From an uncultured Devosia sp. (GTDB lineage Bacteria > Pseudomonadota > Alphaproteobacteria > Rhizobiales > Devosiaceae): 64,000 bases of DNA. This document shows positions 1 to 64,000 of this stretch, piece by piece. The position numbers were made by a program, and so were the translations under genes. Each line of letters starts with the position of its first letter. The stretch's first letter is position 1. The notes under the pieces are model-generated. The model did no database searches. It was not told the origin of the DNA and saw nothing but the letters and a program-made list of their open reading frames with translations. The stretch spans positions 1 to 64,000 of the forward strand of contig NZ_CAJXJS010000007.1 of assembly GCF_913055165.1 (NCBI RefSeq). Reading direction: 5' to 3'.

Positions 1-1283
1 TCGCCGAGCGGCTCGGCCACGCCTTCCATGATGCCCACCGGAATGCCGAACTGGCGGCGCACCCGCGCATAGGCCGAGGTGGCGCGCAAAGTCTGCTTGA
101 TCGAAGTCGTGCCAATCGCCGGCAGCGAAATGGCGCGACCTGTGGACAGACACTCCATCAGCATGCGCCAGCCCTGTCCGGCATAGTCCGTGCCGCCGAT
201 CAGGAACTCCATGGGGATGAACATGTCCTTGCCGCGCACCGGGCCATTCATGAAGGCCTGACGCGCCGGGTAATGGCGGCGGCCGATATCGAGGCCGGGA
301 TGATCATGCGGGATCAGCGCCAGGGTAATGCCGATATCGTCCCCGCGGCCAAGCAGGTTATCCGGGTCCTTGAGGATGAAGGCGAGACCCACCAGAGTGG
401 CGATCGGCGCGAGGGTGATGTAGCGCTTGTCAAAGCTCAGGCGGACGCCCAGCACCTCCTTGCCCTGATAGCTGCCCTTGGTGACGATGCCGATATCGCG
501 CATGCCGCCCGCGTCCGATCCAGAATGTACGCCGGTCAGAGCAAAGCACGGCACCTCCTGGCCATTGGCCAGGCGATGGAGGTATTTTTCCTTCTGCTCC
601 GGCGTGCCGTATTTCTCCAGCAGTTCGCCCGGCCCCAACGAATTGGGCACCATGACCGTGATCCCCGCTGCCACCGAGCGGCTGGCGATCTTGGAAACGA
701 TCATCGACTGCGCCTGGGCCGAAAAGCCGAGACCGCCATGCTCCTTGGCGATCAGCATACCCAGGAAGCCCTTCTCCTTAAGGAACTGCCAGAGTTCGGG
801 AGAAAGATCGGCACGGTTGTGCCGAATGTCCCAGTCATCGATCATCTTGCAGGCAGTTTCGGTCGGGCCATCAAGGAAGGCCTGCTCTTCTGCCGTCAGC
901 GTCAGCGGACGAATTTTGGTCAGCTTGTCCCAATTGGGCCGGCCGGAGAACAGTTCGGCATCCCAGCCGACGGTTCCGGCATCGAGCGCTTCCTGCTCGG
1001 TGCGGCTGACCTTGGGCAGAATGGACTTCACCGCCCCATAGATTGGCCGCGTCAGCACCAGCATGCGGATCGGCTTGACTGCCAGCACCAGGAGCAGCAC
1101 GCCGAAGATGACCAGCAACCAGCTGAACCAGCCCAGTGCATAGCTCGCACCGGACTGCGTGAACGTGACGCCTGACAGCAGCCCAATGGCCGCAAACCCT
1201 GCACCCCACTGCCAGAGCGGGCTCTCCCGCATGGCCAGGGTGGCAAACAAGACAAGACTGATCGCAATCAGCAACAGGGTCAT
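1..1283 (-). CDS. fadE: acyl-CoA dehydrogenase, FadE type (C-terminus beyond window)
   Basis: FadE catalyses the first, FAD-dependent step of fatty-acid beta-oxidation. The minus strand is open from an ATG at 1283 to the window edge, giving 427 residues. The first 75 or so residues hold hydrophobic segments (LLLIAISLVLFATLAM and WLLVIFGVLLLVLAV), as in the long membrane-associated E. coli FadE. The acyl-CoA dehydrogenase N-terminal and middle regions follow, with GFLGMLIAKEHGGLGFS, then CFALTGVHSGSDAGGM, then GWRMLMECLSTGRAISLPA. The gene diverges from fadD across a gap holding two operator-like palindromes. The C-terminal catalytic region is outside the window. Confidence 0.93.
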   Translation of the reverse strand, partial: MTLLLIAISLVLFATLAMRESPLWQWGAGFAAIGLLSGVTFTQSGASYALGWFSWLLVIFGVLLLVLAVKPIRMLVLTRPIYGAVKSILPKVSRTEQEALDAGTVGWDAELFSGRPNWDKLTKIRPLTLTAEEQAFLDGPTETACKMIDDWDIRHNRADLSPELWQFLKEKGFLGMLIAKEHGGLGFSAQAQSMIVSKIASRSVAAGITVMVPNSLGPGELLEKYGTPEQKEKYLHRLANGQEVPCFALTGVHSGSDAGGMRDIGIVTKGSYQGKEVLGVRLSFDKRYITLAPIATLVGLAFILKDPDNLLGRGDDIGITLALIPHDHPGLDIGRRHYPARQAFMNGPVRGKDMFIPMEFLIGGTDYAGQGWRMLMECLSTGRAISLPAIGTTSIKQTLRATSAYARVRRQFGIPVGIMEGVAEPLG

Positions 1284-1436
1284 CGCCCACATCCTCCGCC
1301 TACGGCGCAGGGTCCATTCATGGGCTGCGGCCGTCTTTGTTCCAATGCCGGGCCACCCTTGAGGGTTTCAGCCCACCGTCCTGCCTGGCCCACTTTAGCG
1401 CGGCTGCCGGGACTTGTTGAACATAGTTTATCCAGA

Positions 1437-1452
1437 TTGACGCATACGTCAA
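1437..1452. promoter_or_regulatory. candidate LiuR-type operator 1
   Basis: TTGACGCATACGTCAA has perfect 6-base inverted arms around a 4-base centre. It resembles the TTGACG-N4-CGTCAA pattern known for LiuR-like MerR regulators of acyl-CoA and branched-chain catabolism. It overlaps the putative -35 of fadE. The likely ligand protein is the MerR regulator encoded after fadD. Confidence 0.6.
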
Positions 1453-1528
1453 CTGACTGCCGATTAGGGATACAAGCGCAGTCGCCCTCCACCCCGTCCA
1501 CGATTCCTCCAAACGCCCGGGCACCGAA

Positions 1529-1544
1529 TTGACGCTAACGTAAA
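1529..1544. promoter_or_regulatory. candidate LiuR-type operator 2
   Basis: TTGACGCTAACGTAAA repeats the operator 1 pattern with one mismatch in the right arm (CGTAAA for CGTCAA). It lies 121 bases before the fadD start and overlaps a TTGACG -35-like element on the plus strand. Two copies in one gap, one per divergent gene, support a shared regulator. Confidence 0.55.
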
Positions 1545-1665
1545 CTAGTGAAATAATTCCGAAGAGATGCGAGCCGAGATGCCAATAGAGCATCGGGGCA
1601 CAAGGCCCCCTGCATCCAAAAATGGCAACGCCCGTTTGCCCGAAGCGGCATTGGGAGGAGACAAC

Positions 1666-3381
1666 ATGGACACGCCAGCCACGAGCAATGACGGCCTTCG
1701 CCCCTGGATCGCCAGCTATCCCGAGGGCATCGTCTGGAACGACAAGATTGACACCACCCCGGTGCACGAGCAGGTACTCGCGGCCTGTGCCAAGACCCCT
1801 GACGCCGTAGCGCTCCACTTTCTCGGCGGCACCACCACGTTCGGCGAACTGAGCGAAAAGATCATCGCCTTTGCCGGGGCATTGCAAAGCCAGTTCGGGG
1901 TCACCAAAGGCACGCGCGTGGCGTTGATGCTGCCCAATACGCCCTTTTACCCAATCGCCTATTACGGCGTGCTGCGCGCCGGCGGCACCGTGGTCAACTG
2001 CAACCCGCTCTATACCGTCGCCGAGCTCGGGCACATCACCGCCAATGCCGGCGCCGATATCATGGTGACGCTCGATCTCCAGCAGATCTTTGAAAAGGCA
2101 GAAGCGCTGGTCGCCGCCGGTCACGTCAAAAAGCTGATCGTCGCGCACTTCCCCAATGCGCTGCCACTGGTCAAGAAAATCCTGTTCTCGCTGGTCAAGC
2201 GCAAGGATCTGGCCCGGCTTGACCAGTCTCCCCAGGCCGGTGCCATCAGCTCTTTTGAATCACTGCTGGCCCGCAAGGACACACCCTCTGCGGTCAGCAT
2301 CGATCCGGCCAAGGATATTGCCGTGCAGCAATATACCGGGGGAACCACCGGCATCCCCAAGGGGGCTCTGCTGACCCATGCCAATATCGCCGCCAATATG
2401 AGCCAGATCGACAAATGGGGGTGTGGCCTGTTCTATCCGCCCTCTAAGGTGATCGCGGTCCTGCCCTTCTTTCACATCTTCGCCATGACGGTCTGCATGA
2501 ACGTGCCGCTCGGCAATGGCACGCCGGTGATCATGTTGCCGCGCTTCGAATTAAAGGCCCTGCTGGGCATTTTCGCGCGCACCAAGGCCAATGTGCTGCC
2601 GGCAGTTCCCACATTGCTTAACGCCATCGCCCGCGCCGACTCGGTCGGTGCCGAACAGATCGAGAGCCTTGAAGTCGCCATTTCCGGCGGCGCGGCCCTA
2701 CCTGACGAGGTCCGCCATGCCTTTTCCAAGAAGTCCAAGGCGCTCCTGGCCGAAGGCTACGGCCTCACCGAAGCTTCCCCGGTCGTGTGCTGCGCCGCCC
2801 TGCGTGTGCCCTCAAAACCCATGTCCATCGGCCTGCCTCTTCCCGGCACCGACATCCGCTTCGTCGACGTGGATTCAGGCAAGGTGGTCGGTATCGGCGA
2901 AAACGGCGAACTGCAGGTCAAGGGCCCGCAGGTCATGGCCGGCTACCATGAAAATCCCGAGGCCAGCGAAGCGGCCTTCATGGACGGCTGGCTGCGTACT
3001 GGCGATGTGGGCCACATGGATGAAGACGGCTATGTCTTCCTGGTCGACCGGATCAAGGACCTGATCATCTGCTCAGGCTTCAATGTCTATCCGCGCACCA
3101 TTGAGGAAGCCATCATGACCCATGACGCCGTCGACGAGGTCAATGTTATCGGCGTATCCGACGAATATCGCGGCGAGGCCCCGGTGGCCTATGTCAAGCT
3201 CAAGAACGGCAAATCGGTCAGCGAAACCGAGCTCAAATCCTTCCTCACCGAGAAGCTCAACAAGATCGAAATGCCCAAGCAGATCATCTTCAAGGACGCC
3301 TTGCCCAAGACGCTGATTGGCAAGCTATCCAAGAAAGAACTGCGGGAAGAATACGCCCAGATGAAAGCCGGAAAGTCGTGA
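1666..3381 (+). CDS. fadD: long-chain fatty acid--CoA ligase
   Basis: This 571-residue enzyme activates fatty acids to acyl-CoA through an acyl-adenylate, feeding the FadE step. The ATP/AMP-binding motif YTGGTTGIPKG begins at residue 223. EGYGLTEASP and the late adenylate-forming motifs GWLRTGDVGHMDEDGY and KDLIICSGFNVYP follow in family order. I chose the ATG at 1666 because GGGAGGAG lies just before it; the frame is also open upstream to 1567, but that stretch overlaps the regulatory gap. The stop overlaps the start of the MerR gene by four bases, so the two are probably co-translated. Confidence 0.93.
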   Translation: MDTPATSNDGLRPWIASYPEGIVWNDKIDTTPVHEQVLAACAKTPDAVALHFLGGTTTFGELSEKIIAFAGALQSQFGVTKGTRVALMLPNTPFYPIAYYGVLRAGGTVVNCNPLYTVAELGHITANAGADIMVTLDLQQIFEKAEALVAAGHVKKLIVAHFPNALPLVKKILFSLVKRKDLARLDQSPQAGAISSFESLLARKDTPSAVSIDPAKDIAVQQYTGGTTGIPKGALLTHANIAANMSQIDKWGCGLFYPPSKVIAVLPFFHIFAMTVCMNVPLGNGTPVIMLPRFELKALLGIFARTKANVLPAVPTLLNAIARADSVGAEQIESLEVAISGGAALPDEVRHAFSKKSKALLAEGYGLTEASPVVCCAALRVPSKPMSIGLPLPGTDIRFVDVDSGKVVGIGENGELQVKGPQVMAGYHENPEASEAAFMDGWLRTGDVGHMDEDGYVFLVDRIKDLIICSGFNVYPRTIEEAIMTHDAVDEVNVIGVSDEYRGEAPVAYVKLKNGKSVSETELKSFLTEKLNKIEMPKQIIFKDALPKTLIGKLSKKELREEYAQMKAGKS

Positions 3382-3773
3382 CGTCCCAAGCTTCCGAAAA
3401 TCAGGACCTGTTTGCCATTGCCGACCTCGCCCGCGAGTTCGGCATCTCGACCAGGGCCATCCGCTTCTATGAATCCAAGGGGTTGCTCTCGCCCGAGCGC
3501 GTCGGCGCCACCCGCATCTTCCGCAAGCGCGACCGGGCCCGGCTGATCCTCATCCTGCGCGGCAAACGCCTCGGTTTCACCCTGCGCGACATCTCGGACT
3601 ATCTGAGCCTCTACGACGCCGACCGCACCCAACAGGTCAACCTCCTCGCCGGCAAGGTCGATGAACGTCTCGCCTTGCTCGAACGCCAGCGCGACGATCT
3701 CGAAACCACCATCCGCGAACTGCGCGAAATCAAGCAGCTGGCCGAGGAGCGCCTGCACAAGAAGGCGGGGTAG
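3378..3773 (+). CDS. MerR family transcriptional regulator (LiuR-like)
   Basis: A 131-residue MerR regulator with an N-terminal winged HTH (IADLAREFGISTRAIRFYESKGLL) and a C-terminal coiled coil for dimerisation (about residues 85-125). It lacks the cysteines of metal-sensing members, which fits an acyl-CoA-type effector. The GTG start overlaps the fadD stop (GTGA). With the two palindromes between fadE and fadD, it is the obvious candidate autoregulator of this fatty-acid cluster. The effector and target list are inferred. Confidence 0.85.
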   Translation: MTSQASENQDLFAIADLAREFGISTRAIRFYESKGLLSPERVGATRIFRKRDRARLILILRGKRLGFTLRDISDYLSLYDADRTQQVNLLAGKVDERLALLERQRDDLETTIRELREIKQLAEERLHKKAG

Positions 3774-3791
3774 CCGCCACGGGCCCCCAAC

Positions 3792-3824
3792 CGCCTTCCT
3801 CTCCCTTTTGGGGAGAGGAAGGCG
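3792..3824. terminator. long hairpin, bidirectional terminator or REP-like element
   Basis: A 14-bp perfect stem (3792-3805 with 3811-3824) closes a TTTTG loop in the gap between the convergent MerR and UVR-motif genes. The arms are the CTCTCCC/GGGAGAG type that recurs, less perfectly, in other gaps of the chromosomal half. It could end both transcripts. Confidence 0.55.
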
Positions 3825-3862
3825 CGCAGCGCCGGGTGAGGGGCCTTCGAGACGTCACGATC

Positions 3863-4174
3863 CTAACGTTCCCCGCGCCCCTTGTGGTTTTTTGTCATCA
3901 TGTTCGGCTTCTTTGGCCTCACCCACCCCTTGGGCGGCTGCCGTAGCGGTGCGTTCGACCCCAGCCCGGTCTGCCCGGGTGGTGCCTGGCCGACCACCAC
4001 GCTGACTTCATCGCCATTCTCGTCCCGCACGACGGTCGCGTCGCCATATTCGCCCTTGAGGCGCGCAATCTCGTCGCGTAGGGCCGCGGCCTTCTCGAAA
4101 TCGAAATCAGCCGCAGCCGCTTCCATCTGCTTTTCCAGCGCCACCAGGCGCGCGTGATTGGTCCGCGATGACAT
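3863..4174 (-). CDS. UvrB/UvrC (UVR) motif small protein
   Basis: This 103-residue protein has the UVR motif in its first 40 residues: ALEKQMEAAAADFDFEKAAALRDEIARLK, here split as LEKQMEAAAADFDFEKAAAL then RDEIARLKG. In UvrB and UvrC this motif mediates their mutual contact. The rest is a short linker and a basic C-terminus (KKPNMMTKNHKGRGER). It lies downstream of the exonuclease/ligase pair on the same strand, which hints at a DNA-repair role, but small free-standing UVR proteins are not well characterised. Confidence 0.75.
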   Translation of the reverse strand: MSSRTNHARLVALEKQMEAAAADFDFEKAAALRDEIARLKGEYGDATVVRDENGDEVSVVVGQAPPGQTGLGSNAPLRQPPKGWVRPKKPNMMTKNHKGRGER

Positions 4175-4238
4175 CGATTACTCCACGACTCTGAACCGCT
4201 CCTCCCCCTATCAAGAGGAGGTTGGGTGAGGGTAATCC

Positions 4239-5804
4239 CTAACCCACAAACGCATCCATATCTTCCAGCCGCGCGGCTTCTCCGGCCGGCTTGTCCCAGC
4301 GTATCCGATTGATGCGCGGAAATCTCAGCGCGACACCTGATTTGTGACGCCCGCTTTTCTGCGCGCTATCAAATGCCACCTCGAACACCAGTTCCTTCTT
4401 CACTTCCCTCACCGGTCCGAAACTGCCCACGGTATTGGCGCGGATCCAGCGGTCGAGCTGCTTCAGCTCCTCATCGGTGAAACCGAAATAGGCCTTGCCG
4501 ATGGGCACGATCTCGTTGCCCTTCCACACCCCGAACGTGTAGTCCGAATAGAAAGAACTGCGCTTGCCATGCCCGCGCTGGGCATACATCAGCACGGCAT
4601 CGACCACATTTGGATCGCGCTTCCACTTGAACCAGAACCCCTTGGGCCGCCCCGGCACATAGGGCGCCGTCCTGAGCTTGATCATTACCCCTTCATGGCC
4701 ATGGCTTTCCGTCCCCAGGCGCCGCAACTCTCCCAGGTCATCCCAATCCCCGAAAGGCAGTACCTCGGAAAGGTCGAGCCGCGTCTGCGGATTGCGTCCG
4801 AACCAGGCCTCCAGCCGCTCGCGGCGGGCCTCCCAGGCGAGGGCGCGAATATCCTCGTCACCGTCGAACAGCATGTCATAGACGCGCACGAAGCCGGGCA
4901 GTTCGGCCATCTGCTTGCCCTGGGCCACTTTCCGGTTGAGCCGCTGCTGCAGATCGTTGAAGCTCCGCGCCTCGAAATCGTGCCCAACCAGCAATTCGCC
5001 ATCGAGCACCGCCTGCCCCATGGCGACCTCCACCACATCCGGAAAACTTGCGGCAATGTCGTCACCGGTGCGCGAAAACAGCGACGCGCCCTTTCGGCCC
5101 AGCACCAGCTGCACCCGAATGCCGTCCCACTTCCATTCGGCCGAAAAATCGCGCGGATCGAGCTTTTCGAAATCGCTGTCCTCCACCGGGTTGGAGAGCA
5201 TCAGCGGATGAAACCGCGCCGTATGATCGATAGCGGGCCGCTCGGCCCTGCCTTCGAGCCACGCAAAAAGCTCGCCATAGGGCGGCTTCACGCCATGCCA
5301 GACCTCTTCGATGGCCTGCAGGTCCACCCCGCTCATCTCGGCCAGCGCCGTCTTGGCCAGACGCGCCGAGACACCGATGCGCAGGGCACCGGTCGCCAGC
5401 TTGACCAAGGCCCAGCGCTCATGGATCGCCGCTCGCGTCAGCATGTTGCCGATCACCCGTGGCAGGTCTGCCTTGCTCGTCCGATTGAGCAGTGTCACGA
5501 TCTCGCTAAGGCGCGGCAGCTCCCCCTCACCATGGTGCGGCCAGATCAGCGCAATGGTCTCGCCCAGATCGCCAACATAATCATAGCTCAGCGCGAACAA
5601 CGTCTCGTCGACCTCCGCCAGCACCGTCTGCTTGAGCAGCGCCGGCTTGACATTGACAATGTCGAGTTCCCCGGTCAGCACCGCCAGCGCCAGCCCCCTG
5701 TCAGGGTCCGGCACCTCGGAAAAATACTGGGCCAGTGCCGCGATCTTGCGTGTCCGCGACGGCGTCAGCGCCAGCAGTTCGAGCAGGTCGGCAAACCGTT
5801 TCAC
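4239..5804 (-). CDS. ATP-dependent DNA ligase
   Basis: A 521-residue ligase of the family found beside MBL-fold exonucleases in bacteria. It has an N-terminal helical DNA-binding domain (about 1-190), a nucleotidyltransferase domain with the lysine motif KWDGIR (K225 is the adenylation site), and an OB-fold C-terminus. I chose the GTG at 5804 because its GTGA overlaps the exonuclease stop; a longer open frame reaches 5972 but lies inside the exonuclease gene. The 4-base overlap implies coupled translation. It is separate from the essential NAD-dependent LigA and probably serves repair. Confidence 0.9.
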   Translation of the reverse strand: MKRFADLLELLALTPSRTRKIAALAQYFSEVPDPDRGLALAVLTGELDIVNVKPALLKQTVLAEVDETLFALSYDYVGDLGETIALIWPHHGEGELPRLSEIVTLLNRTSKADLPRVIGNMLTRAAIHERWALVKLATGALRIGVSARLAKTALAEMSGVDLQAIEEVWHGVKPPYGELFAWLEGRAERPAIDHTARFHPLMLSNPVEDSDFEKLDPRDFSAEWKWDGIRVQLVLGRKGASLFSRTGDDIAASFPDVVEVAMGQAVLDGELLVGHDFEARSFNDLQQRLNRKVAQGKQMAELPGFVRVYDMLFDGDEDIRALAWEARRERLEAWFGRNPQTRLDLSEVLPFGDWDDLGELRRLGTESHGHEGVMIKLRTAPYVPGRPKGFWFKWKRDPNVVDAVLMYAQRGHGKRSSFYSDYTFGVWKGNEIVPIGKAYFGFTDEELKQLDRWIRANTVGSFGPVREVKKELVFEVAFDSAQKSGRHKSGVALRFPRINRIRWDKPAGEAARLEDMDAFVG

Positions 5805-6805
5805 GCCCCGCCCTCCCCGCCATCGTCGTCCAGGCCCGGCAGCGCCAGCGGCTCGGCCGCCAGACCCTGCTGGCGGCACCAATAGACCAGTGCATCCTCG
5901 CGCCCATGCGTCACCCACACGGTCTCCGCGCCGCTTTCGAGAATGGATTGGTTCAACTCGCCCCAGTCGCAATGGTCCGAAATGACCAGTGGCAGCTCCA
6001 CCAGCGCCTGCCGGGCGCGTTGCTTGATGCTCATCCAGCCCGAAGCCTGGCAGACCACGGGATCAGGAAAGCGCCGGCTCCAGCGGTCCCGGATGGCCGA
6101 TGGGGGCGCAATCACGATCTCGCCCGCCATGGCCGCCTTGGGCATGCCGGTCGCCGGCAACAGCTCACCCAGTGACACCCCAAGCTCTTCATAGAGCCCG
6201 CAAAGCTCGATCATCGCGCCATGCAGGTAAATTGGCCGGTCCCAGCCCGCGTCGCGCAAAAGCGCAATCACCCGCTGCGCCTTGCCCAAAGCATAGCAGC
6301 CCACCAGATGGCAGCGTTCCGGCTGGTCGGCCACCGATTTCAGCAAGCGCGCAATCTCGTCCTTGGGGTGGGGGTGCTGAAAGACTGGAAGCCCAAAGGT
6401 GGCCTCGGTGACCAGCAGGTCGCATTCCACCGCCGCATAGGGTTCGGCTGTTCGATCAGGCAGGCGCTTATAGTCCCCGGTCACCAGCGCTCGCTGTCCA
6501 TTGGCCTCGACCAGCACCTGGGCCGACCCCAGAATATGCCCTGCCGGGTGCAGGCTGACCAAGGCCCCATCAATATTCAGCACCTCGCCAAACCGCAGCG
6601 TCTCGAACCGTCCAGCGCAATCCGCGCCATAGCGCACCTTCATGATGGCAATGGTCTCGGGCGTGGCCAAAACCGCCCCGTGCCCGCTCCGCGCATGATC
6701 AGCATGGCCGTGGGTGATGATGGCGCGCGGTTTGGGCGCGACCGGGTCGATCCAGGCGTCGATGGCAGGCACATAGAGATTGCGGTCGAGGATCGGCTTG
6801 TTCAT
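5801..6805 (-). CDS. ligase-associated DNA exonuclease (MBL fold)
   Basis: This 334-residue metallo-beta-lactamase-fold protein belongs to the group encoded beside ATP-dependent DNA ligases. The metal-binding motif is THGHADHARSGHG near residue 32, and later histidines (LHPAGHILGS, DHCDWGEL) complete the site. Family members are nucleases that trim DNA ends before sealing. It overlaps the ligase by four bases. The start is uncertain: ATG 6805 matches the family N-terminus, while GTG 6841 has a weak AAGG before it. The helicase partner (Lhr) often found with this pair is not adjacent. Confidence 0.88.
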   Translation of the reverse strand: MNKPILDRNLYVPAIDAWIDPVAPKPRAIITHGHADHARSGHGAVLATPETIAIMKVRYGADCAGRFETLRFGEVLNIDGALVSLHPAGHILGSAQVLVEANGQRALVTGDYKRLPDRTAEPYAAVECDLLVTEATFGLPVFQHPHPKDEIARLLKSVADQPERCHLVGCYALGKAQRVIALLRDAGWDRPIYLHGAMIELCGLYEELGVSLGELLPATGMPKAAMAGEIVIAPPSAIRDRWSRRFPDPVVCQASGWMSIKQRARQALVELPLVISDHCDWGELNQSILESGAETVWVTHGREDALVYWCRQQGLAAEPLALPGLDDDGGEGGA

Positions 6806-6969
6806 GCTGCGCACAACGACTTTCGAAGACGTCCGGTTCACCGAACCTTAGGGCGGCACCGTGACAACCCCTGTCACCAGCCCATAGGCTCCATCGCACC
6901 CTCCCCCCGATGGGAAGGGAGGCGCATAGGCCACGCCCGTGCTAGAGAGCAAAAAAGAGGAACAAAAGC

Positions 6970-7977
6970 ATGCGCAAGACCACTCACGCCCCCGGCTCCA
7001 TCCATCGCCTGACGGTGGAAAGTCGGGCAATTGCCAATAACCGCCTTGGTGATGACACGACGCGCATTGTCGACGTTTATGTCCCCGCCGGTCATGACGG
7101 CAAGGGCCTCCCGCTTCTGGTCGATCTCGTCGGCTATACTGCCGGCGGTCCGGCCCACACGGCCTGGAAGGCCTTCACCGAGAACGTGCCCGAGCGCCTC
7201 GACCGGCTGATCGGGGAAGGCAAGATGGCACCCGTGGTCGTTGCCTTCCCCGATTGCTTCACCCGCCTGGGCGGCAATCAATATGTGAACTCCCCGGTCA
7301 TGGGAAACTGGGAGGATTTCCTGATCGAGGAAATGCTGCCAACGGTGGAAAAGAAGTTCTCCTGCGGAGGCACTGGCCGCCGCGGCGTGTTCGGCAAGTC
7401 TTCAGGTGGCTTCGGCGCGCTGGTCCACGCCATGCGTCACCCCGATGTCTGGGCCGCCGCTGCCAGCCATTCGGGCGATGCCGGCTTCGAGCACCTCTAC
7501 CTCGCCGGTTTCCCTGACGTGCTGATGGCGCTGGCCAAGAAGAACAACTCGATCGAGGAATGGTTCAAGGCCTTTGAAGCCAAGCCCAAGCTTGATGGCA
7601 AGGACACCATGACGCTGATGTTCCTCTGCCAGGCCGCCAGCTTCGACCCGGACCTCGATGCCTTCCTTGGCCTGAGGCTGCCCGTCACCCTCGACACTTG
7701 CGAGATCATCTCCGAACGCTGGGAAAACTGGCTCGCCTGGGACCCGGCGCTGATGGTCAAGTCCCACGCCGACGCCATCGGCAAATTGAAGGGCTTCTTC
7801 CTCGATTGCGGCACCGAGGACCAATACGCGATCCTTTACGGCACCCGACGCATCCACAAGACGCTCGAACAACGCGGCATCGCCCATCGCTACGAGGAAT
7901 TCCCCGACAACCATTCCGGGATTGACTACCGCATGGATGTCAGCCTGCCATATCTAGTGGAAGCGTTGAGCAACTAG
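6970..7977 (+). CDS. alpha/beta-hydrolase, esterase D-like
   Basis: A 335-residue putative esterase of the tributyrin-esterase/S-formylglutathione hydrolase superfamily. The nucleophile elbow is GKSSG (S144). Further features are PVVVAFPDCF (about 88-97), WEDFLIEEMLPTVEKKF before the elbow, and a C-terminal histidine candidate in FPDNHSGIDYR. There is no signal peptide, so it is probably cytoplasmic. It stands alone between divergent and convergent neighbours. Substrate is unknown. Confidence 0.78.
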   Translation: MRKTTHAPGSIHRLTVESRAIANNRLGDDTTRIVDVYVPAGHDGKGLPLLVDLVGYTAGGPAHTAWKAFTENVPERLDRLIGEGKMAPVVVAFPDCFTRLGGNQYVNSPVMGNWEDFLIEEMLPTVEKKFSCGGTGRRGVFGKSSGGFGALVHAMRHPDVWAAAASHSGDAGFEHLYLAGFPDVLMALAKKNNSIEEWFKAFEAKPKLDGKDTMTLMFLCQAASFDPDLDAFLGLRLPVTLDTCEIISERWENWLAWDPALMVKSHADAIGKLKGFFLDCGTEDQYAILYGTRRIHKTLEQRGIAHRYEEFPDNHSGIDYRMDVSLPYLVEALSN

Positions 7978-8051
7978 ACACCGCTCGCCCGTCTCGGCCC
8001 TTTGCCGATCCACCCTTTGAGGAAGGCCGCGAGAGCTGTGCTCGATCGGCC

Positions 8052-10958
8052 TCACACCACCTTGCTGACCTCAAGCAATCCCGGCTGCTTTTCGTTGGCC
8101 AGATTGATCGCGGCTTCCCCGCCCAGCACCACGACATGACCCTTATCGGCCACCAGATCGATCGCATCGGCCAGCGCCAGAAAGTCTGCCCGGCTTGTCC
8201 CGATGATTTCGTCGCGCCGCTGCTGGCGCACTTCATCCGTTGTGCCGGTCAGAATGCGCCACATGGCAGAATAGCCTTTGGCGTCTGGAAACTCGGGGCG
8301 ATCGAGGTCGCCGACCACGCCAATCACCGAACGCACCAGATCGGTCTCGCCGATCTCCGCCCTCAGCGCCTTGGCGGCGCCGTCATAGGCATCCAGGGTC
8401 TTGAGCAGATTGGGGTCGCGATAGCTGAGGAATGAGAAATTCCCCGAGCTGAGGTCGAACCGGCCCGACCCGCCATAGGCACCACCCTGCACCCGCACCT
8501 TATCCCAGAGATAGGTGGTGTTGAGCAGTCGCAGTGCCACCGCCGACGCCGCGGAAAGCTCCAACCCCAGCGCCTTGAGATTGGCGCCCTTGCCCACATA
8601 ATTGACCTGCGCCGGGATCACCAGGCCCTCATTCCTGGGCGCAAAGGCGTGCTGCCAGTCGGCAACGGCGAACCGGCCATCGGGCAGCCTGCTGACAAAT
8701 CCGGCCAGCGCCGCGTTGGCCGCACCTGCCAGCGCTTCATCCGCCGTCAGGTTGATGACCATCCTGTCACGGTTGAACAGCCTGTCGCGGATGGCTTTCA
8801 GCGTCGCCTCGACGCTTTCCCAATCGATGTCGATGCGCTTCACCAATCCCTTGAGGAAATCGAGATAGCTCACGCCGCTCATCTGCTCGGCGATCCAGCC
8901 CGCCTCTGTCAGGCCCGCCTTGATGCGCGTATCGACAATGGCATTGCCGCTGGGCACCAGCCGCGCCTCAAAGCCCGCCTTTTCCTCCAACGCCATCTGC
9001 CGGAAGCGCGTTTTGTCGGAGAAATTGGCGTCCAGCAGCACATCTCCGAGGATATCGAGCATGGCCGAGAATTTATCGGGCACTGCCTTGCCGGACAGGA
9101 AGAACCAGGCTGCCGTGCCCAAACCGTCCTGCCGTGTCGCAAGCCCCCGATGCTGGGCGATGCCCCCCGTGGTGCGCCCGATGCGCTGGGTCAGCGAGAC
9201 GAAATCTTCCTTGCTGGTGCCGGTCTGCAGCAGCGCCCTGCCAAACAAGGGCAGATAGGGAATATGCGCCTTATCAAGCACGTGCAGGTCGAAGCCAAGG
9301 TCGAGATAGATTATCCCTAGCGTCGGCAGGTCGTGATAGAGCGCCCGAACCCCACTGATCGCGGCCTCTTCGCTCGGAACGGTCCGGATGTCCCGATCGA
9401 GGTCGCCGAGCGTCAGGGTGGGGATCTTGGCCAGGTCCTCGGGCTTGTCGAGACTTTCCTGGAGTGCCCGAAGGCGCTCTGTACGGTCAAGGACATCTTT
9501 AAGGGCTGTCTCGTCGAGCTCCGCCCGCACCTTGGCAAGGCGATCTGCCTCCGCCTTGGCTTCCCGTGCTCCCTGCTCGGGATCGGCCTCGAGCCGGCTG
9601 GTCAGCCGGTGCGGGTTGTCCAGGAACAAGCGCCGGATTTCCCTTTCGAAATGCCCGTTGGCGGCCTTCTCCTTGAGGCCGGTCAGCGCCTCCTCGAAGA
9701 CCAGCGGCGAAAGCGGATCACCGCCATGCAGCCACCCGCCGAGCGCGGTGAACATATAGGTCATGCCGCGCGGATAGGCGCCCGTGTTCTGCTCTCGCAG
9801 ATTGAATTCGAACGTGTTGATCGCCGCTTCGCGTTGTTCTTCGGAAAAGCCGGTTTCCGCCAGTTCTTCCAAGGTGTCCAGCACCAGCTGTTCCACCTTG
9901 TCGGCGTCGGCCGGATCGATCCCCTTGAGCCCAAAGGCGCCCATGGGCTGGCGCAGATGGGTGGAGATGCCCCCTCCAATCATGCCTTCGCCCAGCCCGC
10001 TTTCATTGAGCTTCTTGCGCAGCGGCGCGGCGGAATTGCCGGCCAGCAGATAGCTCAGCATGCCGTGGCTGAGCGTCTCTTCCCGGCTCTCGGGCGGATC
10101 GAGCATCCAGTTGACAGAAACCATGCCGTCCCGGCGCTTGTCCGGATCAATGGTCCCGGCATAGGTGCCGCTGACTGTGCGTGGCGAGTTCCAGCGCGGC
10201 TGCAGCTTGACCTCGGCATCGACATCGAGCCGGTCGAACTGGTTGAAATAACTGTCGAGAATCTCGAGGCGCTTCTCGGGCGCGTCATCACCCGAAAACA
10301 CCACCCGCGCATTGGAGGGATGGTAGTAGGTCTGGTGAAATCGCTTGAACTGTTCGTAGGTCAGATCCGGGACGACCTTGGGGTCTCCGCCCGAACTCCG
10401 GCCATAGGTGGTGTCCGGATAAAGCGCGGTCTGGCTCTGGGTGTGCATCACCGAGTCCGGCGAGGAATAGACCCCCTTCATTTCATTGAAGACCACACCC
10501 TTGTAGACCAGCGGCGCATCGAGGCTATCGAGTTCGTAGTGCCAGCCCTCCTGCTCGAAGGTTTCTTCCGAGATCAGCGGAAACAGCACCGCGTCGAGAT
10601 AGACATCGACGAGATTGTAGAAGTCCTTGAGGTTCTGGCTAGCCACCGGATAGGCCGTCTTGTCCGGAAAGGTCATGGCGTTGAGGAAGGTATGCATGCT
10701 CCCCTTGATCAACTCCACGAACGGTTTCTTGACCGGATATTTCCGGCTCCCGCACAAGACCGAATGCTCGAGGATATGCGCAATGCCCGTCGAGTCCGCC
10801 GGTGGCGTCTTGAAGGTGATGCCGAACACCTTGTTCTCGTCGGCATTGACCAGGCTCAGCACCTCCGCCCCGGTCTTCCTGTGCCGATAGAGCAAAGCCT
10901 TGGAATTGATCTCGGCAATGGACTCGTCGCGGACAAGCTCGAAGGCGGGGTGGGACAT
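8052..10958 (-). CDS. M16 family zinc metalloprotease (PreP-like)
   Basis: This 968-residue protein is a full-length M16C peptidase like presequence protease, which degrades peptides inside a closed two-half chamber. The inverted zinc motif HILEH is at residues 61-65 (H61, H65 ligands, E64 catalytic), with the distal glutamate expected near FNEMKGVYSSPDS. The C-terminal half is catalytically inert, as the family requires, and carries VRVQGGAYGGSGRFD. There is no signal peptide, so a cytoplasmic peptide-clearing role is likely. The ATG at 10958 begins MSHPAFELV, typical of the family. Confidence 0.9.
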   Translation of the reverse strand: MSHPAFELVRDESIAEINSKALLYRHRKTGAEVLSLVNADENKVFGITFKTPPADSTGIAHILEHSVLCGSRKYPVKKPFVELIKGSMHTFLNAMTFPDKTAYPVASQNLKDFYNLVDVYLDAVLFPLISEETFEQEGWHYELDSLDAPLVYKGVVFNEMKGVYSSPDSVMHTQSQTALYPDTTYGRSSGGDPKVVPDLTYEQFKRFHQTYYHPSNARVVFSGDDAPEKRLEILDSYFNQFDRLDVDAEVKLQPRWNSPRTVSGTYAGTIDPDKRRDGMVSVNWMLDPPESREETLSHGMLSYLLAGNSAAPLRKKLNESGLGEGMIGGGISTHLRQPMGAFGLKGIDPADADKVEQLVLDTLEELAETGFSEEQREAAINTFEFNLREQNTGAYPRGMTYMFTALGGWLHGGDPLSPLVFEEALTGLKEKAANGHFEREIRRLFLDNPHRLTSRLEADPEQGAREAKAEADRLAKVRAELDETALKDVLDRTERLRALQESLDKPEDLAKIPTLTLGDLDRDIRTVPSEEAAISGVRALYHDLPTLGIIYLDLGFDLHVLDKAHIPYLPLFGRALLQTGTSKEDFVSLTQRIGRTTGGIAQHRGLATRQDGLGTAAWFFLSGKAVPDKFSAMLDILGDVLLDANFSDKTRFRQMALEEKAGFEARLVPSGNAIVDTRIKAGLTEAGWIAEQMSGVSYLDFLKGLVKRIDIDWESVEATLKAIRDRLFNRDRMVINLTADEALAGAANAALAGFVSRLPDGRFAVADWQHAFAPRNEGLVIPAQVNYVGKGANLKALGLELSAASAVALRLLNTTYLWDKVRVQGGAYGGSGRFDLSSGNFSFLSYRDPNLLKTLDAYDGAAKALRAEIGETDLVRSVIGVVGDLDRPEFPDAKGYSAMWRILTGTTDEVRQQRRDEIIGTSRADFLALADAIDLVADKGHVVVLGGEAAINLANEKQPGLLEVSKVV

Positions 10959-11174
10959 GGAGCTACTCTTCTTGAAATACTGTTTGGCCCTAACCTAGGT
11001 GCGGCACGGATGATCCGCTAGAGGCCTGCGCAACACTGTGAGCCAATGGCCCCTCCCCTCTGGGAGAGGTGACTTAGCTGAGCCGATGACGGAGACGCCG
11101 CCGCGAATTTAGTGCCCGCGACGGCATACGCGTTCTGAGGCGCGACCCGCCATCGTCCCCCAGGGAGAGAAGGA

Positions 11175-12149
11175 CTACACCCCGCCCCTGATTTCCGGCT
11201 TCACTTCGTCGCGATACCATTCGCCCAGCTGCTTCATCAGCGCCGGGAACAGGCTCTTGCGTTCGCTGGCTGCAACATTGTCGGCGATCTGCTCGGGCTT
11301 GCTGACGCCCGCAATCACCGTGGACACCTGCGGATGGTCGAGGATCCAGCGCAGGGCGAACTGGCTCAGGGGTACACCCTCGGGCGCGAACCCCTTGAGC
11401 GTCTGCACCAGTTCCACGCCCCGTTCGAAGGGAATGCCCGAAAAGGTTTCACCCACCGAAAAGGCCGCCCCATCACGATTGTAATTGCGATGGTCGCTGG
11501 CCTCGAACTGGGTATCCTTGCTGTACTTGCCGCTCAACAGGCCGCTGGCCAGTGGCAGGCGCACGATGATGCCGACATCCTTCTCCGCCGCCTTGGGCAG
11601 CAATTCGCTGGCAGCGTCCTGGCGGAACAGGTTGAAGATGATCTGCAGCGTCGCGCATCCGGGCTGATCGAGGCAGATCATGCCCTCCTCGATGGTCTCG
11701 ACGCTGGCACCCCAGTGACGCACCAAGCCCTCGGCCTTGAAGTCGTCCATCCAGCCGAATACCGCGCCTTCGCGCAATATTTCGGTTGGCACGCAATGCA
11801 ATTGCGCCAGGTCGAGCGTGTCGACGCCGAGCCGCTTGGCCGAGCCCACCAGGCTTTCGCGCATCGCCGCCTTGGAATACTGGTCGGGAAACATGCCGCT
11901 ACCCCGCCCCAGCTTGGTGGCTACCCGCACATTGGGTCCCTTGGCGTGGGCACCGATACGGCTTTCGGAGAGACCGCCACCATAGACGTCGGCCGTATCC
12001 CAGAACGTGATGCCGGCATTGAGCGCATGGCCCAGAATGGCCGCGGCGGTCTCATCGCCCACCGGTCCGAAATCGCCCCCAAGCTGCCAGCAGCCCAGGC
12101 CGATTTCACTGACGTCATAACCCGTCTTGCCCAGCCGCCGCGTCTTCAT
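11175..12149 (-). CDS. aldo/keto reductase
   Basis: A 324-residue NAD(P)H-dependent aldo/keto reductase. The expected catalytic residues are visible: D and Y in FWDTADVYGGG, K in VRVATKLGRGS and H in LAQLHCVP. The C-terminal ALRWILDHPQVSTVIAGVSKPEQI is the cofactor-binding region. I chose ATG 12149 because AGGAGAG lies seven bases upstream; a GTG two codons earlier is less likely. It lies just downstream of the GntR gene on the same strand with a short gap. Substrate is not predictable. Confidence 0.88.
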   Translation of the reverse strand: MKTRRLGKTGYDVSEIGLGCWQLGGDFGPVGDETAAAILGHALNAGITFWDTADVYGGGLSESRIGAHAKGPNVRVATKLGRGSGMFPDQYSKAAMRESLVGSAKRLGVDTLDLAQLHCVPTEILREGAVFGWMDDFKAEGLVRHWGASVETIEEGMICLDQPGCATLQIIFNLFRQDAASELLPKAAEKDVGIIVRLPLASGLLSGKYSKDTQFEASDHRNYNRDGAAFSVGETFSGIPFERGVELVQTLKGFAPEGVPLSQFALRWILDHPQVSTVIAGVSKPEQIADNVAASERKSLFPALMKQLGEWYRDEVKPEIRGGV

Positions 12150-12250
12150 GACCACTCTCCTGCTACCATTGCCTGGCGCAACCTATTGATGCCCAATGGC
12201 AAGAACAAGTGTACGACAGCGCACTTCGCCTTTGCCGCCGACGACGGCCC

Positions 12251-12955
12251 CTATTCGAAATAGTCCGGAAAATCCTCAATCGTCTGGTTGAGCAGTAGTT
12301 CGGCCCGGCCGAGATGTGCCCGCATGGCCGCCTCCGCACTGGCAACATCGCCCTTGCTCACCGCCTCGGCGATGATCTTGTGCTCGGCAATGGCCCGCTG
12401 GCTCGATGACACACCCAAGGTCAGGTAGCGCACCCGATCGAGCTGCATCTTGTGATCGTCGATCAACTGCCACGCATATTCGACGCCCGCCAGCCGGGCC
12501 AGCGTCCTGTGGAACAGCTCATCGAGCTTGTGAAATCGGCGGCTGTCATTGGCGGCCGAGGCCGCTTCCTGGTCGGCAATCAGCTCTGCCAGCACCGCAG
12601 CGGTCTCTGCGGCCGGGGCAGTCGCCACCCGCCGGATAATCTCGACCTCGATGCTCTCGCGAATAAATCGGCTCTGCCGCACCCCGTCTGGCGAGATTTT
12701 CTTGACCACCGTGGCGCGCTTGGGCCGGATCAGCAGCAGCCCCTGCTGCGCCAGGCGAATAAAGGCCTCCCGCACCGGCTGGCGCGATACGCCGTAGCGC
12801 CCGGCAATGTCGCTTTCCGAAATCACGTCACCGGGCTTGAGCGCCATGGTGACGATATCATCGCGCAGGGCGACGACGACACGAAATGCGATAGTTCCCT
12901 CGAAAGCCTCGCCCACCTTGCCTCCATGTCCGGGCTGATTCCGGTTTCCGACCAT
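12251..12955 (-). CDS. GntR family regulator, FCD subfamily
   Basis: This 234-residue regulator has an N-terminal winged HTH (GDVISESDIAGRYGVSRQPVREAFIRLAQQGLL) and an all-helical FCD ligand domain with the usual metal-site residues in FHKLDELFHRTLARLAG and EHKIIAEAV. Such proteins typically repress sugar-acid or organic-acid catabolism. It diverges from a Gfo/Idh/MocA oxidoreductase and may control it. The start is uncertain: ATG 12955 fits family length, while the frame remains open to 13045. Confidence 0.85.
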   Translation of the reverse strand: MVGNRNQPGHGGKVGEAFEGTIAFRVVVALRDDIVTMALKPGDVISESDIAGRYGVSRQPVREAFIRLAQQGLLLIRPKRATVVKKISPDGVRQSRFIRESIEVEIIRRVATAPAAETAAVLAELIADQEAASAANDSRRFHKLDELFHRTLARLAGVEYAWQLIDDHKMQLDRVRYLTLGVSSSQRAIAEHKIIAEAVSKGDVASAEAAMRAHLGRAELLLNQTIEDFPDYFE

Positions 12956-13087
12956 GGGACCAATTGCCGGTTCTCTGTTCACTTCGTTTGTGCTCTTCCA
13001 CAGAAAACCCGGCCGTTTTGCCCGCCAGACCGGCCGGAATGGCACTTGTCGCCACCGCGCCCAAAGAAAGGGTACATTTCTTTCATC

Positions 13088-13103
13088 TTGTATGGTAGAT
13101 CAA
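13088..13103. promoter_or_regulatory. possible GntR operator
   Basis: TTGTATGGTAGATCAA lies in the gap between the GntR gene and the divergent oxidoreductase. It is an imperfect match to the TTGTAT-type palindromes bound by FCD regulators. Position is right, symmetry is weak, so this is only a candidate. Confidence 0.25.
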
Positions 13104-13163
13104 ACTTCGCTGCCTCGTTCGAGGCCTGATGCAAAATTGCTGTCAAATCTGGAGTGAAGACGA

Positions 13164-14444
13164 ATGGCCAAGGCCTATGCGCTGGTTGGGACCGGAGGTC
13201 GCGCGCGAATGTTCTATGAGGCGATCCTTGGACCGCATCGCGACCAGTCCCGATTGGTCGCGCTGTGCGACACCAATCAGCTGCGCATGGATTTCACCAA
13301 CAAGGTGATCGTCGAGGAACTCTCTGGCGCGGCCGTCCCCACCTACAAGGCCAACGACTTTACCCGCATGATCGCCGAGCAGAAGCCCGACACGATCATC
13401 GTCACCTCGATCGACCGCACCCACCACCACTACATCATCGCCGCGCTCGAAGCCGGTTGCGACGTCATCACTGAAAAGCCGATGACCACCGACCCCGAAA
13501 AGTGCCAGGCCATCCTCGACGCCGTCGAACGCACCGGCAAAAACGTCCGCGTCACCTTCAACTATCGCTACGCGCCGCACAATTCCGCCCTGCGCGAACT
13601 CATAGCCGAAGGTGCCATCGGCAAGGTCACCTCGGTGCATTTCGAATGGCTGCTGGACACCCGTCACGGCGCCGACTATTTCCGCCGCTGGCACCGCGAC
13701 AAGCGCAATTCCGGCGGCCTGATGGTCCATAAATCCACCCACCATTTCGATCTGGTCAATTTCTGGCTCGGCACCGAGCCGGACACTGTCTTCGGCATGG
13801 GCGATCTCAAGTTCTATGGCCGCGCCAATGCCGAGGAGCGCGGCGTCTATACGCCCTATACCCGCACCACCGGCGTCGAGGCCGCCAAGAACGATCCCTT
13901 CGCCATCGACCTTACCTCAAACCCCGTGCAGAAGGGCCTTTATTGGGATGCCGAAAAGGAAGACGGCTACCAGCGCGACCAGAACGTGTTCGGTGACGGT
14001 ATCTCCATCGAAGACACCATGAATGTCATCGTGCGCTATCGGAACAAGGCAGTGATGTCCTATTCACTCTATGCCTATGCCCCTTGGGAAGGCTTCAACG
14101 TCGCCATCAATGGCACCGGCGGACGCCTCGAACTGACCGTGCACGAGAATTCCTACATCAATGCCGGCGCCGGCTCGGAAACCGAAGGCGCCGCCAAGGG
14201 CGTCAAGCTCTACCACTTCCCGCTGCATGGCGAGCCGCGTATCGTCCCGGTCCAGCATGGCGAAGGCGGCCATGGCGGCGGCGACAAGATCATGCTCGAG
14301 GAAATCTTCGGGGGTGCCGCCCCACGCCCCGGCTACGGCGCCAACCACCGCGACGGGGCGCTGTCCATCCTCACCGGCATCGCCGCCAACAAGAGTTTTG
14401 CAACGGGCCTGCCGGTCGACGTGAAGACCCTGGTGAAGCTCTAG
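13164..14444 (+). CDS. Gfo/Idh/MocA family oxidoreductase
   Basis: A 426-residue NAD(P)-dependent dehydrogenase. The N-terminal Rossmann motif is ALVGTGGRARMFYEAIL, and the family EKP motif occurs as CDVITEKPMTTDPEKC. The substrate domain contains RWHRDKRNSGGLMVHKSTHHFD, where K and H residues are the usual catalytic set. GGAGTGAAGACGA before the ATG is a good ribosome-binding site. The divergent FCD GntR regulator suggests inducible use in sugar or polyol breakdown. The actual substrate is unknown. Confidence 0.87.
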   Translation: MAKAYALVGTGGRARMFYEAILGPHRDQSRLVALCDTNQLRMDFTNKVIVEELSGAAVPTYKANDFTRMIAEQKPDTIIVTSIDRTHHHYIIAALEAGCDVITEKPMTTDPEKCQAILDAVERTGKNVRVTFNYRYAPHNSALRELIAEGAIGKVTSVHFEWLLDTRHGADYFRRWHRDKRNSGGLMVHKSTHHFDLVNFWLGTEPDTVFGMGDLKFYGRANAEERGVYTPYTRTTGVEAAKNDPFAIDLTSNPVQKGLYWDAEKEDGYQRDQNVFGDGISIEDTMNVIVRYRNKAVMSYSLYAYAPWEGFNVAINGTGGRLELTVHENSYINAGAGSETEGAAKGVKLYHFPLHGEPRIVPVQHGEGGHGGGDKIMLEEIFGGAAPRPGYGANHRDGALSILTGIAANKSFATGLPVDVKTLVKL

Positions 14445-14517
14445 CCTAAGACCATAGAAGGACACTGCGCGGCCCTCGGGTCATACCCGAGGGCTGGACC
14501 AAGGCACAGGTAAAACC

Positions 14518-15033
14518 CTACCGGCTGAACGGCACGCTCGCCGTCAGCACCTCGCCCGAATTGTTGAATTCCACTTCGAAATCCACGGTGATGCTGTCAT
14601 TGCCCACCAGCAGAATGCGCGCACCGATGCGCACATCGCCGCCAGCCCGGTCCTTCTGCTGCTCGCGCAGGTCAAAGCTGATCCGGCCGCCCGACTGCCG
14701 GCCGATGGCAAGGCCGGTATAGCCGGCATTGGAACTCATGGCCGCTTCATAGCGCCCCGCTTCGTCATTATAGGCGATGGTGCCGCTGATCGAGAGTGTC
14801 GCGTTCACCAGGCTGCAGCGTCCAGTATAGTTGATCTTGAGCAGATTGCCCTGCGCCACGCTCAGTCGGCAGCGGAACGGCTCCGGCTGGTCGCCGCCCA
14901 CCAGCGCCCCCTGCCCCCGCCAGTCCCCGATATAGGAGGATAGCAGCTCCAGCTCGCGCACCCCGGCCTGGGCCACCCCTGCCGTTACCGCCAGCATCAA
15001 CGCCACCACGAATGTGCGCAGCCAAATCGTCAC
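14518..15033 (-). CDS. exported protein of unknown function
   Basis: I do not recognise a named family for this 171-residue protein. A clear Sec signal peptide (FVVALMLAVTAGVAQA, cleavage after residue 23) indicates export. The mature part is beta-rich with alternating polar and hydrophobic residues (RISFDLREQQ, ITVDFEVEFNNSGEVL) and two cysteines (FRCRLS, GRCSLV) that may form a disulphide. It could be a small lipocalin-like barrel. The GTG at 15033 is the only start that keeps the signal peptide. Confidence 0.7.
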   Translation of the reverse strand: MTIWLRTFVVALMLAVTAGVAQAGVRELELLSSYIGDWRGQGALVGGDQPEPFRCRLSVAQGNLLKINYTGRCSLVNATLSISGTIAYNDEAGRYEAAMSSNAGYTGLAIGRQSGGRISFDLREQQKDRAGGDVRIGARILLVGNDSITVDFEVEFNNSGEVLTASVPFSR

Positions 15034-15208
15034 GTCCTACCCCCTCGAAAGCCGCTTGCCGGCCATGTCTGCCAGCACTCTAGCGCCTCTACCAGTAAAA
15101 ATATGCTCCAATTGACGGCATTGTTACGAATCACCCAACCACTATTGGATAATGGGAACGGCACAAATCAACCAAACCAGGTTGGCCAATGAGGGGGAAA
15201 GTGCGGTC

Positions 15209-15955
15209 ATGACCTCTGGACCGATTATCGAAGCCCGCGATGTGGACTACTCGCTGGAAGTCGCCGGGCGCCCCCTGCACATCCTGCGCAAGGTGTCCCT
15301 TTCTGTCGCACCATCCGAAGTGGTCGCCATTGTCGGTCCTTCGGGCAGCGGCAAGACTTCGCTGCTCATGCTGCTGGCGGGCCTGGAGCGGGCAACCGGC
15401 GGCAGCGTCGTGGTCAATGGCCGCGAACTGGGCGGCATGGGCGAGGACGATCTGGCCCGCTTCCGCCGCCACACGCTCGGCATCGTCTTTCAGAGCTTCC
15501 ACCTCATTCCCTCATTGAGCGCGCTGGACAATGTCGGGCTGGCGCTTGAAATCGCCGAGCCCGATCTCACCATGGCCCAGGTGCGCGACAAGGCCGCCGC
15601 AGCCCTGGCCGCCGTGGGGCTGGAGAACCGCCTCGACCACCGCCCGTCCGCGCTTTCCGGGGGCGAACAGCAGCGAGTCGGCCTGGCACGCGCCAGCGTC
15701 GCCAACCCGCCTTTGCTACTGGCGGACGAGCCGACCGGCAATTTGGATCAGAAGACCGGCGCCATTGTTGTCGACCTCATGTTCGACCTGGCCCGCCGCA
15801 ACAAGACGGCGGTGGTCCTGATCACCCATGACCCCTCCCTGGCCGATCGCGCCGACCGGGTTTTCACCATGACCCAGGGGCAGTTGACCGAAACCACGGC
15901 GCCCATGGCGACCCAGGCCGCGGCCCGCCCTGCCCGCAAGTCGGTGCGCAAGTAA
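15209..15955 (+). CDS. ABC transporter ATP-binding protein (LolD/YbbA-like)
   Basis: A 248-residue ATPase of the MacB/LolD subclass. Walker A is GPSGSGKT (43-50), the signature LSGGEQQ (149-155) and Walker B LLLADEP (169-175), followed by TGNLD. GAGGGG precedes the ATG at 15209; an in-frame ATG at 15152 is less well placed. The stop overlaps the start of the FtsX-like permease (TAATG), so the two form one transporter. YbbA/YbbP-type systems act on envelope lipids or large substrates rather than on small solutes. Confidence 0.9.
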   Translation: MTSGPIIEARDVDYSLEVAGRPLHILRKVSLSVAPSEVVAIVGPSGSGKTSLLMLLAGLERATGGSVVVNGRELGGMGEDDLARFRRHTLGIVFQSFHLIPSLSALDNVGLALEIAEPDLTMAQVRDKAAAALAAVGLENRLDHRPSALSGGEQQRVGLARASVANPPLLLADEPTGNLDQKTGAIVVDLMFDLARRNKTAVVLITHDPSLADRADRVFTMTQGQLTETTAPMATQAAARPARKSVRK

Positions 15956-18501
15956 TGGCCGGCTTTTGGGCCGCCGCCCGTATCGGCCTTCTGGACATGC
16001 GCGGTGATCTGCGGCGCTTTCTTCTGCTTGTGGTCTGCCTCGCCGTCGGCACCGCCCTTATCGCCGGCGTCAATTCGGTTGGCACCAGCATCACCCGGGC
16101 CATCGAGACCGGTGCAGCCGAAATCATGGGCGGCGATCTCGAACTCTCGCGCGCCGACCGCCTCGCCACCCCCGATGAACTGGCAATCATGCAGTCCCTT
16201 GGCCGGCTGGCCACGGTCATCGACACCAATTTGCGGGCCCAGACCTTCGAGCAGGAAGCCTTCGCCGATGTCAGCGCCGTCGGCCCCGGCTATCCGCTTC
16301 TGGGTGCCGTTCGCAGCCCGCAACTGGGCGACGGCCAGGACGTGCAAGAGCTTCTCGCCGAACTCGACGGTGCCCACGGCGCCCTGATCGATGGCATCAT
16401 GCTCGATCAGTTGGGCATCGCCATCGGCGACAGCTTCGGCCTGGGTGGCACCGAGTTTGTTGTCCGCGGTACGCTCAGTGGCTTGCCCGATGCCCCGGTG
16501 CGGGGCTTCCGCCTCGGCCTTCCCACCCTGATCTCTACCGAAGGCTTTGCCAGCGTCAGCGATCGCACCTCGCCACTGCCCGGCCTCGGCACCTGGTATC
16601 GCTACAAGATTCACCTCGCTGATCGCGACATCGAGGCAGGTTTGGCCAGAGCCATCGAGCAGTTCGGCAATTCAGGCTGGACGGTGCGGTCCGCCCGCGA
16701 CGGCCTAGGCCAGATGGTGCGCTATTATGACCTGTTCATGCGCTTCCTGCTGATCGTCGGCCTGGGCTCACTGCTAATTGGCGGGGTCAGCGTCTGGACC
16801 GGCATGCGCGCCTATATCGCCGAGCGCTCCGGTGTCATCGCTGTCCTGCGTTCCATCGGCGCCGATCGCAGCCGCATCTTCATACATTTCCTGGCCCAGG
16901 TCGCTGCCCTGGCCCTCGTTGGTGTCGGTACCGGCCTGGTCATCGGCGCCGGTGTTGCCTGGTTCATCCTGCCCACCATCGGCGCGGCAGTCGGCATAGC
17001 CCTGGCGCCGGCCGTGCACATGCTGCCCCTGGCCATCGCCGCCGGCACTGGGCTCGTAACGGCCTTTGCCTTTGCCTATCTGCCCTTGGTGCAATCGCAG
17101 ACCATCCGCCCGGTCCTCTTGTTCCGTGCCAAGGGGCTGGACGCACCGCCGGTCCATTGGCCCAGCCTCTTGCTGTCCTGGCAAATCCTGCCGCTGATCG
17201 GCGCTATTGCCGCCTTTTTCCTCCTCGCTTGGCTGATGACCGGGGATGCCGCTCTGGTCGCCGGTTTTGGCCTCGCCAGCGCCCTCGGCGCCCTGCTGTT
17301 CCAGGCATTCATCCGCATGGTCCAGGCTGGCCTGGCCCGTCTCCCGGAGGCCGGGCCGCGCGTGCTGCGCCATGCCATTCGCAATATTTCCGCGGCAGGG
17401 CAGAACGCTGCCGCCGTCGCTGTCTCGGCCGGCATGGCACTGGCCATGCTGATCATCGTGCTCGTCATGCAGACCAATCTGCAGCAGGAATTCCTAGGCG
17501 CCTCTGCGTTCGATGCGCCCACCCTGGTCGGCTCCGACCTCTTCCCCGATGAGGTCGAAGACCTCGAGACCCTGACGCGTGAGGGCAACGGCATCTCCCG
17601 CTTCGTATCGACTCCCATGCTGCGCGGCGCACTGGTCGAGGTGGCCGGCACCCCCGCCGAGAACCTCGTCACCCGCGGTCCGGAGGCCACATTCCTCCTC
17701 GCCGGCGAAGTGCCGCTGACCTATCGCACCCATCAGCCCGCCGCCTCGCGCGTGACCGAAGGGGAATGGTGGCCTGCCGACTATGCCGGCCCTGGCCTTG
17801 TCAGCCTGCACCAGAGCCTCAAACACGGGCTGGGCGTCGAACTTGGGGATACCCTCACCTTCTCCATCTTCGGCGAAGAGGCCACTGTAACGGTGGCCAG
17901 TTTCCGCGACTATTCCTGGCAGGGCGGCATCGACTTTCTTGCCACCTTCTCTCCCGGCGTTCTGGACACTTATCCCACCACGCTCTTTGCCGCGGTCACG
18001 GCAGCGCCGGGGCAGGAAGACGCGGTCGCCCGGCTTCTGGCGTCCGAACTGCCCGACATTCGCTTCATCTCGGTTGGCGACACTCTCAAGCAGGTGACAG
18101 ACGCCCTCACCCAGCTTTCCTTTGCCGCCAGCCTCATCGGTGGTCTCGCCGTGGGCAACGGCCTGCTCGTGCTGATCGGCAGCTTGTCGACCGGCCGTCG
18201 TCAGCGCGAAGCCGACACTGTGATCACCAAGGTTCTGGGCGCCACCCGGTCTGAACTGATCGGCACCGCCTTCCTGCAATATCTGGTGTTGGCCATATTG
18301 GCCGCCATTCCCGCCATCGTCCTGGGCATCGCCATGGGCCGCTTCGTTAGTGGCCTGCTCCTGGCCGTCGCCTTCACCCTAAAGCTCGACATCATCCTGG
18401 TGGTACTGCTGGCCGCTATTCTGATCACCGCGCTGCTGGGCGCCATGACCATCTGGCGCGCCGTCTCCACCCGTCCCGCTTTGCTGCTGCGCGATCTTTA
18501 G
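15955..18501 (+). CDS. FtsX-like ABC permease (YbbP-like)
   Basis: This 848-residue membrane protein has the duplicated FtsX layout: an N-terminal helix (about 20-40), a periplasmic domain, three helices near 260-390, more helices near 400-450, a second periplasmic domain, and three helices at the C-terminus. GVIAVLRSIGADRSRIF and DTVITKVLGATRSELI are the two cytoplasmic coupling motifs. Length and plan match YbbP. The start overlaps the ATPase stop by one base. Confidence 0.88.
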   Translation: MAGFWAAARIGLLDMRGDLRRFLLLVVCLAVGTALIAGVNSVGTSITRAIETGAAEIMGGDLELSRADRLATPDELAIMQSLGRLATVIDTNLRAQTFEQEAFADVSAVGPGYPLLGAVRSPQLGDGQDVQELLAELDGAHGALIDGIMLDQLGIAIGDSFGLGGTEFVVRGTLSGLPDAPVRGFRLGLPTLISTEGFASVSDRTSPLPGLGTWYRYKIHLADRDIEAGLARAIEQFGNSGWTVRSARDGLGQMVRYYDLFMRFLLIVGLGSLLIGGVSVWTGMRAYIAERSGVIAVLRSIGADRSRIFIHFLAQVAALALVGVGTGLVIGAGVAWFILPTIGAAVGIALAPAVHMLPLAIAAGTGLVTAFAFAYLPLVQSQTIRPVLLFRAKGLDAPPVHWPSLLLSWQILPLIGAIAAFFLLAWLMTGDAALVAGFGLASALGALLFQAFIRMVQAGLARLPEAGPRVLRHAIRNISAAGQNAAAVAVSAGMALAMLIIVLVMQTNLQQEFLGASAFDAPTLVGSDLFPDEVEDLETLTREGNGISRFVSTPMLRGALVEVAGTPAENLVTRGPEATFLLAGEVPLTYRTHQPAASRVTEGEWWPADYAGPGLVSLHQSLKHGLGVELGDTLTFSIFGEEATVTVASFRDYSWQGGIDFLATFSPGVLDTYPTTLFAAVTAAPGQEDAVARLLASELPDIRFISVGDTLKQVTDALTQLSFAASLIGGLAVGNGLLVLIGSLSTGRRQREADTVITKVLGATRSELIGTAFLQYLVLAILAAIPAIVLGIAMGRFVSGLLLAVAFTLKLDIILVVLLAAILITALLGAMTIWRAVSTRPALLLRDL

Positions 18502-18560
18502 CGGAAGAGAGCCTCAACGAGCTTTGGGGCGTGGGGACAAGTAACCGCCCGACTGGCCCC

Positions 18561-19448
18561 TCAGGAGAAAAAATCCACCAGCATGTCGAACACTAGCCGG
18601 ATGCGCCGGCTGGTATGCAGCTCGCGGTGTGTCACCAGCCAGACCGGCACTGCGATCGGCTCAATCGCGGGCACCGCGATCTCGACCTCCGGCGTCTGCC
18701 GCGCCACGGCCTCCACCATGGCGCCCAGGCACATGCCCTTGCGCACCCACTCCCACCCGGTCATGCCGCTTTGCGTGGCCAGGCGAAAATTGTCGGGCCC
18801 CAGCGGCACGCCCCGGCGCTGCATCTCGGCAATGAAATCGTCATTGCCTTCCAGCGCACCGGCAAACTCGCCCCGCGCCAGCTCCTCTCCATTTTTCGGC
18901 CGACCCAGCCTGTCGAGCAATTCCGGCGTGCCATAGACATAGGCCGCCGTATCCTTGCAGCGCCGGGCAATCAACCCGTCCTGATCCGGCCGCACATGCC
19001 GGATGGCAATGTCAGCCTCACGCCGCAGCAAATCACTGATCGATCCCGTCGCCAGCACCTGCACCGTAATGGCCGGGGCCTCCCGCCTGATCCTGTCGAG
19101 CAGCGGTGGCAGCACATGTCCGGCATAGATGTCGGCCGTCGTGATCCGCACCACCCCTTCAACCGATTGAGATTGCGCCGCCGCGGAAAGCGCCACCCGT
19201 TCGGCCGCGGCGCCCATATCGCGCAAGTCCGCCACCAGGCGCTGTCCCGCCTCCGTCAGCACCAGGCTCCGGCCAACCCGCTCGAAAATGGCAAGACCCA
19301 GGCTCTCTTCCAGCGCCGCCACCTGACGGCCAAGGGTTGGTTGCGTCAGGCCCAGGCGCTTGGCCGCCGCCGACAGGGAGCCTGCCTCCACCGTAGTCAG
19401 CAGGGCGCGCATCTGGTTCCAGTCGGGGTTGAGCGGCATGGCTTTCAT
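18561..19448 (-). CDS. LysR family transcriptional regulator
   Basis: A 295-residue LysR regulator with an N-terminal HTH (GSLSAAAKRLGLTQPTLGRQVAALEESLGLAIFERVGRS, given here across the usual 60 residues) and a two-lobed effector domain from about residue 95. It is divergent from the methyltransferase gene about 95 bases away, so that gene is a candidate target. ATG 19448 and ATG 19439 are both possible starts. Confidence 0.86.
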   Translation of the reverse strand: MKAMPLNPDWNQMRALLTTVEAGSLSAAAKRLGLTQPTLGRQVAALEESLGLAIFERVGRSLVLTEAGQRLVADLRDMGAAAERVALSAAAQSQSVEGVVRITTADIYAGHVLPPLLDRIRREAPAITVQVLATGSISDLLRREADIAIRHVRPDQDGLIARRCKDTAAYVYGTPELLDRLGRPKNGEELARGEFAGALEGNDDFIAEMQRRGVPLGPDNFRLATQSGMTGWEWVRKGMCLGAMVEAVARQTPEVEIAVPAIEPIAVPVWLVTHRELHTSRRIRLVFDMLVDFFS

Positions 19449-19542
19449 ACGCAGATGTATAGTTCTTCTGCCTATTTCTGCAATTTTGTTTTCAAGCCCT
19501 GAGGGCTAGTCTGCTCTCGCTACCGCAGACGCAGGATCGAAC

Positions 19543-20166
19543 ATGGCTGAACTGAGCGCATTCTGGGACAAGCTGGCCGACAAATACGCGGCCCAGCCCA
19601 TTGCTGATGAAGATGCCTACCGCACCAAATTGGCGCGCACCCAGGCTCATCTGACCCCGGAAATGGACATCTTCGAGTTCGGTTGCGGCACCGGCGGCAC
19701 CGCCATTGCCCATGCTCCGCATGTGCGCAGCGTCCGCGCCATCGATTTTTCCAAACGCATGCTCGACCTGGCCCGCCAGCGCGCCATCGAGGCAGGGGTC
19801 GACAATGTCACCTTCGAGCAGGGTGACATCACCAGGATCGCGGTGGAACCGGGCCGCTACGACATGGTGCTGGGGCTTTCCATCCTGCATCTGCTCAAGG
19901 ACCGGAAGGCCGCCATTGCGCGCGTCTATGACATGCTCAAGCCCGGTGGGCGCTTCGTGTCCAGCACCGCCTGCCTCGGCGACTCCATGAGATGGTTCGG
20001 CGCCATTGCCCCGCTCGGCCGCGCCCTGGGCCTGCTCCCCGTGCTCAACATCATGACGCCAGAGCAATTGCGCATGGATATGACCAGCACCGGCTTCGTC
20101 ATCGAACACGACTGGCGGCCCGCCCCCAAGGCCGCCCTGTTCCTGATTGCCCGCAAGCCGGACTGA
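19543..20166 (+). CDS. class I SAM-dependent methyltransferase
   Basis: This 207-residue methyltransferase has SAM motif I as IFEFGCGTGGTAIA (about 44-57), an acidic residue binding the ribose in VRAIDFSKRML, and motif IV in YDMVLGLSILHLL. The C-terminus (LMGLLPVLNIMTPEQ-like segment, then WRPAPKAALFLIARK) is a typical strand 6/7 ending. The acceptor substrate cannot be told from sequence. It is divergent from a LysR regulator. Confidence 0.85.
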   Translation: MAELSAFWDKLADKYAAQPIADEDAYRTKLARTQAHLTPEMDIFEFGCGTGGTAIAHAPHVRSVRAIDFSKRMLDLARQRAIEAGVDNVTFEQGDITRIAVEPGRYDMVLGLSILHLLKDRKAAIARVYDMLKPGGRFVSSTACLGDSMRWFGAIAPLGRALGLLPVLNIMTPEQLRMDMTSTGFVIEHDWRPAPKAALFLIARKPD

Positions 20167-20295
20167 TTGGCCTGTGGAACCTGACTTTCCCCGATTGGGC
20201 GAATCGGTGACGCTGTGTGCTAACAGTGTGTGAACCCCAAGTTGCCGTGCGTCTGTCTTCCTGCTGGAGCCTGGACGCATCCAGCCGGAGAAATG

Positions 20296-21819
20296 ATGCA
20301 GGTCGCCATCGACATGGGAGAAAGCCGGGGAACCGGCCCAGCCCACATGGATCTCGAGGAATTGCTCGCCACGCGCCTGCTGGTGCAGGGCAATTCGGGG
20401 TCTGGAAAGTCGCATCTGCTGCGCCGCCTGCTGGAGCAATCCGCCCAGTGGGTGCAGCAATGCATCATCGACCCCGAGGGGGATTTCGTAACGCTCTCGG
20501 AGCGCTACGGCCATCTGGTGGTCGACGCCACCCGCACCGAAAACGAGTTGACCCGTATCGCAGCCCGTGTGCGCCAGCATCGCGTCTCGGTCGTGCTCAA
20601 TCTCGAAGGCCTGGATGTCGAGCAGCAGATGCGCGCCGCCGCGGCCTTTCTCGGCGGCATGTTCGACGCGGACCGGGACTATTGGTATCCGGTCCTGGTG
20701 GTGGTCGACGAGGCCCAGCTCTTCGCCCCGGCCGCGGCCGGCGAAGTATCCGACGAAGCGCGCAAATTATCCCTCGGCGCCATGACCAACCTCATGTGCC
20801 GCGGCCGCAAGCGCGGCCTTGCCGGCGTCATCGCCACCCAGCGCCTGGCCAAATTGGCCAAGAACGTCGCCGCAGAGGCCTCCAACTTCCTGATGGGCCG
20901 CACCTTCCTCGATATCGACATGGCCCGCGCTGCCGACCTTCTGGGCATGGACCGGCGCCAGGCCGAGCAGTTTCGCGACCTCGCCCGCGGTCATTTCGTC
21001 GCGCTCGGCCCGGCCATTTCGCGGCGCCCCCTGCCCGTCGTCATCGGCCCGGTGGAAACCTCGGCCCGCTCGACCAGCCCGAAACTGACGCCCCTGCCTG
21101 AAGCGCCAGCAGATGCGGCTGATCTCATCTTCACCCAGGACCCCGAGGAACTGGCCCGCCCGGTGGTTCGTCGGCCCCCGCCTCCACCACCCCCCTCAAC
21201 CAATGAATTGCTCGCCCAGGTTGCTGAAGCCCGCGCCAGGGCGCGGTCCGACGCACCCAGCGAGCCGGCCTCGCTCTTCCCCGAGATCGACGAGGCGGAA
21301 CGCGAAGCCATGATCCAGGCGGTCATGGCCGAATTGATGAGCGATCCCGATGCCGGCTTCCGAACCACTGCCGTGCTCTACCAGGATTTTCTGGTGCGCT
21401 GCCGCATCCGCCGCGTCCCCGGCGAGCCACCGGCTCTACCCGCCTTCAAGCGCCTGCTGGCCGTGGCCCGCGTCGCCCCGGATGAAGAGATTGCATCCTC
21501 CGATGGCTGGCAGCAGGCATTGACCCTATCGGAAACCCTGACCGACGACGTGCAGGGTGTGTTCCTGGTCATTGCCCAGGCGGCACTGACCGGCCAGCCC
21601 TGTCCGTCCGACGCCACATTGGCACGCCTTTACGGCACCCATTCCTCCAGCCGCGCCAGGCGACTGCTCACCTGGTTCGAGGAACGAGGATTGATCGTGC
21701 TGCGCACTGATTTCCGTGGCGCCCGTATCGCCGCTTTCCCCGATCTGGGCGTGGAAACCGCCCCCGGCGACCCCAATGGACCCGATGCCTTGGTGGAAGA
21801 ACGCGGCGCCGCCGAGTAG
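20296..21819 (+). CDS. HerA-like ATPase (DUF87)
   Basis: A 507-residue protein whose first 280 residues form a HerA/FtsK-type ATPase: Walker A GNSGSGKS (32-39), Walker B VLVVVDEAQLFAP, and a sensor region in GVIATQRLAKLAKNV. A proline-rich linker (RRPPPPPPPSTNE) leads to an alpha-helical C-terminal part that ends in a winged-helix-like segment (ATLARLYGTHSSSRARRLLTWF). CCGGAG lies five bases before ATG 20296. HerA enzymes are hexameric DNA translocases in repair or defence, but no NurA nuclease or defence gene is adjacent. Confidence 0.8.
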   Translation: MQVAIDMGESRGTGPAHMDLEELLATRLLVQGNSGSGKSHLLRRLLEQSAQWVQQCIIDPEGDFVTLSERYGHLVVDATRTENELTRIAARVRQHRVSVVLNLEGLDVEQQMRAAAAFLGGMFDADRDYWYPVLVVVDEAQLFAPAAAGEVSDEARKLSLGAMTNLMCRGRKRGLAGVIATQRLAKLAKNVAAEASNFLMGRTFLDIDMARAADLLGMDRRQAEQFRDLARGHFVALGPAISRRPLPVVIGPVETSARSTSPKLTPLPEAPADAADLIFTQDPEELARPVVRRPPPPPPPSTNELLAQVAEARARARSDAPSEPASLFPEIDEAEREAMIQAVMAELMSDPDAGFRTTAVLYQDFLVRCRIRRVPGEPPALPAFKRLLAVARVAPDEEIASSDGWQQALTLSETLTDDVQGVFLVIAQAALTGQPCPSDATLARLYGTHSSSRARRLLTWFEERGLIVLRTDFRGARIAAFPDLGVETAPGDPNGPDALVEERGAAE

Positions 21820-21823
21820 GGCG

Positions 21824-22690
21824 CTACCCCACCAGCTCCGCGCGAAAGCTGTAGCGCGCCGAAGCCCCTGGCCCCAGCAATTCCGAATAGGGCCGTTCGC
21901 TCAGCTCTTCCGAACCGCCGACCTCCGCAGCTGTCCCGTGCCAGGGTTCCAGGCAGACAAAGCCGGCGCCCGGCTTTGACCACAGGGCAAAATTGGGCAG
22001 GTTCTCCCAGGTGAAATGGACGCTTGGCCCGGCCTCCGGCCCATAGCGCAAGCCCGCCCCGGCGCCCTCGGGAAACAGCATGGCATCTGCCTTGAACAGG
22101 TCGTGGTTGAGCGCCAGCCGACCGTTTTCGAAAGGCGAAGGCAGTGCCTCGGGTTCCACCAGCCCGCCGGAGAGGCGGTGCAAGGGCGGCGCGCCGCCTT
22201 CGTCCAGCACAACCCAGTGGGATTGCCCTTCTGCGCCCGGCAGCGGCCAGGCAAAGGCGGGGTGAAAACCGATGCCGAACGGCATGACACGCTTGTCTCG
22301 GTTGGTAACGGTCGCGGTCACAACCACCGACCGCCCTTCCACCCGGTGCTCTATGTCGAGCTGGAAGTTGAAGGGATACATCGCGTGGCTCGCCTCGGAC
22401 GCCATGAGCCGATAGACACAGCGGTCGCTTTCCTCCACCACCAGCGAATAATTGCTGCGCCGCGCAAAGCCATGCTGGCTCATCTGAAAAGGCGTGCCGT
22501 CGACGGTTACAGTGTCATTGGGCGCCTTGCCGACAATGGGGAACAGAATAGGAGATCGGCCTGTCCAATAGGTGGCATCGCCATGCCAGAGCCAGTGTCG
22601 CCCATCCCGCGTCTGAATCGATTGCATCTCTGCCCCAAGGGCGGCGACATCGACCGTGATCTGGTCATTGGCGATACGGGTCAACTGCAT
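21824..22690 (-). CDS. aldose 1-epimerase family protein
   Basis: This 288-residue protein fits the galactose mutarotase-like fold (YeaD/LacX group). Characteristic pieces are LWHGDATYWTGRSPILFPIVG near residue 35-55, MSQHGFARRS, the histidine in PFGIGFHPAFAWPL and the glutamate in FVCLEPWHGTA. It probably interconverts anomers of a sugar or sugar phosphate. It is convergent with the HerA-like gene, only four bases apart. Confidence 0.85.
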   Translation of the reverse strand: MQLTRIANDQITVDVAALGAEMQSIQTRDGRHWLWHGDATYWTGRSPILFPIVGKAPNDTVTVDGTPFQMSQHGFARRSNYSLVVEESDRCVYRLMASEASHAMYPFNFQLDIEHRVEGRSVVVTATVTNRDKRVMPFGIGFHPAFAWPLPGAEGQSHWVVLDEGGAPPLHRLSGGLVEPEALPSPFENGRLALNHDLFKADAMLFPEGAGAGLRYGPEAGPSVHFTWENLPNFALWSKPGAGFVCLEPWHGTAAEVGGSEELSERPYSELLGPGASARYSFRAELVG

Positions 22691-22842
22691 GCGCCACTCC
22701 GGGACTGTGATGGAACGGGGTACACCCTAACCCCTTCCATGACCAAGGAGAACCCACAAGTACGCTTGCGATGAACAAGCCCTAAAATTCAGTCTCGACC
22801 ATCCCTCTTGCAGGAAGCGTCAACCGGGACTATCGCCTGACC

Positions 22843-25293
22843 ATGCGCCCGATCATGCCACCTTTGCCCATAGACGCCGCCCTGCCCGCGCTGGCGGCGG
22901 CGCTCGCTGATGGTACGGCGGCCGTGCTTGTGGCCCAGCCCGGCGCTGGCAAGACGACGCGAGTCCCCTTGGCCCTGCTCGATGCACCCTGGCGCCGCGA
23001 TGACCGCATCATTGTGCTTGAACCGCGCCGCCTGGCCGCCCGCGCCGCGGCCCGGCAAATGGCAAGGCTGCTGGGTGAGGAGGTAGGCCAGACCGTCGGC
23101 TATCGCGTCCGCATGGAATCCAGGGTTTCCGCCAGCACCCGCATCGAGGTGGTGACCGAGGGGGTCTATACGCGCATGCTGCTCGATGACCCCGAGCTCA
23201 CGGGCATCGCCGCCGTGCTCTTCGATGAGTTTCATGAACGTAGCCTCGACGCCGATCTGGGCCTCGCCCTGACCCTTGACGCCCGCGCCCTGCGACCCGA
23301 TCTGAGGCTCCTTGTCATGTCGGCCACGATCGACGGCGCCGCCGTTGCCGGTCTCCTTGACGATGCTCCCGTCATTGATAGTCCCGGTCGCAGCTTTCCG
23401 GTCGAAACCCTCTATGCCGAGCCCGATCCGCTCGTACGCCTCGAAGATCAGGTAACGACGGCCACGCTGCTGGCCCTGCGAGAGCACCAGGGCTCTGCCC
23501 TCGTCTTCCTGCCTGGCCAGGGCGAAATTACCCGCGTGGCGGAGCGACTTGCCCCGCGCCTGCCGCCCAATACCGACCTTGCTCCGCTCTACGGCCAGCT
23601 CTCGCCTGCCGAACAGGATCGGGCCATTCAGCCCGCGCCCGAGGGTCGCCGCAAATTGGTACTGGCGACCTCCATCGCCGAAACCTCGCTGACCATCGAG
23701 GGCGTCCGTATCGTCATCGATTCCGGCTTCCGCCGCGTGCCCGTCTATGAACCTGCAACCGGCATGACCACCCTTGCCACCCGCCGGGTCTCGCGTGCCG
23801 GGGCCGACCAGCGCCTCGGTCGCGCCGGCCGCACCAGCCCGGGCGTGTGCATCCGTCTCTGGAATCAGGGCCAGACCGCCGCGCTCGAGCCCTATGACAC
23901 GCCAGAGATTCTCGCGGCGGACCTCTCCGGCCTGCTGCTCGACCTCGCTGCCTGGGGCGTCACCGACCATGCCAAGCTGCGTTTTCTCGACCCGCCGCCT
24001 GCTCCGGCGTGGGCTGAAGCCAAGGCCCTTCTGACCCGGCTCGACGCCATCGATGCCTCCGGTTTGCTCACCCCGGAAGGCAGGGCGCTCGCCAGGCTGC
24101 CCCTTCACCCCCGCCTCGCCCATATGGTGGTGGCTGGCGCCGAAGATGGAGACGCCCGCACCGCTGCCGAGCTTGCGGTGCTGATCGGCGAGCGCGGCCT
24201 TGGTGGCGACGACACCGATCTTGGCCGCCGGCTCGAGCGCTTCCGCTCCGATCGCTCCCGCCGCGCCGAGGATGCCCGGACCATGGCCAAGCGCTGGGCC
24301 AAGCTGGCCGGCGGCTCCAATGACGAGACGTTTTCCCCCGGGCATCACCTCGCCCGCGCCTTTCCCGATCGCGTTGCCCAGCCGGCCGGGCCGCGCGGGC
24401 GGTTCCGCCTCGCCAATGGGCGACAGGCGCAACTGGACGAGACTCACGCCCTCGCCGGAGCGCCCTTTGTCGTGGTGGCGGACCTTACCGGAAGCGCCAC
24501 TCAGGGTCGCATCCGATCCGCAGCGGCCCTCGATCCGTCAGAACTCGAAACCCTCTTCGCTGGCCACATCACCAGCCAAACCGCCCTGACCTTTGACGCG
24601 GCGACCGGCTCTGTCCGCGCCCGCCGCCAGCGCCGCCTCGATGCCCTGCGCCTCGCCGACGATACCGCGCCGGTCACGGACCTCGAAGCGGCGGCTCGCA
24701 TCCTGGCGGAAGCCGCGCTCAAACGCCCGGAGACTCTGCCCTGGAGCCGCGACCAGAAGGCCCTGCGCGCCCGCGCCAGTTTCCTTCACAATAGCCTGGG
24801 GAACGATTGGCCAGATCTCTCCGACCAAGCCCTGGCCGCAGATTCCGGCTGGCTCGCGCCGCATCTGGTCGGTGAGACCCGCCTTGCCGCGATCACAGCC
24901 GACTATCTCGGCGCCGCCCTGGAAACGCTCCTCCCCTGGGCCAAACGACAGGAGATCGACCGTCTGCTGCCCAGCCATTATTCTGCCCCCTCAGGCAGTC
25001 ATTTGCCTATCGACTATGGCGCCGAGAACGGTCCAGCCCTTGAAGTCCGGGTGCAGGAGCTGTTCGGCCTGGACCGTCACCCGACCATCGCCGGGGGCAA
25101 GGTGCCGCTGCTTCTGGTGCTGCTCTCGCCCGCGCACCGGCCCATCCAGACCACGCGCGACCTGCCCGGCTTCTGGCGCGGTTCCTGGAAGGATGTCGCC
25201 AAGGATCTCAAAGGCCGCTATCCCCGACATCCCTGGCCCGATGATCCGATTGCTGCCCCGGCCACCAATCGCGCCAAGCCCCGCGGCACCTGA
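22843..25293 (+). CDS. hrpB: ATP-dependent helicase HrpB
   Basis: An 816-residue DExH-box helicase. Walker A is QPGAGKTT (32-39), motif II DEFH (128-131), and SAT (MSATIDGAAV) follows. The helicase C-domain has VLATSIAETSLTIEGV and the QRLGRAGRT motif; a DEAH-associated HB domain and the family-specific HrpB C-terminal domain follow (LPIDYGAENGPALEVRVQELFGL in the last 100 residues). Length matches HrpB. Its cellular role is not settled. Confidence 0.93.
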   Translation: MRPIMPPLPIDAALPALAAALADGTAAVLVAQPGAGKTTRVPLALLDAPWRRDDRIIVLEPRRLAARAAARQMARLLGEEVGQTVGYRVRMESRVSASTRIEVVTEGVYTRMLLDDPELTGIAAVLFDEFHERSLDADLGLALTLDARALRPDLRLLVMSATIDGAAVAGLLDDAPVIDSPGRSFPVETLYAEPDPLVRLEDQVTTATLLALREHQGSALVFLPGQGEITRVAERLAPRLPPNTDLAPLYGQLSPAEQDRAIQPAPEGRRKLVLATSIAETSLTIEGVRIVIDSGFRRVPVYEPATGMTTLATRRVSRAGADQRLGRAGRTSPGVCIRLWNQGQTAALEPYDTPEILAADLSGLLLDLAAWGVTDHAKLRFLDPPPAPAWAEAKALLTRLDAIDASGLLTPEGRALARLPLHPRLAHMVVAGAEDGDARTAAELAVLIGERGLGGDDTDLGRRLERFRSDRSRRAEDARTMAKRWAKLAGGSNDETFSPGHHLARAFPDRVAQPAGPRGRFRLANGRQAQLDETHALAGAPFVVVADLTGSATQGRIRSAAALDPSELETLFAGHITSQTALTFDAATGSVRARRQRRLDALRLADDTAPVTDLEAAARILAEAALKRPETLPWSRDQKALRARASFLHNSLGNDWPDLSDQALAADSGWLAPHLVGETRLAAITADYLGAALETLLPWAKRQEIDRLLPSHYSAPSGSHLPIDYGAENGPALEVRVQELFGLDRHPTIAGGKVPLLLVLLSPAHRPIQTTRDLPGFWRGSWKDVAKDLKGRYPRHPWPDDPIAAPATNRAKPRGT

Positions 25294-25298
25294 CCGCC

Positions 25299-26069
25299 TC
25301 ACAAGCCCTCGCGCCAGGCCAGCCCTGCAGAGGTTCCACCGAGCGGTCGATATTCCGCGCCCACCCAGCCGTCATAGCCGCTGGTCGCGATCGCACCAAA
25401 GACCGACGCAAAGTCGATCGCCCCGCTGCCCGGTTCGTGCCGCCCCGGCATGTCCGCGATCTGCACATGGCCGATCACCGGCAACAACCGCACGAAATTG
25501 TCCACCAGGGCCTCGCCCATCATCGCCATGTGGTAGAAGTCATATTGCAGGCGCAGATTGGCATGCGCCACGGTGGCCAGCACACGCTCGGCCTGCTTCA
25601 GGCTCGCCAGCCCGTAGCCTGGCATATCCACGGGGTTGATCGGCTCAATCAGCGCCGTCACCCCCGCTTGCCGCAGCCTCTCGGCGGCCCAGCGCAGGTT
25701 TTCGACGAACACAGTTTCCGCCTCTGCTGCAAGCACACCCTCCGGCACGATCCCGGCCATGATGTGCAGCCGCGAACAGTTCAGGGCCTTGGCGTAGACG
25801 ATGGCCTGCTCGATCCCCTCGCGAAACTCACCCTCCCGCCCCGGCTGGCATGCGCAGCCGCGGTCGCCTGCCGCCCAGTCTCCGGCCGGCGCATTGAACA
25901 GCACGACCTCCACGCCTGCTGCGCGCGCCGCATCGGCTACAGCGCCAGGCGAAAAATCATAGGGAGAAACAAACTCGACGCCACCGAAGCCATCGGCTGC
26001 GGCGGCATCGAAGCGGTCGATAAATCCATGCTCGGTGTAGAGCATGGTCAAATTGGCCGATAACCTCAC
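25299..26069 (-). CDS. hydroxypyruvate isomerase family protein
   Basis: A 256-residue TIM-barrel isomerase of the Hyi/sugar phosphate isomerase family. Metal-binding acidic residues are expected in [14 protein letters not shown] and [13 protein letters not shown], with [20 protein letters not shown] close to the C-terminus, the hallmark stretch of Hyi proteins. The GTG at 26069 overlaps the msrB stop (GTGA); a further upstream ATG would lie inside msrB. It is probably co-translated with msrB. Whether the substrate is hydroxypyruvate or another keto-sugar is open. Confidence 0.86.
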
Positions 26070-26470
26070 GCGTCGGGCGTGAAGTTCAGGGCCACACCAT
26101 TGATGCAATAGCGCAGGCCGGTGGGCGGCGGACCATCGGGAAACACATGGCCCAGATGGCTACCGCAGGTCGCGCAATGTACCTCTGTACGGACCATGCC
26201 ATGCGAGCGATCGGTCGTCGTCTGCACAGACCCCGGAATGGGATCGTTGAAGCTGGGCCAGCCCGTACCGCTTTCGAACTTCAGCGACGCGGCAAACAGC
26301 GGGGTGTCACAACCGGCGCAGGAAAAGGTCCCCGGCCGCTTTTCATGCAGCAATGCGCAGCTACCTGGCCGCTCTGTGCCATGCTGGCGCATGATGTAAT
26401 ATTGTTCCTCGGTCAGCCGTTCGCGCCATTCGGCGTCGGTGCGGGTCACGGGATAAGCATGGCTATCCAT
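26066..26470 (-). CDS. msrB: peptide-methionine (R)-S-oxide reductase
   Basis: This 134-residue repair enzyme reduces methionine-R-sulphoxide in proteins. Zinc cysteines are C51/C54 (CAGC) and C99/C102 (CATC), and the catalytic cysteine is C122 in [11 protein letters not shown]. The substrate motif GTGWPSF is present. There is no signal peptide, so it is cytoplasmic. Confidence 0.95.
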
Positions 26471-26572
26471 AATGGTGCTCCTTTTGTCGGCCTGTCATTC
26501 GCCGATCATATAGGCTTAGTTACGCCTGTTTCCCACAATTCGTTCATCCCCTCGCGCCCCCGTGACCCACCC

Positions 26573-27187
26573 ATGACCGTCATTGCTACGCTCGCCCAGC
26601 TCGAGGCGCTTTATCAGCCCGCCCCCGTCGCGGCCTCCACCGTCAAGGTGGCTCATGCCATGACGCCGGATTACCGGCGACTGGTCGAGGCCAGCCCCTT
26701 TGTCGCGCTCGCCACCATCGGGCCAGAGGGCATGGATTGCTCGCCGCGTGGCGACCGGCCCGGATTTGTGCGCATCCATGACGACAGCACGTTGATGATG
26801 CCCGACCGGCGCGGCAATAACCGCATCGACAGCCTGAGGAACATCGTGCGCGATCCGCGCTGCGCCTTCCTCTTCCTCATTCCCGGTTCGGGCACCACCC
26901 TCCGGGTCAATGGCCGCGCCCAGCTCTCCGCCGAGCCCGGTCTGCTCGACAGCTTCGCCGTGGAGGACAAGGCCCCACGATCGGTCATCGTGCTGTCCAT
27001 CGACGAAGTTTATTTCCAATGCGCTCGGGCGATCATCCGCTCCGAACTGTGGAACCCCGACCGCCATGTGGATCCAGCCACCCTGCCCACGCCGGGCCAG
27101 ATCCTGGCCACGATGACCGCCAATGCCGTCGGTGGCGACGCCTATGATCAGGCCTGGCCGGAACGGGCCAGACAGACGATGTGGTGA
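26573..27187 (+). CDS. pyridoxamine 5'-phosphate oxidase-like FMN protein
   Basis: A 204-residue split-barrel flavoprotein. Motifs fit the PNPOx-like family: FVALATIGPEGMDCSPRGDRPGFV, then MMPDRRGNNRIDSLRNIVRDPRCAFLF, then LRVNGRAQLS. The C-terminal ELWNPDRHVDPATLPTPGQIL is typical of a subgroup of unknown substrate. ATG 26573 is the first start that fits the family N-terminus; upstream frame runs into the msrB promoter region. Confidence 0.82.
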   Translation: MTVIATLAQLEALYQPAPVAASTVKVAHAMTPDYRRLVEASPFVALATIGPEGMDCSPRGDRPGFVRIHDDSTLMMPDRRGNNRIDSLRNIVRDPRCAFLFLIPGSGTTLRVNGRAQLSAEPGLLDSFAVEDKAPRSVIVLSIDEVYFQCARAIIRSELWNPDRHVDPATLPTPGQILATMTANAVGGDAYDQAWPERARQTMW

Positions 27188-27191
27188 TGCC

Positions 27192-29156
27192 TCAGGCCGG
27201 CTGGGTCTGCCCGGCATTGTCGCAGACACGACGCAGCATGCGCGCCAGCTCCGCCTGTCCGAAGGGTTTGGCCAATCGCGGCAGCCTCAAGGCCTTGGCA
27301 TCGTCGATATCGGCATAGCCGCTGGCCAGGATCACCGGCAGGCCCGGCCAGCGCGCCGCAATCTCGGTCGCCAATGCCATGCCGGTCATATGCGGCATGG
27401 CCTGGTCGGTAATGACCAGATCGAAATCCGGCGCCGCCTCCAGCGCCTCGATCGCCTTTGCCCCCGAATGGGCCTCCACCACGTTATGCCCCAGTTCCTC
27501 CAGCATCATCGTGGTGTTGAGCAGCACCAAAGCGTCGTCGTCAACTGCCAGAACCTTGAGCCGGCGCATGGGACCAGGCTCGTTTTCAACCGCCGGCCGC
27601 ACCTCGACCGGGGGCTCATCGGCCTTTGCCTCCACCGCCTTGAGCCAGATCTCGACACGGGTCCCGTGTCCCCTCTCACTCTCGATATGCAACCGGCCAC
27701 CGGATTGCTCGGCGATGCCCTGCACCATGGATAGTCCCAGCCCCGTCCCCTTGCCGACGCCCTTGGTTGTAAAGAAGGGATCGGTGGCCCGGGCCAACGT
27801 CTCGGCATCCATGCCCTCTCCGTTATCGGCCACCGCCAGCACCACGTAGCGTCCGGGTGCCAGCTGCGGATTGCCCTGGGCGACCTCGGTTGCACGCGCC
27901 GAGATCTCCAGCGCGCCGCCATTTGGCATGGCATCGCGGGCATTGACCGCCAGGTTGAGCAGGGCGGAATCGATCTGGTTGGCATCGGCCCAGGCATGCG
28001 GCAAAGACAGGGGGAAACGGGTTTCGATCTGGATGGACGGTCCCAGCGTACGTCCGAGCAGCTCGCTCATGCCGCCCACCAGCTCGGGCAGATCGACCTC
28101 CTTTTGCTCCAGCTCCTGCTTGCGGGCAAAGGCCAGCATGCGCTGGGTCAATTGCGCGCCGCGCTGCGCCGCCTGCAGCGCGTTGTCGAGCAGTCTCGCC
28201 TCCCGCTCGTCCAGGGTCAGGCGCCGCCCCAGCCCCTCCAGGCTCCCCAGCACCACCATCAGCAGGTTGTTGAAGTCATGCGCAACGCCGCCGGTCAACT
28301 GGCCGATGGCTTCCAGCTTCTGGGCCTGGAACAATTCCTCACGAGCCTGGTCGAGGCGTTTCTGCTGCTCCATCCGCTCTGTGATATCGCGGGTGATCTT
28401 GGCAAAACCCACCACCGCTCCGCTTTCATCGTGAATGGCATCTATGACCACGCTGGCCCAGAACTGCGAGCCATCCTTGCGCACCCGCCAGCCTTCGGCG
28501 TGGAAATGTCCTTCGCGCCGCGCCGTCTCCAGTCCGGCCTCGGGCGTTCCCCGCGCCCGCTCCGCCTCGGGATAAAAGCGTGAAAAGTGCTGGCCAATGA
28601 TCTCGTCCGCCGCATAGCCCTTGATGCGCTCGGCACCCATGTTCCAGCTCGAAACGATGCCATGGGCATCGAGCATGAAAATGGCATAGTCGGTGACATT
28701 GAGGACGAGCCGGCGGAATTGCTCCTCGCTGGCTGCGAGCGCCATCTGCGCTTTCTTGCGCTCCGTCAGATCGCGCGTAATCTTGGCAAAGCCGATGACC
28801 TCGCCATCGGCGCCCCGGATCGCATCGATAACCACATTGGTCCAGAACCGGCTGCCGTCCTTGCGCCGGCGCCAGCCTTCGGCTTCATAGCTGCCATCGC
28901 GTGCCGCATTGGCCAGCGCCCGGGCTGGCAGGCCCGCTGCGAGGTCTTCATCTGTATAGAAGGTAGAAAAGTGACGGCCAATGATCTCCCCGGCCGAATA
29001 GCCCTTTATCCGTTCCGCCCCGCGGTTCCAGGTCGTCACCACCCCCTCGCGATCCAGCATGTAGATGGCGTAATCGGTGATGGAATTCACTAGCAGGCGG
29101 AACCGCGCGTCACCCTTCGACGCCTCGGGCCACATACCGCTTTCATTCGTACTCAT
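27192..29156 (-). CDS. soluble PAS-PAS hybrid histidine kinase
   Basis: This 654-residue sensor kinase has PAS-1 (about 12-133), PAS-2 (about 140-262), a HisKA domain with phospho-acceptor H293 in GGVAHDFNN, an HATPase domain (DNGEGMD, GKGTGLGLSMVQGI), and a receiver from 533 with D584 in VITDQAMPHMTG. No membrane helix is visible, so it senses a cytoplasmic signal. The two PAS domains share long near-identical stretches, suggesting recent duplication. ATG 29156 is chosen; the frame is open to 29216. No cognate output regulator is adjacent. Confidence 0.9.
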   Translation of the reverse strand: MSTNESGMWPEASKGDARFRLLVNSITDYAIYMLDREGVVTTWNRGAERIKGYSAGEIIGRHFSTFYTDEDLAAGLPARALANAARDGSYEAEGWRRRKDGSRFWTNVVIDAIRGADGEVIGFAKITRDLTERKKAQMALAASEEQFRRLVLNVTDYAIFMLDAHGIVSSWNMGAERIKGYAADEIIGQHFSRFYPEAERARGTPEAGLETARREGHFHAEGWRVRKDGSQFWASVVIDAIHDESGAVVGFAKITRDITERMEQQKRLDQAREELFQAQKLEAIGQLTGGVAHDFNNLLMVVLGSLEGLGRRLTLDEREARLLDNALQAAQRGAQLTQRMLAFARKQELEQKEVDLPELVGGMSELLGRTLGPSIQIETRFPLSLPHAWADANQIDSALLNLAVNARDAMPNGGALEISARATEVAQGNPQLAPGRYVVLAVADNGEGMDAETLARATDPFFTTKGVGKGTGLGLSMVQGIAEQSGGRLHIESERGHGTRVEIWLKAVEAKADEPPVEVRPAVENEPGPMRRLKVLAVDDDALVLLNTTMMLEELGHNVVEAHSGAKAIEALEAAPDFDLVITDQAMPHMTGMALATEIAARWPGLPVILASGYADIDDAKALRLPRLAKPFGQAELARMLRRVCDNAGQTQPA

Positions 29157-29248
29157 TGACTTGACCGCGCAGACTTCCCCAGCACGGCAAACGGCGGGCG
29201 TGACCAATGGTTGCACCGGCCGTCAAATCTTTGTGACGCTTGAGTGAA

Positions 29249-29300
29249 TGGTGGGTGCGACAGGGATTGAACCTGTGACCCCTGCCGTGTGAAAACAGTG
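29249..29300 (-). other. prophage attachment site in displaced 3' half of tRNA-Val(CAC)
   Basis: On the minus strand, bases 29293-29249 read as the 3' part of a tRNA: end of the anticodon loop with CAC, anticodon-arm 3' strand GGCAG, the T arm with GGTTCAATCC, and the CGCACCC acceptor strand plus ACCA. The 5' half is absent. After 29293 two bases differ from the tRNA expectation, then CAGTG agrees again (29296-29300), and identity is then lost. This is the signature of integrase crossover in a tRNA. The intact tRNA should be rebuilt at the far prophage end, outside the window. Confidence 0.82.
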
Positions 29301-29450
29301 ACCCGTGGCCAAACTGGCGGCTTCTCTATGGTTCTCTAAGAGAACCAAGCCAAAATGCCGCTGTTTGTCCCGCATATGTTCTCGTTTCTCGGTGAAAATG
29401 AACCGGAGAGCACTGCCTATAATTGCGATCTTCCTGAAGCGTTCCAAGCC

Positions 29451-29936
29451 ATGCCCCGCGTGCCATCCGTCGACCCCAAGCGAGACAAAGAGATCGCCCG
29501 TTTGCGCAAGCTCCTGGCAGCTGTCGAGCGCATCCCCGCCCTCCGTCGCGCAGACGAATGCGCAGATGAACGAGCCGATACCATCCGGACCATGCTGCGG
29601 GACCTCGATCCACCGATCTACCAGTGGACAACCCGCGACGATGAAATAGCGGAGGATGCCATCATGGTCGGAATTGGTGGCACAAGTGCAGAGATGCTCA
29701 TGGCCGGGCTGGCCTACACCGAACCAACGGCCAGCATCTACTGGTGCGCCAGGGTGACGGCCAATGGCGTCTATGAGGCGGGAGGGGAGATGGGGCCATG
29801 GCCTATAAAGGCGGCGCTCGCTCGCGCAGAAGAGCTGCGGAACCAAATGGGCTATGCGCGCGTCGTGGTGACGATGGCTGAGGCAGGTATCTGGCGGCCG
29901 GAGTATGGAAAGCTGGCAGATCGAGAGGGCTTTTGA
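29451..29936 (+). CDS. unknown protein near attachment site
   Basis: I do not recognise this protein of 161 residues. It is rich in charged helices (DPKRDKEIARLRKLLAAVERIP), has a central hydrophobic MVGIGGTSAEMLMAGLAY, and ends with IKAALARAEELRNQMGYARVVVTM. The stop overlaps the SRAP start (TGATG), so the pair is probably one unit. The frame is open from 29355, but codon use becomes like its neighbours only from ATG 29451. Confidence 0.6.
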   Translation: MPRVPSVDPKRDKEIARLRKLLAAVERIPALRRADECADERADTIRTMLRDLDPPIYQWTTRDDEIAEDAIMVGIGGTSAEMLMAGLAYTEPTASIYWCARVTANGVYEAGGEMGPWPIKAALARAEELRNQMGYARVVVTMAEAGIWRPEYGKLADREGF

Positions 29937-30610
29937 TGTGCGGCCGCTTCACCAATGAGCTGACCTGGGCGCAGCTGCATGCGCTCTATAGCATTCACGA
30001 GCGCCCGGCGACCAACTTGCCCCCGCGGTTCAACATCGCCCCGACCCATGACGTCGACTTCGTCCATCTCGACAAGGCCGGCAACATGGAGATGGATCGG
30101 GGCCGCTGGTGGCTGGTGCCGTTCTTCGCGAAAGAATTGCCCAAGGCGGCAATGTTCAATGCCCGGATCGAGACGGTCGACACATCCGGCGCTTTCCGGG
30201 AAGGCTTCAAGGCGCGACGCTGCCTGATTCCGGCCGATGGCTATTTCGAATGGACCAAGGCGGAAGACGGCGGCAAGGATCCGTGGCTGCTGCAGCTGCC
30301 GGGTGGCGCCCCCTTCAGTTTCGCCGGCATCTGGGCGCACAACGACAATCTTGGGGTCACCAGCTGCACCATCATTACGGCGCCGGCCGTGCCAGAGATT
30401 GCCGAAATCCACGATCGCATGCCGATCATTCTGGCGCCGGAAGCCTACCGCACCTGGCTCAATACCGAACTGCAAGGGAAAGGCGCCAAGGCCCTGTTGC
30501 TCGATGCGCAGATTGATAGCGAACTGGAAGTCTTCCGTGTCGGCCGGGCCGTGAACAATTCCCGCTATGACGGCACCGATACCAAGCAGCCGCTGATCAA
30601 TTCGCTATAG
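29936..30610 (+). CDS. SRAP domain protein (YedK/HMCES-like)
   Basis: This 224-residue protein shields abasic sites in single-stranded DNA by forming a thiazolidine crosslink through Cys2, exposed after Met removal (MCGRFTNE). Other conserved parts are LPPRFNIAPT (N for crosslink chemistry), MFNARIET (E for autoprocessing), RRCLIPADGYFEW and the histidine in EIHDRMPIIL. Within the prophage it may protect phage or host DNA during repair. It is the second gene of a two-gene unit between the attachment site and the integrase. Confidence 0.93.
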   Translation: MCGRFTNELTWAQLHALYSIHERPATNLPPRFNIAPTHDVDFVHLDKAGNMEMDRGRWWLVPFFAKELPKAAMFNARIETVDTSGAFREGFKARRCLIPADGYFEWTKAEDGGKDPWLLQLPGGAPFSFAGIWAHNDNLGVTSCTIITAPAVPEIAEIHDRMPIILAPEAYRTWLNTELQGKGAKALLLDAQIDSELEVFRVGRAVNNSRYDGTDTKQPLINSL

Positions 30611-30937
30611 CCTGACCCTTCGCCTGGAGCGCCTGGTCTTCACCTGCGGACGATCGGAAGGAGGCCCGCCATATGGCAGATCGGCAGCAGGTGGACCATT
30701 GGTGTAGCCGGTCACCGGCAGCAGGATGATGCCGACTTTCTTGCTCTGACATTTCGAGCAACGCAGCTTTGCAGCCAACGGATTGGGATTACCTACTGCC
30801 ACGAAGTCCCGCCCGAACCGCTCAGCGAGGACAACCAGATCAAGCGGCGCCCAGTGCCAGCAGAGTGGCGCGTGACAATGGACAGAAACGCGGTAGCCGT
30901 CGTCTATGAGGTCGCCAAGGGTTTCGATTGAGGCCAT
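30605..30937 (-). CDS. small zinc-ribbon-like protein
   Basis: A 110-residue protein of no named family that I can assign. An N-terminal SVHCHAPLCWHW and a later LRCSKCQSKKVGIIL give two Cys/His clusters that could bind one zinc ion. The C-terminus is basic (RRSRRRVRL). It is convergent with the SRAP gene, overlapping it by six bases. Confidence 0.65.
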   Translation of the reverse strand: MASIETLGDLIDDGYRVSVHCHAPLCWHWAPLDLVVLAERFGRDFVAVGNPNPLAAKLRCSKCQSKKVGIILLPVTGYTNGPPAADLPYGGPPSDRPQVKTRRSRRRVRL

Positions 30938-31056
30938 GAACGTAAGCAGAACGTCGAGTCATGGGTTCGCGTCAAGCACCACGTAAGGACCAAGTTCCGT
31001 TAATCCTGTCGGACATCGGTATTTTGGAGCCGGTGGCACCTGCCCTAAAACAGCGA

Positions 31057-31088
31057 ATGGCCGGGGTGGTTGCAACACCGCCGGCCAT
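31057..31088. repeat. inverted repeat before the integrase
   Basis: ATGGCCGG and CCGGCCAT arms flank a GGTG..CACC inner pair with one bulge. It lies about 30 bases before the integrase start. It could be a regulatory or recombinase arm-binding element, or simply a hairpin in the leader. Confidence 0.35.
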
Positions 31089-31118
31089 CCTGACCAACCC
31101 GAACGCATGAGGTTCGCG

Positions 31119-31982
31119 ATGGCTGATGCCGTCATTTCATTTTCTGTGCCCGCCCGCAATGGGCAGACTTTTGCCGATGCCGCCCGTAGCTATCTGAGCA
31201 ATGGCGGCGAGCAGCGTTACCTGCCCAAAATCATCGAGCAGATGGGCGACACACCCGTCGCCGACGTCACACCCTTCGCCATCTACGAGATGGTCAAGGC
31301 GCTGTTCCCGACCCAGTCCGGCGCCACCCGCAACCGACAGGGCATTACCCCGGCCCGCGCTGTAATGATCCACGCCTATGAGCGCGGCTGGTGCCCGCTC
31401 ATTCGCCTGCGCCGCTTCAAGGAAGAGCGGCGTCGGCGCAAGAACCCGGCCAGCCAGGCCTGGCTGCATGTGTTCTGTCGCCAGTGCGAACGCGACGGGC
31501 TGCCCCATCTTGCTGCCCTGGTCGTATTCATGTCGCACACCGGCGCCCGAATCTCCGAAGCCATCCGGCTCGAATGGTCCGAGGTCGACCTGATCGCCCG
31601 CAAGGCAGTGCTGCTCAGGACCAAGACCGACACCAACTCGGTGCGGCATTTGACCGACGAGCTGGTCGCCCGGCTGCACGACCTCAAGGAGACCGCCCAG
31701 CCCGGCGAGCCGGTGTTCCGCTATGCCTCGCGCTACGGCGTCAATGACCGCATCGCCGCTGTCTGCCGCCGCGCCGATCTGCCGTACAAGTCCAGCCATG
31801 CCTGCGGGCGCCACAGCTTTGCCACCAATGCCATCGGCTTCGGCATGGACGTGCGCACCGCCATGGATGCTGGCGGCTGGAAAAGCTCATCGGTGTTCAT
31901 CGAGACCTATGTGCATTCCAAGAATGCCGGGCGCCTGGTGGCCGACCGCTTCAACGCCTTCCAGTTCTCGGCCGAGCTGTAG
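31119..31982 (+). CDS. int: tyrosine-type site-specific integrase
   Basis: This 287-residue recombinase integrates and excises the prophage. Catalytic residues are R144 (GARISEA), a candidate K169 (RTKTD), H227 and R231 (HACGRHSF), W254 in place of the second histidine (GGWKSS), and nucleophile Y264 (ETYVHS). The N-terminal half is the core-binding SAM-like domain. TGAGG lies six bases before ATG 31119, which is preferred over ATG 31107. It lies 1.8 kb from the tRNA-Val attachment site. Confidence 0.93.
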   Translation: MADAVISFSVPARNGQTFADAARSYLSNGGEQRYLPKIIEQMGDTPVADVTPFAIYEMVKALFPTQSGATRNRQGITPARAVMIHAYERGWCPLIRLRRFKEERRRRKNPASQAWLHVFCRQCERDGLPHLAALVVFMSHTGARISEAIRLEWSEVDLIARKAVLLRTKTDTNSVRHLTDELVARLHDLKETAQPGEPVFRYASRYGVNDRIAAVCRRADLPYKSSHACGRHSFATNAIGFGMDVRTAMDAGGWKSSSVFIETYVHSKNAGRLVADRFNAFQFSAEL

Positions 31983-31996
31983 GCTCCAAAAGCAAT

Positions 31997-32019
31997 GTGC
32001 GTCAGGATGCCTGACGCAC
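31997..32019. terminator. hairpin between convergent int and late operon
   Basis: GTGCGTCAGG and CCTGACGCAC pair perfectly over 10 bp around an ATG loop. It sits between the stops of the integrase (plus) and the last late gene (minus). There is no long T-run on either strand, so it may stop transcripts weakly or with Rho. Confidence 0.6.
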
Positions 32020-32041
32020 AGATGGTGTTAGGGTGGCAGGG

Positions 32042-32461
32042 TCAGTCAGGCGGGTTGATCGGCACCAGCCCGAGGTTGCTCATGGCATTGCTCTGCGTCA
32101 GCCAAGGGTCTGGGGGCGTGCCATTCTGGGTGATCGACACTTGCAGGTAAATCTCCCCCGCTGCGTCGATGGCATCCTGCTCGGTGATACCATTCCAGGG
32201 CCAGCCGCCCGAGGGCGTCGGGTGAGTGGCGGCGAGATTGGACACCTCGCTTTCCCACTCTTCTGTGATGGGCATTCCGCCAAAGAAGTGGGTCGCCATC
32301 TCATAGAGGTTGGCTTCGCTGTTGAAGCTGCCATCGGCATTCGCGCCCCGGCTAAAGCTATTCGATAGCGCAGGGTCGTCACCATTGACGAGAGCCATGA
32401 GCAGGTTTGCGGCTGCTCTATGCGCCGCTGGGATGACGAATATGCAGTAGCGGTCGGTCAT
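32042..32461 (-). CDS. phage protein of unknown function (last late gene)
   Basis: I do not recognise this 139-residue protein. It has no signal peptide or membrane helix; it starts TDRYCIFVIPAAHRAAAN and has WPWNGITEQDAIDAAGEIYLQV near the end. ATG 32461 overlaps the stop of the LamG-like gene (TGATG), so it is translated with it. It may be a chaperone or partner of that adhesin. Confidence 0.6.
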   Translation of the reverse strand: MTDRYCIFVIPAAHRAAANLLMALVNGDDPALSNSFSRGANADGSFNSEANLYEMATHFFGGMPITEEWESEVSNLAATHPTPSGGWPWNGITEQDAIDAAGEIYLQVSITQNGTPPDPWLTQSNAMSNLGLVPINPPD

Positions 32462-33276
32462 CAGAGCATTCTCCTTTCGAGGCCCCACGCCTCAAGTGCT
32501 GCAACTTCTTGGGCAGTGAGTGTTGGCGCGGTGAACAACATGTCTCTTGCCGCGCCTTTCCAGAAATTGGCCGGGCTATCACCAGTGCTAGAAAAGAACC
32601 GAGTGCGCACAGAGGCCGTGGTAGCAATTGGGCCACTAGTGCCACTCACCTGGCCATCTACGTCCATCCGGACGTTGCTATTGCCCATCAACCCCCGAAC
32701 TAAGTGACGACTGGAGAAGTCAACAGTTGTGCCTGTTACCCCTCCCGTGCCAGACCCGGTGCCAACCGCGACACGCGCGCGATTGACTCCAGTATCCACT
32801 AGGCGCAGCACAAGGCGTCGATCTGTTGAAAGAGCTCCGCCATATCCCATCAGATGGCGGGCGGTAGTGTCCGCAGGGAGGGCGTCTTGCTGGATGATGC
32901 CGAAGAAGTCTACCGCGTCATTCCCGATAGGCAGATTGAATGTGCTTTCCGCGCTGAGAAAGTCGTCTATGCCGTCTGCTGTTAGACAAGGGCGGCCCCC
33001 GAAGCCAGTGGCAGAGTAGGCTGGCCTTGAAGGACTGCTCGCCTGGGTTAGCTCATAGCCATTCTTCATCCCACGCCAAGCAGAAACATAACCGCCAACG
33101 ATGGTGAGCGACGACAGTAAATCGGCGGTCCACCACTCCAGCAGTTTGTCACCCAAGGCGAGCGGCGTCCAACCCCCGCCCGTTGATGGGTTAGCAAGGC
33201 TGGCGACTGAGACCACCGGGTAGGTCACACTGGTGACCAGTCGTCGGCCTGCCGCTCGGCTAAGCAACTCAGTCAT
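32461..33276 (-). CDS. LamG/concanavalin-like phage protein
   Basis: A 271-residue protein with the layout of phage laminin-G-like binding domains: WWTADLLSSL near the start, then RPAYSATGFGGRPCLTADGID, alternating beta strands, and the C-terminal LTAQEVAALEAWGLER. Such domains bind sugars on cells and often end tail fibres. It is in the last four-gene module, behind the terminator after the lysis genes. Host-binding is inferred. Confidence 0.6.
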   Translation of the reverse strand: MTELLSRAAGRRLVTSVTYPVVSVASLANPSTGGGWTPLALGDKLLEWWTADLLSSLTIVGGYVSAWRGMKNGYELTQASSPSRPAYSATGFGGRPCLTADGIDDFLSAESTFNLPIGNDAVDFFGIIQQDALPADTTARHLMGYGGALSTDRRLVLRLVDTGVNRARVAVGTGSGTGGVTGTTVDFSSRHLVRGLMGNSNVRMDVDGQVSGTSGPIATTASVRTRFFSSTGDSPANFWKGAARDMLFTAPTLTAQEVAALEAWGLERRML

Positions 33277-33640
33277 TGAACAAGCTCCTCAATGCGGTGA
33301 AGAGACCGGCCGCGATCGTGGTGACAACTGTGTCAGCAGTCTCGACGCGCAACTGATAGGTCGCGTAGGTGGAAGGGATGCCAGCCGTCACGGCCGCGGA
33401 AAGATGCACCGCGATGACACCAGCTTCAGTGTCAAATGTGATGCCGTCAGCACTGGTCACTTCCACCATGCCCGCATCGATTGGCCCGTCCTCCCGCGTG
33501 ATCCCCTTTGGCCAGGCAATCCGCATGGCGGCAGAGGCACCGACCAGGTCGGGAGCCGCGCCATCCGGCGTCCATGTCACGTTGAAATCGAAATCATCCC
33601 CGGCCTGCACGGCCAGGTCGAAAGCTAAAGCATTGGTCAT
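33269..33640 (-). CDS. small phage protein, possible baseplate/adhesin partner
   Basis: This 123-residue protein is beta-rich (FDFNVTWTPDGAAPDLVG, YATYQLRVETADTVVTTIAAG) and resembles the N-terminal anchor domains of baseplate proteins such as BppU, though only in general pattern. It overlaps the LamG-like gene by eight bases. It may attach that protein to the virion. Confidence 0.5.
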   Translation of the reverse strand: MTNALAFDLAVQAGDDFDFNVTWTPDGAAPDLVGASAAMRIAWPKGITREDGPIDAGMVEVTSADGITFDTEAGVIAVHLSAAVTAGIPSTYATYQLRVETADTVVTTIAAGLFTALRSLFND

Positions 33641-33661
33641 GGCAAAACCCCCAATGACCAG

Positions 33662-33922
33662 TCAGGCGCGAAAAGCGATGCAGCTGCCCGTCCGCCGCGT
33701 CAGCCGGAACGTGCCCGGCCCCTCAATTCCGCGCGCGGGCCTTTTGGGCAGGCGAAGGGTGTCGAGAACAACATAGACACCGCCACCGCCGTCTATTTCG
33801 ATATCGACGGACGCATCGAATGACGCCTGCTTAATTCCCACCGTGGCCCGCCCCCCTTCCTCAAGGGTAAAGGGGTCTGACGACGTGACGGCTTTGCCGA
33901 CGGGGATGATATCAGTTGCCAT
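33662..33922 (-). CDS. small phage protein of unknown function
   Basis: An 86-residue, beta-rich protein (RATVGIKQASFDASVDIEID, GGGVYVVLDTLRLP). It starts the four-gene module just after the terminator at 33955-33976, so it needs its own promoter or read-through. I cannot assign a family. Confidence 0.55.
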   Translation of the reverse strand: MATDIIPVGKAVTSSDPFTLEEGGRATVGIKQASFDASVDIEIDGGGGVYVVLDTLRLPKRPARGIEGPGTFRLTRRTGSCIAFRA

Positions 33923-33954
33923 CTGGCACTCCTGAATGCTGCGGTTGAGGACAT

Positions 33955-33976
33955 GAAAAAAGCGCCTCGCGGCGCT
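33955..33976 (-). terminator. intrinsic terminator after the lysis cassette
   Basis: On the minus strand AGCGCC pairs with GGCGCT around a GCGA loop, followed directly by six T. This is the clearest intrinsic terminator in the prophage. It lies after the 65-residue membrane protein and before the 86-residue protein. Confidence 0.8.
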
Positions 33977-34003
33977 CGGTTTTGGGGTGGCCGGGCAGCT
34001 GCG

Positions 34004-34201
34004 TCAGCGCAGCGATTGCTCTATGCAGATGATTGCGCGGAAGCAGTCGGATTTGATCCGGTGGCCGCTGAACACGAGCGTGGCAAGCACAGAGATCACC
34101 ACTATGGCGGTGACCCTCGCGACGGCGCCGGCGCGACGGCGCGCCTCACCGTTGATGACGCGAAATGACTCGCGCCGTGCCGTCAGGTCAGATTTGTCCA
34201 T
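34004..34201 (-). CDS. small single-span membrane protein in lysis cassette
   Basis: This 65-residue protein has a basic N-terminus and one membrane helix (VTAIVVISVLATLVFSG, about 29-46). GGGCAGGGCG before ATG 34201 is a reasonable ribosome-binding site, and the gene overlaps the holin by 14 bases. It could be an antiholin or an accessory lysis protein, inferred from position only. Confidence 0.6.
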   Translation of the reverse strand: MDKSDLTARRESFRVINGEARRRAGAVARVTAIVVISVLATLVFSGHRIKSDCFRAIICIEQSLR

Positions 34202-34529
34202 CGCCCTGCCCTTCCTGCTTGAGCAGCTTCCGGCGCATCTGCCAAACGTCAATGAAGAAGCCGGAAACCAGAATGCCGCCGATGCCGACAATGAAGCCGC
34301 CCAGACCTTGCGCGGCGTCCGGTTCAACACCGGTGAAGCTGATGACCGGCTGCAGCACAGGCTGGAAAGCAGGGCCGATATAGGCGGCGCAGATGGCGCC
34401 CACCGCAATGCTGATCAGCCCGTCGATCGGCGGCTGTTTGAGGGTGAGCCAGCGCACCAGGCCGCCGAGCGCGCCGGCCACGGCCAGCTTCGCCACTGGC
34501 GAAAACAGCCAGTTGAAGTTGAAGTCCAT
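34188..34529 (-). CDS. putative holin (three membrane helices)
   Basis: A 113-residue membrane protein with three helices: about 10-28 (SPVAKLAVAGALGGLVRWL), 38-60 (ISIAVGAICAAYIGPAFQ) and 75-94 (LGGFIVGIGGILVSGFFI), then a charged tail (MRRKLLKQEGQGDGQI). That is the class I holin plan. ATG 34529 overlaps the Rz1 stop (TAATG). Its place with amidase and spanin genes supports the holin role. Confidence 0.7.
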   Translation of the reverse strand: MDFNFNWLFSPVAKLAVAGALGGLVRWLTLKQPPIDGLISIAVGAICAAYIGPAFQPVLQPVISFTGVEPDAAQGLGGFIVGIGGILVSGFFIDVWQMRRKLLKQEGQGDGQI

Positions 34530-34849
34530 TAGTCCGCGCCCTCCAGTTCGGCCTTCACGTTGTCGTAGTGGTTGGCGCAACGGCGGATGACGCCGTTGGC
34601 CTGGTCGAGCTGGGCACGTTCACGGGCCAGCACCGCCACCGCATTGGCCCCCAGCGGCGCCGGCGCGTGGTCGATCTGTCGGCGGCAGTCGCCGGGTAGT
34701 ACGGGCAGGAGAATTCCTGCCCGCACCTTGCCGGTTTCAGCGGCCGCCTGGGCGATCCGGCTGGGTGTGCACCCCAATAAGGTCAAGGGCAGCAGCATCG
34801 AGAGCGCAAACACTCTCGCCCGCCGCATCGAGGCGCTGTTCATAGGCAT
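34529..34849 (-). CDS. Rz1-like o-spanin lipoprotein
   Basis: This 106-residue lipoprotein has a lipobox LLGC with the lipid-bearing Cys27 after a hydrophobic stretch (FALSMLLPLTLLGC). GGAG lies just before ATG 34849; a later ATG (34828) would also give a full signal peptide. Its first third is encoded inside the end of the Rz gene in another frame, as in lambda Rz/Rz1. O-spanins sit in the outer membrane and join the i-spanin to fuse the two membranes in the last lysis step. Confidence 0.82.
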   Translation of the reverse strand: MPMNSASMRRARVFALSMLLPLTLLGCTPSRIAQAAAETGKVRAGILLPVLPGDCRRQIDHAPAPLGANAVAVLARERAQLDQANGVIRRCANHYDNVKAELEGAD

Positions 34850-35150
34850 CAATCTCCAGTTCGAGGGCATCGCGCAGCGCCTGGGCGTCGTCGGCCGCCG
34901 TCTGGCTTTCATCTATGAAGCGCTGCGTGACGCGCTCCGCGATCTTGAATTGCCGTAGCTGCTCGGCGGCGACAGCGTCTGCCGCCGCCTTTTCGGTCGC
35001 GGCTTCGCAAAGCCGGTCCTGTTCTTCGATGATGGCCGGGATCTGAATGTGATCGGCGACCAGACCACGTCCAAACCAGGCGGCGCTGCCGGCCACCAGC
35101 GAGCCCGCCAGGGCGGCAGCGACAAGCCCAATGCCCGTTAGGTTCAGCAT
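34737..35150 (-). CDS. Rz-like i-spanin
   Basis: A 137-residue protein with an N-terminal membrane anchor (TGIGLVAAALAGSLVAGSAAW) and a long periplasmic coiled coil (IIEEQDRLCEAATEKAAADAV to about residue 110). This is the i-spanin plan. ATG 35150 overlaps the amidase stop by one base. The C-terminal 113 bases overlap the Rz1 gene in a different frame. Confidence 0.8.
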   Translation of the reverse strand: MLNLTGIGLVAAALAGSLVAGSAAWFGRGLVADHIQIPAIIEEQDRLCEAATEKAAADAVAAEQLRQFKIAERVTQRFIDESQTAADDAQALRDALELEIDAYEQRLDAAGESVCALDAAALDLIGVHTQPDRPGGR

Positions 35151-35896
35151 CACGCCGCCGCCTTCGCTTCAAACGTGCCGCGCAGCAGCTTGACCGTAGC
35201 TTCGTCAAACGCGCCGGACTGCGGCAGGCCGTTGAATTCCTGATAGAGCCGCAGCGCTGAGGCCGTCCGCTCGCCGACAATGCCGTCGATCGGCCCGAAC
35301 TGCAGGCCGGTGCGGGCCAGCAGCTTCTGCAGGTAGACCAGCCGAGCATCCGGCCCCGCCACCTTGACGGTGCCACCAGTGTCGGCCGGAATAGCGATGA
35401 TCTCGCCCCAATTGCCCTTGATGTCAGCGCCCGGCAGGCCCTTGCTGACAGCCCAGGGGATGACATCAAAGCACGGGCAGGCCTTCATCCATTCGCCCGG
35501 CTCGATCACGCCATCACCATCGCGATCTGGCGACAGGTCGCGATGGCCGCAGATTTTCGCCTGGGGGTACTGGACCACCAGTTCCTGCAACCACGCTTCC
35601 AGCGCCACGAGCTGGGGCTCGGTTGCATTGTGCTCCGGCTTGCCGGCGGCGTTGATTCCCCCGACCAGAGCGATACCAAGAGAGATGGAATTGAAGCCGG
35701 CCACATGCGCGCCAACGGCATCGAGCCCACGGCCGATCTCCCGGCGCCCGTCGCGGCGCAACAGGCCGCCATAGCCAATATCACTCCACCCCTGCGCCTT
35801 GTGCATCGCCCGCACCTCTGCGACGCCGATGTCGCGCGATGGCGGGGTGGCGGTGACATGAACGACAATAAGCGTCGTGACCTTGCGATTGGCCAT
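35150..35896 (-). CDS. endolysin: amidase_2 with EF-hand-like loop and peptidoglycan-binding domain
   Basis: This 248-residue N-acetylmuramoyl-L-alanine amidase of the T7-lysozyme type cuts the sugar-peptide bond of the wall. Zinc ligands are H13 (VVHVTAT), H118 (CGHRDLS) and C140 (KACPCFD), with Y42 and K138 matching T7 catalytic residues. Between H118 and K138 lies DRDGDGVIEPGE (124-135), a full match to an EF-hand calcium loop. The C-terminal 75 residues are a PG_binding_1 domain (LQKLLARTGLQFGPIDGIVG). No signal peptide, so it needs the holin. Confidence 0.9.
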   Translation of the reverse strand: MANRKVTTLIVVHVTATPPSRDIGVAEVRAMHKAQGWSDIGYGGLLRRDGRREIGRGLDAVGAHVAGFNSISLGIALVGGINAAGKPEHNATEPQLVALEAWLQELVVQYPQAKICGHRDLSPDRDGDGVIEPGEWMKACPCFDVIPWAVSKGLPGADIKGNWGEIIAIPADTGGTVKVAGPDARLVYLQKLLARTGLQFGPIDGIVGERTASALRLYQEFNGLPQSGAFDEATVKLLRGTFEAKAAA

Positions 35897-35925
35897 TGGA
35901 CGTCTCCTGGTGTTTGAAAAGAATG

Positions 35926-35947
35926 AGGCGGTCCAGAGGGACCGCCT
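35926..35947 (-). terminator. hairpin before the lysis cassette
   Basis: AGGCGGTCC pairs perfectly with GGACCGCCT (9 bp, 4-base loop) between the 143-residue gene and the amidase. On the minus strand it is followed by TCATTCTTTTC, an imperfect T-tract. It could lower lysis-gene expression relative to tail genes. Confidence 0.6.
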
Positions 35948-35956
35948 TGGATTGTG

Positions 35957-36388
35957 CTATTCAGCCGCCCAAAGGGCGTCAGAGGTGATGTCCGGTGGTA
36001 TCGGCTCCATCACCTCGATCGCATTAGAGCGTGCCCGCAGCCGCTCGATCTCGGCCCAGGCCGCCATCGCGGCCGCCTGGCGGGCCTGTAGCGGAGCGGG
36101 CCAGTTAGCTGGGTCCGAACCATATTGCATGGTAGCGGCCTGTCCAGCGGCGAGTGTGTTCCGCTGCTGGTCCTCGCTCATGATGAGCAGGATGCGCCGT
36201 CGGCACTCTGCCTTCACTACTGCAGGGCTGACTGGAGGCGGCTCATAGGCCGGTATCGCGTTCCCCTCGGCCTCCCACTCGGCGATCATCTGGCGATGGC
36301 GGTTGGTGGGATCGTCGGGGACGGTCATGAGGATGCCGTCGATGGTGGCCGAGATAGAGCCGCGTTCAGTGTAGCCGTGAATGTCCAT
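35957..36388 (-). CDS. phage protein, possible fibre-assembly partner
   Basis: A 143-residue protein starting MDIHGYTERGSISATIDGI, with a central MTVPDDPTNRHRQMIAEWEAEGNAIP split by a charged helix and a C-terminal helical part (AAMAAWAEIERLRARSNAI). GGAG is eight bases before ATG 36388. Its place right after a tail-fibre gene suggests a fibre-assembly chaperone, but I see no family match. Confidence 0.6.
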   Translation of the reverse strand: MDIHGYTERGSISATIDGILMTVPDDPTNRHRQMIAEWEAEGNAIPAYEPPPVSPAVVKAECRRRILLIMSEDQQRNTLAAGQAATMQYGSDPANWPAPLQARQAAAMAAWAEIERLRARSNAIEVMEPIPPDITSDALWAAE

Positions 36389-36390
36389 GA

Positions 36391-38478
36391 TTAAAGCTCC
36401 GCGTCTGCGACGTACGAGTAGCCAGTTGATGCTGTCGGATTTACATAGAAGCCATTGTCGTAGGTCCCTAAGTCGGTGTTTGAGCCTCCCCCCGGCGTCC
36501 AAGAAATGGAAGGGACAACGCGCTTACGCACCCTGTATGGATGGAAGTGATAGACGCCAGCGTTCCCCGCACCATTTCCCTTCTCATAGTACCGGCAGCA
36601 AATATCTTCTTCCTGCTGGACATGACGCGGCGAGAACGGATCGGCCTCAGCACTCGCATCGCCTTCAACCAAAGAGGCGGCCGTAAAGCCGTAGTTTCCG
36701 GCAGTCCTAGGTGTGAACACAAAGTCAAAGGTCAGGTCGTGCCCCACACCAAAGGTTTTTCCGCCTGTATGTGCAAGTGTGAGCACGTCTTTCTTCTCAA
36801 CGAAGTTGGAGACGCCGTTCACAGAAGTCGTGACACCGTTAACAACCACCGAAGCCGAACCGCCTGACCCAAACCTTTGCTGCAAGAGAAAATAGGCATC
36901 AAAGGCTGCGGGACCGGACGCATAGATGCGGGCTGAGACATCCCCTTTGGAGAGGGTCTTTACGCTCTCGATACGCTGGAACAATTCGACAGTGCCAGTT
37001 GTTGGACCGACGGCGAAGTTGATATTCAGGAAATTCTCGACGTAAGGCGGGATCGCATAGTTATACGCCAGAACCGAGATGATAGACCAAGTAAGCGGCT
37101 GATTGGTCCCATTGTAGACCTGCCATCGATCCCCAACCCATCCCGTGGCACCGGCGGCAATGTTGCCCGAATTTGCCCGCTGGGCAACCGACCATGCGCC
37201 ATTAATCAGTTTGTTGCGGAGACCGGCCAGAACGTCCGCCCCGATGTTCGCCCGAGCCTGACCCTTCTGGGCGGCGGTCAATGCCTGGGCTTCGTTGAAC
37301 CTAACGGCGTGAGGGGCCGAAACCACAGGCGCCGTCGGATCGGTGTTATCGACGGCAATGCCAGTGCCAGCCGCCACACTGTTGACCGTACCCGCACCAT
37401 CGATGCCCTGCCGTGCCAGTAGCTGCCAATAGGCATTGCTTGTGGTTGGCAGGGTCGGCGGGGCGTTGCCGGTGGTGTCTCCTAGAGCGCGCCATGACGA
37501 ACCGTTGTAGAGCACGCCATCGTCTTCGACATAGGCAGTGGCGCCGTTGTAGTCGCCCTGCCAGTTAATGCCGCGCCCACCTTGAATGCCTTGGATACCC
37601 TGAATGCCTTGGACACCCTGCGGCCCGGTGTAGACCGCCACTAGCTCCCAATCGGGGCCCGCAATGAGCCGCACGACACCAGACCGGCCAGAATAGGCGC
37701 CGAAGTCGGTCTGCAGGTCGGTGACGAATACCAGATACCCCGCCGCCTCACCCTCAAGCGCGGTCAATTCGGAAGGGTCGGCCACGGTGGCATCGGTGAC
37801 ATAGCCTTCGCCGGTATCGCCAGTGCGGGCAAACGCCACCATAAGCTCGTCATCGGCCGCAAAGCTGCCAGAGCCGCCGATATAGGTCAGGGTCAGCTTT
37901 CGGTAGCCAGTGCCGTCCACAACCGAACCGGTCAACTCGTAGGCGTGGAAGGCCGAAGGATCGGCAATGCCGCGCACCCAGAGATTGCCCTTACCCAGCG
38001 ACGTGCTGTCATCCCAGGTGTCGATTTCACCTGATACAGCCCCGCCATTGGCGTCGAGCACGTCGATATAGGCAGCCGTGGCAAGTGTCGGATCAGCATT
38101 GTTGAGGCGGATATAGCCAGAGCCGGGATCGGCATCGGTCACGCTGTCGCTGAAGTTGAAGAACAGGCCGCGACCATTAGCCTGGACGACGCTCAACTGT
38201 TCGAGCAGTTGTCTGGTGCGTTCCGAGGCGCGCACGCTGTCGGGAGTAAGCAGGATTTCATAGGCATCGCCAGAAAGCGCGGTGCCAGGCCAGGCATTGA
38301 TGCTGATCGACGTGTTGCTGGTCGCATCGGCTGTGACACGCGCAAAGATGCCCTGCGCCGGGTCGGTGAACAGGTCGCCCTCGAAAATCTTGCCCTGCCA
38401 GGACGTGCCTACGCCGGTCACAGTTGTGCCGCCGTTCGAAACCGTTACGGTTCCGACCGAATAGATGGTCTCTGCCAT
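36391..38478 (-). CDS. tail fibre protein with collagen-like segment
   Basis: This 695-residue protein begins with a virion-anchor domain (ETIYSVGTVTVSNGGTTVTG), has a collagen-like Gly-X-Y run at residues 285-302 (GPQGVQGIQGIQGIQGG), then a CBM5/12-like segment (GDYNGATAYVEDDGVLYNG), and a beta-rich C-terminal half like phage receptor-binding parts. The collagen stretch should trimerise the fibre. It lies between tail-tip genes and lysis genes, the usual place for adhesins. Confidence 0.82.
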   Translation of the reverse strand: MAETIYSVGTVTVSNGGTTVTGVGTSWQGKIFEGDLFTDPAQGIFARVTADATSNTSISINAWPGTALSGDAYEILLTPDSVRASERTRQLLEQLSVVQANGRGLFFNFSDSVTDADPGSGYIRLNNADPTLATAAYIDVLDANGGAVSGEIDTWDDSTSLGKGNLWVRGIADPSAFHAYELTGSVVDGTGYRKLTLTYIGGSGSFAADDELMVAFARTGDTGEGYVTDATVADPSELTALEGEAAGYLVFVTDLQTDFGAYSGRSGVVRLIAGPDWELVAVYTGPQGVQGIQGIQGIQGGRGINWQGDYNGATAYVEDDGVLYNGSSWRALGDTTGNAPPTLPTTSNAYWQLLARQGIDGAGTVNSVAAGTGIAVDNTDPTAPVVSAPHAVRFNEAQALTAAQKGQARANIGADVLAGLRNKLINGAWSVAQRANSGNIAAGATGWVGDRWQVYNGTNQPLTWSIISVLAYNYAIPPYVENFLNINFAVGPTTGTVELFQRIESVKTLSKGDVSARIYASGPAAFDAYFLLQQRFGSGGSASVVVNGVTTSVNGVSNFVEKKDVLTLAHTGGKTFGVGHDLTFDFVFTPRTAGNYGFTAASLVEGDASAEADPFSPRHVQQEEDICCRYYEKGNGAGNAGVYHFHPYRVRKRVVPSISWTPGGGSNTDLGTYDNGFYVNPTASTGYSYVADAEL

Positions 38479-38492
38479 TGATGCCTCTGAGA

Positions 38493-39284
38493 TCAGGAGC
38501 GACGGCCGAACTTGCCGACGACTTCAACCTGGTAGGTGGACGAAAAATTGGTGCTCAGGCTTGTCGAGCATGCATCGGAGCCGCCGCGCCGATGTGTGGT
38601 TTTGTAGAGCGGCGCAAACATGTCCGCGTCTTCAATGGTGCCGGGGCTGTTCTTGGTTTCGATCTCGACAACAGGGATGCCTGGTGAGGTGCCATAGACC
38701 CACTCGCCGCCATTGCTGTCTGCCGGCGCTGTCCAGTTGAAGCCTGCCCCGCCATAGCTGCCCCAGCCACCAGGCGGAACACTGACCGATTGCTGCCGGT
38801 GCAGTTTCAGCTTTCCCCCGCTCAAATAGAGGGAAAACGCCCTTGCCATACCGACTTCTGCCTCCATAAGCAGAGAGCCGGAGAATGGAATCCAGACATT
38901 GCTGGGCTGAACCAGTTCGATCGCATTGCTGCCCCAGGTGTGGGACGGTGCAACGGTTCGATTGATCCGGACCCGCCCGACAAAAATATCGGCGCCAGTC
39001 GGGGCGTCGGCCAGATCGGTTTCCGACGACCATTCCTGTGCCGGAACGCTGATGGCCGTGGCGCAGGCATTATCCTGGGCGACCAGACCGACATTGTAGT
39101 CATTGGCCCACTGCCAGTTGTAGGCATAGTCCTTGGTGAAATCGGGAAACACCACGTTGATGGTGCTTTCGAAATCGTAGGCTTCAGGCAGTAAGTTAAC
39201 CAAGGTGCCATCGGTGGTCGAGACGATGCGCCCGTCTTTTTCGATGACGATCTGGCCATCAACAATCGAGAACCCGTCACTCAT
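38493..39284 (-). CDS. phage tail protein, distal
   Basis: A 263-residue beta-rich protein (SIVDGQIVIEKDGRIVSTTDG near the start; FSLYLSGGKLKLHRQQSVSV later). It overlaps the upstream gene by four bases (ATGA) and precedes the fibre gene. I cannot assign a family; a distal tail or fibre-connector role is inferred from position. Confidence 0.62.
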   Translation of the reverse strand: MSDGFSIVDGQIVIEKDGRIVSTTDGTLVNLLPEAYDFESTINVVFPDFTKDYAYNWQWANDYNVGLVAQDNACATAISVPAQEWSSETDLADAPTGADIFVGRVRINRTVAPSHTWGSNAIELVQPSNVWIPFSGSLLMEAEVGMARAFSLYLSGGKLKLHRQQSVSVPPGGWGSYGGAGFNWTAPADSNGGEWVYGTSPGIPVVEIETKNSPGTIEDADMFAPLYKTTHRRGGSDACSTSLSTNFSSTYQVEVVGKFGRRS

Positions 39285-40129
39285 GGCGCCTGCACCTGAA
39301 CACTGCCCGAGCCCGTGAAGGAGCCGCCATAAGCCATGGATGCCCCATAGACATAACCATAGTCAGCGATCCCCATGGCGCCGCGACCCAGTCCGAGCTG
39401 CAGGCCGCTCGGCACAGGATCATAGCTTGTGCCATCAGGCCGGACGGCGCGTGGAGCCCCGTTGTTGAGGTCAATGGTTCGCCCGAGCGATAGGCCGAAG
39501 GGCGAGCCGCCAGGCACCACCTGCAGGTAGCGTCGGGAGCTGTCGAACTTCCCCAGCCCCATCTGCACCACCCCGGTGGCAGGATCGAAATCGAGCAGGA
39601 CATCGCCCGACGGTGCTGGCGGAGCCCTGAAGACCAGAACGGTATATTCCCGGCTGACAGCCGGCAGGCCGCCACTGCCGACCGAAGCGAATTCATAGAG
39701 CCGCAGTTCGGTATTGGTGACATAGGCCGTCACAAACCGGGCACCACCACCAGCGTCCGCCTGCACCGGCATTCCGGGCCAGCAGACATTCCCGTCATAG
39801 ATCACCAAGGCCAGAGGCGGATAGCCGAGAGAGTGGGTCAGCAGCAGATGATCGGCGGCGGCCGTGGTATAGCCAAACGGGAAAATCTGCCCTGGCGGTG
39901 CCGCACCAATCGACAGGGCCGCGTGGTTGACAGTCACCGCAGTGGGGCCGTGACTAACCTCCATATAGTCGAAGTCCGAGTGGAAATAGACCTTGTCGAG
40001 ATGTGACGCTGGGCTGTTGAGAGGGGCGTTTCGCGCCGAGTTGGGATCGTTGAAATCCCCGGTAGAGCCATTCTCGTCATAGAGCGCGCACCTTCCCGTG
40101 GTCGGGTCCGTCATGAACACGATTGCCAT
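39281..40129 (-). CDS. phage tail protein, distal
   Basis: This 282-residue protein starts MAIVFMTDPTTGRCALYDENG and has TTAAADHLLLTHSLGYPPLALV in the middle. The ATG at 40129 overlaps the stop of the tail-tip gene. It ends with a Gly/Ser-rich stretch. No family is recognised; a structural tail role is likely from context. Confidence 0.62.
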   Translation of the reverse strand: MAIVFMTDPTTGRCALYDENGSTGDFNDPNSARNAPLNSPASHLDKVYFHSDFDYMEVSHGPTAVTVNHAALSIGAAPPGQIFPFGYTTAAADHLLLTHSLGYPPLALVIYDGNVCWPGMPVQADAGGGARFVTAYVTNTELRLYEFASVGSGGLPAVSREYTVLVFRAPPAPSGDVLLDFDPATGVVQMGLGKFDSSRRYLQVVPGGSPFGLSLGRTIDLNNGAPRAVRPDGTSYDPVPSGLQLGLGRGAMGIADYGYVYGASMAYGGSFTGSGSVQVQAP

Positions 40130-43100
40130 CAGGTCGATATCCGGAATGCGCCAGTGGTCAGGTTCCAGTAACTGGCTTCGTCAGCGCTCTTGATCAGTGC
40201 AGCCGTGATGTCCCGCGTCATCAAGCCATTCTCATCGAACAGAGCATAGGTTTCAGTGCCATCCGCGTTCGACACCACCGTTTGATCGGCTGCCAAGACA
40301 ACTCGGGTTGGATCTTCCGGGTTGGGAGGAACATCGACAAGGAACGACGATGAACGGTAACTCACGTCATTGACAGCCGCTGTCAGACCATATCGAGCGG
40401 AATAACCAGATGGGGCCGCTACAGCCTCCCAGCGAACATTGACCTCAGACGTGCTGCCGCCCATCGCCGCATAGAGGGCTTCCAGCGATTGCGCGATTGC
40501 CCCGCCCGGCCCCAGCGCCACTTCGATGATCTCGGTGAAGCTGGCTTCAAGGTCGCCGACTTTCTTGCCAAGTGTCCTTTGCAGCACCTGGCGGTCATTG
40601 AAGTTGGCCAGGTCCTGCTCAGCGAGGAGCGAGCCTAAGCGCTCAAAATTATTAATGGCATCCCGAACGCCCCGTCCGACCCATTCCAAGCTACCAGTAA
40701 GATCACCCACAGCATCTTCGATGAGGTCGTCAATATCGAGATACTCTCCTGGGATAAGGATCGTCGGCACTTCGCCCAAGGTGAACACACGTTTCGTCCA
40801 CGCCCCTTGCAGGACGCCGACCGGCGCGACCCGAAGCGTCAGCGCCTGTGGCAATACCGGCACGGTGAACCGGTTGGCCATGCCCTGGTAGATGGGAGTC
40901 CAGGACTTCTGCGCATCCGGTATAGCATCATCGTCGTAGCTGACTTCTGCAACATACCCGCCGATCGCCCCAGGCGTTGGCTGCCATACCGCATCAAGTT
41001 CGAGCTGGGCGATGCCAGCCTTGAGCTGCGCATAAAGTCCGAGCAATAAAGGCCGCGCCGGGTTCTGCGGTGGCAGAACCGGCGGTGTCCAGGGCGAAGG
41101 CATGGTTTCGGTGGCATCGGCCAGATACACCTCTGGCGCATCGACCACCGCCGTCACCTCAACTCGCCCATTGCTGCTGGGCGAAGCCGAAACCACCAGC
41201 CCATTGAAAGGCCGCATCTCGCCGTCGCAAATCAGCACATGCGCGCGCTCATCGCGATCACCAGGCAAGACGTCATCCAGATCGCCCATGCCCGCCTCGA
41301 CCACGGCCCGGTCCGCCGCATCAAGCGAGATGACGTCGCCGGTCATGCTGGCCACCAGGCACGGCCCCCACTCCCGGCCATCGCGCCCGCGCAGGACCAC
41401 ATAGGCATCGCCAGTGATAGCGTTCGCCGGTTCTCGATCAAGGATCAGTTCATCCCCGTTCCGCGCCGCCAAGGCGGCCGGCTCCACGCCTTCCAGAAAC
41501 GGATGCTGGACCAGGATAGGGTCACCGCGCGTCAGCAGCTTGCCTTCCCATTCGGCCGTGAAGCTCACAAATTCTCGTTGATAGGCATTGACGGCCGCCT
41601 CGGTGACCGTCTCCCGCCAGGCCTGGTCGTGATCAGTGATGCCGAACCACTCCACTTTCTGCGGTGCATCGGCACCGATCGAAGCCAGTGATCCCACTAC
41701 TTCCTGTGTCTGCCAGGTTGTCTCGTCGACATAGGAGCCGATGACGTGGTCAGGCTTTTCTTCATCGAACAGCACCAGCTGGTGGCGGAAGCTCCCCCGC
41801 ACGACATTGCGGGGCGAAAACACCGCGCGCTTGACGGTTTTGGGTTCTAGCCGGACAAAGCCGATCCGGCCGCCCTGGCGAACGGCCTGAGCCCGCCCGG
41901 CCCGAAGAATGGCGCGCAGGGCATCCTGCACAGTCCAGCTTCGGTCAAACAGGGCGTTGAACGTATCACCCCGCGCCGCCCAGGTGGCGTCAAGCGCCAG
42001 CAACTCGTCCAGGCTGAACGTGTTGCTCGAAAGGCCCAGCGAATAGTCGGAGTTCATCAGCAAATCCGCTGCCGCCCAGGCGATGGACCGCGTCTTTTGC
42101 TCCTCCCATGCCGCCCCGGTCCAGACCGGCAGATAGCGCTCGGCCGTGACCCTTACCTGATTGGCGGCCGTCTGGCTCAATTGCTCGCTGGCCCGGATCT
42201 TCATGGCCAGCAAAGTGGCATTGGGCGGGGTCACAAAATCGGTGAGATACCCCCGCAACCCAGCCCAGACCACCGCATTGACAGATGCGCCATCGTCAGC
42301 GTCAAAGGCTTCATCAGCCAGGAACTGTACCTGATAGCGCCCGGGAGCCACGTTGGCCTCTCGGCTCATGCGCTGAGGCGTGCGGGTGGCCGCCGAAACC
42401 GTCTCGGCAAAGAGATCGCTCCAGCCACCAATCGGATCACCGCTGGCGTCGATCGCCTGATATTGCGCCCGCAGCGCGATCGAGTTTGCAGCCACACCCT
42501 TGTTATTGGCTGTGTAGAGACCGCCCGGAAAGGCGAAGTCCACCGCCAGACGATCCACTGTCGTGCCAGCGGCGTTGACCACGAATGGCCCAAGCACCGA
42601 AGGCGGATCAGGCACCGGTTGCCCACTGACTTCCGACGAAGTCACAACATTGGCCGGGAACAGGGTCACGTCCTGCCCCGGCTGGACAATCTCAAATTCC
42701 AGATCCGAAAAGCTGCTCGAATAGCCGTCTATACTGTTCCAGGCCTCGGTATCGCCGATCTCAATTTTGGGGATATCGGCCTTGCCGGTCGTCACCAGGA
42801 ACAACTGATAGAGATACTGATCATTGCCCCGATATTCGGCATAGGGCCGGCTGGCGTGACGCGGCGCAAAGCGCAAGCGCCCGTAAAGGTTGAGCAGCGG
42901 TTCGAGCGGCGTCGCTTGGTTATTGGCCGCGCTGACCGAATAGACCCTTTCGGCCGTCGCCGCCGGCGCCGCCTGAGGGGGCGGGAAAATGGCGTTGAGC
43001 AACAGACCGCCACCCACCAGAATGGCCGCAGAGGCCAGACTGGCGCCAAGCGTACCTGCGCCGAAGAGCAATCCCCCGATCATTGGCGCCGCCACCGACA

Positions 43101-43410
43101 GCGCCAGGGCCGCAATCATGCCGGCGATCTGTTTGCCGGTACCACCTGCCTCGCCGCCGCCCCGAGGAACGGCCACAAAGCTCAGCACCTCGCCGGGTCG
43201 CACCATCCGCACCGCCCATAGCCCGCGCAAGACCGGCTCACCCTGCATGACGGCGATCGTGGGCAGGCGGAAGCGCAGGGCATAGGCCGAAATCACCTCG
43301 GCAATCGCCATGGGACGGTCGAGCGCAATGCTGCGCTCTGGCGCCCCGAAAGGACCGGTGACGAGTTGAACCATCCCGCCCTTTGACGGGGCAGGGTCAG
43401 GAAAGATCAT
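40129..43410 (-). CDS. tail tip/host specificity protein (gpJ/TipJ-like)
   Basis: The 1,093-residue protein is the size and position of lambda J. An N-terminal domain of about 120 residues is followed by a hydrophobic Ala/Gly-rich segment (GMIAALALSVAAPMIGGLLFGAGT), then the tail-hub region (SAANNQATPLEPLLNLYGRLR), RYLPVWTG, and fibronectin-like and coiled-coil parts near the C-terminus (LQRTLGKKVGDLEASFTEII). It forms the tail tip and probably touches the host receptor. ATG 43410 is preferred over an adjacent TTG. Confidence 0.88.
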   Translation of the reverse strand: MIFPDPAPSKGGMVQLVTGPFGAPERSIALDRPMAIAEVISAYALRFRLPTIAVMQGEPVLRGLWAVRMVRPGEVLSFVAVPRGGGEAGGTGKQIAGMIAALALSVAAPMIGGLLFGAGTLGASLASAAILVGGGLLLNAIFPPPQAAPAATAERVYSVSAANNQATPLEPLLNLYGRLRFAPRHASRPYAEYRGNDQYLYQLFLVTTGKADIPKIEIGDTEAWNSIDGYSSSFSDLEFEIVQPGQDVTLFPANVVTSSEVSGQPVPDPPSVLGPFVVNAAGTTVDRLAVDFAFPGGLYTANNKGVAANSIALRAQYQAIDASGDPIGGWSDLFAETVSAATRTPQRMSREANVAPGRYQVQFLADEAFDADDGASVNAVVWAGLRGYLTDFVTPPNATLLAMKIRASEQLSQTAANQVRVTAERYLPVWTGAAWEEQKTRSIAWAAADLLMNSDYSLGLSSNTFSLDELLALDATWAARGDTFNALFDRSWTVQDALRAILRAGRAQAVRQGGRIGFVRLEPKTVKRAVFSPRNVVRGSFRHQLVLFDEEKPDHVIGSYVDETTWQTQEVVGSLASIGADAPQKVEWFGITDHDQAWRETVTEAAVNAYQREFVSFTAEWEGKLLTRGDPILVQHPFLEGVEPAALAARNGDELILDREPANAITGDAYVVLRGRDGREWGPCLVASMTGDVISLDAADRAVVEAGMGDLDDVLPGDRDERAHVLICDGEMRPFNGLVVSASPSSNGRVEVTAVVDAPEVYLADATETMPSPWTPPVLPPQNPARPLLLGLYAQLKAGIAQLELDAVWQPTPGAIGGYVAEVSYDDDAIPDAQKSWTPIYQGMANRFTVPVLPQALTLRVAPVGVLQGAWTKRVFTLGEVPTILIPGEYLDIDDLIEDAVGDLTGSLEWVGRGVRDAINNFERLGSLLAEQDLANFNDRQVLQRTLGKKVGDLEASFTEIIEVALGPGGAIAQSLEALYAAMGGSTSEVNVRWEAVAAPSGYSARYGLTAAVNDVSYRSSSFLVDVPPNPEDPTRVVLAADQTVVSNADGTETYALFDENGLMTRDITAALIKSADEASYWNLTTGAFRIST

Positions 43411-43424
43411 CAAATGCTCTCGGA

Positions 43425-43832
43425 TTAGAGGGGTCTATGAAAGCGAAAGCGGCGCCAGCCGACCGCCTGAAGCGAGCTGGTTGTGTCGGCAACGACGCCC
43501 ACCACCTCCAGGGCATGCACGATGATGCCGCCATCCTCAGCCAGCCAGGTGCCAATATGATAGCCGCAATCATTGCGCGCCATGGTCACCAATGCGCCAT
43601 CCTCAGGCGCACCGATTTCCTGCCAGCGGCCGCGCTCTGGGTGCACGGCGATGGCCGCCGCGATCCCCTGCCGCCCGGCCGTTCCCGGCATGGCAAAGTC
43701 CGGCATGTCACGCCCGAAAATCTCGCGCTGCAGGATCCGTGCGCAGCCATAGCAGTTAATACTGCCCGGCGCCCGCCCACCCAGATCATATGGCCGGCCG
43801 ATCAGGCCATTGATGATCGCCACCCGATCCAT
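43425..43832 (-). CDS. NlpC/P60-like tail assembly peptidase
   Basis: A 135-residue protein of the lambda gpK/GTA peptidase type. The catalytic-cysteine region is INCYGCARIL after PYDLGGRAPG, and a candidate histidine lies in GYHIGTWLAEDG. The usual DC of the family is NC here. It may cut peptidoglycan during DNA entry or help tail-tip assembly. ATG 43832 overlaps the upstream stop. Confidence 0.78.
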   Translation of the reverse strand: MDRVAIINGLIGRPYDLGGRAPGSINCYGCARILQREIFGRDMPDFAMPGTAGRQGIAAAIAVHPERGRWQEIGAPEDGALVTMARNDCGYHIGTWLAEDGGIIVHALEVVGVVADTTSSLQAVGWRRFRFHRPL

Positions 43833-44398
43833 CAATCCGCTCCGAACAAGCCAGGGAAATCCTCCCGGCTGAACGTGCGCCGGGGAAACCCCTTGTTGAG
43901 CAGGTCGACAAAGGTTGCCGTCCCCTCGATCCGCAGGACCGAGGCGGAAACCACCCGCATGGTCAGGTCGCCGATAATCAGGTCCGGCGCAGTGCTGGCG
44001 ACATAGGCGCCACTCTCGGCATCGCGCACCGCCACCCACTCCCGATAGACCAGCCTGGCCGATGCGCGCACCTTTGCAGCCGCTTGCAGCTTCGGCCACA
44101 CCGTGCGCGGCACATTGTCGAGCGCCAGCTTGATGCTGCCCATCTGCCCGTCAACCTGCTCGGGCAAGGTTACGTCCATGGCCAGGGCCTGAAAGGTCTT
44201 GGTCTCTCCACCAAAGAGTGGCGCATCCGCTTCAAGTGTCAGGTCCCAGTCGCGCTCGTCCAGGACGATGCGCACACTGTCCGCATTGTCGCTCTCATCC
44301 ACGAATGCGGGGTGAATGAGTTCCAATGTGGACACCACGAATTCATCTGCCGGCGCCGATGCATAGGCTTCTTCAAGAGCCTGAGACCAATCCGTCAT
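43832..44398 (-). CDS. DUF1833-like phage tail protein
   Basis: This 188-residue protein matches the pattern of DUF1833 phage proteins: an N-terminal ALEEAYASAPADEFVVSTLELIHPAF and a central ALDNVPRTVWPKLQAAAK. It is found beside NlpC/P60 and J-like genes in this type of tail cluster and corresponds in place to lambda gpL. ATG 44398 overlaps the upstream stop. Confidence 0.72.
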   Translation of the reverse strand: MTDWSQALEEAYASAPADEFVVSTLELIHPAFVDESDNADSVRIVLDERDWDLTLEADAPLFGGETKTFQALAMDVTLPEQVDGQMGSIKLALDNVPRTVWPKLQAAAKVRASARLVYREWVAVRDAESGAYVASTAPDLIIGDLTMRVVSASVLRIEGTATFVDLLNKGFPRRTFSREDFPGLFGAD

Positions 44399-44766
44399 CA
44401 ATAATCCTCGACATCGAGCGAAACCGATACCCGGTGCCGCAACCCCTGGCCCGGATCGTCGGAAAAGGGTTCGCCGCGCGTGAAGCGGCAGAGCTTGGTG
44501 ACAAATCCGCCCCCACGCCACACCGGCATGTAAAAGGGCAAGGTGCCATCGATCAGCACCTCGTTGACCCAGAGGTGAAAGGCATCGAACTGGGCGTTTG
44601 ACATGCGGATGGCAAAGCGCAGCGTCGCGATCCGCAGGGTGGATCGCCGCCGCGCCCGCGCAGGTCCATCCTCGAACTCAGTTGCATCCGCCGCGCGAAA
44701 CGGCGTGCCCTGAAAGCTGCCAGCAATAGGGGTGTGTGGCACGTCGGCCGGCCAGGCTTCAGGCAT
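44398..44766 (-). CDS. minor tail protein (gpM-like position)
   Basis: A 122-residue protein with a basic middle (ARARRRSTLRIATLRFAIRM) and AFHLWVNEVLIDGTLPFYMPVW. It has the gpM place in the cluster between tape measure and gpL-like genes. Function is inferred from order only. It overlaps its upstream neighbour by eight bases. Confidence 0.65.
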   Translation of the reverse strand: MPEAWPADVPHTPIAGSFQGTPFRAADATEFEDGPARARRRSTLRIATLRFAIRMSNAQFDAFHLWVNEVLIDGTLPFYMPVWRGGGFVTKLCRFTRGEPFSDDPGQGLRHRVSVSLDVEDY

Positions 44767-44989
44767 CCGATCTCACCAATGCGGGCCGCGCCGGAGTATC
44801 CACATTTTCGATTTTCACCCCGATTGCCCCCGCTTCACCAGTGACCAGCTCAATCTCGGCACCAGGATGAAGCTTGGCAGCAACGATAGTGCCGTCGCCC
44901 GCTGTGACGGTGACCTGCAGGGCGCCGCTGGTTGTGTTGGCAAAGCTCCAGCGGTCCCCCGGTTTGCTGGGATAATCGGTCACACTCAC
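44759..44989 (-). CDS. small tail protein
   Basis: This 76-residue beta-rich protein (GALQVTVTAGDGTIVAAKL) lies between the tape measure and gpM-like genes. The ATG overlaps the tape-measure stop by one base. No family assigned. Confidence 0.6.
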   Translation of the reverse strand: MSVTDYPSKPGDRWSFANTTSGALQVTVTAGDGTIVAAKLHPGAEIELVTGEAGAIGVKIENVDTPARPALVRSDA

Positions 44990-47040
44990 TATCGACCCTT
45001 TCTGTTGATGCCATAAAGCTCGCGCATCAACCCGTCCATTTCGCCTCGGGCATAACCGTTCTTGACCTCCGCCAGAACGACCCGGGCAATTGGAATGCCA
45101 TCTCTGCCCTGCCGCATTTCCGCGCTTTCCACCCGCTTGTCGCCTGCCGGGTTAACAATCTCGACATGCAGGGGGCCAGCCTGCTGCCGCGCCTGCTGTG
45201 CATTGCGCACCAGGGCCTGCACAAGGCTGTCGGCATTGTCCATCTGGCGTGGCGTGAACACGCCTTCGTCCCGGCGGGCGACGATCAACGCCTCTTCCCG
45301 GCTGAGGCCGCCATTATGCATGCGCGGCAGGGTCGCCAGATGCCGCGATTGTGGCGCACTGCCCCGGCCGACCAGCCAACCGGAATGCGCCTGGCCAAAG
45401 AGTGACGGGCCGGTGAGGCCGGGGACAAACCCTGCCGTTGCCGGTCGGAACGCGCTCGACAGCCAGCCCGTCAGGGCATTGACCCCCATATCGATGCCAC
45501 CTGTCAGCAACTTGTTGATAAGCCGGTCAGTGACATCGGCCAGCACCTCGCCAGCTTCCTTGCCTTCACGAAAACCCGAAACGATGCTGCCCAGCACGTC
45601 CTTGGCCGTTCCGCCAAGGCTTTCCATCGCACTCTCGACCAGCTCGATCGAATCCCGCTCCTTGTCCAGCTGCTCGACCAGGCCACGGATTGTCTGCCCT
45701 TCTCTGGACGCCGCCTCCACACCGGCGCGGCGCAGCTGGTTCATTACCTCCCGCTCGACGGCGGTCATGTTCAGCGCGGCAAGCTCATCCTGCAAAGCCT
45801 GCACCACGCCGCGAATTTTCTCCCTTTGCCGATCGGCATCGGTGGTGGTGCTACTGCGACTGGATCCGGCGCCAGACGTTGGTGACTTGAATGTGGAGCT
45901 GAAGTCCTCCCAGCTTGGCAGGCTCCCAGGCAGGTCAATCTTTGGCACAACCGGCGGAGTGGAGCCACGACCCTGGAGCTCCGTTATACGGGACAACAGG
46001 CGATCCGCTTCCGTCGTTAGGTCCTCAAACTCCTGCCGAAGCTCCGCCAGCTCTCCTTGTCTCAGCATCTTGAGCGGATTGAATTCGCCCATTTTTGCGA
46101 TGTCGTCTTCCAGCGTGGCGATGGAGTCCCTAACACCCGCCCGTCGATTGTAGAGATGGGCCAATTGGTTCTGCAGAGGATTGATCTGAGTGCGGTTTTC
46201 GATCGAGTTGAACTGGTCCAGAAAAACGCCCAGAAGGTGCGCCGCCTCAACAATCACCCGCTTCAGCCCCTGGTCCACCGTGGTGGCAATCTCGGAAAAC
46301 TTCCGGTCCAGATCATCGGCCTTCTTGACCAGGTCTTCGTCCAGCACCGCACCCAGCTCGGTCGCTGCTGTGATCGTATCGCGGATACCCTGCTCACCCT
46401 GCTCGATCAGCTGCACAAACAGCTCGCCGGCCGAACCACCGAATATCTCGTCCATGACGCGGATTTGCGCCGCACGGTCGAGCGATTGCAGCTTGCCGAT
46501 GATTTCGCTGAACAGCGCCGAAGGATCCTTGAGCTTTTCGCGCAGCCGCTCGGCATTGTAGCCCAGCCTCTCAAACGCCTCGGCAGCTGAGCCGCCCCCT
46601 GTGGTGATGAATTCATCAGCCCGCAGGTTCAGTTCCTTTATGCCGTCCACCAGCTGGTCAACGCCGATGCGGTTCTGCTCGGCAACATACTTCAGCTCCT
46701 GGAAAGCCCTGATGTCGAGGCCTGCCCGCTTGGCGGCATCACCGACTTCCGCCACGCCGCGCGCCACGTCACGCACCTGCTGCACGGTGGCATTGGCCAC
46801 AAGGCCAGTGACCAGTCCGGCCACACCGCCGCGCAGCCGCTGCAATCCACCAAAGACCTCCCGGCTCACCTGCGCGCTCGCATTGATCTGCTTGAGCACG
46901 GCATTGGCTTCCCGGCCCTGGGCTTCGATCTGGGCCAGGGCGCGGTGCCCTTCCAGACCCAGTTCATGAAAGCGCCGGAGCGTATCCGCACCGCCCTTTA
47001 GCGAGACGCGGACACCCACTTCCTTATTCCGGTTCACCAT
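44989..47040 (-). CDS. tail tape measure protein
   Basis: A 683-residue protein with coiled-coil and helical regions throughout (HRALAQIEAQGREANAVLKQ near the start; RQGELAELRQEFEDLTTEADRL), a Gly/Ser linker (SPTSGAGSSRSSTTTDADRQ), and an Ala/Gly-rich hydrophobic part near 500-540. By the rule of about 1.5 angstrom per residue it predicts a tail near 100 nm. AAAAGG lies six bases before ATG 47040, which is preferred over ATG 47046. Confidence 0.9.
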   Translation of the reverse strand: MVNRNKEVGVRVSLKGGADTLRRFHELGLEGHRALAQIEAQGREANAVLKQINASAQVSREVFGGLQRLRGGVAGLVTGLVANATVQQVRDVARGVAEVGDAAKRAGLDIRAFQELKYVAEQNRIGVDQLVDGIKELNLRADEFITTGGGSAAEAFERLGYNAERLREKLKDPSALFSEIIGKLQSLDRAAQIRVMDEIFGGSAGELFVQLIEQGEQGIRDTITAATELGAVLDEDLVKKADDLDRKFSEIATTVDQGLKRVIVEAAHLLGVFLDQFNSIENRTQINPLQNQLAHLYNRRAGVRDSIATLEDDIAKMGEFNPLKMLRQGELAELRQEFEDLTTEADRLLSRITELQGRGSTPPVVPKIDLPGSLPSWEDFSSTFKSPTSGAGSSRSSTTTDADRQREKIRGVVQALQDELAALNMTAVEREVMNQLRRAGVEAASREGQTIRGLVEQLDKERDSIELVESAMESLGGTAKDVLGSIVSGFREGKEAGEVLADVTDRLINKLLTGGIDMGVNALTGWLSSAFRPATAGFVPGLTGPSLFGQAHSGWLVGRGSAPQSRHLATLPRMHNGGLSREEALIVARRDEGVFTPRQMDNADSLVQALVRNAQQARQQAGPLHVEIVNPAGDKRVESAEMRQGRDGIPIARVVLAEVKNGYARGEMDGLMRELYGINRKGR

Positions 47041-47380
47041 CGTCATCCTTTTCGCTCAGTGCCTTGACGAGACCACGCTCGCAGCCGGCCAACAGTGTTT
47101 CCGCCTCGTCGCCATCAACCCCGGCCAGCATCAGCCGGCGCAGGGCGCGATCCATGTCGACACCAAGCACTGCGCCCCCGGGGGAAAGCCGCAAGCGGTG
47201 CGCGTCATCCATGAACAACCCCCAGGCCATGCGCCCCTCATCCGACTTCGGGGCATGGGCATGATAGGGGCAGTCTCCCGGCTGCGTGGTCGCGCATGCA
47301 GCGCCCGTTACCTTGCAGCCTTCACAATATTTGCGCCCCTTGCCGCGCCCCCAATGCCAGGCGGCAAGGAGCGCAATCAG
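47024..47380 (-). CDS. T-like extension of tail chaperone, made by -1 frameshift
   Basis: This 118-codon stretch is open in the -1 frame from the slippery site and has no start of its own with a good ribosome-binding site; a GTG/ATG at 47230 lacks one. It carries a Cys/His cluster (KYCEGCKVTGAAC, then GDCPYHAHAPK) and a helical tail (MDRALRRLMLAGVDGDEAETL). By analogy with lambda gpGT, ribosomes that slip at 47386-47380 join this to the 138-residue G-like protein, giving 256 residues. It overlaps the tape-measure start by 17 bases. Confidence 0.82.
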   Translation of the reverse strand: MIALLAAWHWGRGKGRKYCEGCKVTGAACATTQPGDCPYHAHAPKSDEGRMAWGLFMDDAHRLRLSPGGAVLGVDMDRALRRLMLAGVDGDEAETLLAGCERGLVKALSEKDDDGEPE

Positions 47381-47386
47381 TTTCCC
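47331..47386 (-). promoter_or_regulatory. programmed -1 ribosomal frameshift site
   Basis: On the minus strand the heptamer G GGA AAC (47386-47380) sits in the zero frame directly before the TGA stop (47379-47377). Three bases later a 16-bp stem forms (47376-47361 with 47346-47331), perfect apart from one G-U pair, closing a 14-base loop. Slippery heptamer plus stimulatory stem at a G/T-type gene junction is the known arrangement for tail-chaperone frameshifting. Confidence 0.88.
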
Positions 47387-47793
47387 TCGCGGGCGATCCG
47401 GTTGTGGCGCTGGAGCTGTTTCTGACTAAAGGCGTTACTGACCACAGGGTCGGCGATCACGGCCGCCAGCTTGGCCGAATCGAAAGGAATGTCGGCGCCA
47501 CGCTCCTGCACGCCCTTCCAGTCGCTGACCGTCAGTTCGGCTATGCCGATTAGATAGAAATAGGTCCAGACGCCATTGCGCTCGACCTCATCGCTAAGAT
47601 CAGGCAGGCCAGTCACATGTCCACCGGCGCGGCTCACGGCTTCGCCACCCTCGATCGCCTGCACCACCATATGGTCCGCCCGAGACCGGGCCGCATAGCT
47701 GATGGGCGTGGTCACCGGCAGAGCAAACACGGAAACCCCGTCGGCCAGATCCAGCCAACGGGGCGTTTTGCGGTCAGTTTCACCAATATCCAT
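47377..47793 (-). CDS. tail assembly chaperone, G-like
   Basis: This 138-residue protein lies between the tail-tube gene and the tape measure, where siphoviruses encode their tail chaperone. It begins DIGETDRKTPRWLDLADGVSV and has ERNGVWTYFYLIGIAELTVSD; the C-terminus (KQLQRHNRIAREGN) contains the slippery site in its last codons. In lambda, gpG and the frameshifted gpGT coat the tape measure and recruit tube protein. Confidence 0.85.
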   Translation of the reverse strand: MDIGETDRKTPRWLDLADGVSVFALPVTTPISYAARSRADHMVVQAIEGGEAVSRAGGHVTGLPDLSDEVERNGVWTYFYLIGIAELTVSDWKGVQERGADIPFDSAKLAAVIADPVVSNAFSQKQLQRHNRIAREGN

Positions 47794-48779
47794 CAGTAGC
47801 TGTCCACGTCATTGGTCAGCACAACAGACATGAGGTAGCCCAGGTCAGGGTCACGGGCCGCGCGCCACTGCCAGCTCTGGCTGATCCCGCCTGGGCCATT
47901 GATCGGCAGCTTCGGCTTGAAGAAAAACACCCGCGGCATGGTGATGACCAGGCTGAAATCAGGGTGTGAGGCCAGGCCATAGGTGATCACCACAGCGGCA
48001 GGGGTTTTGGCGTTGGCCAAAGTCTCGAGCGCGGTAGACGTGCTGTAGCGCACATCCAGCGTGCCGGTGCACATGCGCTCGCCTTCATCCACGCCATCGA
48101 TCAACCCGTCAGCCCGGATATTCTCCGCGCTCTCCAGGCTGTTGGTGTACTGTGCCCGGCCCGCACTGACATTGCCGATGGCACTGCCCCCCACCGTGAT
48201 CGCGGCCTTGGCATTATCGAAGGGCAGATAGGCCAGCTGGATTGGCGTTGCGTCACGCGCACCACCGACATCGCTGGTTTCGCCCTGCCCGATCAGCGGC
48301 ACCTCAGCCAGGGCGCGGCCGGTACGGGCCAGATCGAAATTAAGCCCGCCCGCCTTCGTCCCATAAACGGTGTTCCATTTGGGCGTCGAGAGCAACGGAT
48401 GCCCGGTCTGGCTGGCAAAGCTCAGCAATTCCTGCCCCGACACAAATTCATGCTCGAAAACGCCGCTGTCAACGCCCGTCTCTGCGCTGTCGGGCGCTCC
48501 GAACACAGTCTTCAGCACCACGCCCAGATTGCGCGCGCACATCGGCACCGTCATCGCGTCATTGACGATCACCGGCCCCTGCACCGGATCGCCAGCATCG
48601 GGCGAACCCAGGTTCCAGGTAGGGTCATCTTCCGGTGGCTGCTCCGGCGACAATCCATATTGGCGCATGGGGACGCGGTAATAGACGCCACCGCCCGATC
48701 CGTCTGGCGGGGTGCCATAGGTGGCTTCAAAGCCAATGAGGTTGACGACATCCGCGCCAACCGCGCGTTGCTTGGCCAT
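47793..48779 (-). CDS. phage tail tube protein
   Basis: A 328-residue protein with the layout of siphovirus major tail proteins: an N-terminal GADVVNLIGFEATYGTPPDG, a middle VPLIGQGETSDVGGARDATP, and a C-terminal RVFFFKPKLPINGPGGISQS and GYLMSVVLTND. The region near 200-260 may be an added Ig-like part. The stop overlaps the chaperone start by one base, matching the need for tight stoichiometry. Confidence 0.85.
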   Translation of the reverse strand: MAKQRAVGADVVNLIGFEATYGTPPDGSGGGVYYRVPMRQYGLSPEQPPEDDPTWNLGSPDAGDPVQGPVIVNDAMTVPMCARNLGVVLKTVFGAPDSAETGVDSGVFEHEFVSGQELLSFASQTGHPLLSTPKWNTVYGTKAGGLNFDLARTGRALAEVPLIGQGETSDVGGARDATPIQLAYLPFDNAKAAITVGGSAIGNVSAGRAQYTNSLESAENIRADGLIDGVDEGERMCTGTLDVRYSTSTALETLANAKTPAAVVITYGLASHPDFSLVITMPRVFFFKPKLPINGPGGISQSWQWRAARDPDLGYLMSVVLTNDVDSY

Positions 48780-48797
48780 GTCTCTCTCCTGATCAGG

Positions 48798-49226
48798 TCA
48801 GCCGGCCGAGGTTTCGGCCCAATAATCGATTTCAATAGTCATCTCGGCACCCTTGAGCGGCAGGGCACCCCAGATTTCCCGTGGCGCCGTCTCGGGCGGC
48901 AGCACCCGTATGGCCGTCACATTGGCACCGAAGGGCAAAGCTGCTTCCGCCGCAGCCCGAAAGGCTTCGATTGCCGCATCCAGCAGGCTGTCCCGCTGCG
49001 CCTCGTCGGCATGGCGCACAACGATCACCAGCACCGGCCTGGCCGTGAACTCAAAGACCGGACCATTGAAGAATTCGTCGGTCAATTCGCTCGCCGGACC
49101 GTCCTGCAGGGTCTGAAATCCCTCATCGAGATCGTCGAGCGGCAGATTGCGCTTGAGCGCATATCCCGGAACTGCCGCCAGGGCAGCATAGAGACCGGCG
49201 ATATTGGTTTCGCGCTTGCTGGCCAT
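48798..49226 (-). CDS. tail terminator-like protein
   Basis: This 142-residue protein (NIAGLYAALAAVPGYALKRN at the start; VFEFTARPVLVIVVRHADE in the middle) has the alpha/beta pattern and position of tail terminator proteins such as lambda gpU, which cap the finished tube. It is directly upstream of the tail tube gene. Assignment rests mainly on position. Confidence 0.68.
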   Translation of the reverse strand: MASKRETNIAGLYAALAAVPGYALKRNLPLDDLDEGFQTLQDGPASELTDEFFNGPVFEFTARPVLVIVVRHADEAQRDSLLDAAIEAFRAAAEAALPFGANVTAIRVLPPETAPREIWGALPLKGAEMTIEIDYWAETSAG

Positions 49227-49230
49227 CGAA

Positions 49231-49878
49231 CTACCTCCAGTTGCGCACGATTTCGTCCACCAGGCGGGAATCCATGGCGTCGTAGACGGATTGCGGATCG
49301 AGGTGTTTGGGCATCCGAACCATGGGCACGAGGTAAAACATCACCACGCTGGACCAGCCCTTGGCGTAGCGCCCGGTTTTGGTAATCCCGCCGTCCTTGA
49401 TGCGCCGCGACACCTTGCCGGCCTTGTTGCGCCGCACCGCATCCACCACCAGCAGCGACGCGCCGGTTTTGCGATAGACATAGCGCAGCGGTCCGAAGCG
49501 CGCGTCAGGCCAGTTGGATGGCGACACGCGCTTGCCCATGAAGGATTTGGGCGCATCCGGCGATGGAATGGCAAGGTAGAAGCCGTTCGGGCTGCGGATG
49601 GCCTGGACCCGCGAGAATGCATCCACAATATGCGGCGCATTCGACCAGATGCGGCCCGCCGCCCCATAGGAGTTCACCGGCGCCCGCGGATCGACCTGCA
49701 TGCGCCAGGCATTGGCCAGGCGAACCGATCCCAGGCTACCCATGACTTGTTGGCGCAGCCGGTTTTGCCCCCAGCCGGTAACATTGCGCACGGACTGCGT
49801 GACGGCCCGCGCGCCCTCTTCTGCCTCCGCGTCGAGAATATCCGTGAGGCGCCCCTCAAGGGCCGCGACCAGTCTCAT
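49231..49878 (-). CDS. DUF6441-like head-tail connector protein
   Basis: A 215-residue basic protein with NAWRMQVDPRAPVNSYGAAGRIWSNAPH split around the centre, and VYRKTGASLLVVDAVRRNKAGK. It resembles DUF6441 proteins, which take the HK97 gp10/lambda gpZ place. It probably joins head and tail. It overlaps the upstream gene by four bases. Confidence 0.7.
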   Translation of the reverse strand: MRLVAALEGRLTDILDAEAEEGARAVTQSVRNVTGWGQNRLRQQVMGSLGSVRLANAWRMQVDPRAPVNSYGAAGRIWSNAPHIVDAFSRVQAIRSPNGFYLAIPSPDAPKSFMGKRVSPSNWPDARFGPLRYVYRKTGASLLVVDAVRRNKAGKVSRRIKDGGITKTGRYAKGWSSVVMFYLVPMVRMPKHLDPQSVYDAMDSRLVDEIVRNWR

Positions 49879-50198
49879 GACAGCTTCGTGAGACTGATCA
49901 GGATTTCGAACCGGCCATCGTCGACAGGTTCGAAATCCAGCACACTGAACTGACCTTCCTCGGTCACCAAGACATGACCTTTGGCAAGGCCAGGCAGCGC
50001 CGAAAGCAAACCGCGGGTCACATGCGTGCCGGCACGCATGGCCACGCCGAACTCGTCAAACCGCTCCCGCGACACGACGATGCCGGAAATTGCCTTGAGC
50101 CGCGTCACCGGGGCAGCCCCATCAATAACGACGTCAACGTCCTCGAACAGCCGGTCCTGAATGGCACCCAGCATCTTCTGCACGAGGTCGCGACGCAT
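49875..50198 (-). CDS. head-tail joining protein
   Basis: This 107-residue protein (LVQKMLGAIQDRLFEDVDVVID, later GRFEILISLTKLS) has the size and place of a head completion or stopper protein such as lambda gpFII. The family call is positional. It ends with an ATGA overlap into the next gene. Confidence 0.6.
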   Translation of the reverse strand: MRRDLVQKMLGAIQDRLFEDVDVVIDGAAPVTRLKAISGIVVSRERFDEFGVAMRAGTHVTRGLLSALPGLAKGHVLVTEEGQFSVLDFEPVDDGRFEILISLTKLS

Positions 50199-50201
50199 GA
50201 T

Positions 50202-50441
50202 CTAGGCCCGGCTCTGCAGGTCGGAATAGCGCAGGCGCCGCGCCTGGCCGGATTGGCGCAGTTCCAGCGCCTTAGCGGGTGGCATGGGAACGTGCTGGCC
50301 GGCCACCCCCAACCCTTCGACATCTTGGCGCAGGACCACGGTTTCTTGCCCCCCAACCTGCGCCGCAGATTTGACCTTTGCCCTGGACTTGCTGCTGGTG
50401 GATCGGGCCGGCTTCTTGGCCGGCTGACTGGTGTCGGTCAT
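50202..50441 (-). CDS. small Lys/Ser-rich phage head protein
   Basis: A 79-residue protein whose first 40 residues are Lys/Ser/Ala-rich and probably disordered (KKPARSTSSKSRAKVKSA), followed by a short folded part (VLRQDVEGLGVAGQHVPM). AAAGGAG six bases before ATG 50441 fixes the start. Lambda FI has a comparable place after the capsid gene, but I see no clear homology. Confidence 0.62.
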   Translation of the reverse strand: MTDTSQPAKKPARSTSSKSRAKVKSAAQVGGQETVVLRQDVEGLGVAGQHVPMPPAKALELRQSGQARRLRYSDLQSRA

Positions 50442-50514
50442 GGCAATCTCCTTTGGTGCTGTGGCCGTATCCAGGTCCGCCAAGGGGCGGGCCTGGAGGC
50501 TGCGACAGCCCGGA

Positions 50515-51564
50515 TCAGTTCGAGGATTTGACCTTGATCAGGACTTCGGGGCGCTTGCAGATGGCGAGCGGATTGCTCTCGGACTTGAGCTCGATCCCGG
50601 CGCCGTGCTTGAGGATGTCGGGCGAGATGTAGATGTCCTGGCCCACCGTATTGACGAAGCGCACGTCATTGGCAGGCGCGAACCAGGTCTTGAAAGTGTC
50701 GCGGGTACCGGTCGGGAAGGCGTGGCCCTCATTGGTCGCAATGAAGCGCTCATTGACCACTTCATTGTTGACATTGCGCACCGGCGCCGAACCGTAATAT
50801 TCGCGGAACCGCAGGTTCTGGAAGTCGAACACGCGCCCCCACTGCCCACCAAGGTTCTGTCGCTCCATCTGCGCGATCGCCTGAATCCCGGCCTGGTTGG
50901 TGGTCCAGTATTTTTCCACCTTGGGATGCTGGATCAGGCGATTGAAGAAGGTGTTGTCGACCAGCACCTCGACGCCAGACATGGTTTCGCCGCGCAGGTT
51001 CTCCGACACCTTCTGGAACACCTGATCGCACTTGGCGATCACGTCCGTACCATCGGTTCCGAGCAGGAAATCGACTTCCTGCGGCGTCTGATTGAAGACC
51101 TCATAGAGGTTGTAGATCGTCTGCCCGTTCCCATCCTTGATCAGGCCCTTGAGCGCCCCCATCCGCATATATTCAAGGGTGATGTCATGATTGTTGCGGA
51201 TATTGGCCAGGCGCTTGACCATCTCGTCGTCGAGCGTCGCGGGACGCTTGGAGCGGCCGACAATGATCATCAGGTTCTGGATATCCTGCGGCGAGATCAG
51301 GTCCAGGTCCGGGAAGTGCGGCACTTCGACAAAGATCGTGTTACCCGCCTCACGCTGCGCCGGCGTACCGGGGGCACCGCGATCCTTGGCCGGCAGCACG
51401 CGCAACACGCCATTCTCGATGCGGATTTCGACGATGGTCGAGATGGTCCCCTCATTGTCGAACAGGCCCATGGCCCGGATCAGGCCATAGGAATTGGGGA
51501 TACGGTTGACCTGCTCGGTCAGGTCAACATGGGTATAGGGAAAGTTGAAATCTTCCGGGTCCAT
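50515..51564 (-). CDS. major capsid protein (lambda gpE type)
   Basis: This 349-residue protein fits phage_cap_E: PYTHVDLTEQVNRIPNSYGLIRAMGLF near the N-terminus, the E-loop region VLPAKDRGAPGTPAQRE, EYMRMGALKGLIKD, and a C-terminal DILKHGAGIELKSESNPLAI. HK97 fold expected. AAAGGACC precedes the ATG. A hairpin with T-tract lies just upstream, so its mRNA may be regulated apart from the decoration gene. Confidence 0.92.
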   Translation of the reverse strand: MDPEDFNFPYTHVDLTEQVNRIPNSYGLIRAMGLFDNEGTISTIVEIRIENGVLRVLPAKDRGAPGTPAQREAGNTIFVEVPHFPDLDLISPQDIQNLMIIVGRSKRPATLDDEMVKRLANIRNNHDITLEYMRMGALKGLIKDGNGQTIYNLYEVFNQTPQEVDFLLGTDGTDVIAKCDQVFQKVSENLRGETMSGVEVLVDNTFFNRLIQHPKVEKYWTTNQAGIQAIAQMERQNLGGQWGRVFDFQNLRFREYYGSAPVRNVNNEVVNERFIATNEGHAFPTGTRDTFKTWFAPANDVRFVNTVGQDIYISPDILKHGAGIELKSESNPLAICKRPEVLIKVKSSN

Positions 51565-51578
51565 GCCTCGGTCCTTTC

Positions 51579-51605
51579 AAAAGAAAAGGGCCGCTGTCGC
51601 GGCCC
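51579..51605 (-). terminator. hairpin with T-tract before the capsid gene
   Basis: GGGCCGC and GCGGCCC pair perfectly (7 bp, 4-base loop) at 51588-51605, followed on the minus strand by TTTTCTTTT (51587-51579). It looks like an intrinsic terminator but lies inside the late operon, between decoration and major capsid genes. It may be a leaky terminator or a 5' stabiliser of capsid mRNA. Confidence 0.72.
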
Positions 51606-51631
51606 GGGATTGACGGTCAGCGTGAGCCCGA

Positions 51632-52312
51632 TCAGCTCAGCCGGATGATGATGCCCTTGGCCTCGGTAGCGGCGTAGAGCGCGGCCCGCTGGTCAGCAGT
51701 GATGTCGTCAGGAAGGGCAAGCCCGTCGCTGGCAACGATGGCCGGACCCCGTGCCAGGGTCAGGATGGAGACGTCCGTTCCATCGGGAGCGGTCGCCGGC
51801 ATGATGGCGAAGCTGTCAAAGACCTGGCTGCCATCAACGGCCTCCGGGTCCCATTCCTTGAGTTTGGTGCCCGGATGCACCAGAACTTCGAAGGCGTCAC
51901 CGATATCGAAGTCTTCCGCGCCATCGGCGATGGTGAATTTGATCACCCCGTCAAAGGCCACGCCGACAGTGGCCGTGCCAATATTGGCACCGGCCGGATC
52001 GAACACATGGAAAGTGCCGCCATTGGCCGCTTCGGTTGCACAGACCAGGCGATAGATGCCGGGAACGACACCTGCACCCAGGGCCGGATCGGCGAGAGTG
52101 ATTGTGCCATCGCCAACATTGCCGGCGACGGCCGAAGCCTCCGGATCATCGCCATCACCCAAGCCAAGCGGCTGGCCGATGACCACGGCGCGGCTGGCGC
52201 CATCACCGGCCATCAGGACACCCTGTTCGCGATTGAAATCAGGGTTGAGTTCGAACTTGAGAAAGCTCGTCTGGAGCTTGGGGGAATTTATTGAAAAGCT
52301 GCGGGGCGGCAT
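51632..52312 (-). CDS. head decoration protein (gpD type)
   Basis: A 226-residue protein with the gpD-like region at the C-terminus: TKLKEWDPEAVDGSQVFDSF then APDGTDVSILTLARGPAIVA. Lambda gpD is about 110 residues, so this version is twice as long, with an added beta-rich N-terminal part (NPDFNREQGVLMAGDGASRA, then TITLADPALGAGVVPGIYRL). GGAGG lies five bases before ATG 52312. Decoration proteins lock the expanded capsid. Confidence 0.82.
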   Translation of the reverse strand: MPPRSFSINSPKLQTSFLKFELNPDFNREQGVLMAGDGASRAVVIGQPLGLGDGDDPEASAVAGNVGDGTITLADPALGAGVVPGIYRLVCATEAANGGTFHVFDPAGANIGTATVGVAFDGVIKFTIADGAEDFDIGDAFEVLVHPGTKLKEWDPEAVDGSQVFDSFAIMPATAPDGTDVSILTLARGPAIVASDGLALPDDITADQRAALYAATEAKGIIIRLS

Positions 52313-52340
52313 TTGGCCCTCCATCACTGCAGTTGCTGGG

Positions 52341-52362
52341 AAAGCCGGGACACCGCCCCGGC
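52341..52362 (-). terminator. weak hairpin before the decoration gene
   Basis: GCCGGG and CCCGGC pair over 6 bp with a 7-base loop, followed by TTT on the minus strand. It sits between protease/scaffold and decoration genes. Weak as a terminator; may adjust expression or RNA decay. Confidence 0.4.
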
Positions 52363-52373
52363 GGGTTTAGCGC

Positions 52374-52913
52374 CTACTTGCCGGCGCGCTTGGCGTTGAA
52401 GCGATCGACGGCCGAGGACAGACCGGCAACCCTGCCGTTGGGGGCGTCATTGCCGGGATTGTGGTCCCGGCCCGACATAGCAGCACCAAGAGCCGAGGAG
52501 CGCGCTGCGCTCTTGAGCAGGCCCCGGGCATCGCCATAACTCATCTTCCCGGCGCCGACCTTGGCCGCCAGTTGCCCGGCGAGCTTTTCGCGGCCCCGTG
52601 CATGTTTGGAACCAACGAGGTAGGAACCAGCCCGTGCGCCAGTGGCCTTGGCTTCGGGCTCCTTGTCTTCATCCTCCGCGTCCGGATCATCATCCGCCTC
52701 GGCCTCGGGATCGTCCGGATTGTCTTCCGCATCCGGGTCATCCGGATTGTCCTCAGCATTGGGATCATCAGGATCCTGTTCCGCATCCGGGTCATCATCG
52801 GCCGCCGCCTTCGGCTTCAGGGCAATACCCATCTGGTTCAGCCGGGCAATGGCCTTCTTGTCACCCCGCGCAGCGGCAGCGCGCAGCTTCTTGACTTCGT
52901 CTTCAAGCGACAT
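52374..52913 (-). CDS. scaffold protein from internal start (Nu3-like)
   Basis: Within the protease gene, in the same frame, AAGGAG lies six bases before ATG 52913 (residue 340 of the long protein). Translation from here gives 179 residues: a helical start (SLEDEVKKLRAAAARGDKKAI), an Asp/Pro-rich repeat region, and a basic helical end (NGRVAGLSSAVDRFNAKRAGK). Lambda makes its Nu3 scaffold from an internal start of gene C in the same way. Confidence 0.75.
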   Translation of the reverse strand: MSLEDEVKKLRAAAARGDKKAIARLNQMGIALKPKAAADDDPDAEQDPDDPNAEDNPDDPDAEDNPDDPEAEADDDPDAEDEDKEPEAKATGARAGSYLVGSKHARGREKLAGQLAAKVGAGKMSYGDARGLLKSAARSSALGAAMSGRDHNPGNDAPNGRVAGLSSAVDRFNAKRAGK

Positions 52914-53930
52914 CTCGCTCTCCTTGGCTTTGGTGTGCGCGGCGGAGTCCGCCGCTATGGACCCCGTCCCGGTCGGCACACCGGACTCATCCAGGTCGGG
53001 AAGGGAAGCAACCAGCAGGTCGAAGGCCTGCCGTTCAGTGGCAATTTCATCGATCAGGCCCAGGGCGAGCCCGGACATGGCATCATCGGCATGCTCGGCC
53101 AGGAACCAGCGGCCACGCAGGTCTGCGACCTGCTCTGCGCTCAATCCACGCCCCTCCTGCACGATCAGGGAGAAGCGCCGCGCAATCTCGCCAACCACCG
53201 ATTGCAAGTGTTCCCGCGCCTCTTCGGAAAGCGGTTTCCAGTCGGCACCATCGGTCTTGTTCGGATGCGACTGGATCGCCTCAATCTTGATGCCGACCTC
53301 GGCCAGCCACTCGCTGACGTCGACATGCATGATGTAGACGCCGATCGAACCGACATCGCCATCGGCAGGCGCCAGGATGCGGTCGGCAGCGCAGGCAAGC
53401 GCATAGGCCGCCGAACAGACCAGGGAGGCATGCACCCAGAAGGGCTTTCCACCATTAGTCGCATTGCCTGCGGCCAGCTCGGACACCAGGTCGAAGCAAC
53501 CACTGGTCATGCCACCCGGAGAATTGACCCGGGCAAAGAGCGCCCTGACCCGATCATCGGCACGGGCCGCGCGGGCAGTGGCGCCAATCTGGAGGTAGCC
53601 CGCCACCCAGCGTTCCGACCACCAGTCGTAATACCCGTTTGGTGTCAGAACCCCCTCGATCTCGATCACCGCCACGCCGTTGATGATGCAATAGCCATCG
53701 GCAAACTCGATACCCTCGGCCCATGGCACGGATGGCATAGCCAGGGTGTTGGGCCGCTCCTCACGTTGCTCTGCGTGTGGGGAGAGGCCAATCGCGCCAA
53801 GCGCCCGTGACAAGACACCGTGACTGGGCCGCACCGAGGTCAGCGCGCGCTCGGCAAGGGCCGCCGCGCGACGGGGTTCAAGCAGCACGACGCTGCCCGG
53901 CGTCCGCAACGCCAGATCCAAATCGCTCAT
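52374..53930 (-). CDS. S49 family capsid maturation protease (gpC-like)
   Basis: This 518-residue protein is a SppA/lambda gpC-type serine protease. The nucleophile is S173 in LVCSAAYALAC, and the general base is K225 in HPNKTDGADWK. NSPGGMTSG (136-144) is the oxyanion region. Residues 340-518 double as the scaffold, with Asp-rich repeats at about 379-421. In lambda-like phages the protease-scaffold fusion enters the procapsid and is later cut. Confidence 0.9.
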   Translation of the reverse strand: MSDLDLALRTPGSVVLLEPRRAAALAERALTSVRPSHGVLSRALGAIGLSPHAEQREERPNTLAMPSVPWAEGIEFADGYCIINGVAVIEIEGVLTPNGYYDWWSERWVAGYLQIGATARAARADDRVRALFARVNSPGGMTSGCFDLVSELAAGNATNGGKPFWVHASLVCSAAYALACAADRILAPADGDVGSIGVYIMHVDVSEWLAEVGIKIEAIQSHPNKTDGADWKPLSEEAREHLQSVVGEIARRFSLIVQEGRGLSAEQVADLRGRWFLAEHADDAMSGLALGLIDEIATERQAFDLLVASLPDLDESGVPTGTGSIAADSAAHTKAKESEMSLEDEVKKLRAAAARGDKKAIARLNQMGIALKPKAAADDDPDAEQDPDDPNAEDNPDDPDAEDNPDDPEAEADDDPDAEDEDKEPEAKATGARAGSYLVGSKHARGREKLAGQLAAKVGAGKMSYGDARGLLKSAARSSALGAAMSGRDHNPGNDAPNGRVAGLSSAVDRFNAKRAGK

Positions 53931-53945
53931 TATTGGCTCCAGTTT

Positions 53946-55556
53946 TTAGCTGTCGGCGCGATCGTCCGGCATATCGCTGCGCGCAACGATGCCGACATCG
54001 GTTTCGGGATCGGCAATGCCCAAACGCTGCATTTCCTCGTTTTCGCGAGCCTGTTGATCGAGAATGTCTTCCCAATCCTCGCCTTGTTCCGCCGCCTCAC
54101 GCGCCAGCGTGGAAATTCGGCCATCGCGGCGCAGGGTAGAGGCCTGGGCTTCCTTGACCGGGTCGATGAAGCCGCGCCCGGGACCGATCCAGTCCGCGCG
54201 CAGATAGGCCGCTGGGGCGTCGTAGAAGTCGGGCGCGCCGTCGGGCAGCTCGACGACACCCAGGTCGATGGCATCCTCCAGCCAAGCGGCATAGATCGGC
54301 TGAGCGAACTGGGCGATCAGCACCGAGCGGAGCCGCATGATGCCGCGCCACACTTCATTGAGCGCAGCCCGGGCGGACGAGTAGTTTGTCCGGCTCCAGT
54401 CCATGGACAACTGCTCGTAGGAAATGCCTAGCGATGCCGCAAAAGCCTGAAGGAAAGCAGTCTGGAAGGCGGGGTAACCTGCCGTCTGGCGCGGCTGGGT
54501 GTTGAATTCCGCCTTGTCGCTGGGGAACAGCGTCAGGAACCGCGCATCGTCGAGAACTTTGCGGTCGCGATAGAAATCGGCGCGCTGCGAGTTAAACCCG
54601 GACCAATCCGTGCCGGAGTCATCTCCCAGGCGGGCGGCCGCATATTCGGCGCCCATCTCGGTGTAGATTGTGCCAACGATCGAGGCATTGACCGCCGCCG
54701 CCTTGACTTCGTTTTCCGAGTAGCGGCTGAGCATGCGGCTCTTGAGGATGCCGGCGACGAACCGGGAAATACCGCGAGACTGGCCAGGACGTCGCTTGTC
54801 ATAGACATGCAGCACCTTGGGCCGGTCCCAGCCCGGAACCACCCGGTCCCAGCGCTCGATACGATCCCAGGAAAAGGGATCGACAGTCAGTCCGAAGACA
54901 TCGGCAGGGTGGCCGCGCCGGATGTGATAAGCGATCGGCGCACCATCTTCGTCTTTTTCTACCCCGCCGCGCAGTGTCTCGCTGTCCGGCATGCCGTTCG
55001 GATTGCTCAGCCGGTCAGGGTCCACCATGTGCACTGCGGTCCGGCTGTTCCAGCCAATACGCGGGCGCCACCGCAGCACCGACAAGCTTTCGCCGATACC
55101 AACGAACTCCCGCGCGGCCAAGGCTGCGAGGCCAGTAAAGTTCAGCTGCCGTTCCGCATCACAGCGAAAGATGGGATCACTACCCCATGCCATGAAACTC
55201 GCCTGGAACTGGCGGCCAAGGGCATGAGCCTCGGGCCGGCTGATCCCCAGGGCTTCAGCGTCCGGCTTGGCATTAAGGCGCAATGACCCTCCCACCAGCA
55301 TATCAACCTGGCGGTCGATGCCGGCGGCGACCCAGCCATCATTACGCTCCATGTCGCGAATGCGGCCGATCGTGACGGGGCGATCCCGCAACCATTCGGC
55401 ATCGGACGATTGTAGCCCTGGCATCCAGCCGGCCAGGGCCTGATTGCCCAGATCAGCGCCGGTATAGGCAGACCGGGGCGCACTCGCCTGGCTCGCGGGG
55501 CGCGCGGTGATGCCGTGCCGATCGCCCGCGGCGACGCGAATGCGGGGCTTGCTCAA
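53946..55556 (-). CDS. portal protein (lambda gpB family)
   Basis: A 536-residue lambda-type portal: RDMERNDGWVAAGIDRQVDMLVGGSL near the start, FVGIGESLSVLRW, HMVDPDRLSNPNG, the stem region with VLHVYDKRRPGQSRGIS, and SYEQLSMDWSRTNYSSARAAL near 400, a strong gpB hallmark. It forms the dodecameric ring for DNA entry. It overlaps the gpW gene by four bases. Confidence 0.94.
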   Translation of the reverse strand: MSKPRIRVAAGDRHGITARPASQASAPRSAYTGADLGNQALAGWMPGLQSSDAEWLRDRPVTIGRIRDMERNDGWVAAGIDRQVDMLVGGSLRLNAKPDAEALGISRPEAHALGRQFQASFMAWGSDPIFRCDAERQLNFTGLAALAAREFVGIGESLSVLRWRPRIGWNSRTAVHMVDPDRLSNPNGMPDSETLRGGVEKDEDGAPIAYHIRRGHPADVFGLTVDPFSWDRIERWDRVVPGWDRPKVLHVYDKRRPGQSRGISRFVAGILKSRMLSRYSENEVKAAAVNASIVGTIYTEMGAEYAAARLGDDSGTDWSGFNSQRADFYRDRKVLDDARFLTLFPSDKAEFNTQPRQTAGYPAFQTAFLQAFAASLGISYEQLSMDWSRTNYSSARAALNEVWRGIMRLRSVLIAQFAQPIYAAWLEDAIDLGVVELPDGAPDFYDAPAAYLRADWIGPGRGFIDPVKEAQASTLRRDGRISTLAREAAEQGEDWEDILDQQARENEEMQRLGIADPETDVGIVARSDMPDDRADS

Positions 55557-55795
55557 TACTGCCTCCCGAAGCCCACGCGCACAGGTCCCAAACCATGCTT
55601 GGCACCCGTGACCTGGGCGAGTTCAAGTTGCAGCCGCGCCAGCTCGGCATTGATCTCCGACAAGCTCGCCAAAGCGAACTCGGCTGATCCGCCTGCGTGG
55701 CCGACCTTTGCCGCTGTCTTACCCAGCATGCGCTCGCTCTTGGCTGCGCGGAGAGCCGCGATATCTGCCTCGATTTCTTCCCGGCTCCGGCTCAT
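55553..55795 (-). CDS. gpW-like head-tail joining protein
   Basis: This 80-residue protein has two helices (REEIEADIAALRAAKSER and FALASLSEINAELARLQLEL), and sits between large terminase and portal, exactly where lambda W lies. It probably plugs the connector after packaging. ATGA overlap with the portal gene. Confidence 0.75.
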   Translation of the reverse strand: MSRSREEIEADIAALRAAKSERMLGKTAAKVGHAGGSAEFALASLSEINAELARLQLELAQVTGAKHGLGPVRVGFGRQY

Positions 55796-55804
55796 CGCGC
55801 ACGC

Positions 55805-57913
55805 CTATCGATTGAGCGCTTTGAGGGCATCGAGCCCATCATCGCGCTTGGGTTTGACTTGCACCGCCGCAGGCTGCGGCGGTGTGCTTTCCTCTTCGCC
55901 GACCACGGGTACGACCGCGGGCGCTGCAACGGGGTTCTGTTCGAAAAGGTCCGTTGCCGGCTGGGCCAGCATTTCCGCCAGCTCACGGGCACGCTGTTGC
56001 CAACGTTCCTCGGTCCAGTTCCACAGACCCACATAATGGGTGAGCGCCCAACCGTAGACGGCGCAGTCAAGCCAGTGGTTTGGCCCGCGTGTCTTCCAGG
56101 TCCTGCGCTTCTCGCCATTGACCGTTTCGGTAGCGACATACTCGCTGGTCAGCTGCTCGAAATATTCCTGCTCCGCATCAGCCGGATAATGCTGATACCC
56201 GCTCGGTAGCCCGGTCTTGCCCTCCTCTGGGACGCGACCAAGATACACCATCAAGGCACCCTTGATGCCCCAGGTGCCGACCAGCCAGACGCGCAACCCA
56301 AACTTCTTGGCCTGCCCCGTCTTGGGCCCTGCCGTCTTGGTCTCGGTCGTCTTGGACCGATAGATCGGCTGCTTTGACCAGCCATCCTCACCCTTGATAG
56401 CCAGGGCATTATGCCGGCGTTTGACCCAGGCATAAACGGCCAGGGCATTGTAACCGCTATCCACGGCGATCATGTCCGGCGCTACCCGCACCGAGCCAAA
56501 CCGAATGCCGCGATCGGCAATCAGGTCGAGCTTGGGCCAAGCCCCCTCAAGCGGCGCATCCGTTGTGCCTGGCAGGAAACCATAGTCCAGGTGCCAGACC
56601 TGCTTGTTTGGCCCCCAGCCCTTATAGGCGTAATAGATGCCATCGCCCTGGACGTCGGCAGTGAGGGTGACATATAGCACCCCAGCGGGAGCCGTGCCAC
56701 GATGCCAATCCGGCTCACGCCGCGCCGCTAAAGCCTCCCAACTCGGCACATCGGTCTTTGGCCGATAGGGCCGACCAAGGTCCGAATTCTGGAACGGCTG
56801 CAGCTTGACCGGGTCGTCTCCGGCACCGAGCTTGCGGGCGATCAGATTGTCCCAGGTCTCAAACGTATTGGCCTCGCCAACCATCCGGAATGACACCACT
56901 GTCTGAGGCCCAACTTCCCTGTGACGCCAGATATCGATCTCCGATTTCGGAATGACCTTTGGCGGCATGACGCCATCCGCATCGGCGGCGGTCGGAATCC
57001 AGCATGCTCCGTTCTCCCGCGCCTTCATGTCGCGCTTGTCGACATTGAAGTGTTCGCGTTGGCACAAAGGGCAGGTGTAATGCGCCCGATAGGGCGGCAC
57101 CGGGTTGTGCTCAAGATCCTCGATCGCCAGATCGACCAGCGCGCCGCAGCCCAGGCACGCAAGGTAATAATGCCGCTGGTCGCCGCGCTTGTATTCGGCG
57201 TCGATGTCCTCATCCTCGAATTTGGGCGAAGACACATCGAAAACCTTGGCCAGGCCGAACACCCGATAGGTCTTGAGGCGGGCATCCGACAAGTCCTTCG
57301 GATCGCCCTCATTGTCGGCGTTGTCGGTCCAGGCGGACCGGTCATCGCGAACCATGAACCGGATCGAGTGCTGCCGCAGTGTCGCCGCAGAATTGGCGCC
57401 CGCAAAGAGCAGAAAGCCGCCTCGGAACCGCAGGCGCTTGCCGGTGGAGCCTTCACCCGACCGAGACTTGTTCGGGGCCACCACGCCGCCCTTTTCAGGG
57501 GCCAGCACATCTGTGGCACTGATCGTTGGACCCAGCTTTTCCTGATACCAGTCCTGGGCGGCGCTGACCGTGGGGCCGACATACATGGTCGGCGCCGGCG
57601 TCCGGTGCATGATGTAGCCAATCCAGTTTTCCGCGACGGCAGAACCACCCGACTGGGATGGCTTCATCAGAACGACCTGTTCGCATGGATGATCCGGCGA
57701 CAGGCAATCCATGATCTCGACCAGCTCCGGCGCCACGTCATTGTGCCAGCGGCCGGGTATGGCACCCATGTCCGGCACAACGCGGAACTCCTCCGCCCAG
57801 ACTGAAACCAGCTCCTGCGGATCCGGCATCAATCCCAGAGCCGCAGCATGAAATATTCCCTTTCCATTGTTGCGGATGCGGGCATCGCTGGCCGCATGCA
57901 GGTCACTCGTCAT
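55805..57913 (-). CDS. phage terminase large subunit (GpA family)
   Basis: A 702-residue packaging motor and nuclease. The ATPase has a deviant Walker A (KPSQSGGS, about 84-91) like lambda gpA, then TMYVGPTVSAAQDWY, and a Walker B region RFMVRDDRSAW. A zinc-like pair CLGC/CPLC is near 265-295. The C-terminal nuclease carries MIAVDSGYNALAVYAW and WKTRGPNHWLDCAVYGWALTH. ATG 57913 matches the family start (MTSDLHAASDARIRN). It overlaps the small subunit by 11 bases. Confidence 0.93.
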   Translation of the reverse strand: MTSDLHAASDARIRNNGKGIFHAAALGLMPDPQELVSVWAEEFRVVPDMGAIPGRWHNDVAPELVEIMDCLSPDHPCEQVVLMKPSQSGGSAVAENWIGYIMHRTPAPTMYVGPTVSAAQDWYQEKLGPTISATDVLAPEKGGVVAPNKSRSGEGSTGKRLRFRGGFLLFAGANSAATLRQHSIRFMVRDDRSAWTDNADNEGDPKDLSDARLKTYRVFGLAKVFDVSSPKFEDEDIDAEYKRGDQRHYYLACLGCGALVDLAIEDLEHNPVPPYRAHYTCPLCQREHFNVDKRDMKARENGACWIPTAADADGVMPPKVIPKSEIDIWRHREVGPQTVVSFRMVGEANTFETWDNLIARKLGAGDDPVKLQPFQNSDLGRPYRPKTDVPSWEALAARREPDWHRGTAPAGVLYVTLTADVQGDGIYYAYKGWGPNKQVWHLDYGFLPGTTDAPLEGAWPKLDLIADRGIRFGSVRVAPDMIAVDSGYNALAVYAWVKRRHNALAIKGEDGWSKQPIYRSKTTETKTAGPKTGQAKKFGLRVWLVGTWGIKGALMVYLGRVPEEGKTGLPSGYQHYPADAEQEYFEQLTSEYVATETVNGEKRRTWKTRGPNHWLDCAVYGWALTHYVGLWNWTEERWQQRARELAEMLAQPATDLFEQNPVAAPAVVPVVGEEESTPPQPAAVQVKPKRDDGLDALKALNR

Positions 57914-58520
57914 CAGCCTCATCATCCTCGGCCATGCGGTCCAGGTCCTTGGCGAAGTTCTCCAGGACCTTGCGCAGCTCGGTCGCCATGACGCCGCGAA
58001 CCGCGACAGCATCGGGCTGGGCTGCCAACCGCTCCGACAGTGTCGCCGGCAGACCCATCAGCCGATCGCGAAGCTTGCGGAACACTTCGGTTGTGCGCCG
58101 CTCGACATCGTCGCGGAACATGATGTTACCGAGGCGCTCTTCCAGGTCGAGGCGCGAATTCTCTGCATTGAACGCCTCCCGCCGCGCCCGGGACTTGTGG
58201 TAGCTGGCGTCGCCACCGGATTTGCCGTCGCCCTCATCAGTATCATCGGCATCGTCCCGGCCATTGCGCAGCGCCTGGGCGGGGTCGGTTTCGTCCCGCA
58301 CCGCACGCTGCAACTCCACCAGGTTCACCAGCACGGTGCCGCGATCACCCGCCTTAGTCGAGAGCCGACCAGCCGCCTTGAGCTTGTTGACGCGCTTGTG
58401 CATGGCAGCGCGCGAAACCGGCGGCTTCTGCAGCCGCGCCGCCTCAGCCAGCGTCACCCAAAGCGAGGCGTCGCTGTCAACCGTGTTCACCACGTCCGTC
58501 AACTGCGTCAACCCTGTCAA
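57903..58520 (-). CDS. phage terminase small subunit (Nu1-like)
   Basis: This 205-residue protein has an N-terminal HTH (SLWVTLAEAARLQKPPVSRAAMHKRVNKLKAAGRL, across about residues 19-54), an acidic linker (DDADDTDEGDG), and a C-terminal helical region (RREAFNAENSRLDLEERLG) that resembles Nu1/terS proteins binding the large subunit. The start is uncertain: TTG 58520 gives the full frame, GTG 58493 or 58490 are alternatives, and none has a good ribosome-binding site. Its first codons overlap the GTCAAC repeats. Confidence 0.8.
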   Translation of the reverse strand: MTGLTQLTDVVNTVDSDASLWVTLAEAARLQKPPVSRAAMHKRVNKLKAAGRLSTKAGDRGTVLVNLVELQRAVRDETDPAQALRNGRDDADDTDEGDGKSGGDASYHKSRARREAFNAENSRLDLEERLGNIMFRDDVERRTTEVFRKLRDRLMGLPATLSERLAAQPDAVAVRGVMATELRKVLENFAKDLDRMAEDDEADDE

Positions 58521-58521
58521 A
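58476..58521. repeat. GTCAAC/GTTGAC iterated repeats at the terS start
   Basis: GTCAAC occurs at 58476-58481, 58498-58503 and 58507-58512, and GTCAAA at 58516-58521. The last three start exactly nine bases apart. Such iterons at a terS start could be the binding site of the small terminase (cosB-like) or a regulator operator. Confidence 0.6.
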
Positions 58522-58613
58522 TTTTCAAGAAACTAGCGAAATACCGCACTCAGACGCACCGCATACGGTCGAGGTCGGGGAAGGACCCGCGCGAATGATT
58601 TCGCCCCACACTT

Positions 58614-58629
58614 CCTGCAAATTTGCAGG
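58614..58629. repeat. 16-bp perfect palindrome in the cos-region gap
   Basis: CCTGCAAATTTGCAGG is identical on both strands. It lies in the 272-base gap between the small terminase and the upstream gene, where lambda-like phages keep cos. It is a candidate cos nicking or protein-binding site. Nothing else in the gap looks like a gene. Confidence 0.55.
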
Positions 58630-58689
58630 ATGACACCCACCAACCCTCGATCGCTCCAGCGTAAGACGAAACAGCATCGGGTTGGCAGG

Positions 58690-58728
58690 CGCCAAAACGA
58701 AACGCCCCGGCGGTGATGCCGAGGCGTT
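58690..58728 (-). terminator. terminator after the early operon
   Basis: AACGCCTCGGC and GCCGGGGCGTT pair on the minus strand with one mismatch and a 6-base loop (58728-58701), followed by TCGTTTTGG. It sits 65 bases after the stop of the last early gene and before the packaging genes. Confidence 0.65.
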
Positions 58729-58792
58729 CGTGATTCCTAATTATCTGTCCCGATATGTGTCAATTTTTTTCTCCAAAGGCAAGTGCCCTTGG

Positions 58793-59416
58793 TCAACCAG
58801 CCTTCGATGCACCTTTTGGGTAGTGGATAACGCTCTCCGCATAGTGGTCCCACGGCCATTGCTGGGCACTTGGCCCTGTCGCCTCGAACTTCGTCAGCAG
58901 CGGATTGACCCGTGACTTCAGTGCCACCAGCGTTTCCCACCACCCGGCATAGGCAATCATCATCGCCTCCACCTCCTCATGGGTTAGCCCGACAAACTCG
59001 AACTCGAAGCCCATCAGGCCACGCTGCCGCACCTGATCGGCATAGCGCCGCACGACCTTGCCGTTGCCCTTGGTCACCAGTGCATACCGTCCGATGCCAT
59101 CCTTTCCCCAATCCGGCCGCGATCCTTGCCGACCATGCTGGACCACAAGCGCAACCAGGTCGGAAATCTCCGCATGGCCCCACATTCCCTCAATCGCCGT
59201 CCCGATGACCATGGCGTCAGGGTGCGACCATCGAATGCCCTGCGGCGCACTGCTGCTCTGCACCACGGTCCCCATTGCCATCATTCGCGCCAGGGGCGTG
59301 GACGAACTCACTCCGGGAAGCCCTCGGCTATCGCCTGTATCCGTCCAAATGCACTGCTTCTCCAAGGCCCAGTTCACCAGCCACTCGATATCCCGTTTTT
59401 CCCGCACCGCGCTCAA
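58793..59416 (-). CDS. phage early protein of unknown function
   Basis: I cannot assign this 207-residue protein. It starts SAVREKRDIEWLVNWALEKQ, has SHPDAMVIGTAIEGM and VEAMMIAYAGWWETLVAL, and no membrane or signal region. Its ATGA overlap with the DUF1376 gene and its place at the end of the replication unit suggest a DNA-metabolism or late-control role. A Q-like antiterminator is one possibility, unproven. Confidence 0.62.
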   Translation of the reverse strand: MSAVREKRDIEWLVNWALEKQCIWTDTGDSRGLPGVSSSTPLARMMAMGTVVQSSSAPQGIRWSHPDAMVIGTAIEGMWGHAEISDLVALVVQHGRQGSRPDWGKDGIGRYALVTKGNGKVVRRYADQVRQRGLMGFEFEFVGLTHEEVEAMMIAYAGWWETLVALKSRVNPLLTKFEATGPSAQQWPWDHYAESVIHYPKGASKAG

Positions 59417-60105
59417 TTCAGCATCTCCAATTTCGTGTTGATCCCCTTCGAAAGCCCAGTGATGTCAGGCCCTTCCCGCGCCAAGGCCCGGTCGAGTTCG
59501 GATTGCTCGAATGTCCAGCAGCCATCTCGGCCGCTGACCTGCATTGAGGCTGGGTCAACACCGCGAAGCCGAGCGATGGCGAGGAAACGAGGATCGTCCC
59601 GATGCAGCCGGACCTGAGGGCCGCGATGAGCCACGGACGCCGAATTGGAAGCGTCGGGTTTTGCTATCGGTTTGCTAGCTTTTTGCGATCTTTTTTCTTT
59701 TTCTTTTTTTATAGTATCTGGAGAATGCTGTAGCAAAACGCTAGCATTTGCTAGACCCTCATCTTTAGATTTCAAGGCCTTAGCGTCGCCACCCTTCGCC
59801 CCAGAAGCAGCTCTCCTTTCACTTTTACGCGCGCTTTTTTGGAGCTCTTTTGTCAGGCGATTATGCCAGATTTGGACCCCATCCGTGTCCAGAAATGGCA
59901 TCAGATCAGGCGCGATTGCCCGCCACTTTTTGACACTCAGGCGCACCACGCGAGCGAGCTTGGCATCCTCCGCCGGCAGCTTTCCGCCAGCGTTCCACAT
60001 GGCCATCAAAAGGAGCATATAGGCCCCGATCTGCTCGGTGCTGAGATGCAACGTGTCGCCGACAAAGTCGGACACATAGAGCTGCATGAACGGCCGCTCG
60101 CTCAT
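59413..60105 (-). CDS. DUF1376 phage replication protein
   Basis: This 230-residue protein has the N-terminal DUF1376 domain: FMQLYVSDFVGDTLHLSTEQIGAYMLLLMAMWNAGG in about the first 45 residues. A Lys/Ser-rich linker (KKEKEKRSQKASKPIAKPD) and a C-terminal helical part follow. DUF1376 genes sit with phage DnaB genes, as initiator or loader. ATG 60105 overlaps the dnaB stop (ATGA). Confidence 0.82.
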   Translation of the reverse strand: MSERPFMQLYVSDFVGDTLHLSTEQIGAYMLLLMAMWNAGGKLPAEDAKLARVVRLSVKKWRAIAPDLMPFLDTDGVQIWHNRLTKELQKSARKSERRAASGAKGGDAKALKSKDEGLANASVLLQHSPDTIKKEKEKRSQKASKPIAKPDASNSASVAHRGPQVRLHRDDPRFLAIARLRGVDPASMQVSGRDGCWTFEQSELDRALAREGPDITGLSKGINTKLEMLN

Positions 60106-61553
60106 GGAATGGGCTCCCCTGAAGTGGAATGTTTGATGTCGGAAAAGCGCGTCAGCCACGCTTCGAAAGCCAGCCGCACGGTGCCTGTCGGGCCATGACG
60201 CTGCTTGCCAATGATGACCTCCGCCCGGCCGTGCGCCTGCTCGATCTGGCCCTGCCAGGCGAGGTGTTCGGGCGTACCTTCTTTGGGCTCTTTGAGCCGC
60301 AGGTAATATTCCTCACGGAACACAAACAGCACCACGTCGGCGTCCTGCTCGATCGAGCCGCTTTCCCTCAAATCCGCCAGTTGTGGGCGCTTGTCGTCAC
60401 GGCTCTCCACCTGGCGGCTGAGCTGCGACAAGGCCATCACCGGCACATCCAGCTCCTTGGCCAGAGCCTTGAGCGCCGTGGTGATCTCGGTCAGCTCCTG
60501 CACCCGGTTTTGCGGGCCACGGCCGGCAGAACCTGAAAGCAGCTGCAAATAGTCGACGATGATCAGATCAACGCCGGACTGGCGCTTTTGCCGCCGCGCG
60601 CGAGCGCAAAGCTGGGCAATGTTCATGCCGCCCGTGTCGTCGATAAAAAGCGGCAGGCGGGTGAGCGCATTGCTAGTGTCGACAATCTTCTGGAACTGAT
60701 CCTCACGGATCCTGCCCCGCCGAATATCCGACGATGCCACTTCGGCCTGTTCGGAGAGAATGCGCGTCGCCAGCTGCTCGCTGCTCATCTCCAGGCTGAA
60801 GAACAACACGCGGCCGCCATCGACCGTCTCTTCGGTGCCATCGGTCTTGAACTGGCTTCGGAACGATGAGGCCACGCGATAGGCGATATTGGTGGCGAGC
60901 GAAGTCTTGCCCATGGCCGGCCGCCCCGCCAGGATGATGAGATCGCTGCGCTGCATGCCGCCCATCTGCCTGTCGAGGTCATTCAGGCCCGTGGCGGTGC
61001 CGGACAGGTGCCCATCGCGCTGATAGGCCTTTCCAGCCATGTCCACGGCCTTCACAAGGGCCTCACCGAAGCTGTGGACGCCGGTGCCGCTGCCGCCCTT
61101 CTCAGCGATCGCGAACAACTCCTTCTCGGCAATTTCGATCAGGTCAGTGCCTGTCTGGTCGCTCCCCGCATCACTAGCCACTGACTTCACCATGTCGGCA
61201 AAGGTGAGCAACTGACGCCGCATGGCCAGATACCGGATTTGCGCGCCAAAATCGGGCGCATTGAGAACCGAGACCGCCTCAGATGCCACTCTGGCCAGAT
61301 AAGCCATCATGGGCAGGTCAGGCGTCAGCTTCTCCGGCAGAAAGGTCTTAAGCGTCACCGGGGTCGCAGCCTTCCCCACCCGGATCAGCGACGCCATGGT
61401 CTCAAAAATCTTGCCGTGGATCGGCTCGAAGAAATGCCCCGGATCGAGGAAGTCCGACACGCGCCAATAGGCGTCATTATTGGTCAGCACCGCCCCAAGC
61501 AGCGCCTGTTCCAACTCTATATTGTGGGGCGGCAGGGTGGTCTGTTCGGTCAC
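60102..61553 (-). CDS. replicative DNA helicase, DnaB family
   Basis: A 483-residue DnaB helicase. N-terminal DnaG-interaction domain (about 1-125, NIELEQALLGAVL), linker, and RecA-like domain with Walker A GRPAMGKTS (210-218) and Walker B VDLIIVDYLQLL. DnaB motif 4 is in KRPQLADLRESGSIEQDADVV. It probably takes over fork unwinding for phage DNA. It overlaps both neighbours by four bases. Confidence 0.95.
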   Translation of the reverse strand: MTEQTTLPPHNIELEQALLGAVLTNNDAYWRVSDFLDPGHFFEPIHGKIFETMASLIRVGKAATPVTLKTFLPEKLTPDLPMMAYLARVASEAVSVLNAPDFGAQIRYLAMRRQLLTFADMVKSVASDAGSDQTGTDLIEIAEKELFAIAEKGGSGTGVHSFGEALVKAVDMAGKAYQRDGHLSGTATGLNDLDRQMGGMQRSDLIILAGRPAMGKTSLATNIAYRVASSFRSQFKTDGTEETVDGGRVLFFSLEMSSEQLATRILSEQAEVASSDIRRGRIREDQFQKIVDTSNALTRLPLFIDDTGGMNIAQLCARARRQKRQSGVDLIIVDYLQLLSGSAGRGPQNRVQELTEITTALKALAKELDVPVMALSQLSRQVESRDDKRPQLADLRESGSIEQDADVVLFVFREEYYLRLKEPKEGTPEHLAWQGQIEQAHGRAEVIIGKQRHGPTGTVRLAFEAWLTRFSDIKHSTSGEPIP

Positions 61554-63247
61554 GACGCGGCCGCCTCACTTTCGAAGCGGGCCAAGTAGTTGGCCGCCAG
61601 CCGCTTAATCCTGCTATCGTCGCTATGCTGCTGCGTGGTGCCACTGAACGGGTCGGTAATGCCCTGCGATTGGCTCGTTTTGAGCCCCAGCATCTCCATG
61701 ATGACGGGGTCGGAACCGCCATTGGTGTGGGTGTAAATCGCATCGACCTGCCCACCCTGCCCAGGGCGGCGCAGACGCCCGATGACCTGCTTGTGCACTT
61801 GCGGCGACCAGTCCAGCTCGCCAAACACGACGGTCCGGCAGGAGTGTTGCAAGCCGTCGAGACCAGCTCCGGAGCGCAGCGAGATGATCATCACCTTGGC
61901 CGTGCCATCCATGAAGGCACGTTTGGCCTTGAGCTTGCCCTTGCCGGTCTCGGTTCCGGTATACATGACCGGAAACAGGTCCCTCAGCTCGCTGAGCCAG
62001 ATGTCATAGACCTCGCGGTGCCACCCGGCCAGCAGCACCTTCTCGCCACTCTCCACCAACAACCGCACCAGGGCTGCGACGCCGCGCGCCTTGGCGACCC
62101 CTGTGACCTGGCGCATGCGGATATCGAGTTCGCGCGCGGCCTGCCCGGACTCCATGAAGCTTCCGTGCAGCACCTTGAGTGCCAGTACTTTGGTCTCTTC
62201 CTCGAAATCCGCCGAGGCGGCCTGGTCGAACTCAATATCGTGCACGATCACATTGACCGGCGGCATCTGCCGGCCGACGTCGCTTTCGACATGACGGACG
62301 GCAATGGCTTCATCCCTGAGATAGGCGCCAAGGGCATCGGGGTTGCGGACGACCGCATTCGGTCCGCCACCGATGCACCATTCAAGGCAGAACTCGCCAT
62401 AGGTGCCCAATGCGCCTGGCGCGATCGCTTCCACCACGTTCCAGATTTCGCCGCCGTAGTTGTAGATCGGCGTTGCGGTCAGCCCGATCCGCATCTGGGC
62501 ATGCTCGCTGAACACCTGCGCCGCGGAACCTTTCGACGTTTCCGTGCCGTGGCGCAGCTCCTGCACCTCGTCGAACACAACGGCCTTGAACACGCCTGTC
62601 GCGGCAATATCGACCCATCCGGCGATGTTGGAGTATTTGAACAGGAAGAGATCGGCCTTGGGCAGCTCATAGGGCTTGGTGCCCTTGATGATATGAGCGG
62701 TCATGGTGGTGAAGGGCGTGATGTATTCATCCACCCACTGTTCGATCAGATGCGCCTGCACCACGATGGCCGCTGGCACATGGCCACTCGTTGCGATGGC
62801 AGCGAGGCTGGAGATGGTCTTGCCCAACCCAACATCATCCATGATCAGCAAGCGCCCCAGGCGCGCGCCTAGGGCGCCATTCTGTGCCTGAAATGGGTAA
62901 GGCGCCCGGTCCGGCCGGAAGGCCGGTAATGCCGCCGGAACCCAATCCTCTGCCATGATGCGGCGCACCTCGGCCGCCTGGTCGAGCCCGCGCTGATAGG
63001 ACTGCTCTAGGCGCTCCCGTGCATCGGATGACATCGCCATGGGAAAGCGCTGCATGAACCAGAGCAGGTCCGCTGCCACGGCCGGATTATCCTTGAGATC
63101 GAATTCCCCCGCCCGGGTCTTGGCCACCTGGGCGAACATGGACTTGAACTTCAACGACACATGCGGCGGCAGGCGACGCAACTGCCAGAAACCAGCATCC
63201 CACGCGAGATCACCGAAGGTACGGGACGGAACAGCGATTGTTGTCAC
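61550..63247 (-). CDS. SNF2-type DNA helicase/translocase
   Basis: This 565-residue protein has an N-terminal region of about 110 residues, then a two-lobed helicase core: motif I MDDVGLGKT (136-144), motif II DEVQ (226-229), motif III LTATP (256-260), and motif VI VIGRLRRPGQ. SNF2-type motors remodel or translocate on double-stranded DNA. GTG 63247 overlaps the upstream stop (GTGA). In this replication unit it may aid origin opening or fork restart. Confidence 0.88.
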   Translation of the reverse strand: MTTIAVPSRTFGDLAWDAGFWQLRRLPPHVSLKFKSMFAQVAKTRAGEFDLKDNPAVAADLLWFMQRFPMAMSSDARERLEQSYQRGLDQAAEVRRIMAEDWVPAALPAFRPDRAPYPFQAQNGALGARLGRLLIMDDVGLGKTISSLAAIATSGHVPAAIVVQAHLIEQWVDEYITPFTTMTAHIIKGTKPYELPKADLFLFKYSNIAGWVDIAATGVFKAVVFDEVQELRHGTETSKGSAAQVFSEHAQMRIGLTATPIYNYGGEIWNVVEAIAPGALGTYGEFCLEWCIGGGPNAVVRNPDALGAYLRDEAIAVRHVESDVGRQMPPVNVIVHDIEFDQAASADFEEETKVLALKVLHGSFMESGQAARELDIRMRQVTGVAKARGVAALVRLLVESGEKVLLAGWHREVYDIWLSELRDLFPVMYTGTETGKGKLKAKRAFMDGTAKVMIISLRSGAGLDGLQHSCRTVVFGELDWSPQVHKQVIGRLRRPGQGGQVDAIYTHTNGGSDPVIMEMLGLKTSQSQGITDPFSGTTQQHSDDSRIKRLAANYLARFESEAAAS

Positions 63248-63450
63248 CCTCGCCTCCACTCTGCTCGTATTGCTTTCACGTGACGCCCTACCGCCGTAAC
63301 GGACAGGCCCAATGCCGCCGCGCATTCGCGTTGGGTGGCGCATAGATGGGATTTGAAGTAAGACCTGACCGCATCGCGGTTGTCCCTGCCCAGCTGCACC
63401 TGGTCCCAGTTTCCGGAACATGCCGCATGTGCGTCTTCAAACAGCTTCAC
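63244..63450 (-). CDS. small HTH protein
   Basis: A 68-residue protein whose C-terminal half is a helix-turn-helix (TQRECAAALGLSVTAVGRHVKAI). GTG 63450 and the stop both make GTGA overlaps with neighbours. It could regulate the early operon or act as an origin-binding protein; function is unknown. Confidence 0.75.
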   Translation of the reverse strand: MKLFEDAHAACSGNWDQVQLGRDNRDAVRSYFKSHLCATQRECAAALGLSVTAVGRHVKAIRAEWRRG

Positions 63451-63878
63451 AGCCAGGCCCTCCCCATCGAAACCAGATGGATGGCCCGGCCATTGATTTC
63501 CGCCGGCAGGCTCATGGCCCGGCCGGTGACCAGCACTAGCTCGGCGAGCTGCGGGAATTCGCAATAGCGCCGCAACTGCCGATAGATCGCCCGGCGATCA
63601 CCCTTGACCTTCACCTCGATCCCGATATCGGCAACCATAAGATCGATGCGGTTCTGGGCATCGAGAATGACTTCGCGCACGGCCGGCAGACCAGCCCGTT
63701 TCAAGGCGTCAGCGATTTCGGCTTGTGCTTCGCTCTCGACAGCTACCGAGAGCCGCACCGAGCGCAACAACCGGGCAATCTCTGCGCCCGAAGACGCCAC
63801 GCTCCTGCGCTCCTGTTCTGGCAGCAGGGACGTCGTTTTGCCTAGGGCGGCAGGCTTTGGGATGAAAAGGTCAGCCAT
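63447..63878 (-). CDS. PD-(D/E)XK nuclease-like protein
   Basis: This 143-residue protein has a candidate nuclease core D79...E88-V-K90 (RIDLMVADIGIEVKVKG), preceded by a glutamate-bearing helix (ESEAQAEIADALKRAG) and followed by a Q/Y helix (YRQLRRYCEF) and a strand ELVLVTG. That is the restriction-endonuclease-like pattern. In an early phage operon it may resolve or trim DNA. The ATG overlaps the stop of the upstream gene. Confidence 0.72.
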   Translation of the reverse strand: MADLFIPKPAALGKTTSLLPEQERRSVASSGAEIARLLRSVRLSVAVESEAQAEIADALKRAGLPAVREVILDAQNRIDLMVADIGIEVKVKGDRRAIYRQLRRYCEFPQLAELVLVTGRAMSLPAEINGRAIHLVSMGRAWL

Positions 63879-64000
63879 GATGCCGCTCCTCTTCCACCCA
63901 CCCCATCACCTTGAACTTGAGGAAATTTCCGATGCGCGCCGCGACAGAACAATGCTCCGCATTGCGCCCATAGGTCGTGACATGCTCGCCATGCGGCTCT
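63871..64000 (-). CDS. C-terminal end of an unknown early phage gene (window edge)
   Basis: The minus strand is open from the window edge to a TGA at 63873-63871, which overlaps the next start. The visible 42 residues include VTTYGRNAEHCSVAARIGNF and end VMGWVEEERHHG. No family can be assigned. The GAGGAG inside its last codons is the ribosome-binding site for the next gene. Confidence 0.65.
   Translation of the reverse strand, partial: EPHGEHVTTYGRNAEHCSVAARIGNFLKFKVMGWVEEERHHG

Follow-up and report, generated by a model that had tools for sequence, protein, structure and literature searches.

Frameshifting in tail assembly chaperones is widely conserved (PMC5009743), and G_GGA_AAC and A_AAA_AAC are given as sites in the haloviruses HCTV-1 and HCTV-2. 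The tail genes of phage lambda are ordered tail tube, G, T and tape measure, and a -1 frameshift late in G gives both G and a G-T fusion (PMC5009743). The heptamer GGGAAAC is already in print in this role: in gp18/gp19 of the Burkholderia phage KL1 it lies directly before the TGA of a short tail protein and leads to a joined -1 product, with a stem-loop predicted by mfold (PMC3483164), and in the Caulobacter phage CcrColossus it is the site in the pre-tape measure chaperone, for which phiCbK has AAAAAAC (PMC3556154). The Rhodobacter phages RcKemmy and RcKai carry a two-piece joined CDS annotated as "tail assembly chaperone"; RcKemmy belongs to the RcC cluster, and its frameshift signal is not analyzed in the available part of PMC8601537.

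We analyzed a stretch of 64,000 nucleotides (hereafter the window) from a contig of an uncultured Devosia sp., in which a prophage tail module is encoded on the minus strand in the order tail tube, G-like gene, T-like frame and tape measure (Table 1). An earlier note made on this DNA had claimed a programmed -1 frameshift in the tail chaperone, and its description of the site was borne out. The G-like ORF ends with GAG GGA AAC TGA, which places the heptamer G GGA AAC in the zero frame with the stop codon immediately next to it. The stem starts 3 nt past the heptamer and has 16 bp with a single G-U pair and a 14-nt loop, as the note had it. The -1 frame is open for 15 codons upstream of the junction as well as for the 118 codons after it, and the claim that it has no good start of its own also holds, for no ATG, GTG or TTG precedes the ATG of codon 50 (position 47230). 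The junction peptide REGN-LIALL was reproduced by translation, and the predicted G-T fusion has 256 aa. Because three IMG/VR contigs have the identical gene and junction, the junction is not a sequencing slip.

Table 1. Features of the tail module around the candidate frameshift site, in window positions.
Feature	Position	Strand	Match
Tail tube protein, 328 aa	47793..48779	-	Pfam PF18906 Phage_tube_2, E 2.5e-29
G-like tail assembly chaperone ORF, zero frame, 138 aa, ending REGN then TGA	47377..47793	-	
Slippery heptamer G GGA AAC (GGGAAAC)	47380..47386	-	
Zero-frame stop TGA, doubling as 3-nt spacer	47377..47379	-	
Stem 5' arm, 16 nt	47361..47376	-	
Loop, 14 nt; the MFE fold puts two inner pairs in it	47347..47360	-	
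Stem 3' arm, 16 nt	47331..47346	-	
T-like -1 frame extension, 118 codons, four-cysteine motif; stop 47026-47024	47027..47380	-	
Tape measure protein, 685 aa, overlapping the end of the T-like frame	44989..47046	-	phrog_10574, E 1.6e-141

The locus resembles lambda in gene order and in the predicted pair of products, G and G-T, but the lambda heptamer GGGAAAG has AAG at its end and is placed 15 nt upstream of the G stop, and its downstream fold is weaker (-13.7). In systems of the lambda type, an RNA structure downstream is common without being universal, and the two products, in a set ratio, are required to assemble tails. While lambda G matches PF06894, the window G matched no Pfam family up to E 1, Phage_TAC_2 (lambda gpG) included. 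KL1 shares the position of GGGAAAC directly before TGA; unlike in the window, however, another protein gene lies between gp18/gp19 and the tape measure gene, and the downstream fold was weak in our calculation (-7.8 for 60 nt). The Caulobacter phages, which we compared by description, likewise have an alphaproteobacterial host, and their two heptamers are the two commonest among the relatives of the window, although the available part of PMC3556154 describes no stem-loop. RcKemmy and RcKai have a homologous T (tblastn E 1e-7 and 4e-7), share GGGAAAC with the window and have their stem in the register common among the relatives, whereas their zero frame continues for 90 nt past the heptamer. 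Since direct BLAST of the window G against RcKemmy G gave only a 27-residue match (E 3e-4), the link between the two rests mainly on T. In a Nostoc phage relative, in contrast to the joined CDS of RcKemmy and RcKai, the annotation gives each of the two parts a gene of its own.

Within the window, the heptamer by itself is unremarkable, as GGGAAAC occurs 11 times against 7.5 expected and 16 of 100 shuffled sequences had as many; its frame, its place at the stop and the hairpin jointly exceed chance. The stem has an MFE of -33.3 kcal/mol; none of 200 dinucleotide shuffles reached so low a value (z -4.8), and a second run gave z -4.0. This is the strongest downstream fold among 16 in-frame X XXY YYZ sites of the 12 ORFs examined, the runner-up reaching -25.6. 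When the structural region was cut into 2157 segments of 60 nt at steps of 10, five folded as well, the frameshift site being one of them. A search of 36-58 kb for inverted repeats with arms of 14 nt or more and a gap of at most 40 nt returned three, and the two besides this stem are overlapping palindromes. An Rfam search of 46900-47900 found no family up to E 1.

The earlier note had proposed an alignment of related prophages as a check. The queries for diverged relatives were either the G protein or profiles built on G and T, the heptamer being part of none, and they found loci in 5 of 136 genomes of the family (the host's own included), 9 of 397 of the order, 15 of 385 of the class and 14 of 398 of the phylum; in the genome collection, G045 is of the same genus as the host. 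Further relatives came from viral contigs, phage records and named genomes (four loci in all, of Devosia or Pelagibacterium). In 58 of 61 distinct loci, the window included, a canonical heptamer stood in the correct frame, and it always read XXXAAAC or XXXAAAA. The first set contributed 36 of 39 loci (32 and L067 by script, with L030, L049 and L064 added later; a further check confirmed L049, L064 and L067) and the second 22 of 22, three genomes outside the class among them. All 58 sites are distinct over 121 nt. The heptamer was missing in a broken copy (L065) and in L023 and L028, which read G GGG GAA and G GGG GAG at its place and still have an open -1 domain; slippage on the G run is possible in these two. 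Separately, one genome outside the class (G899) carries five T-like copies (L105, L116, L121, L124 and L125), and the sites of L121 and L124 are identical.

The tests described below used the 56 sites first analyzed, which contain one duplicate (L124), or the 38 non-redundant ones among them that are less than 90% alike. The recoding, stem, start-codon and covariation tests and a 33-site alignment omit six loci, namely L023, L028, L065, L049 (whose T shifts frame further along), and L064 and L067, which have a distant T that matches from profile position 51 or 52 only and starts without YCxxC. The 38 sites have AAAAAAC (20), GGGAAAC (13), AAAAAAA (3) or GGGAAAA (2), and none has AAG. Past the heptamer, the zero frame stops immediately in the window only, after one codon in 15 sites and after 66-186 nt in 22, and it likewise stops immediately in L064 and L067, outside the 38. 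We also observed that in those 22 sites (e.g. L008, L052, L053, L068, L103 and L108) the unshifted chaperone gains an extra tail, which is encoded across the hairpin. The -1 domains of nine relatives in one alignment have 39-56% identity to that of the window.

Because the stem arms overlap conserved codons, the hairpin could be a by-product of encoding LxALAxWHFGxG in GC-rich DNA, with the heptamer alone directing slippage. We examined this by redrawing codons, with codon usage pooled over sites, while the -1 peptide of each site was fixed and the zero-frame peptide was left free to vary where that frame was still open. When the -1 peptide of the window was recoded synonymously 5000 times, just one recoding folded as well as the natural sequence. 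Over the 38 sites, the mean z was -2.08 (Fisher p 8e-25), with 35 sites below the recoding mean and 26 at p<0.05, the other 12 missing that level. At control offsets 25, 50 and 75 codons downstream, z was also slightly negative, as the by-product explanation would have it, but its means were only -0.15, -0.49 and -0.69. The mean best-stem score was 11.1 against 6.5 in shuffled sequence (maximum 7.3 in 200 runs), 4 of the 38 sites scoring below 8.

Base changes within the stem bear on the same question. The covariation score for columns 13-27 with 34-48 (ungapped, 38 sites) was 0.262 against 0.183 +/- 0.015 in shuffles that keep kinship among the sites as a possible contributor to the scores, and it was reached in none of 500 shuffles; slid registers gave 0.088-0.176. 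Stem pairs swap from C-G to G-C, most clearly at columns 14-47 (CG 10, GC 10) and 15-46 (CG 15, GC 13). Two of five covariation measures were not unusual against the shuffles over these sites, namely the 11 pairs changed on both sides (95 of 500) and the 30 further pair types (49 of 500). The best stem falls in register 61, the commonest, in 19 of the 38 sites. The window stem is in register 67 (i+j) and therefore does not add to the covariation count; compared with L006, its 3' arm is displaced downstream by two codons, and yet the full stem is kept. An alignment of 19 sequences was dropped as stem evidence because its members had been picked by stem register, which made it circular. We conclude that the hairpin is conserved beyond coding need, as judged from sequence comparison, and regard the by-product explanation as unlikely.

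The earlier note had also called the 3-nt spacer unusually short. Its length is as stated, but the anomaly did not survive comparison: the stem starts 5-7 nt past the heptamer in 26 of the 38 sites, and the three outer pairs of the window stem would probably be open once a ribosome occupies the heptamer, the rest of the stem still giving -26.6 kcal/mol at a 6-nt spacer. The spacer is thus no obstacle to programmed frameshifting.

A further explanation is that the T-like domain is made separately, by its own initiation or by termination-reinitiation, without any frameshift. The G stop overlaps the T frame, as in coupled genes; the broken copy L065 has an ATG in the T frame right after the G stop; 16 of the 56 sites have an ATG, GTG or TTG before -1 codon 15; and the Nostoc phage record leaves the two genes unjoined. 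However, the remaining 40 sites have no start codon near the junction, where the window offers CTG and ATT as the only candidates, and the codon-50 ATG of the window lies past the four conserved cysteines. Separate initiation would, moreover, leave the conservation of heptamer and hairpin unexplained, and we consider it very improbable. Least credible is that the frames are joined by transcriptional slippage on an A run, for although AAAAAAC occurs in 35 of 56 distinct 61-nt sites and one relative (L007, Pelagibacterium montanilacus) has nine consecutive A near the junction (GGAAAAAAAAAGC), where polymerase rather than ribosomal slippage is possible, the window site has three G and three A only, a run generally too short for RNA polymerase slippage, and the conserved downstream hairpin suits ribosomal slippage better.

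Programmed -1 ribosomal frameshifting in a prophage tail assembly chaperone is thus the best reading of the locus, with a probability of about 0.93 on the sequence evidence, and among the relatives the heptamer, its frame and position, the hairpin and the -1 domain are found again, in support of the note's main claim. Most ribosomes would terminate at TGA and release the 138-aa G-like chaperone. The hairpin would hold a minority of ribosomes at the point where GGA occupies the P site and AAC the A site; both tRNAs could then slip back by one base and pair anew (GGA to GGG, AAC to AAA), and the slipped ribosomes would read on in the -1 frame to give the 256-aa fusion. If roles are as in lambda, G would bind the tape measure protein and T would recruit subunits of the tail tube. 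What the comparison shows is the sequence, its frame, a conserved heptamer and -1 domain and a hairpin kept beyond coding need; slippage, its rate and this division of labor we infer.

The identity of the two proteins was examined by profile and structure comparison. Searched against PHROGs, the window G gave nothing at E 0.01 and a single weak match to phrog_8233 (tail assembly chaperone, E 0.08), while PHROG 313 "Tail assembly chaperone" matched 6 of 10 aligned proteins (best E 4.4e-6), the window's own not among them. In BFVD, the G model built with AlphaFold (pLDDT 87, pTM 0.80) matched chaperones from several other phages, including the pre-tape measure chaperone of CcrColossus (E 8.8e-4), one of two matches to reach 0.001. 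Foldseek against PDB found no solved match to this model at E<=0.001; the top solved match by VIA-align was the HK97 tail assembly chaperone 2OB9, which was weak (Z 4.9; 94 of 107 residues aligned, rmsd 5.2). Profiles of T and of G against PDB gave no match up to E 1. An NCBIfam identity for G, based on one weak match in 1 of 10 members, was not used. Gene order, PHROG 313 in the relatives, the fold matches and the annotated Rhodobacter phage relatives together point to the window G being a tail assembly chaperone. The T-like domain opens with YCxxC..C..C in 55 of the 56 sites, and at the remaining site (L061) it has four cysteines too, in a different spacing; the motif may form a metal-binding knot. 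The AlphaFold model of T (pLDDT 88, pTM 0.80) had no solved relative by Foldseek at E<=0.001. DUF1799 and DUF7697, each a Pfam match in 1 of 10 members, were not used for T.

Across the 58 distinct heptamer sites, AAC or AAA stands in the A site and AAG never does, whereas lambda has AAG. A_AAA_AAC is reported to slip much less than A_AAA_AAG in E. coli (PMC5009743), which we counted against the frameshift reading. We considered whether a host tRNA-Lys-CUU, which would hold AAG in frame, is the reason for AAC. The host has both tRNA-Lys-UUU and tRNA-Lys-CUU, among the 30 of 39 tRNA matches listed. ARAGORN found tRNA-Lys-CUU in 7 of 11 further genomes (G045, G125, G504, G607, G998, G144 and G553), while the loci examined in the other four (G899, G902, G1151 and G1184) held other tRNAs; in G304, G411 and G1147 it was found by pattern only. 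A pattern search that could overlook an odd tRNA found UUU alone in 7 of 12 genomes, those four and G1025, G1074 and G1164. The frameshift sites of these seven genomes use AAC too, with one AAAAAAA in G902 (L122), and the simple form of the tRNA explanation therefore found no support.

The X XXA AAC heptamer and the stem-loop around UGGCAY may constitute, in our estimate with slightly better than even odds, a widespread and so far unclassified RNA element with compensatory changes in prophages of alphaproteobacteria and other Pseudomonadota. Its stem would lie mostly 5-7 nt downstream, and its AAC or AAA A-site codon, unlike that of lambda, would not simply be set by the lysine tRNA genes of the host. 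Among the matches listed from the open-licence literature, none describes the co-varying stem that these relatives share.

Lambda has long provided the precedent for this mechanism, and the site in the window adds one more probable instance. Such a recoding site escapes simple gene calling: the ORF list of the window (70 aa and up) has G but not the 118-codon T extension. The relatives are natural frameshift signals of one architecture, with swapped stem pairs, varied heptamers and varied zero-frame stops, and they could let the shares of heptamer, stem and A-site codon be measured in non-enteric hosts.
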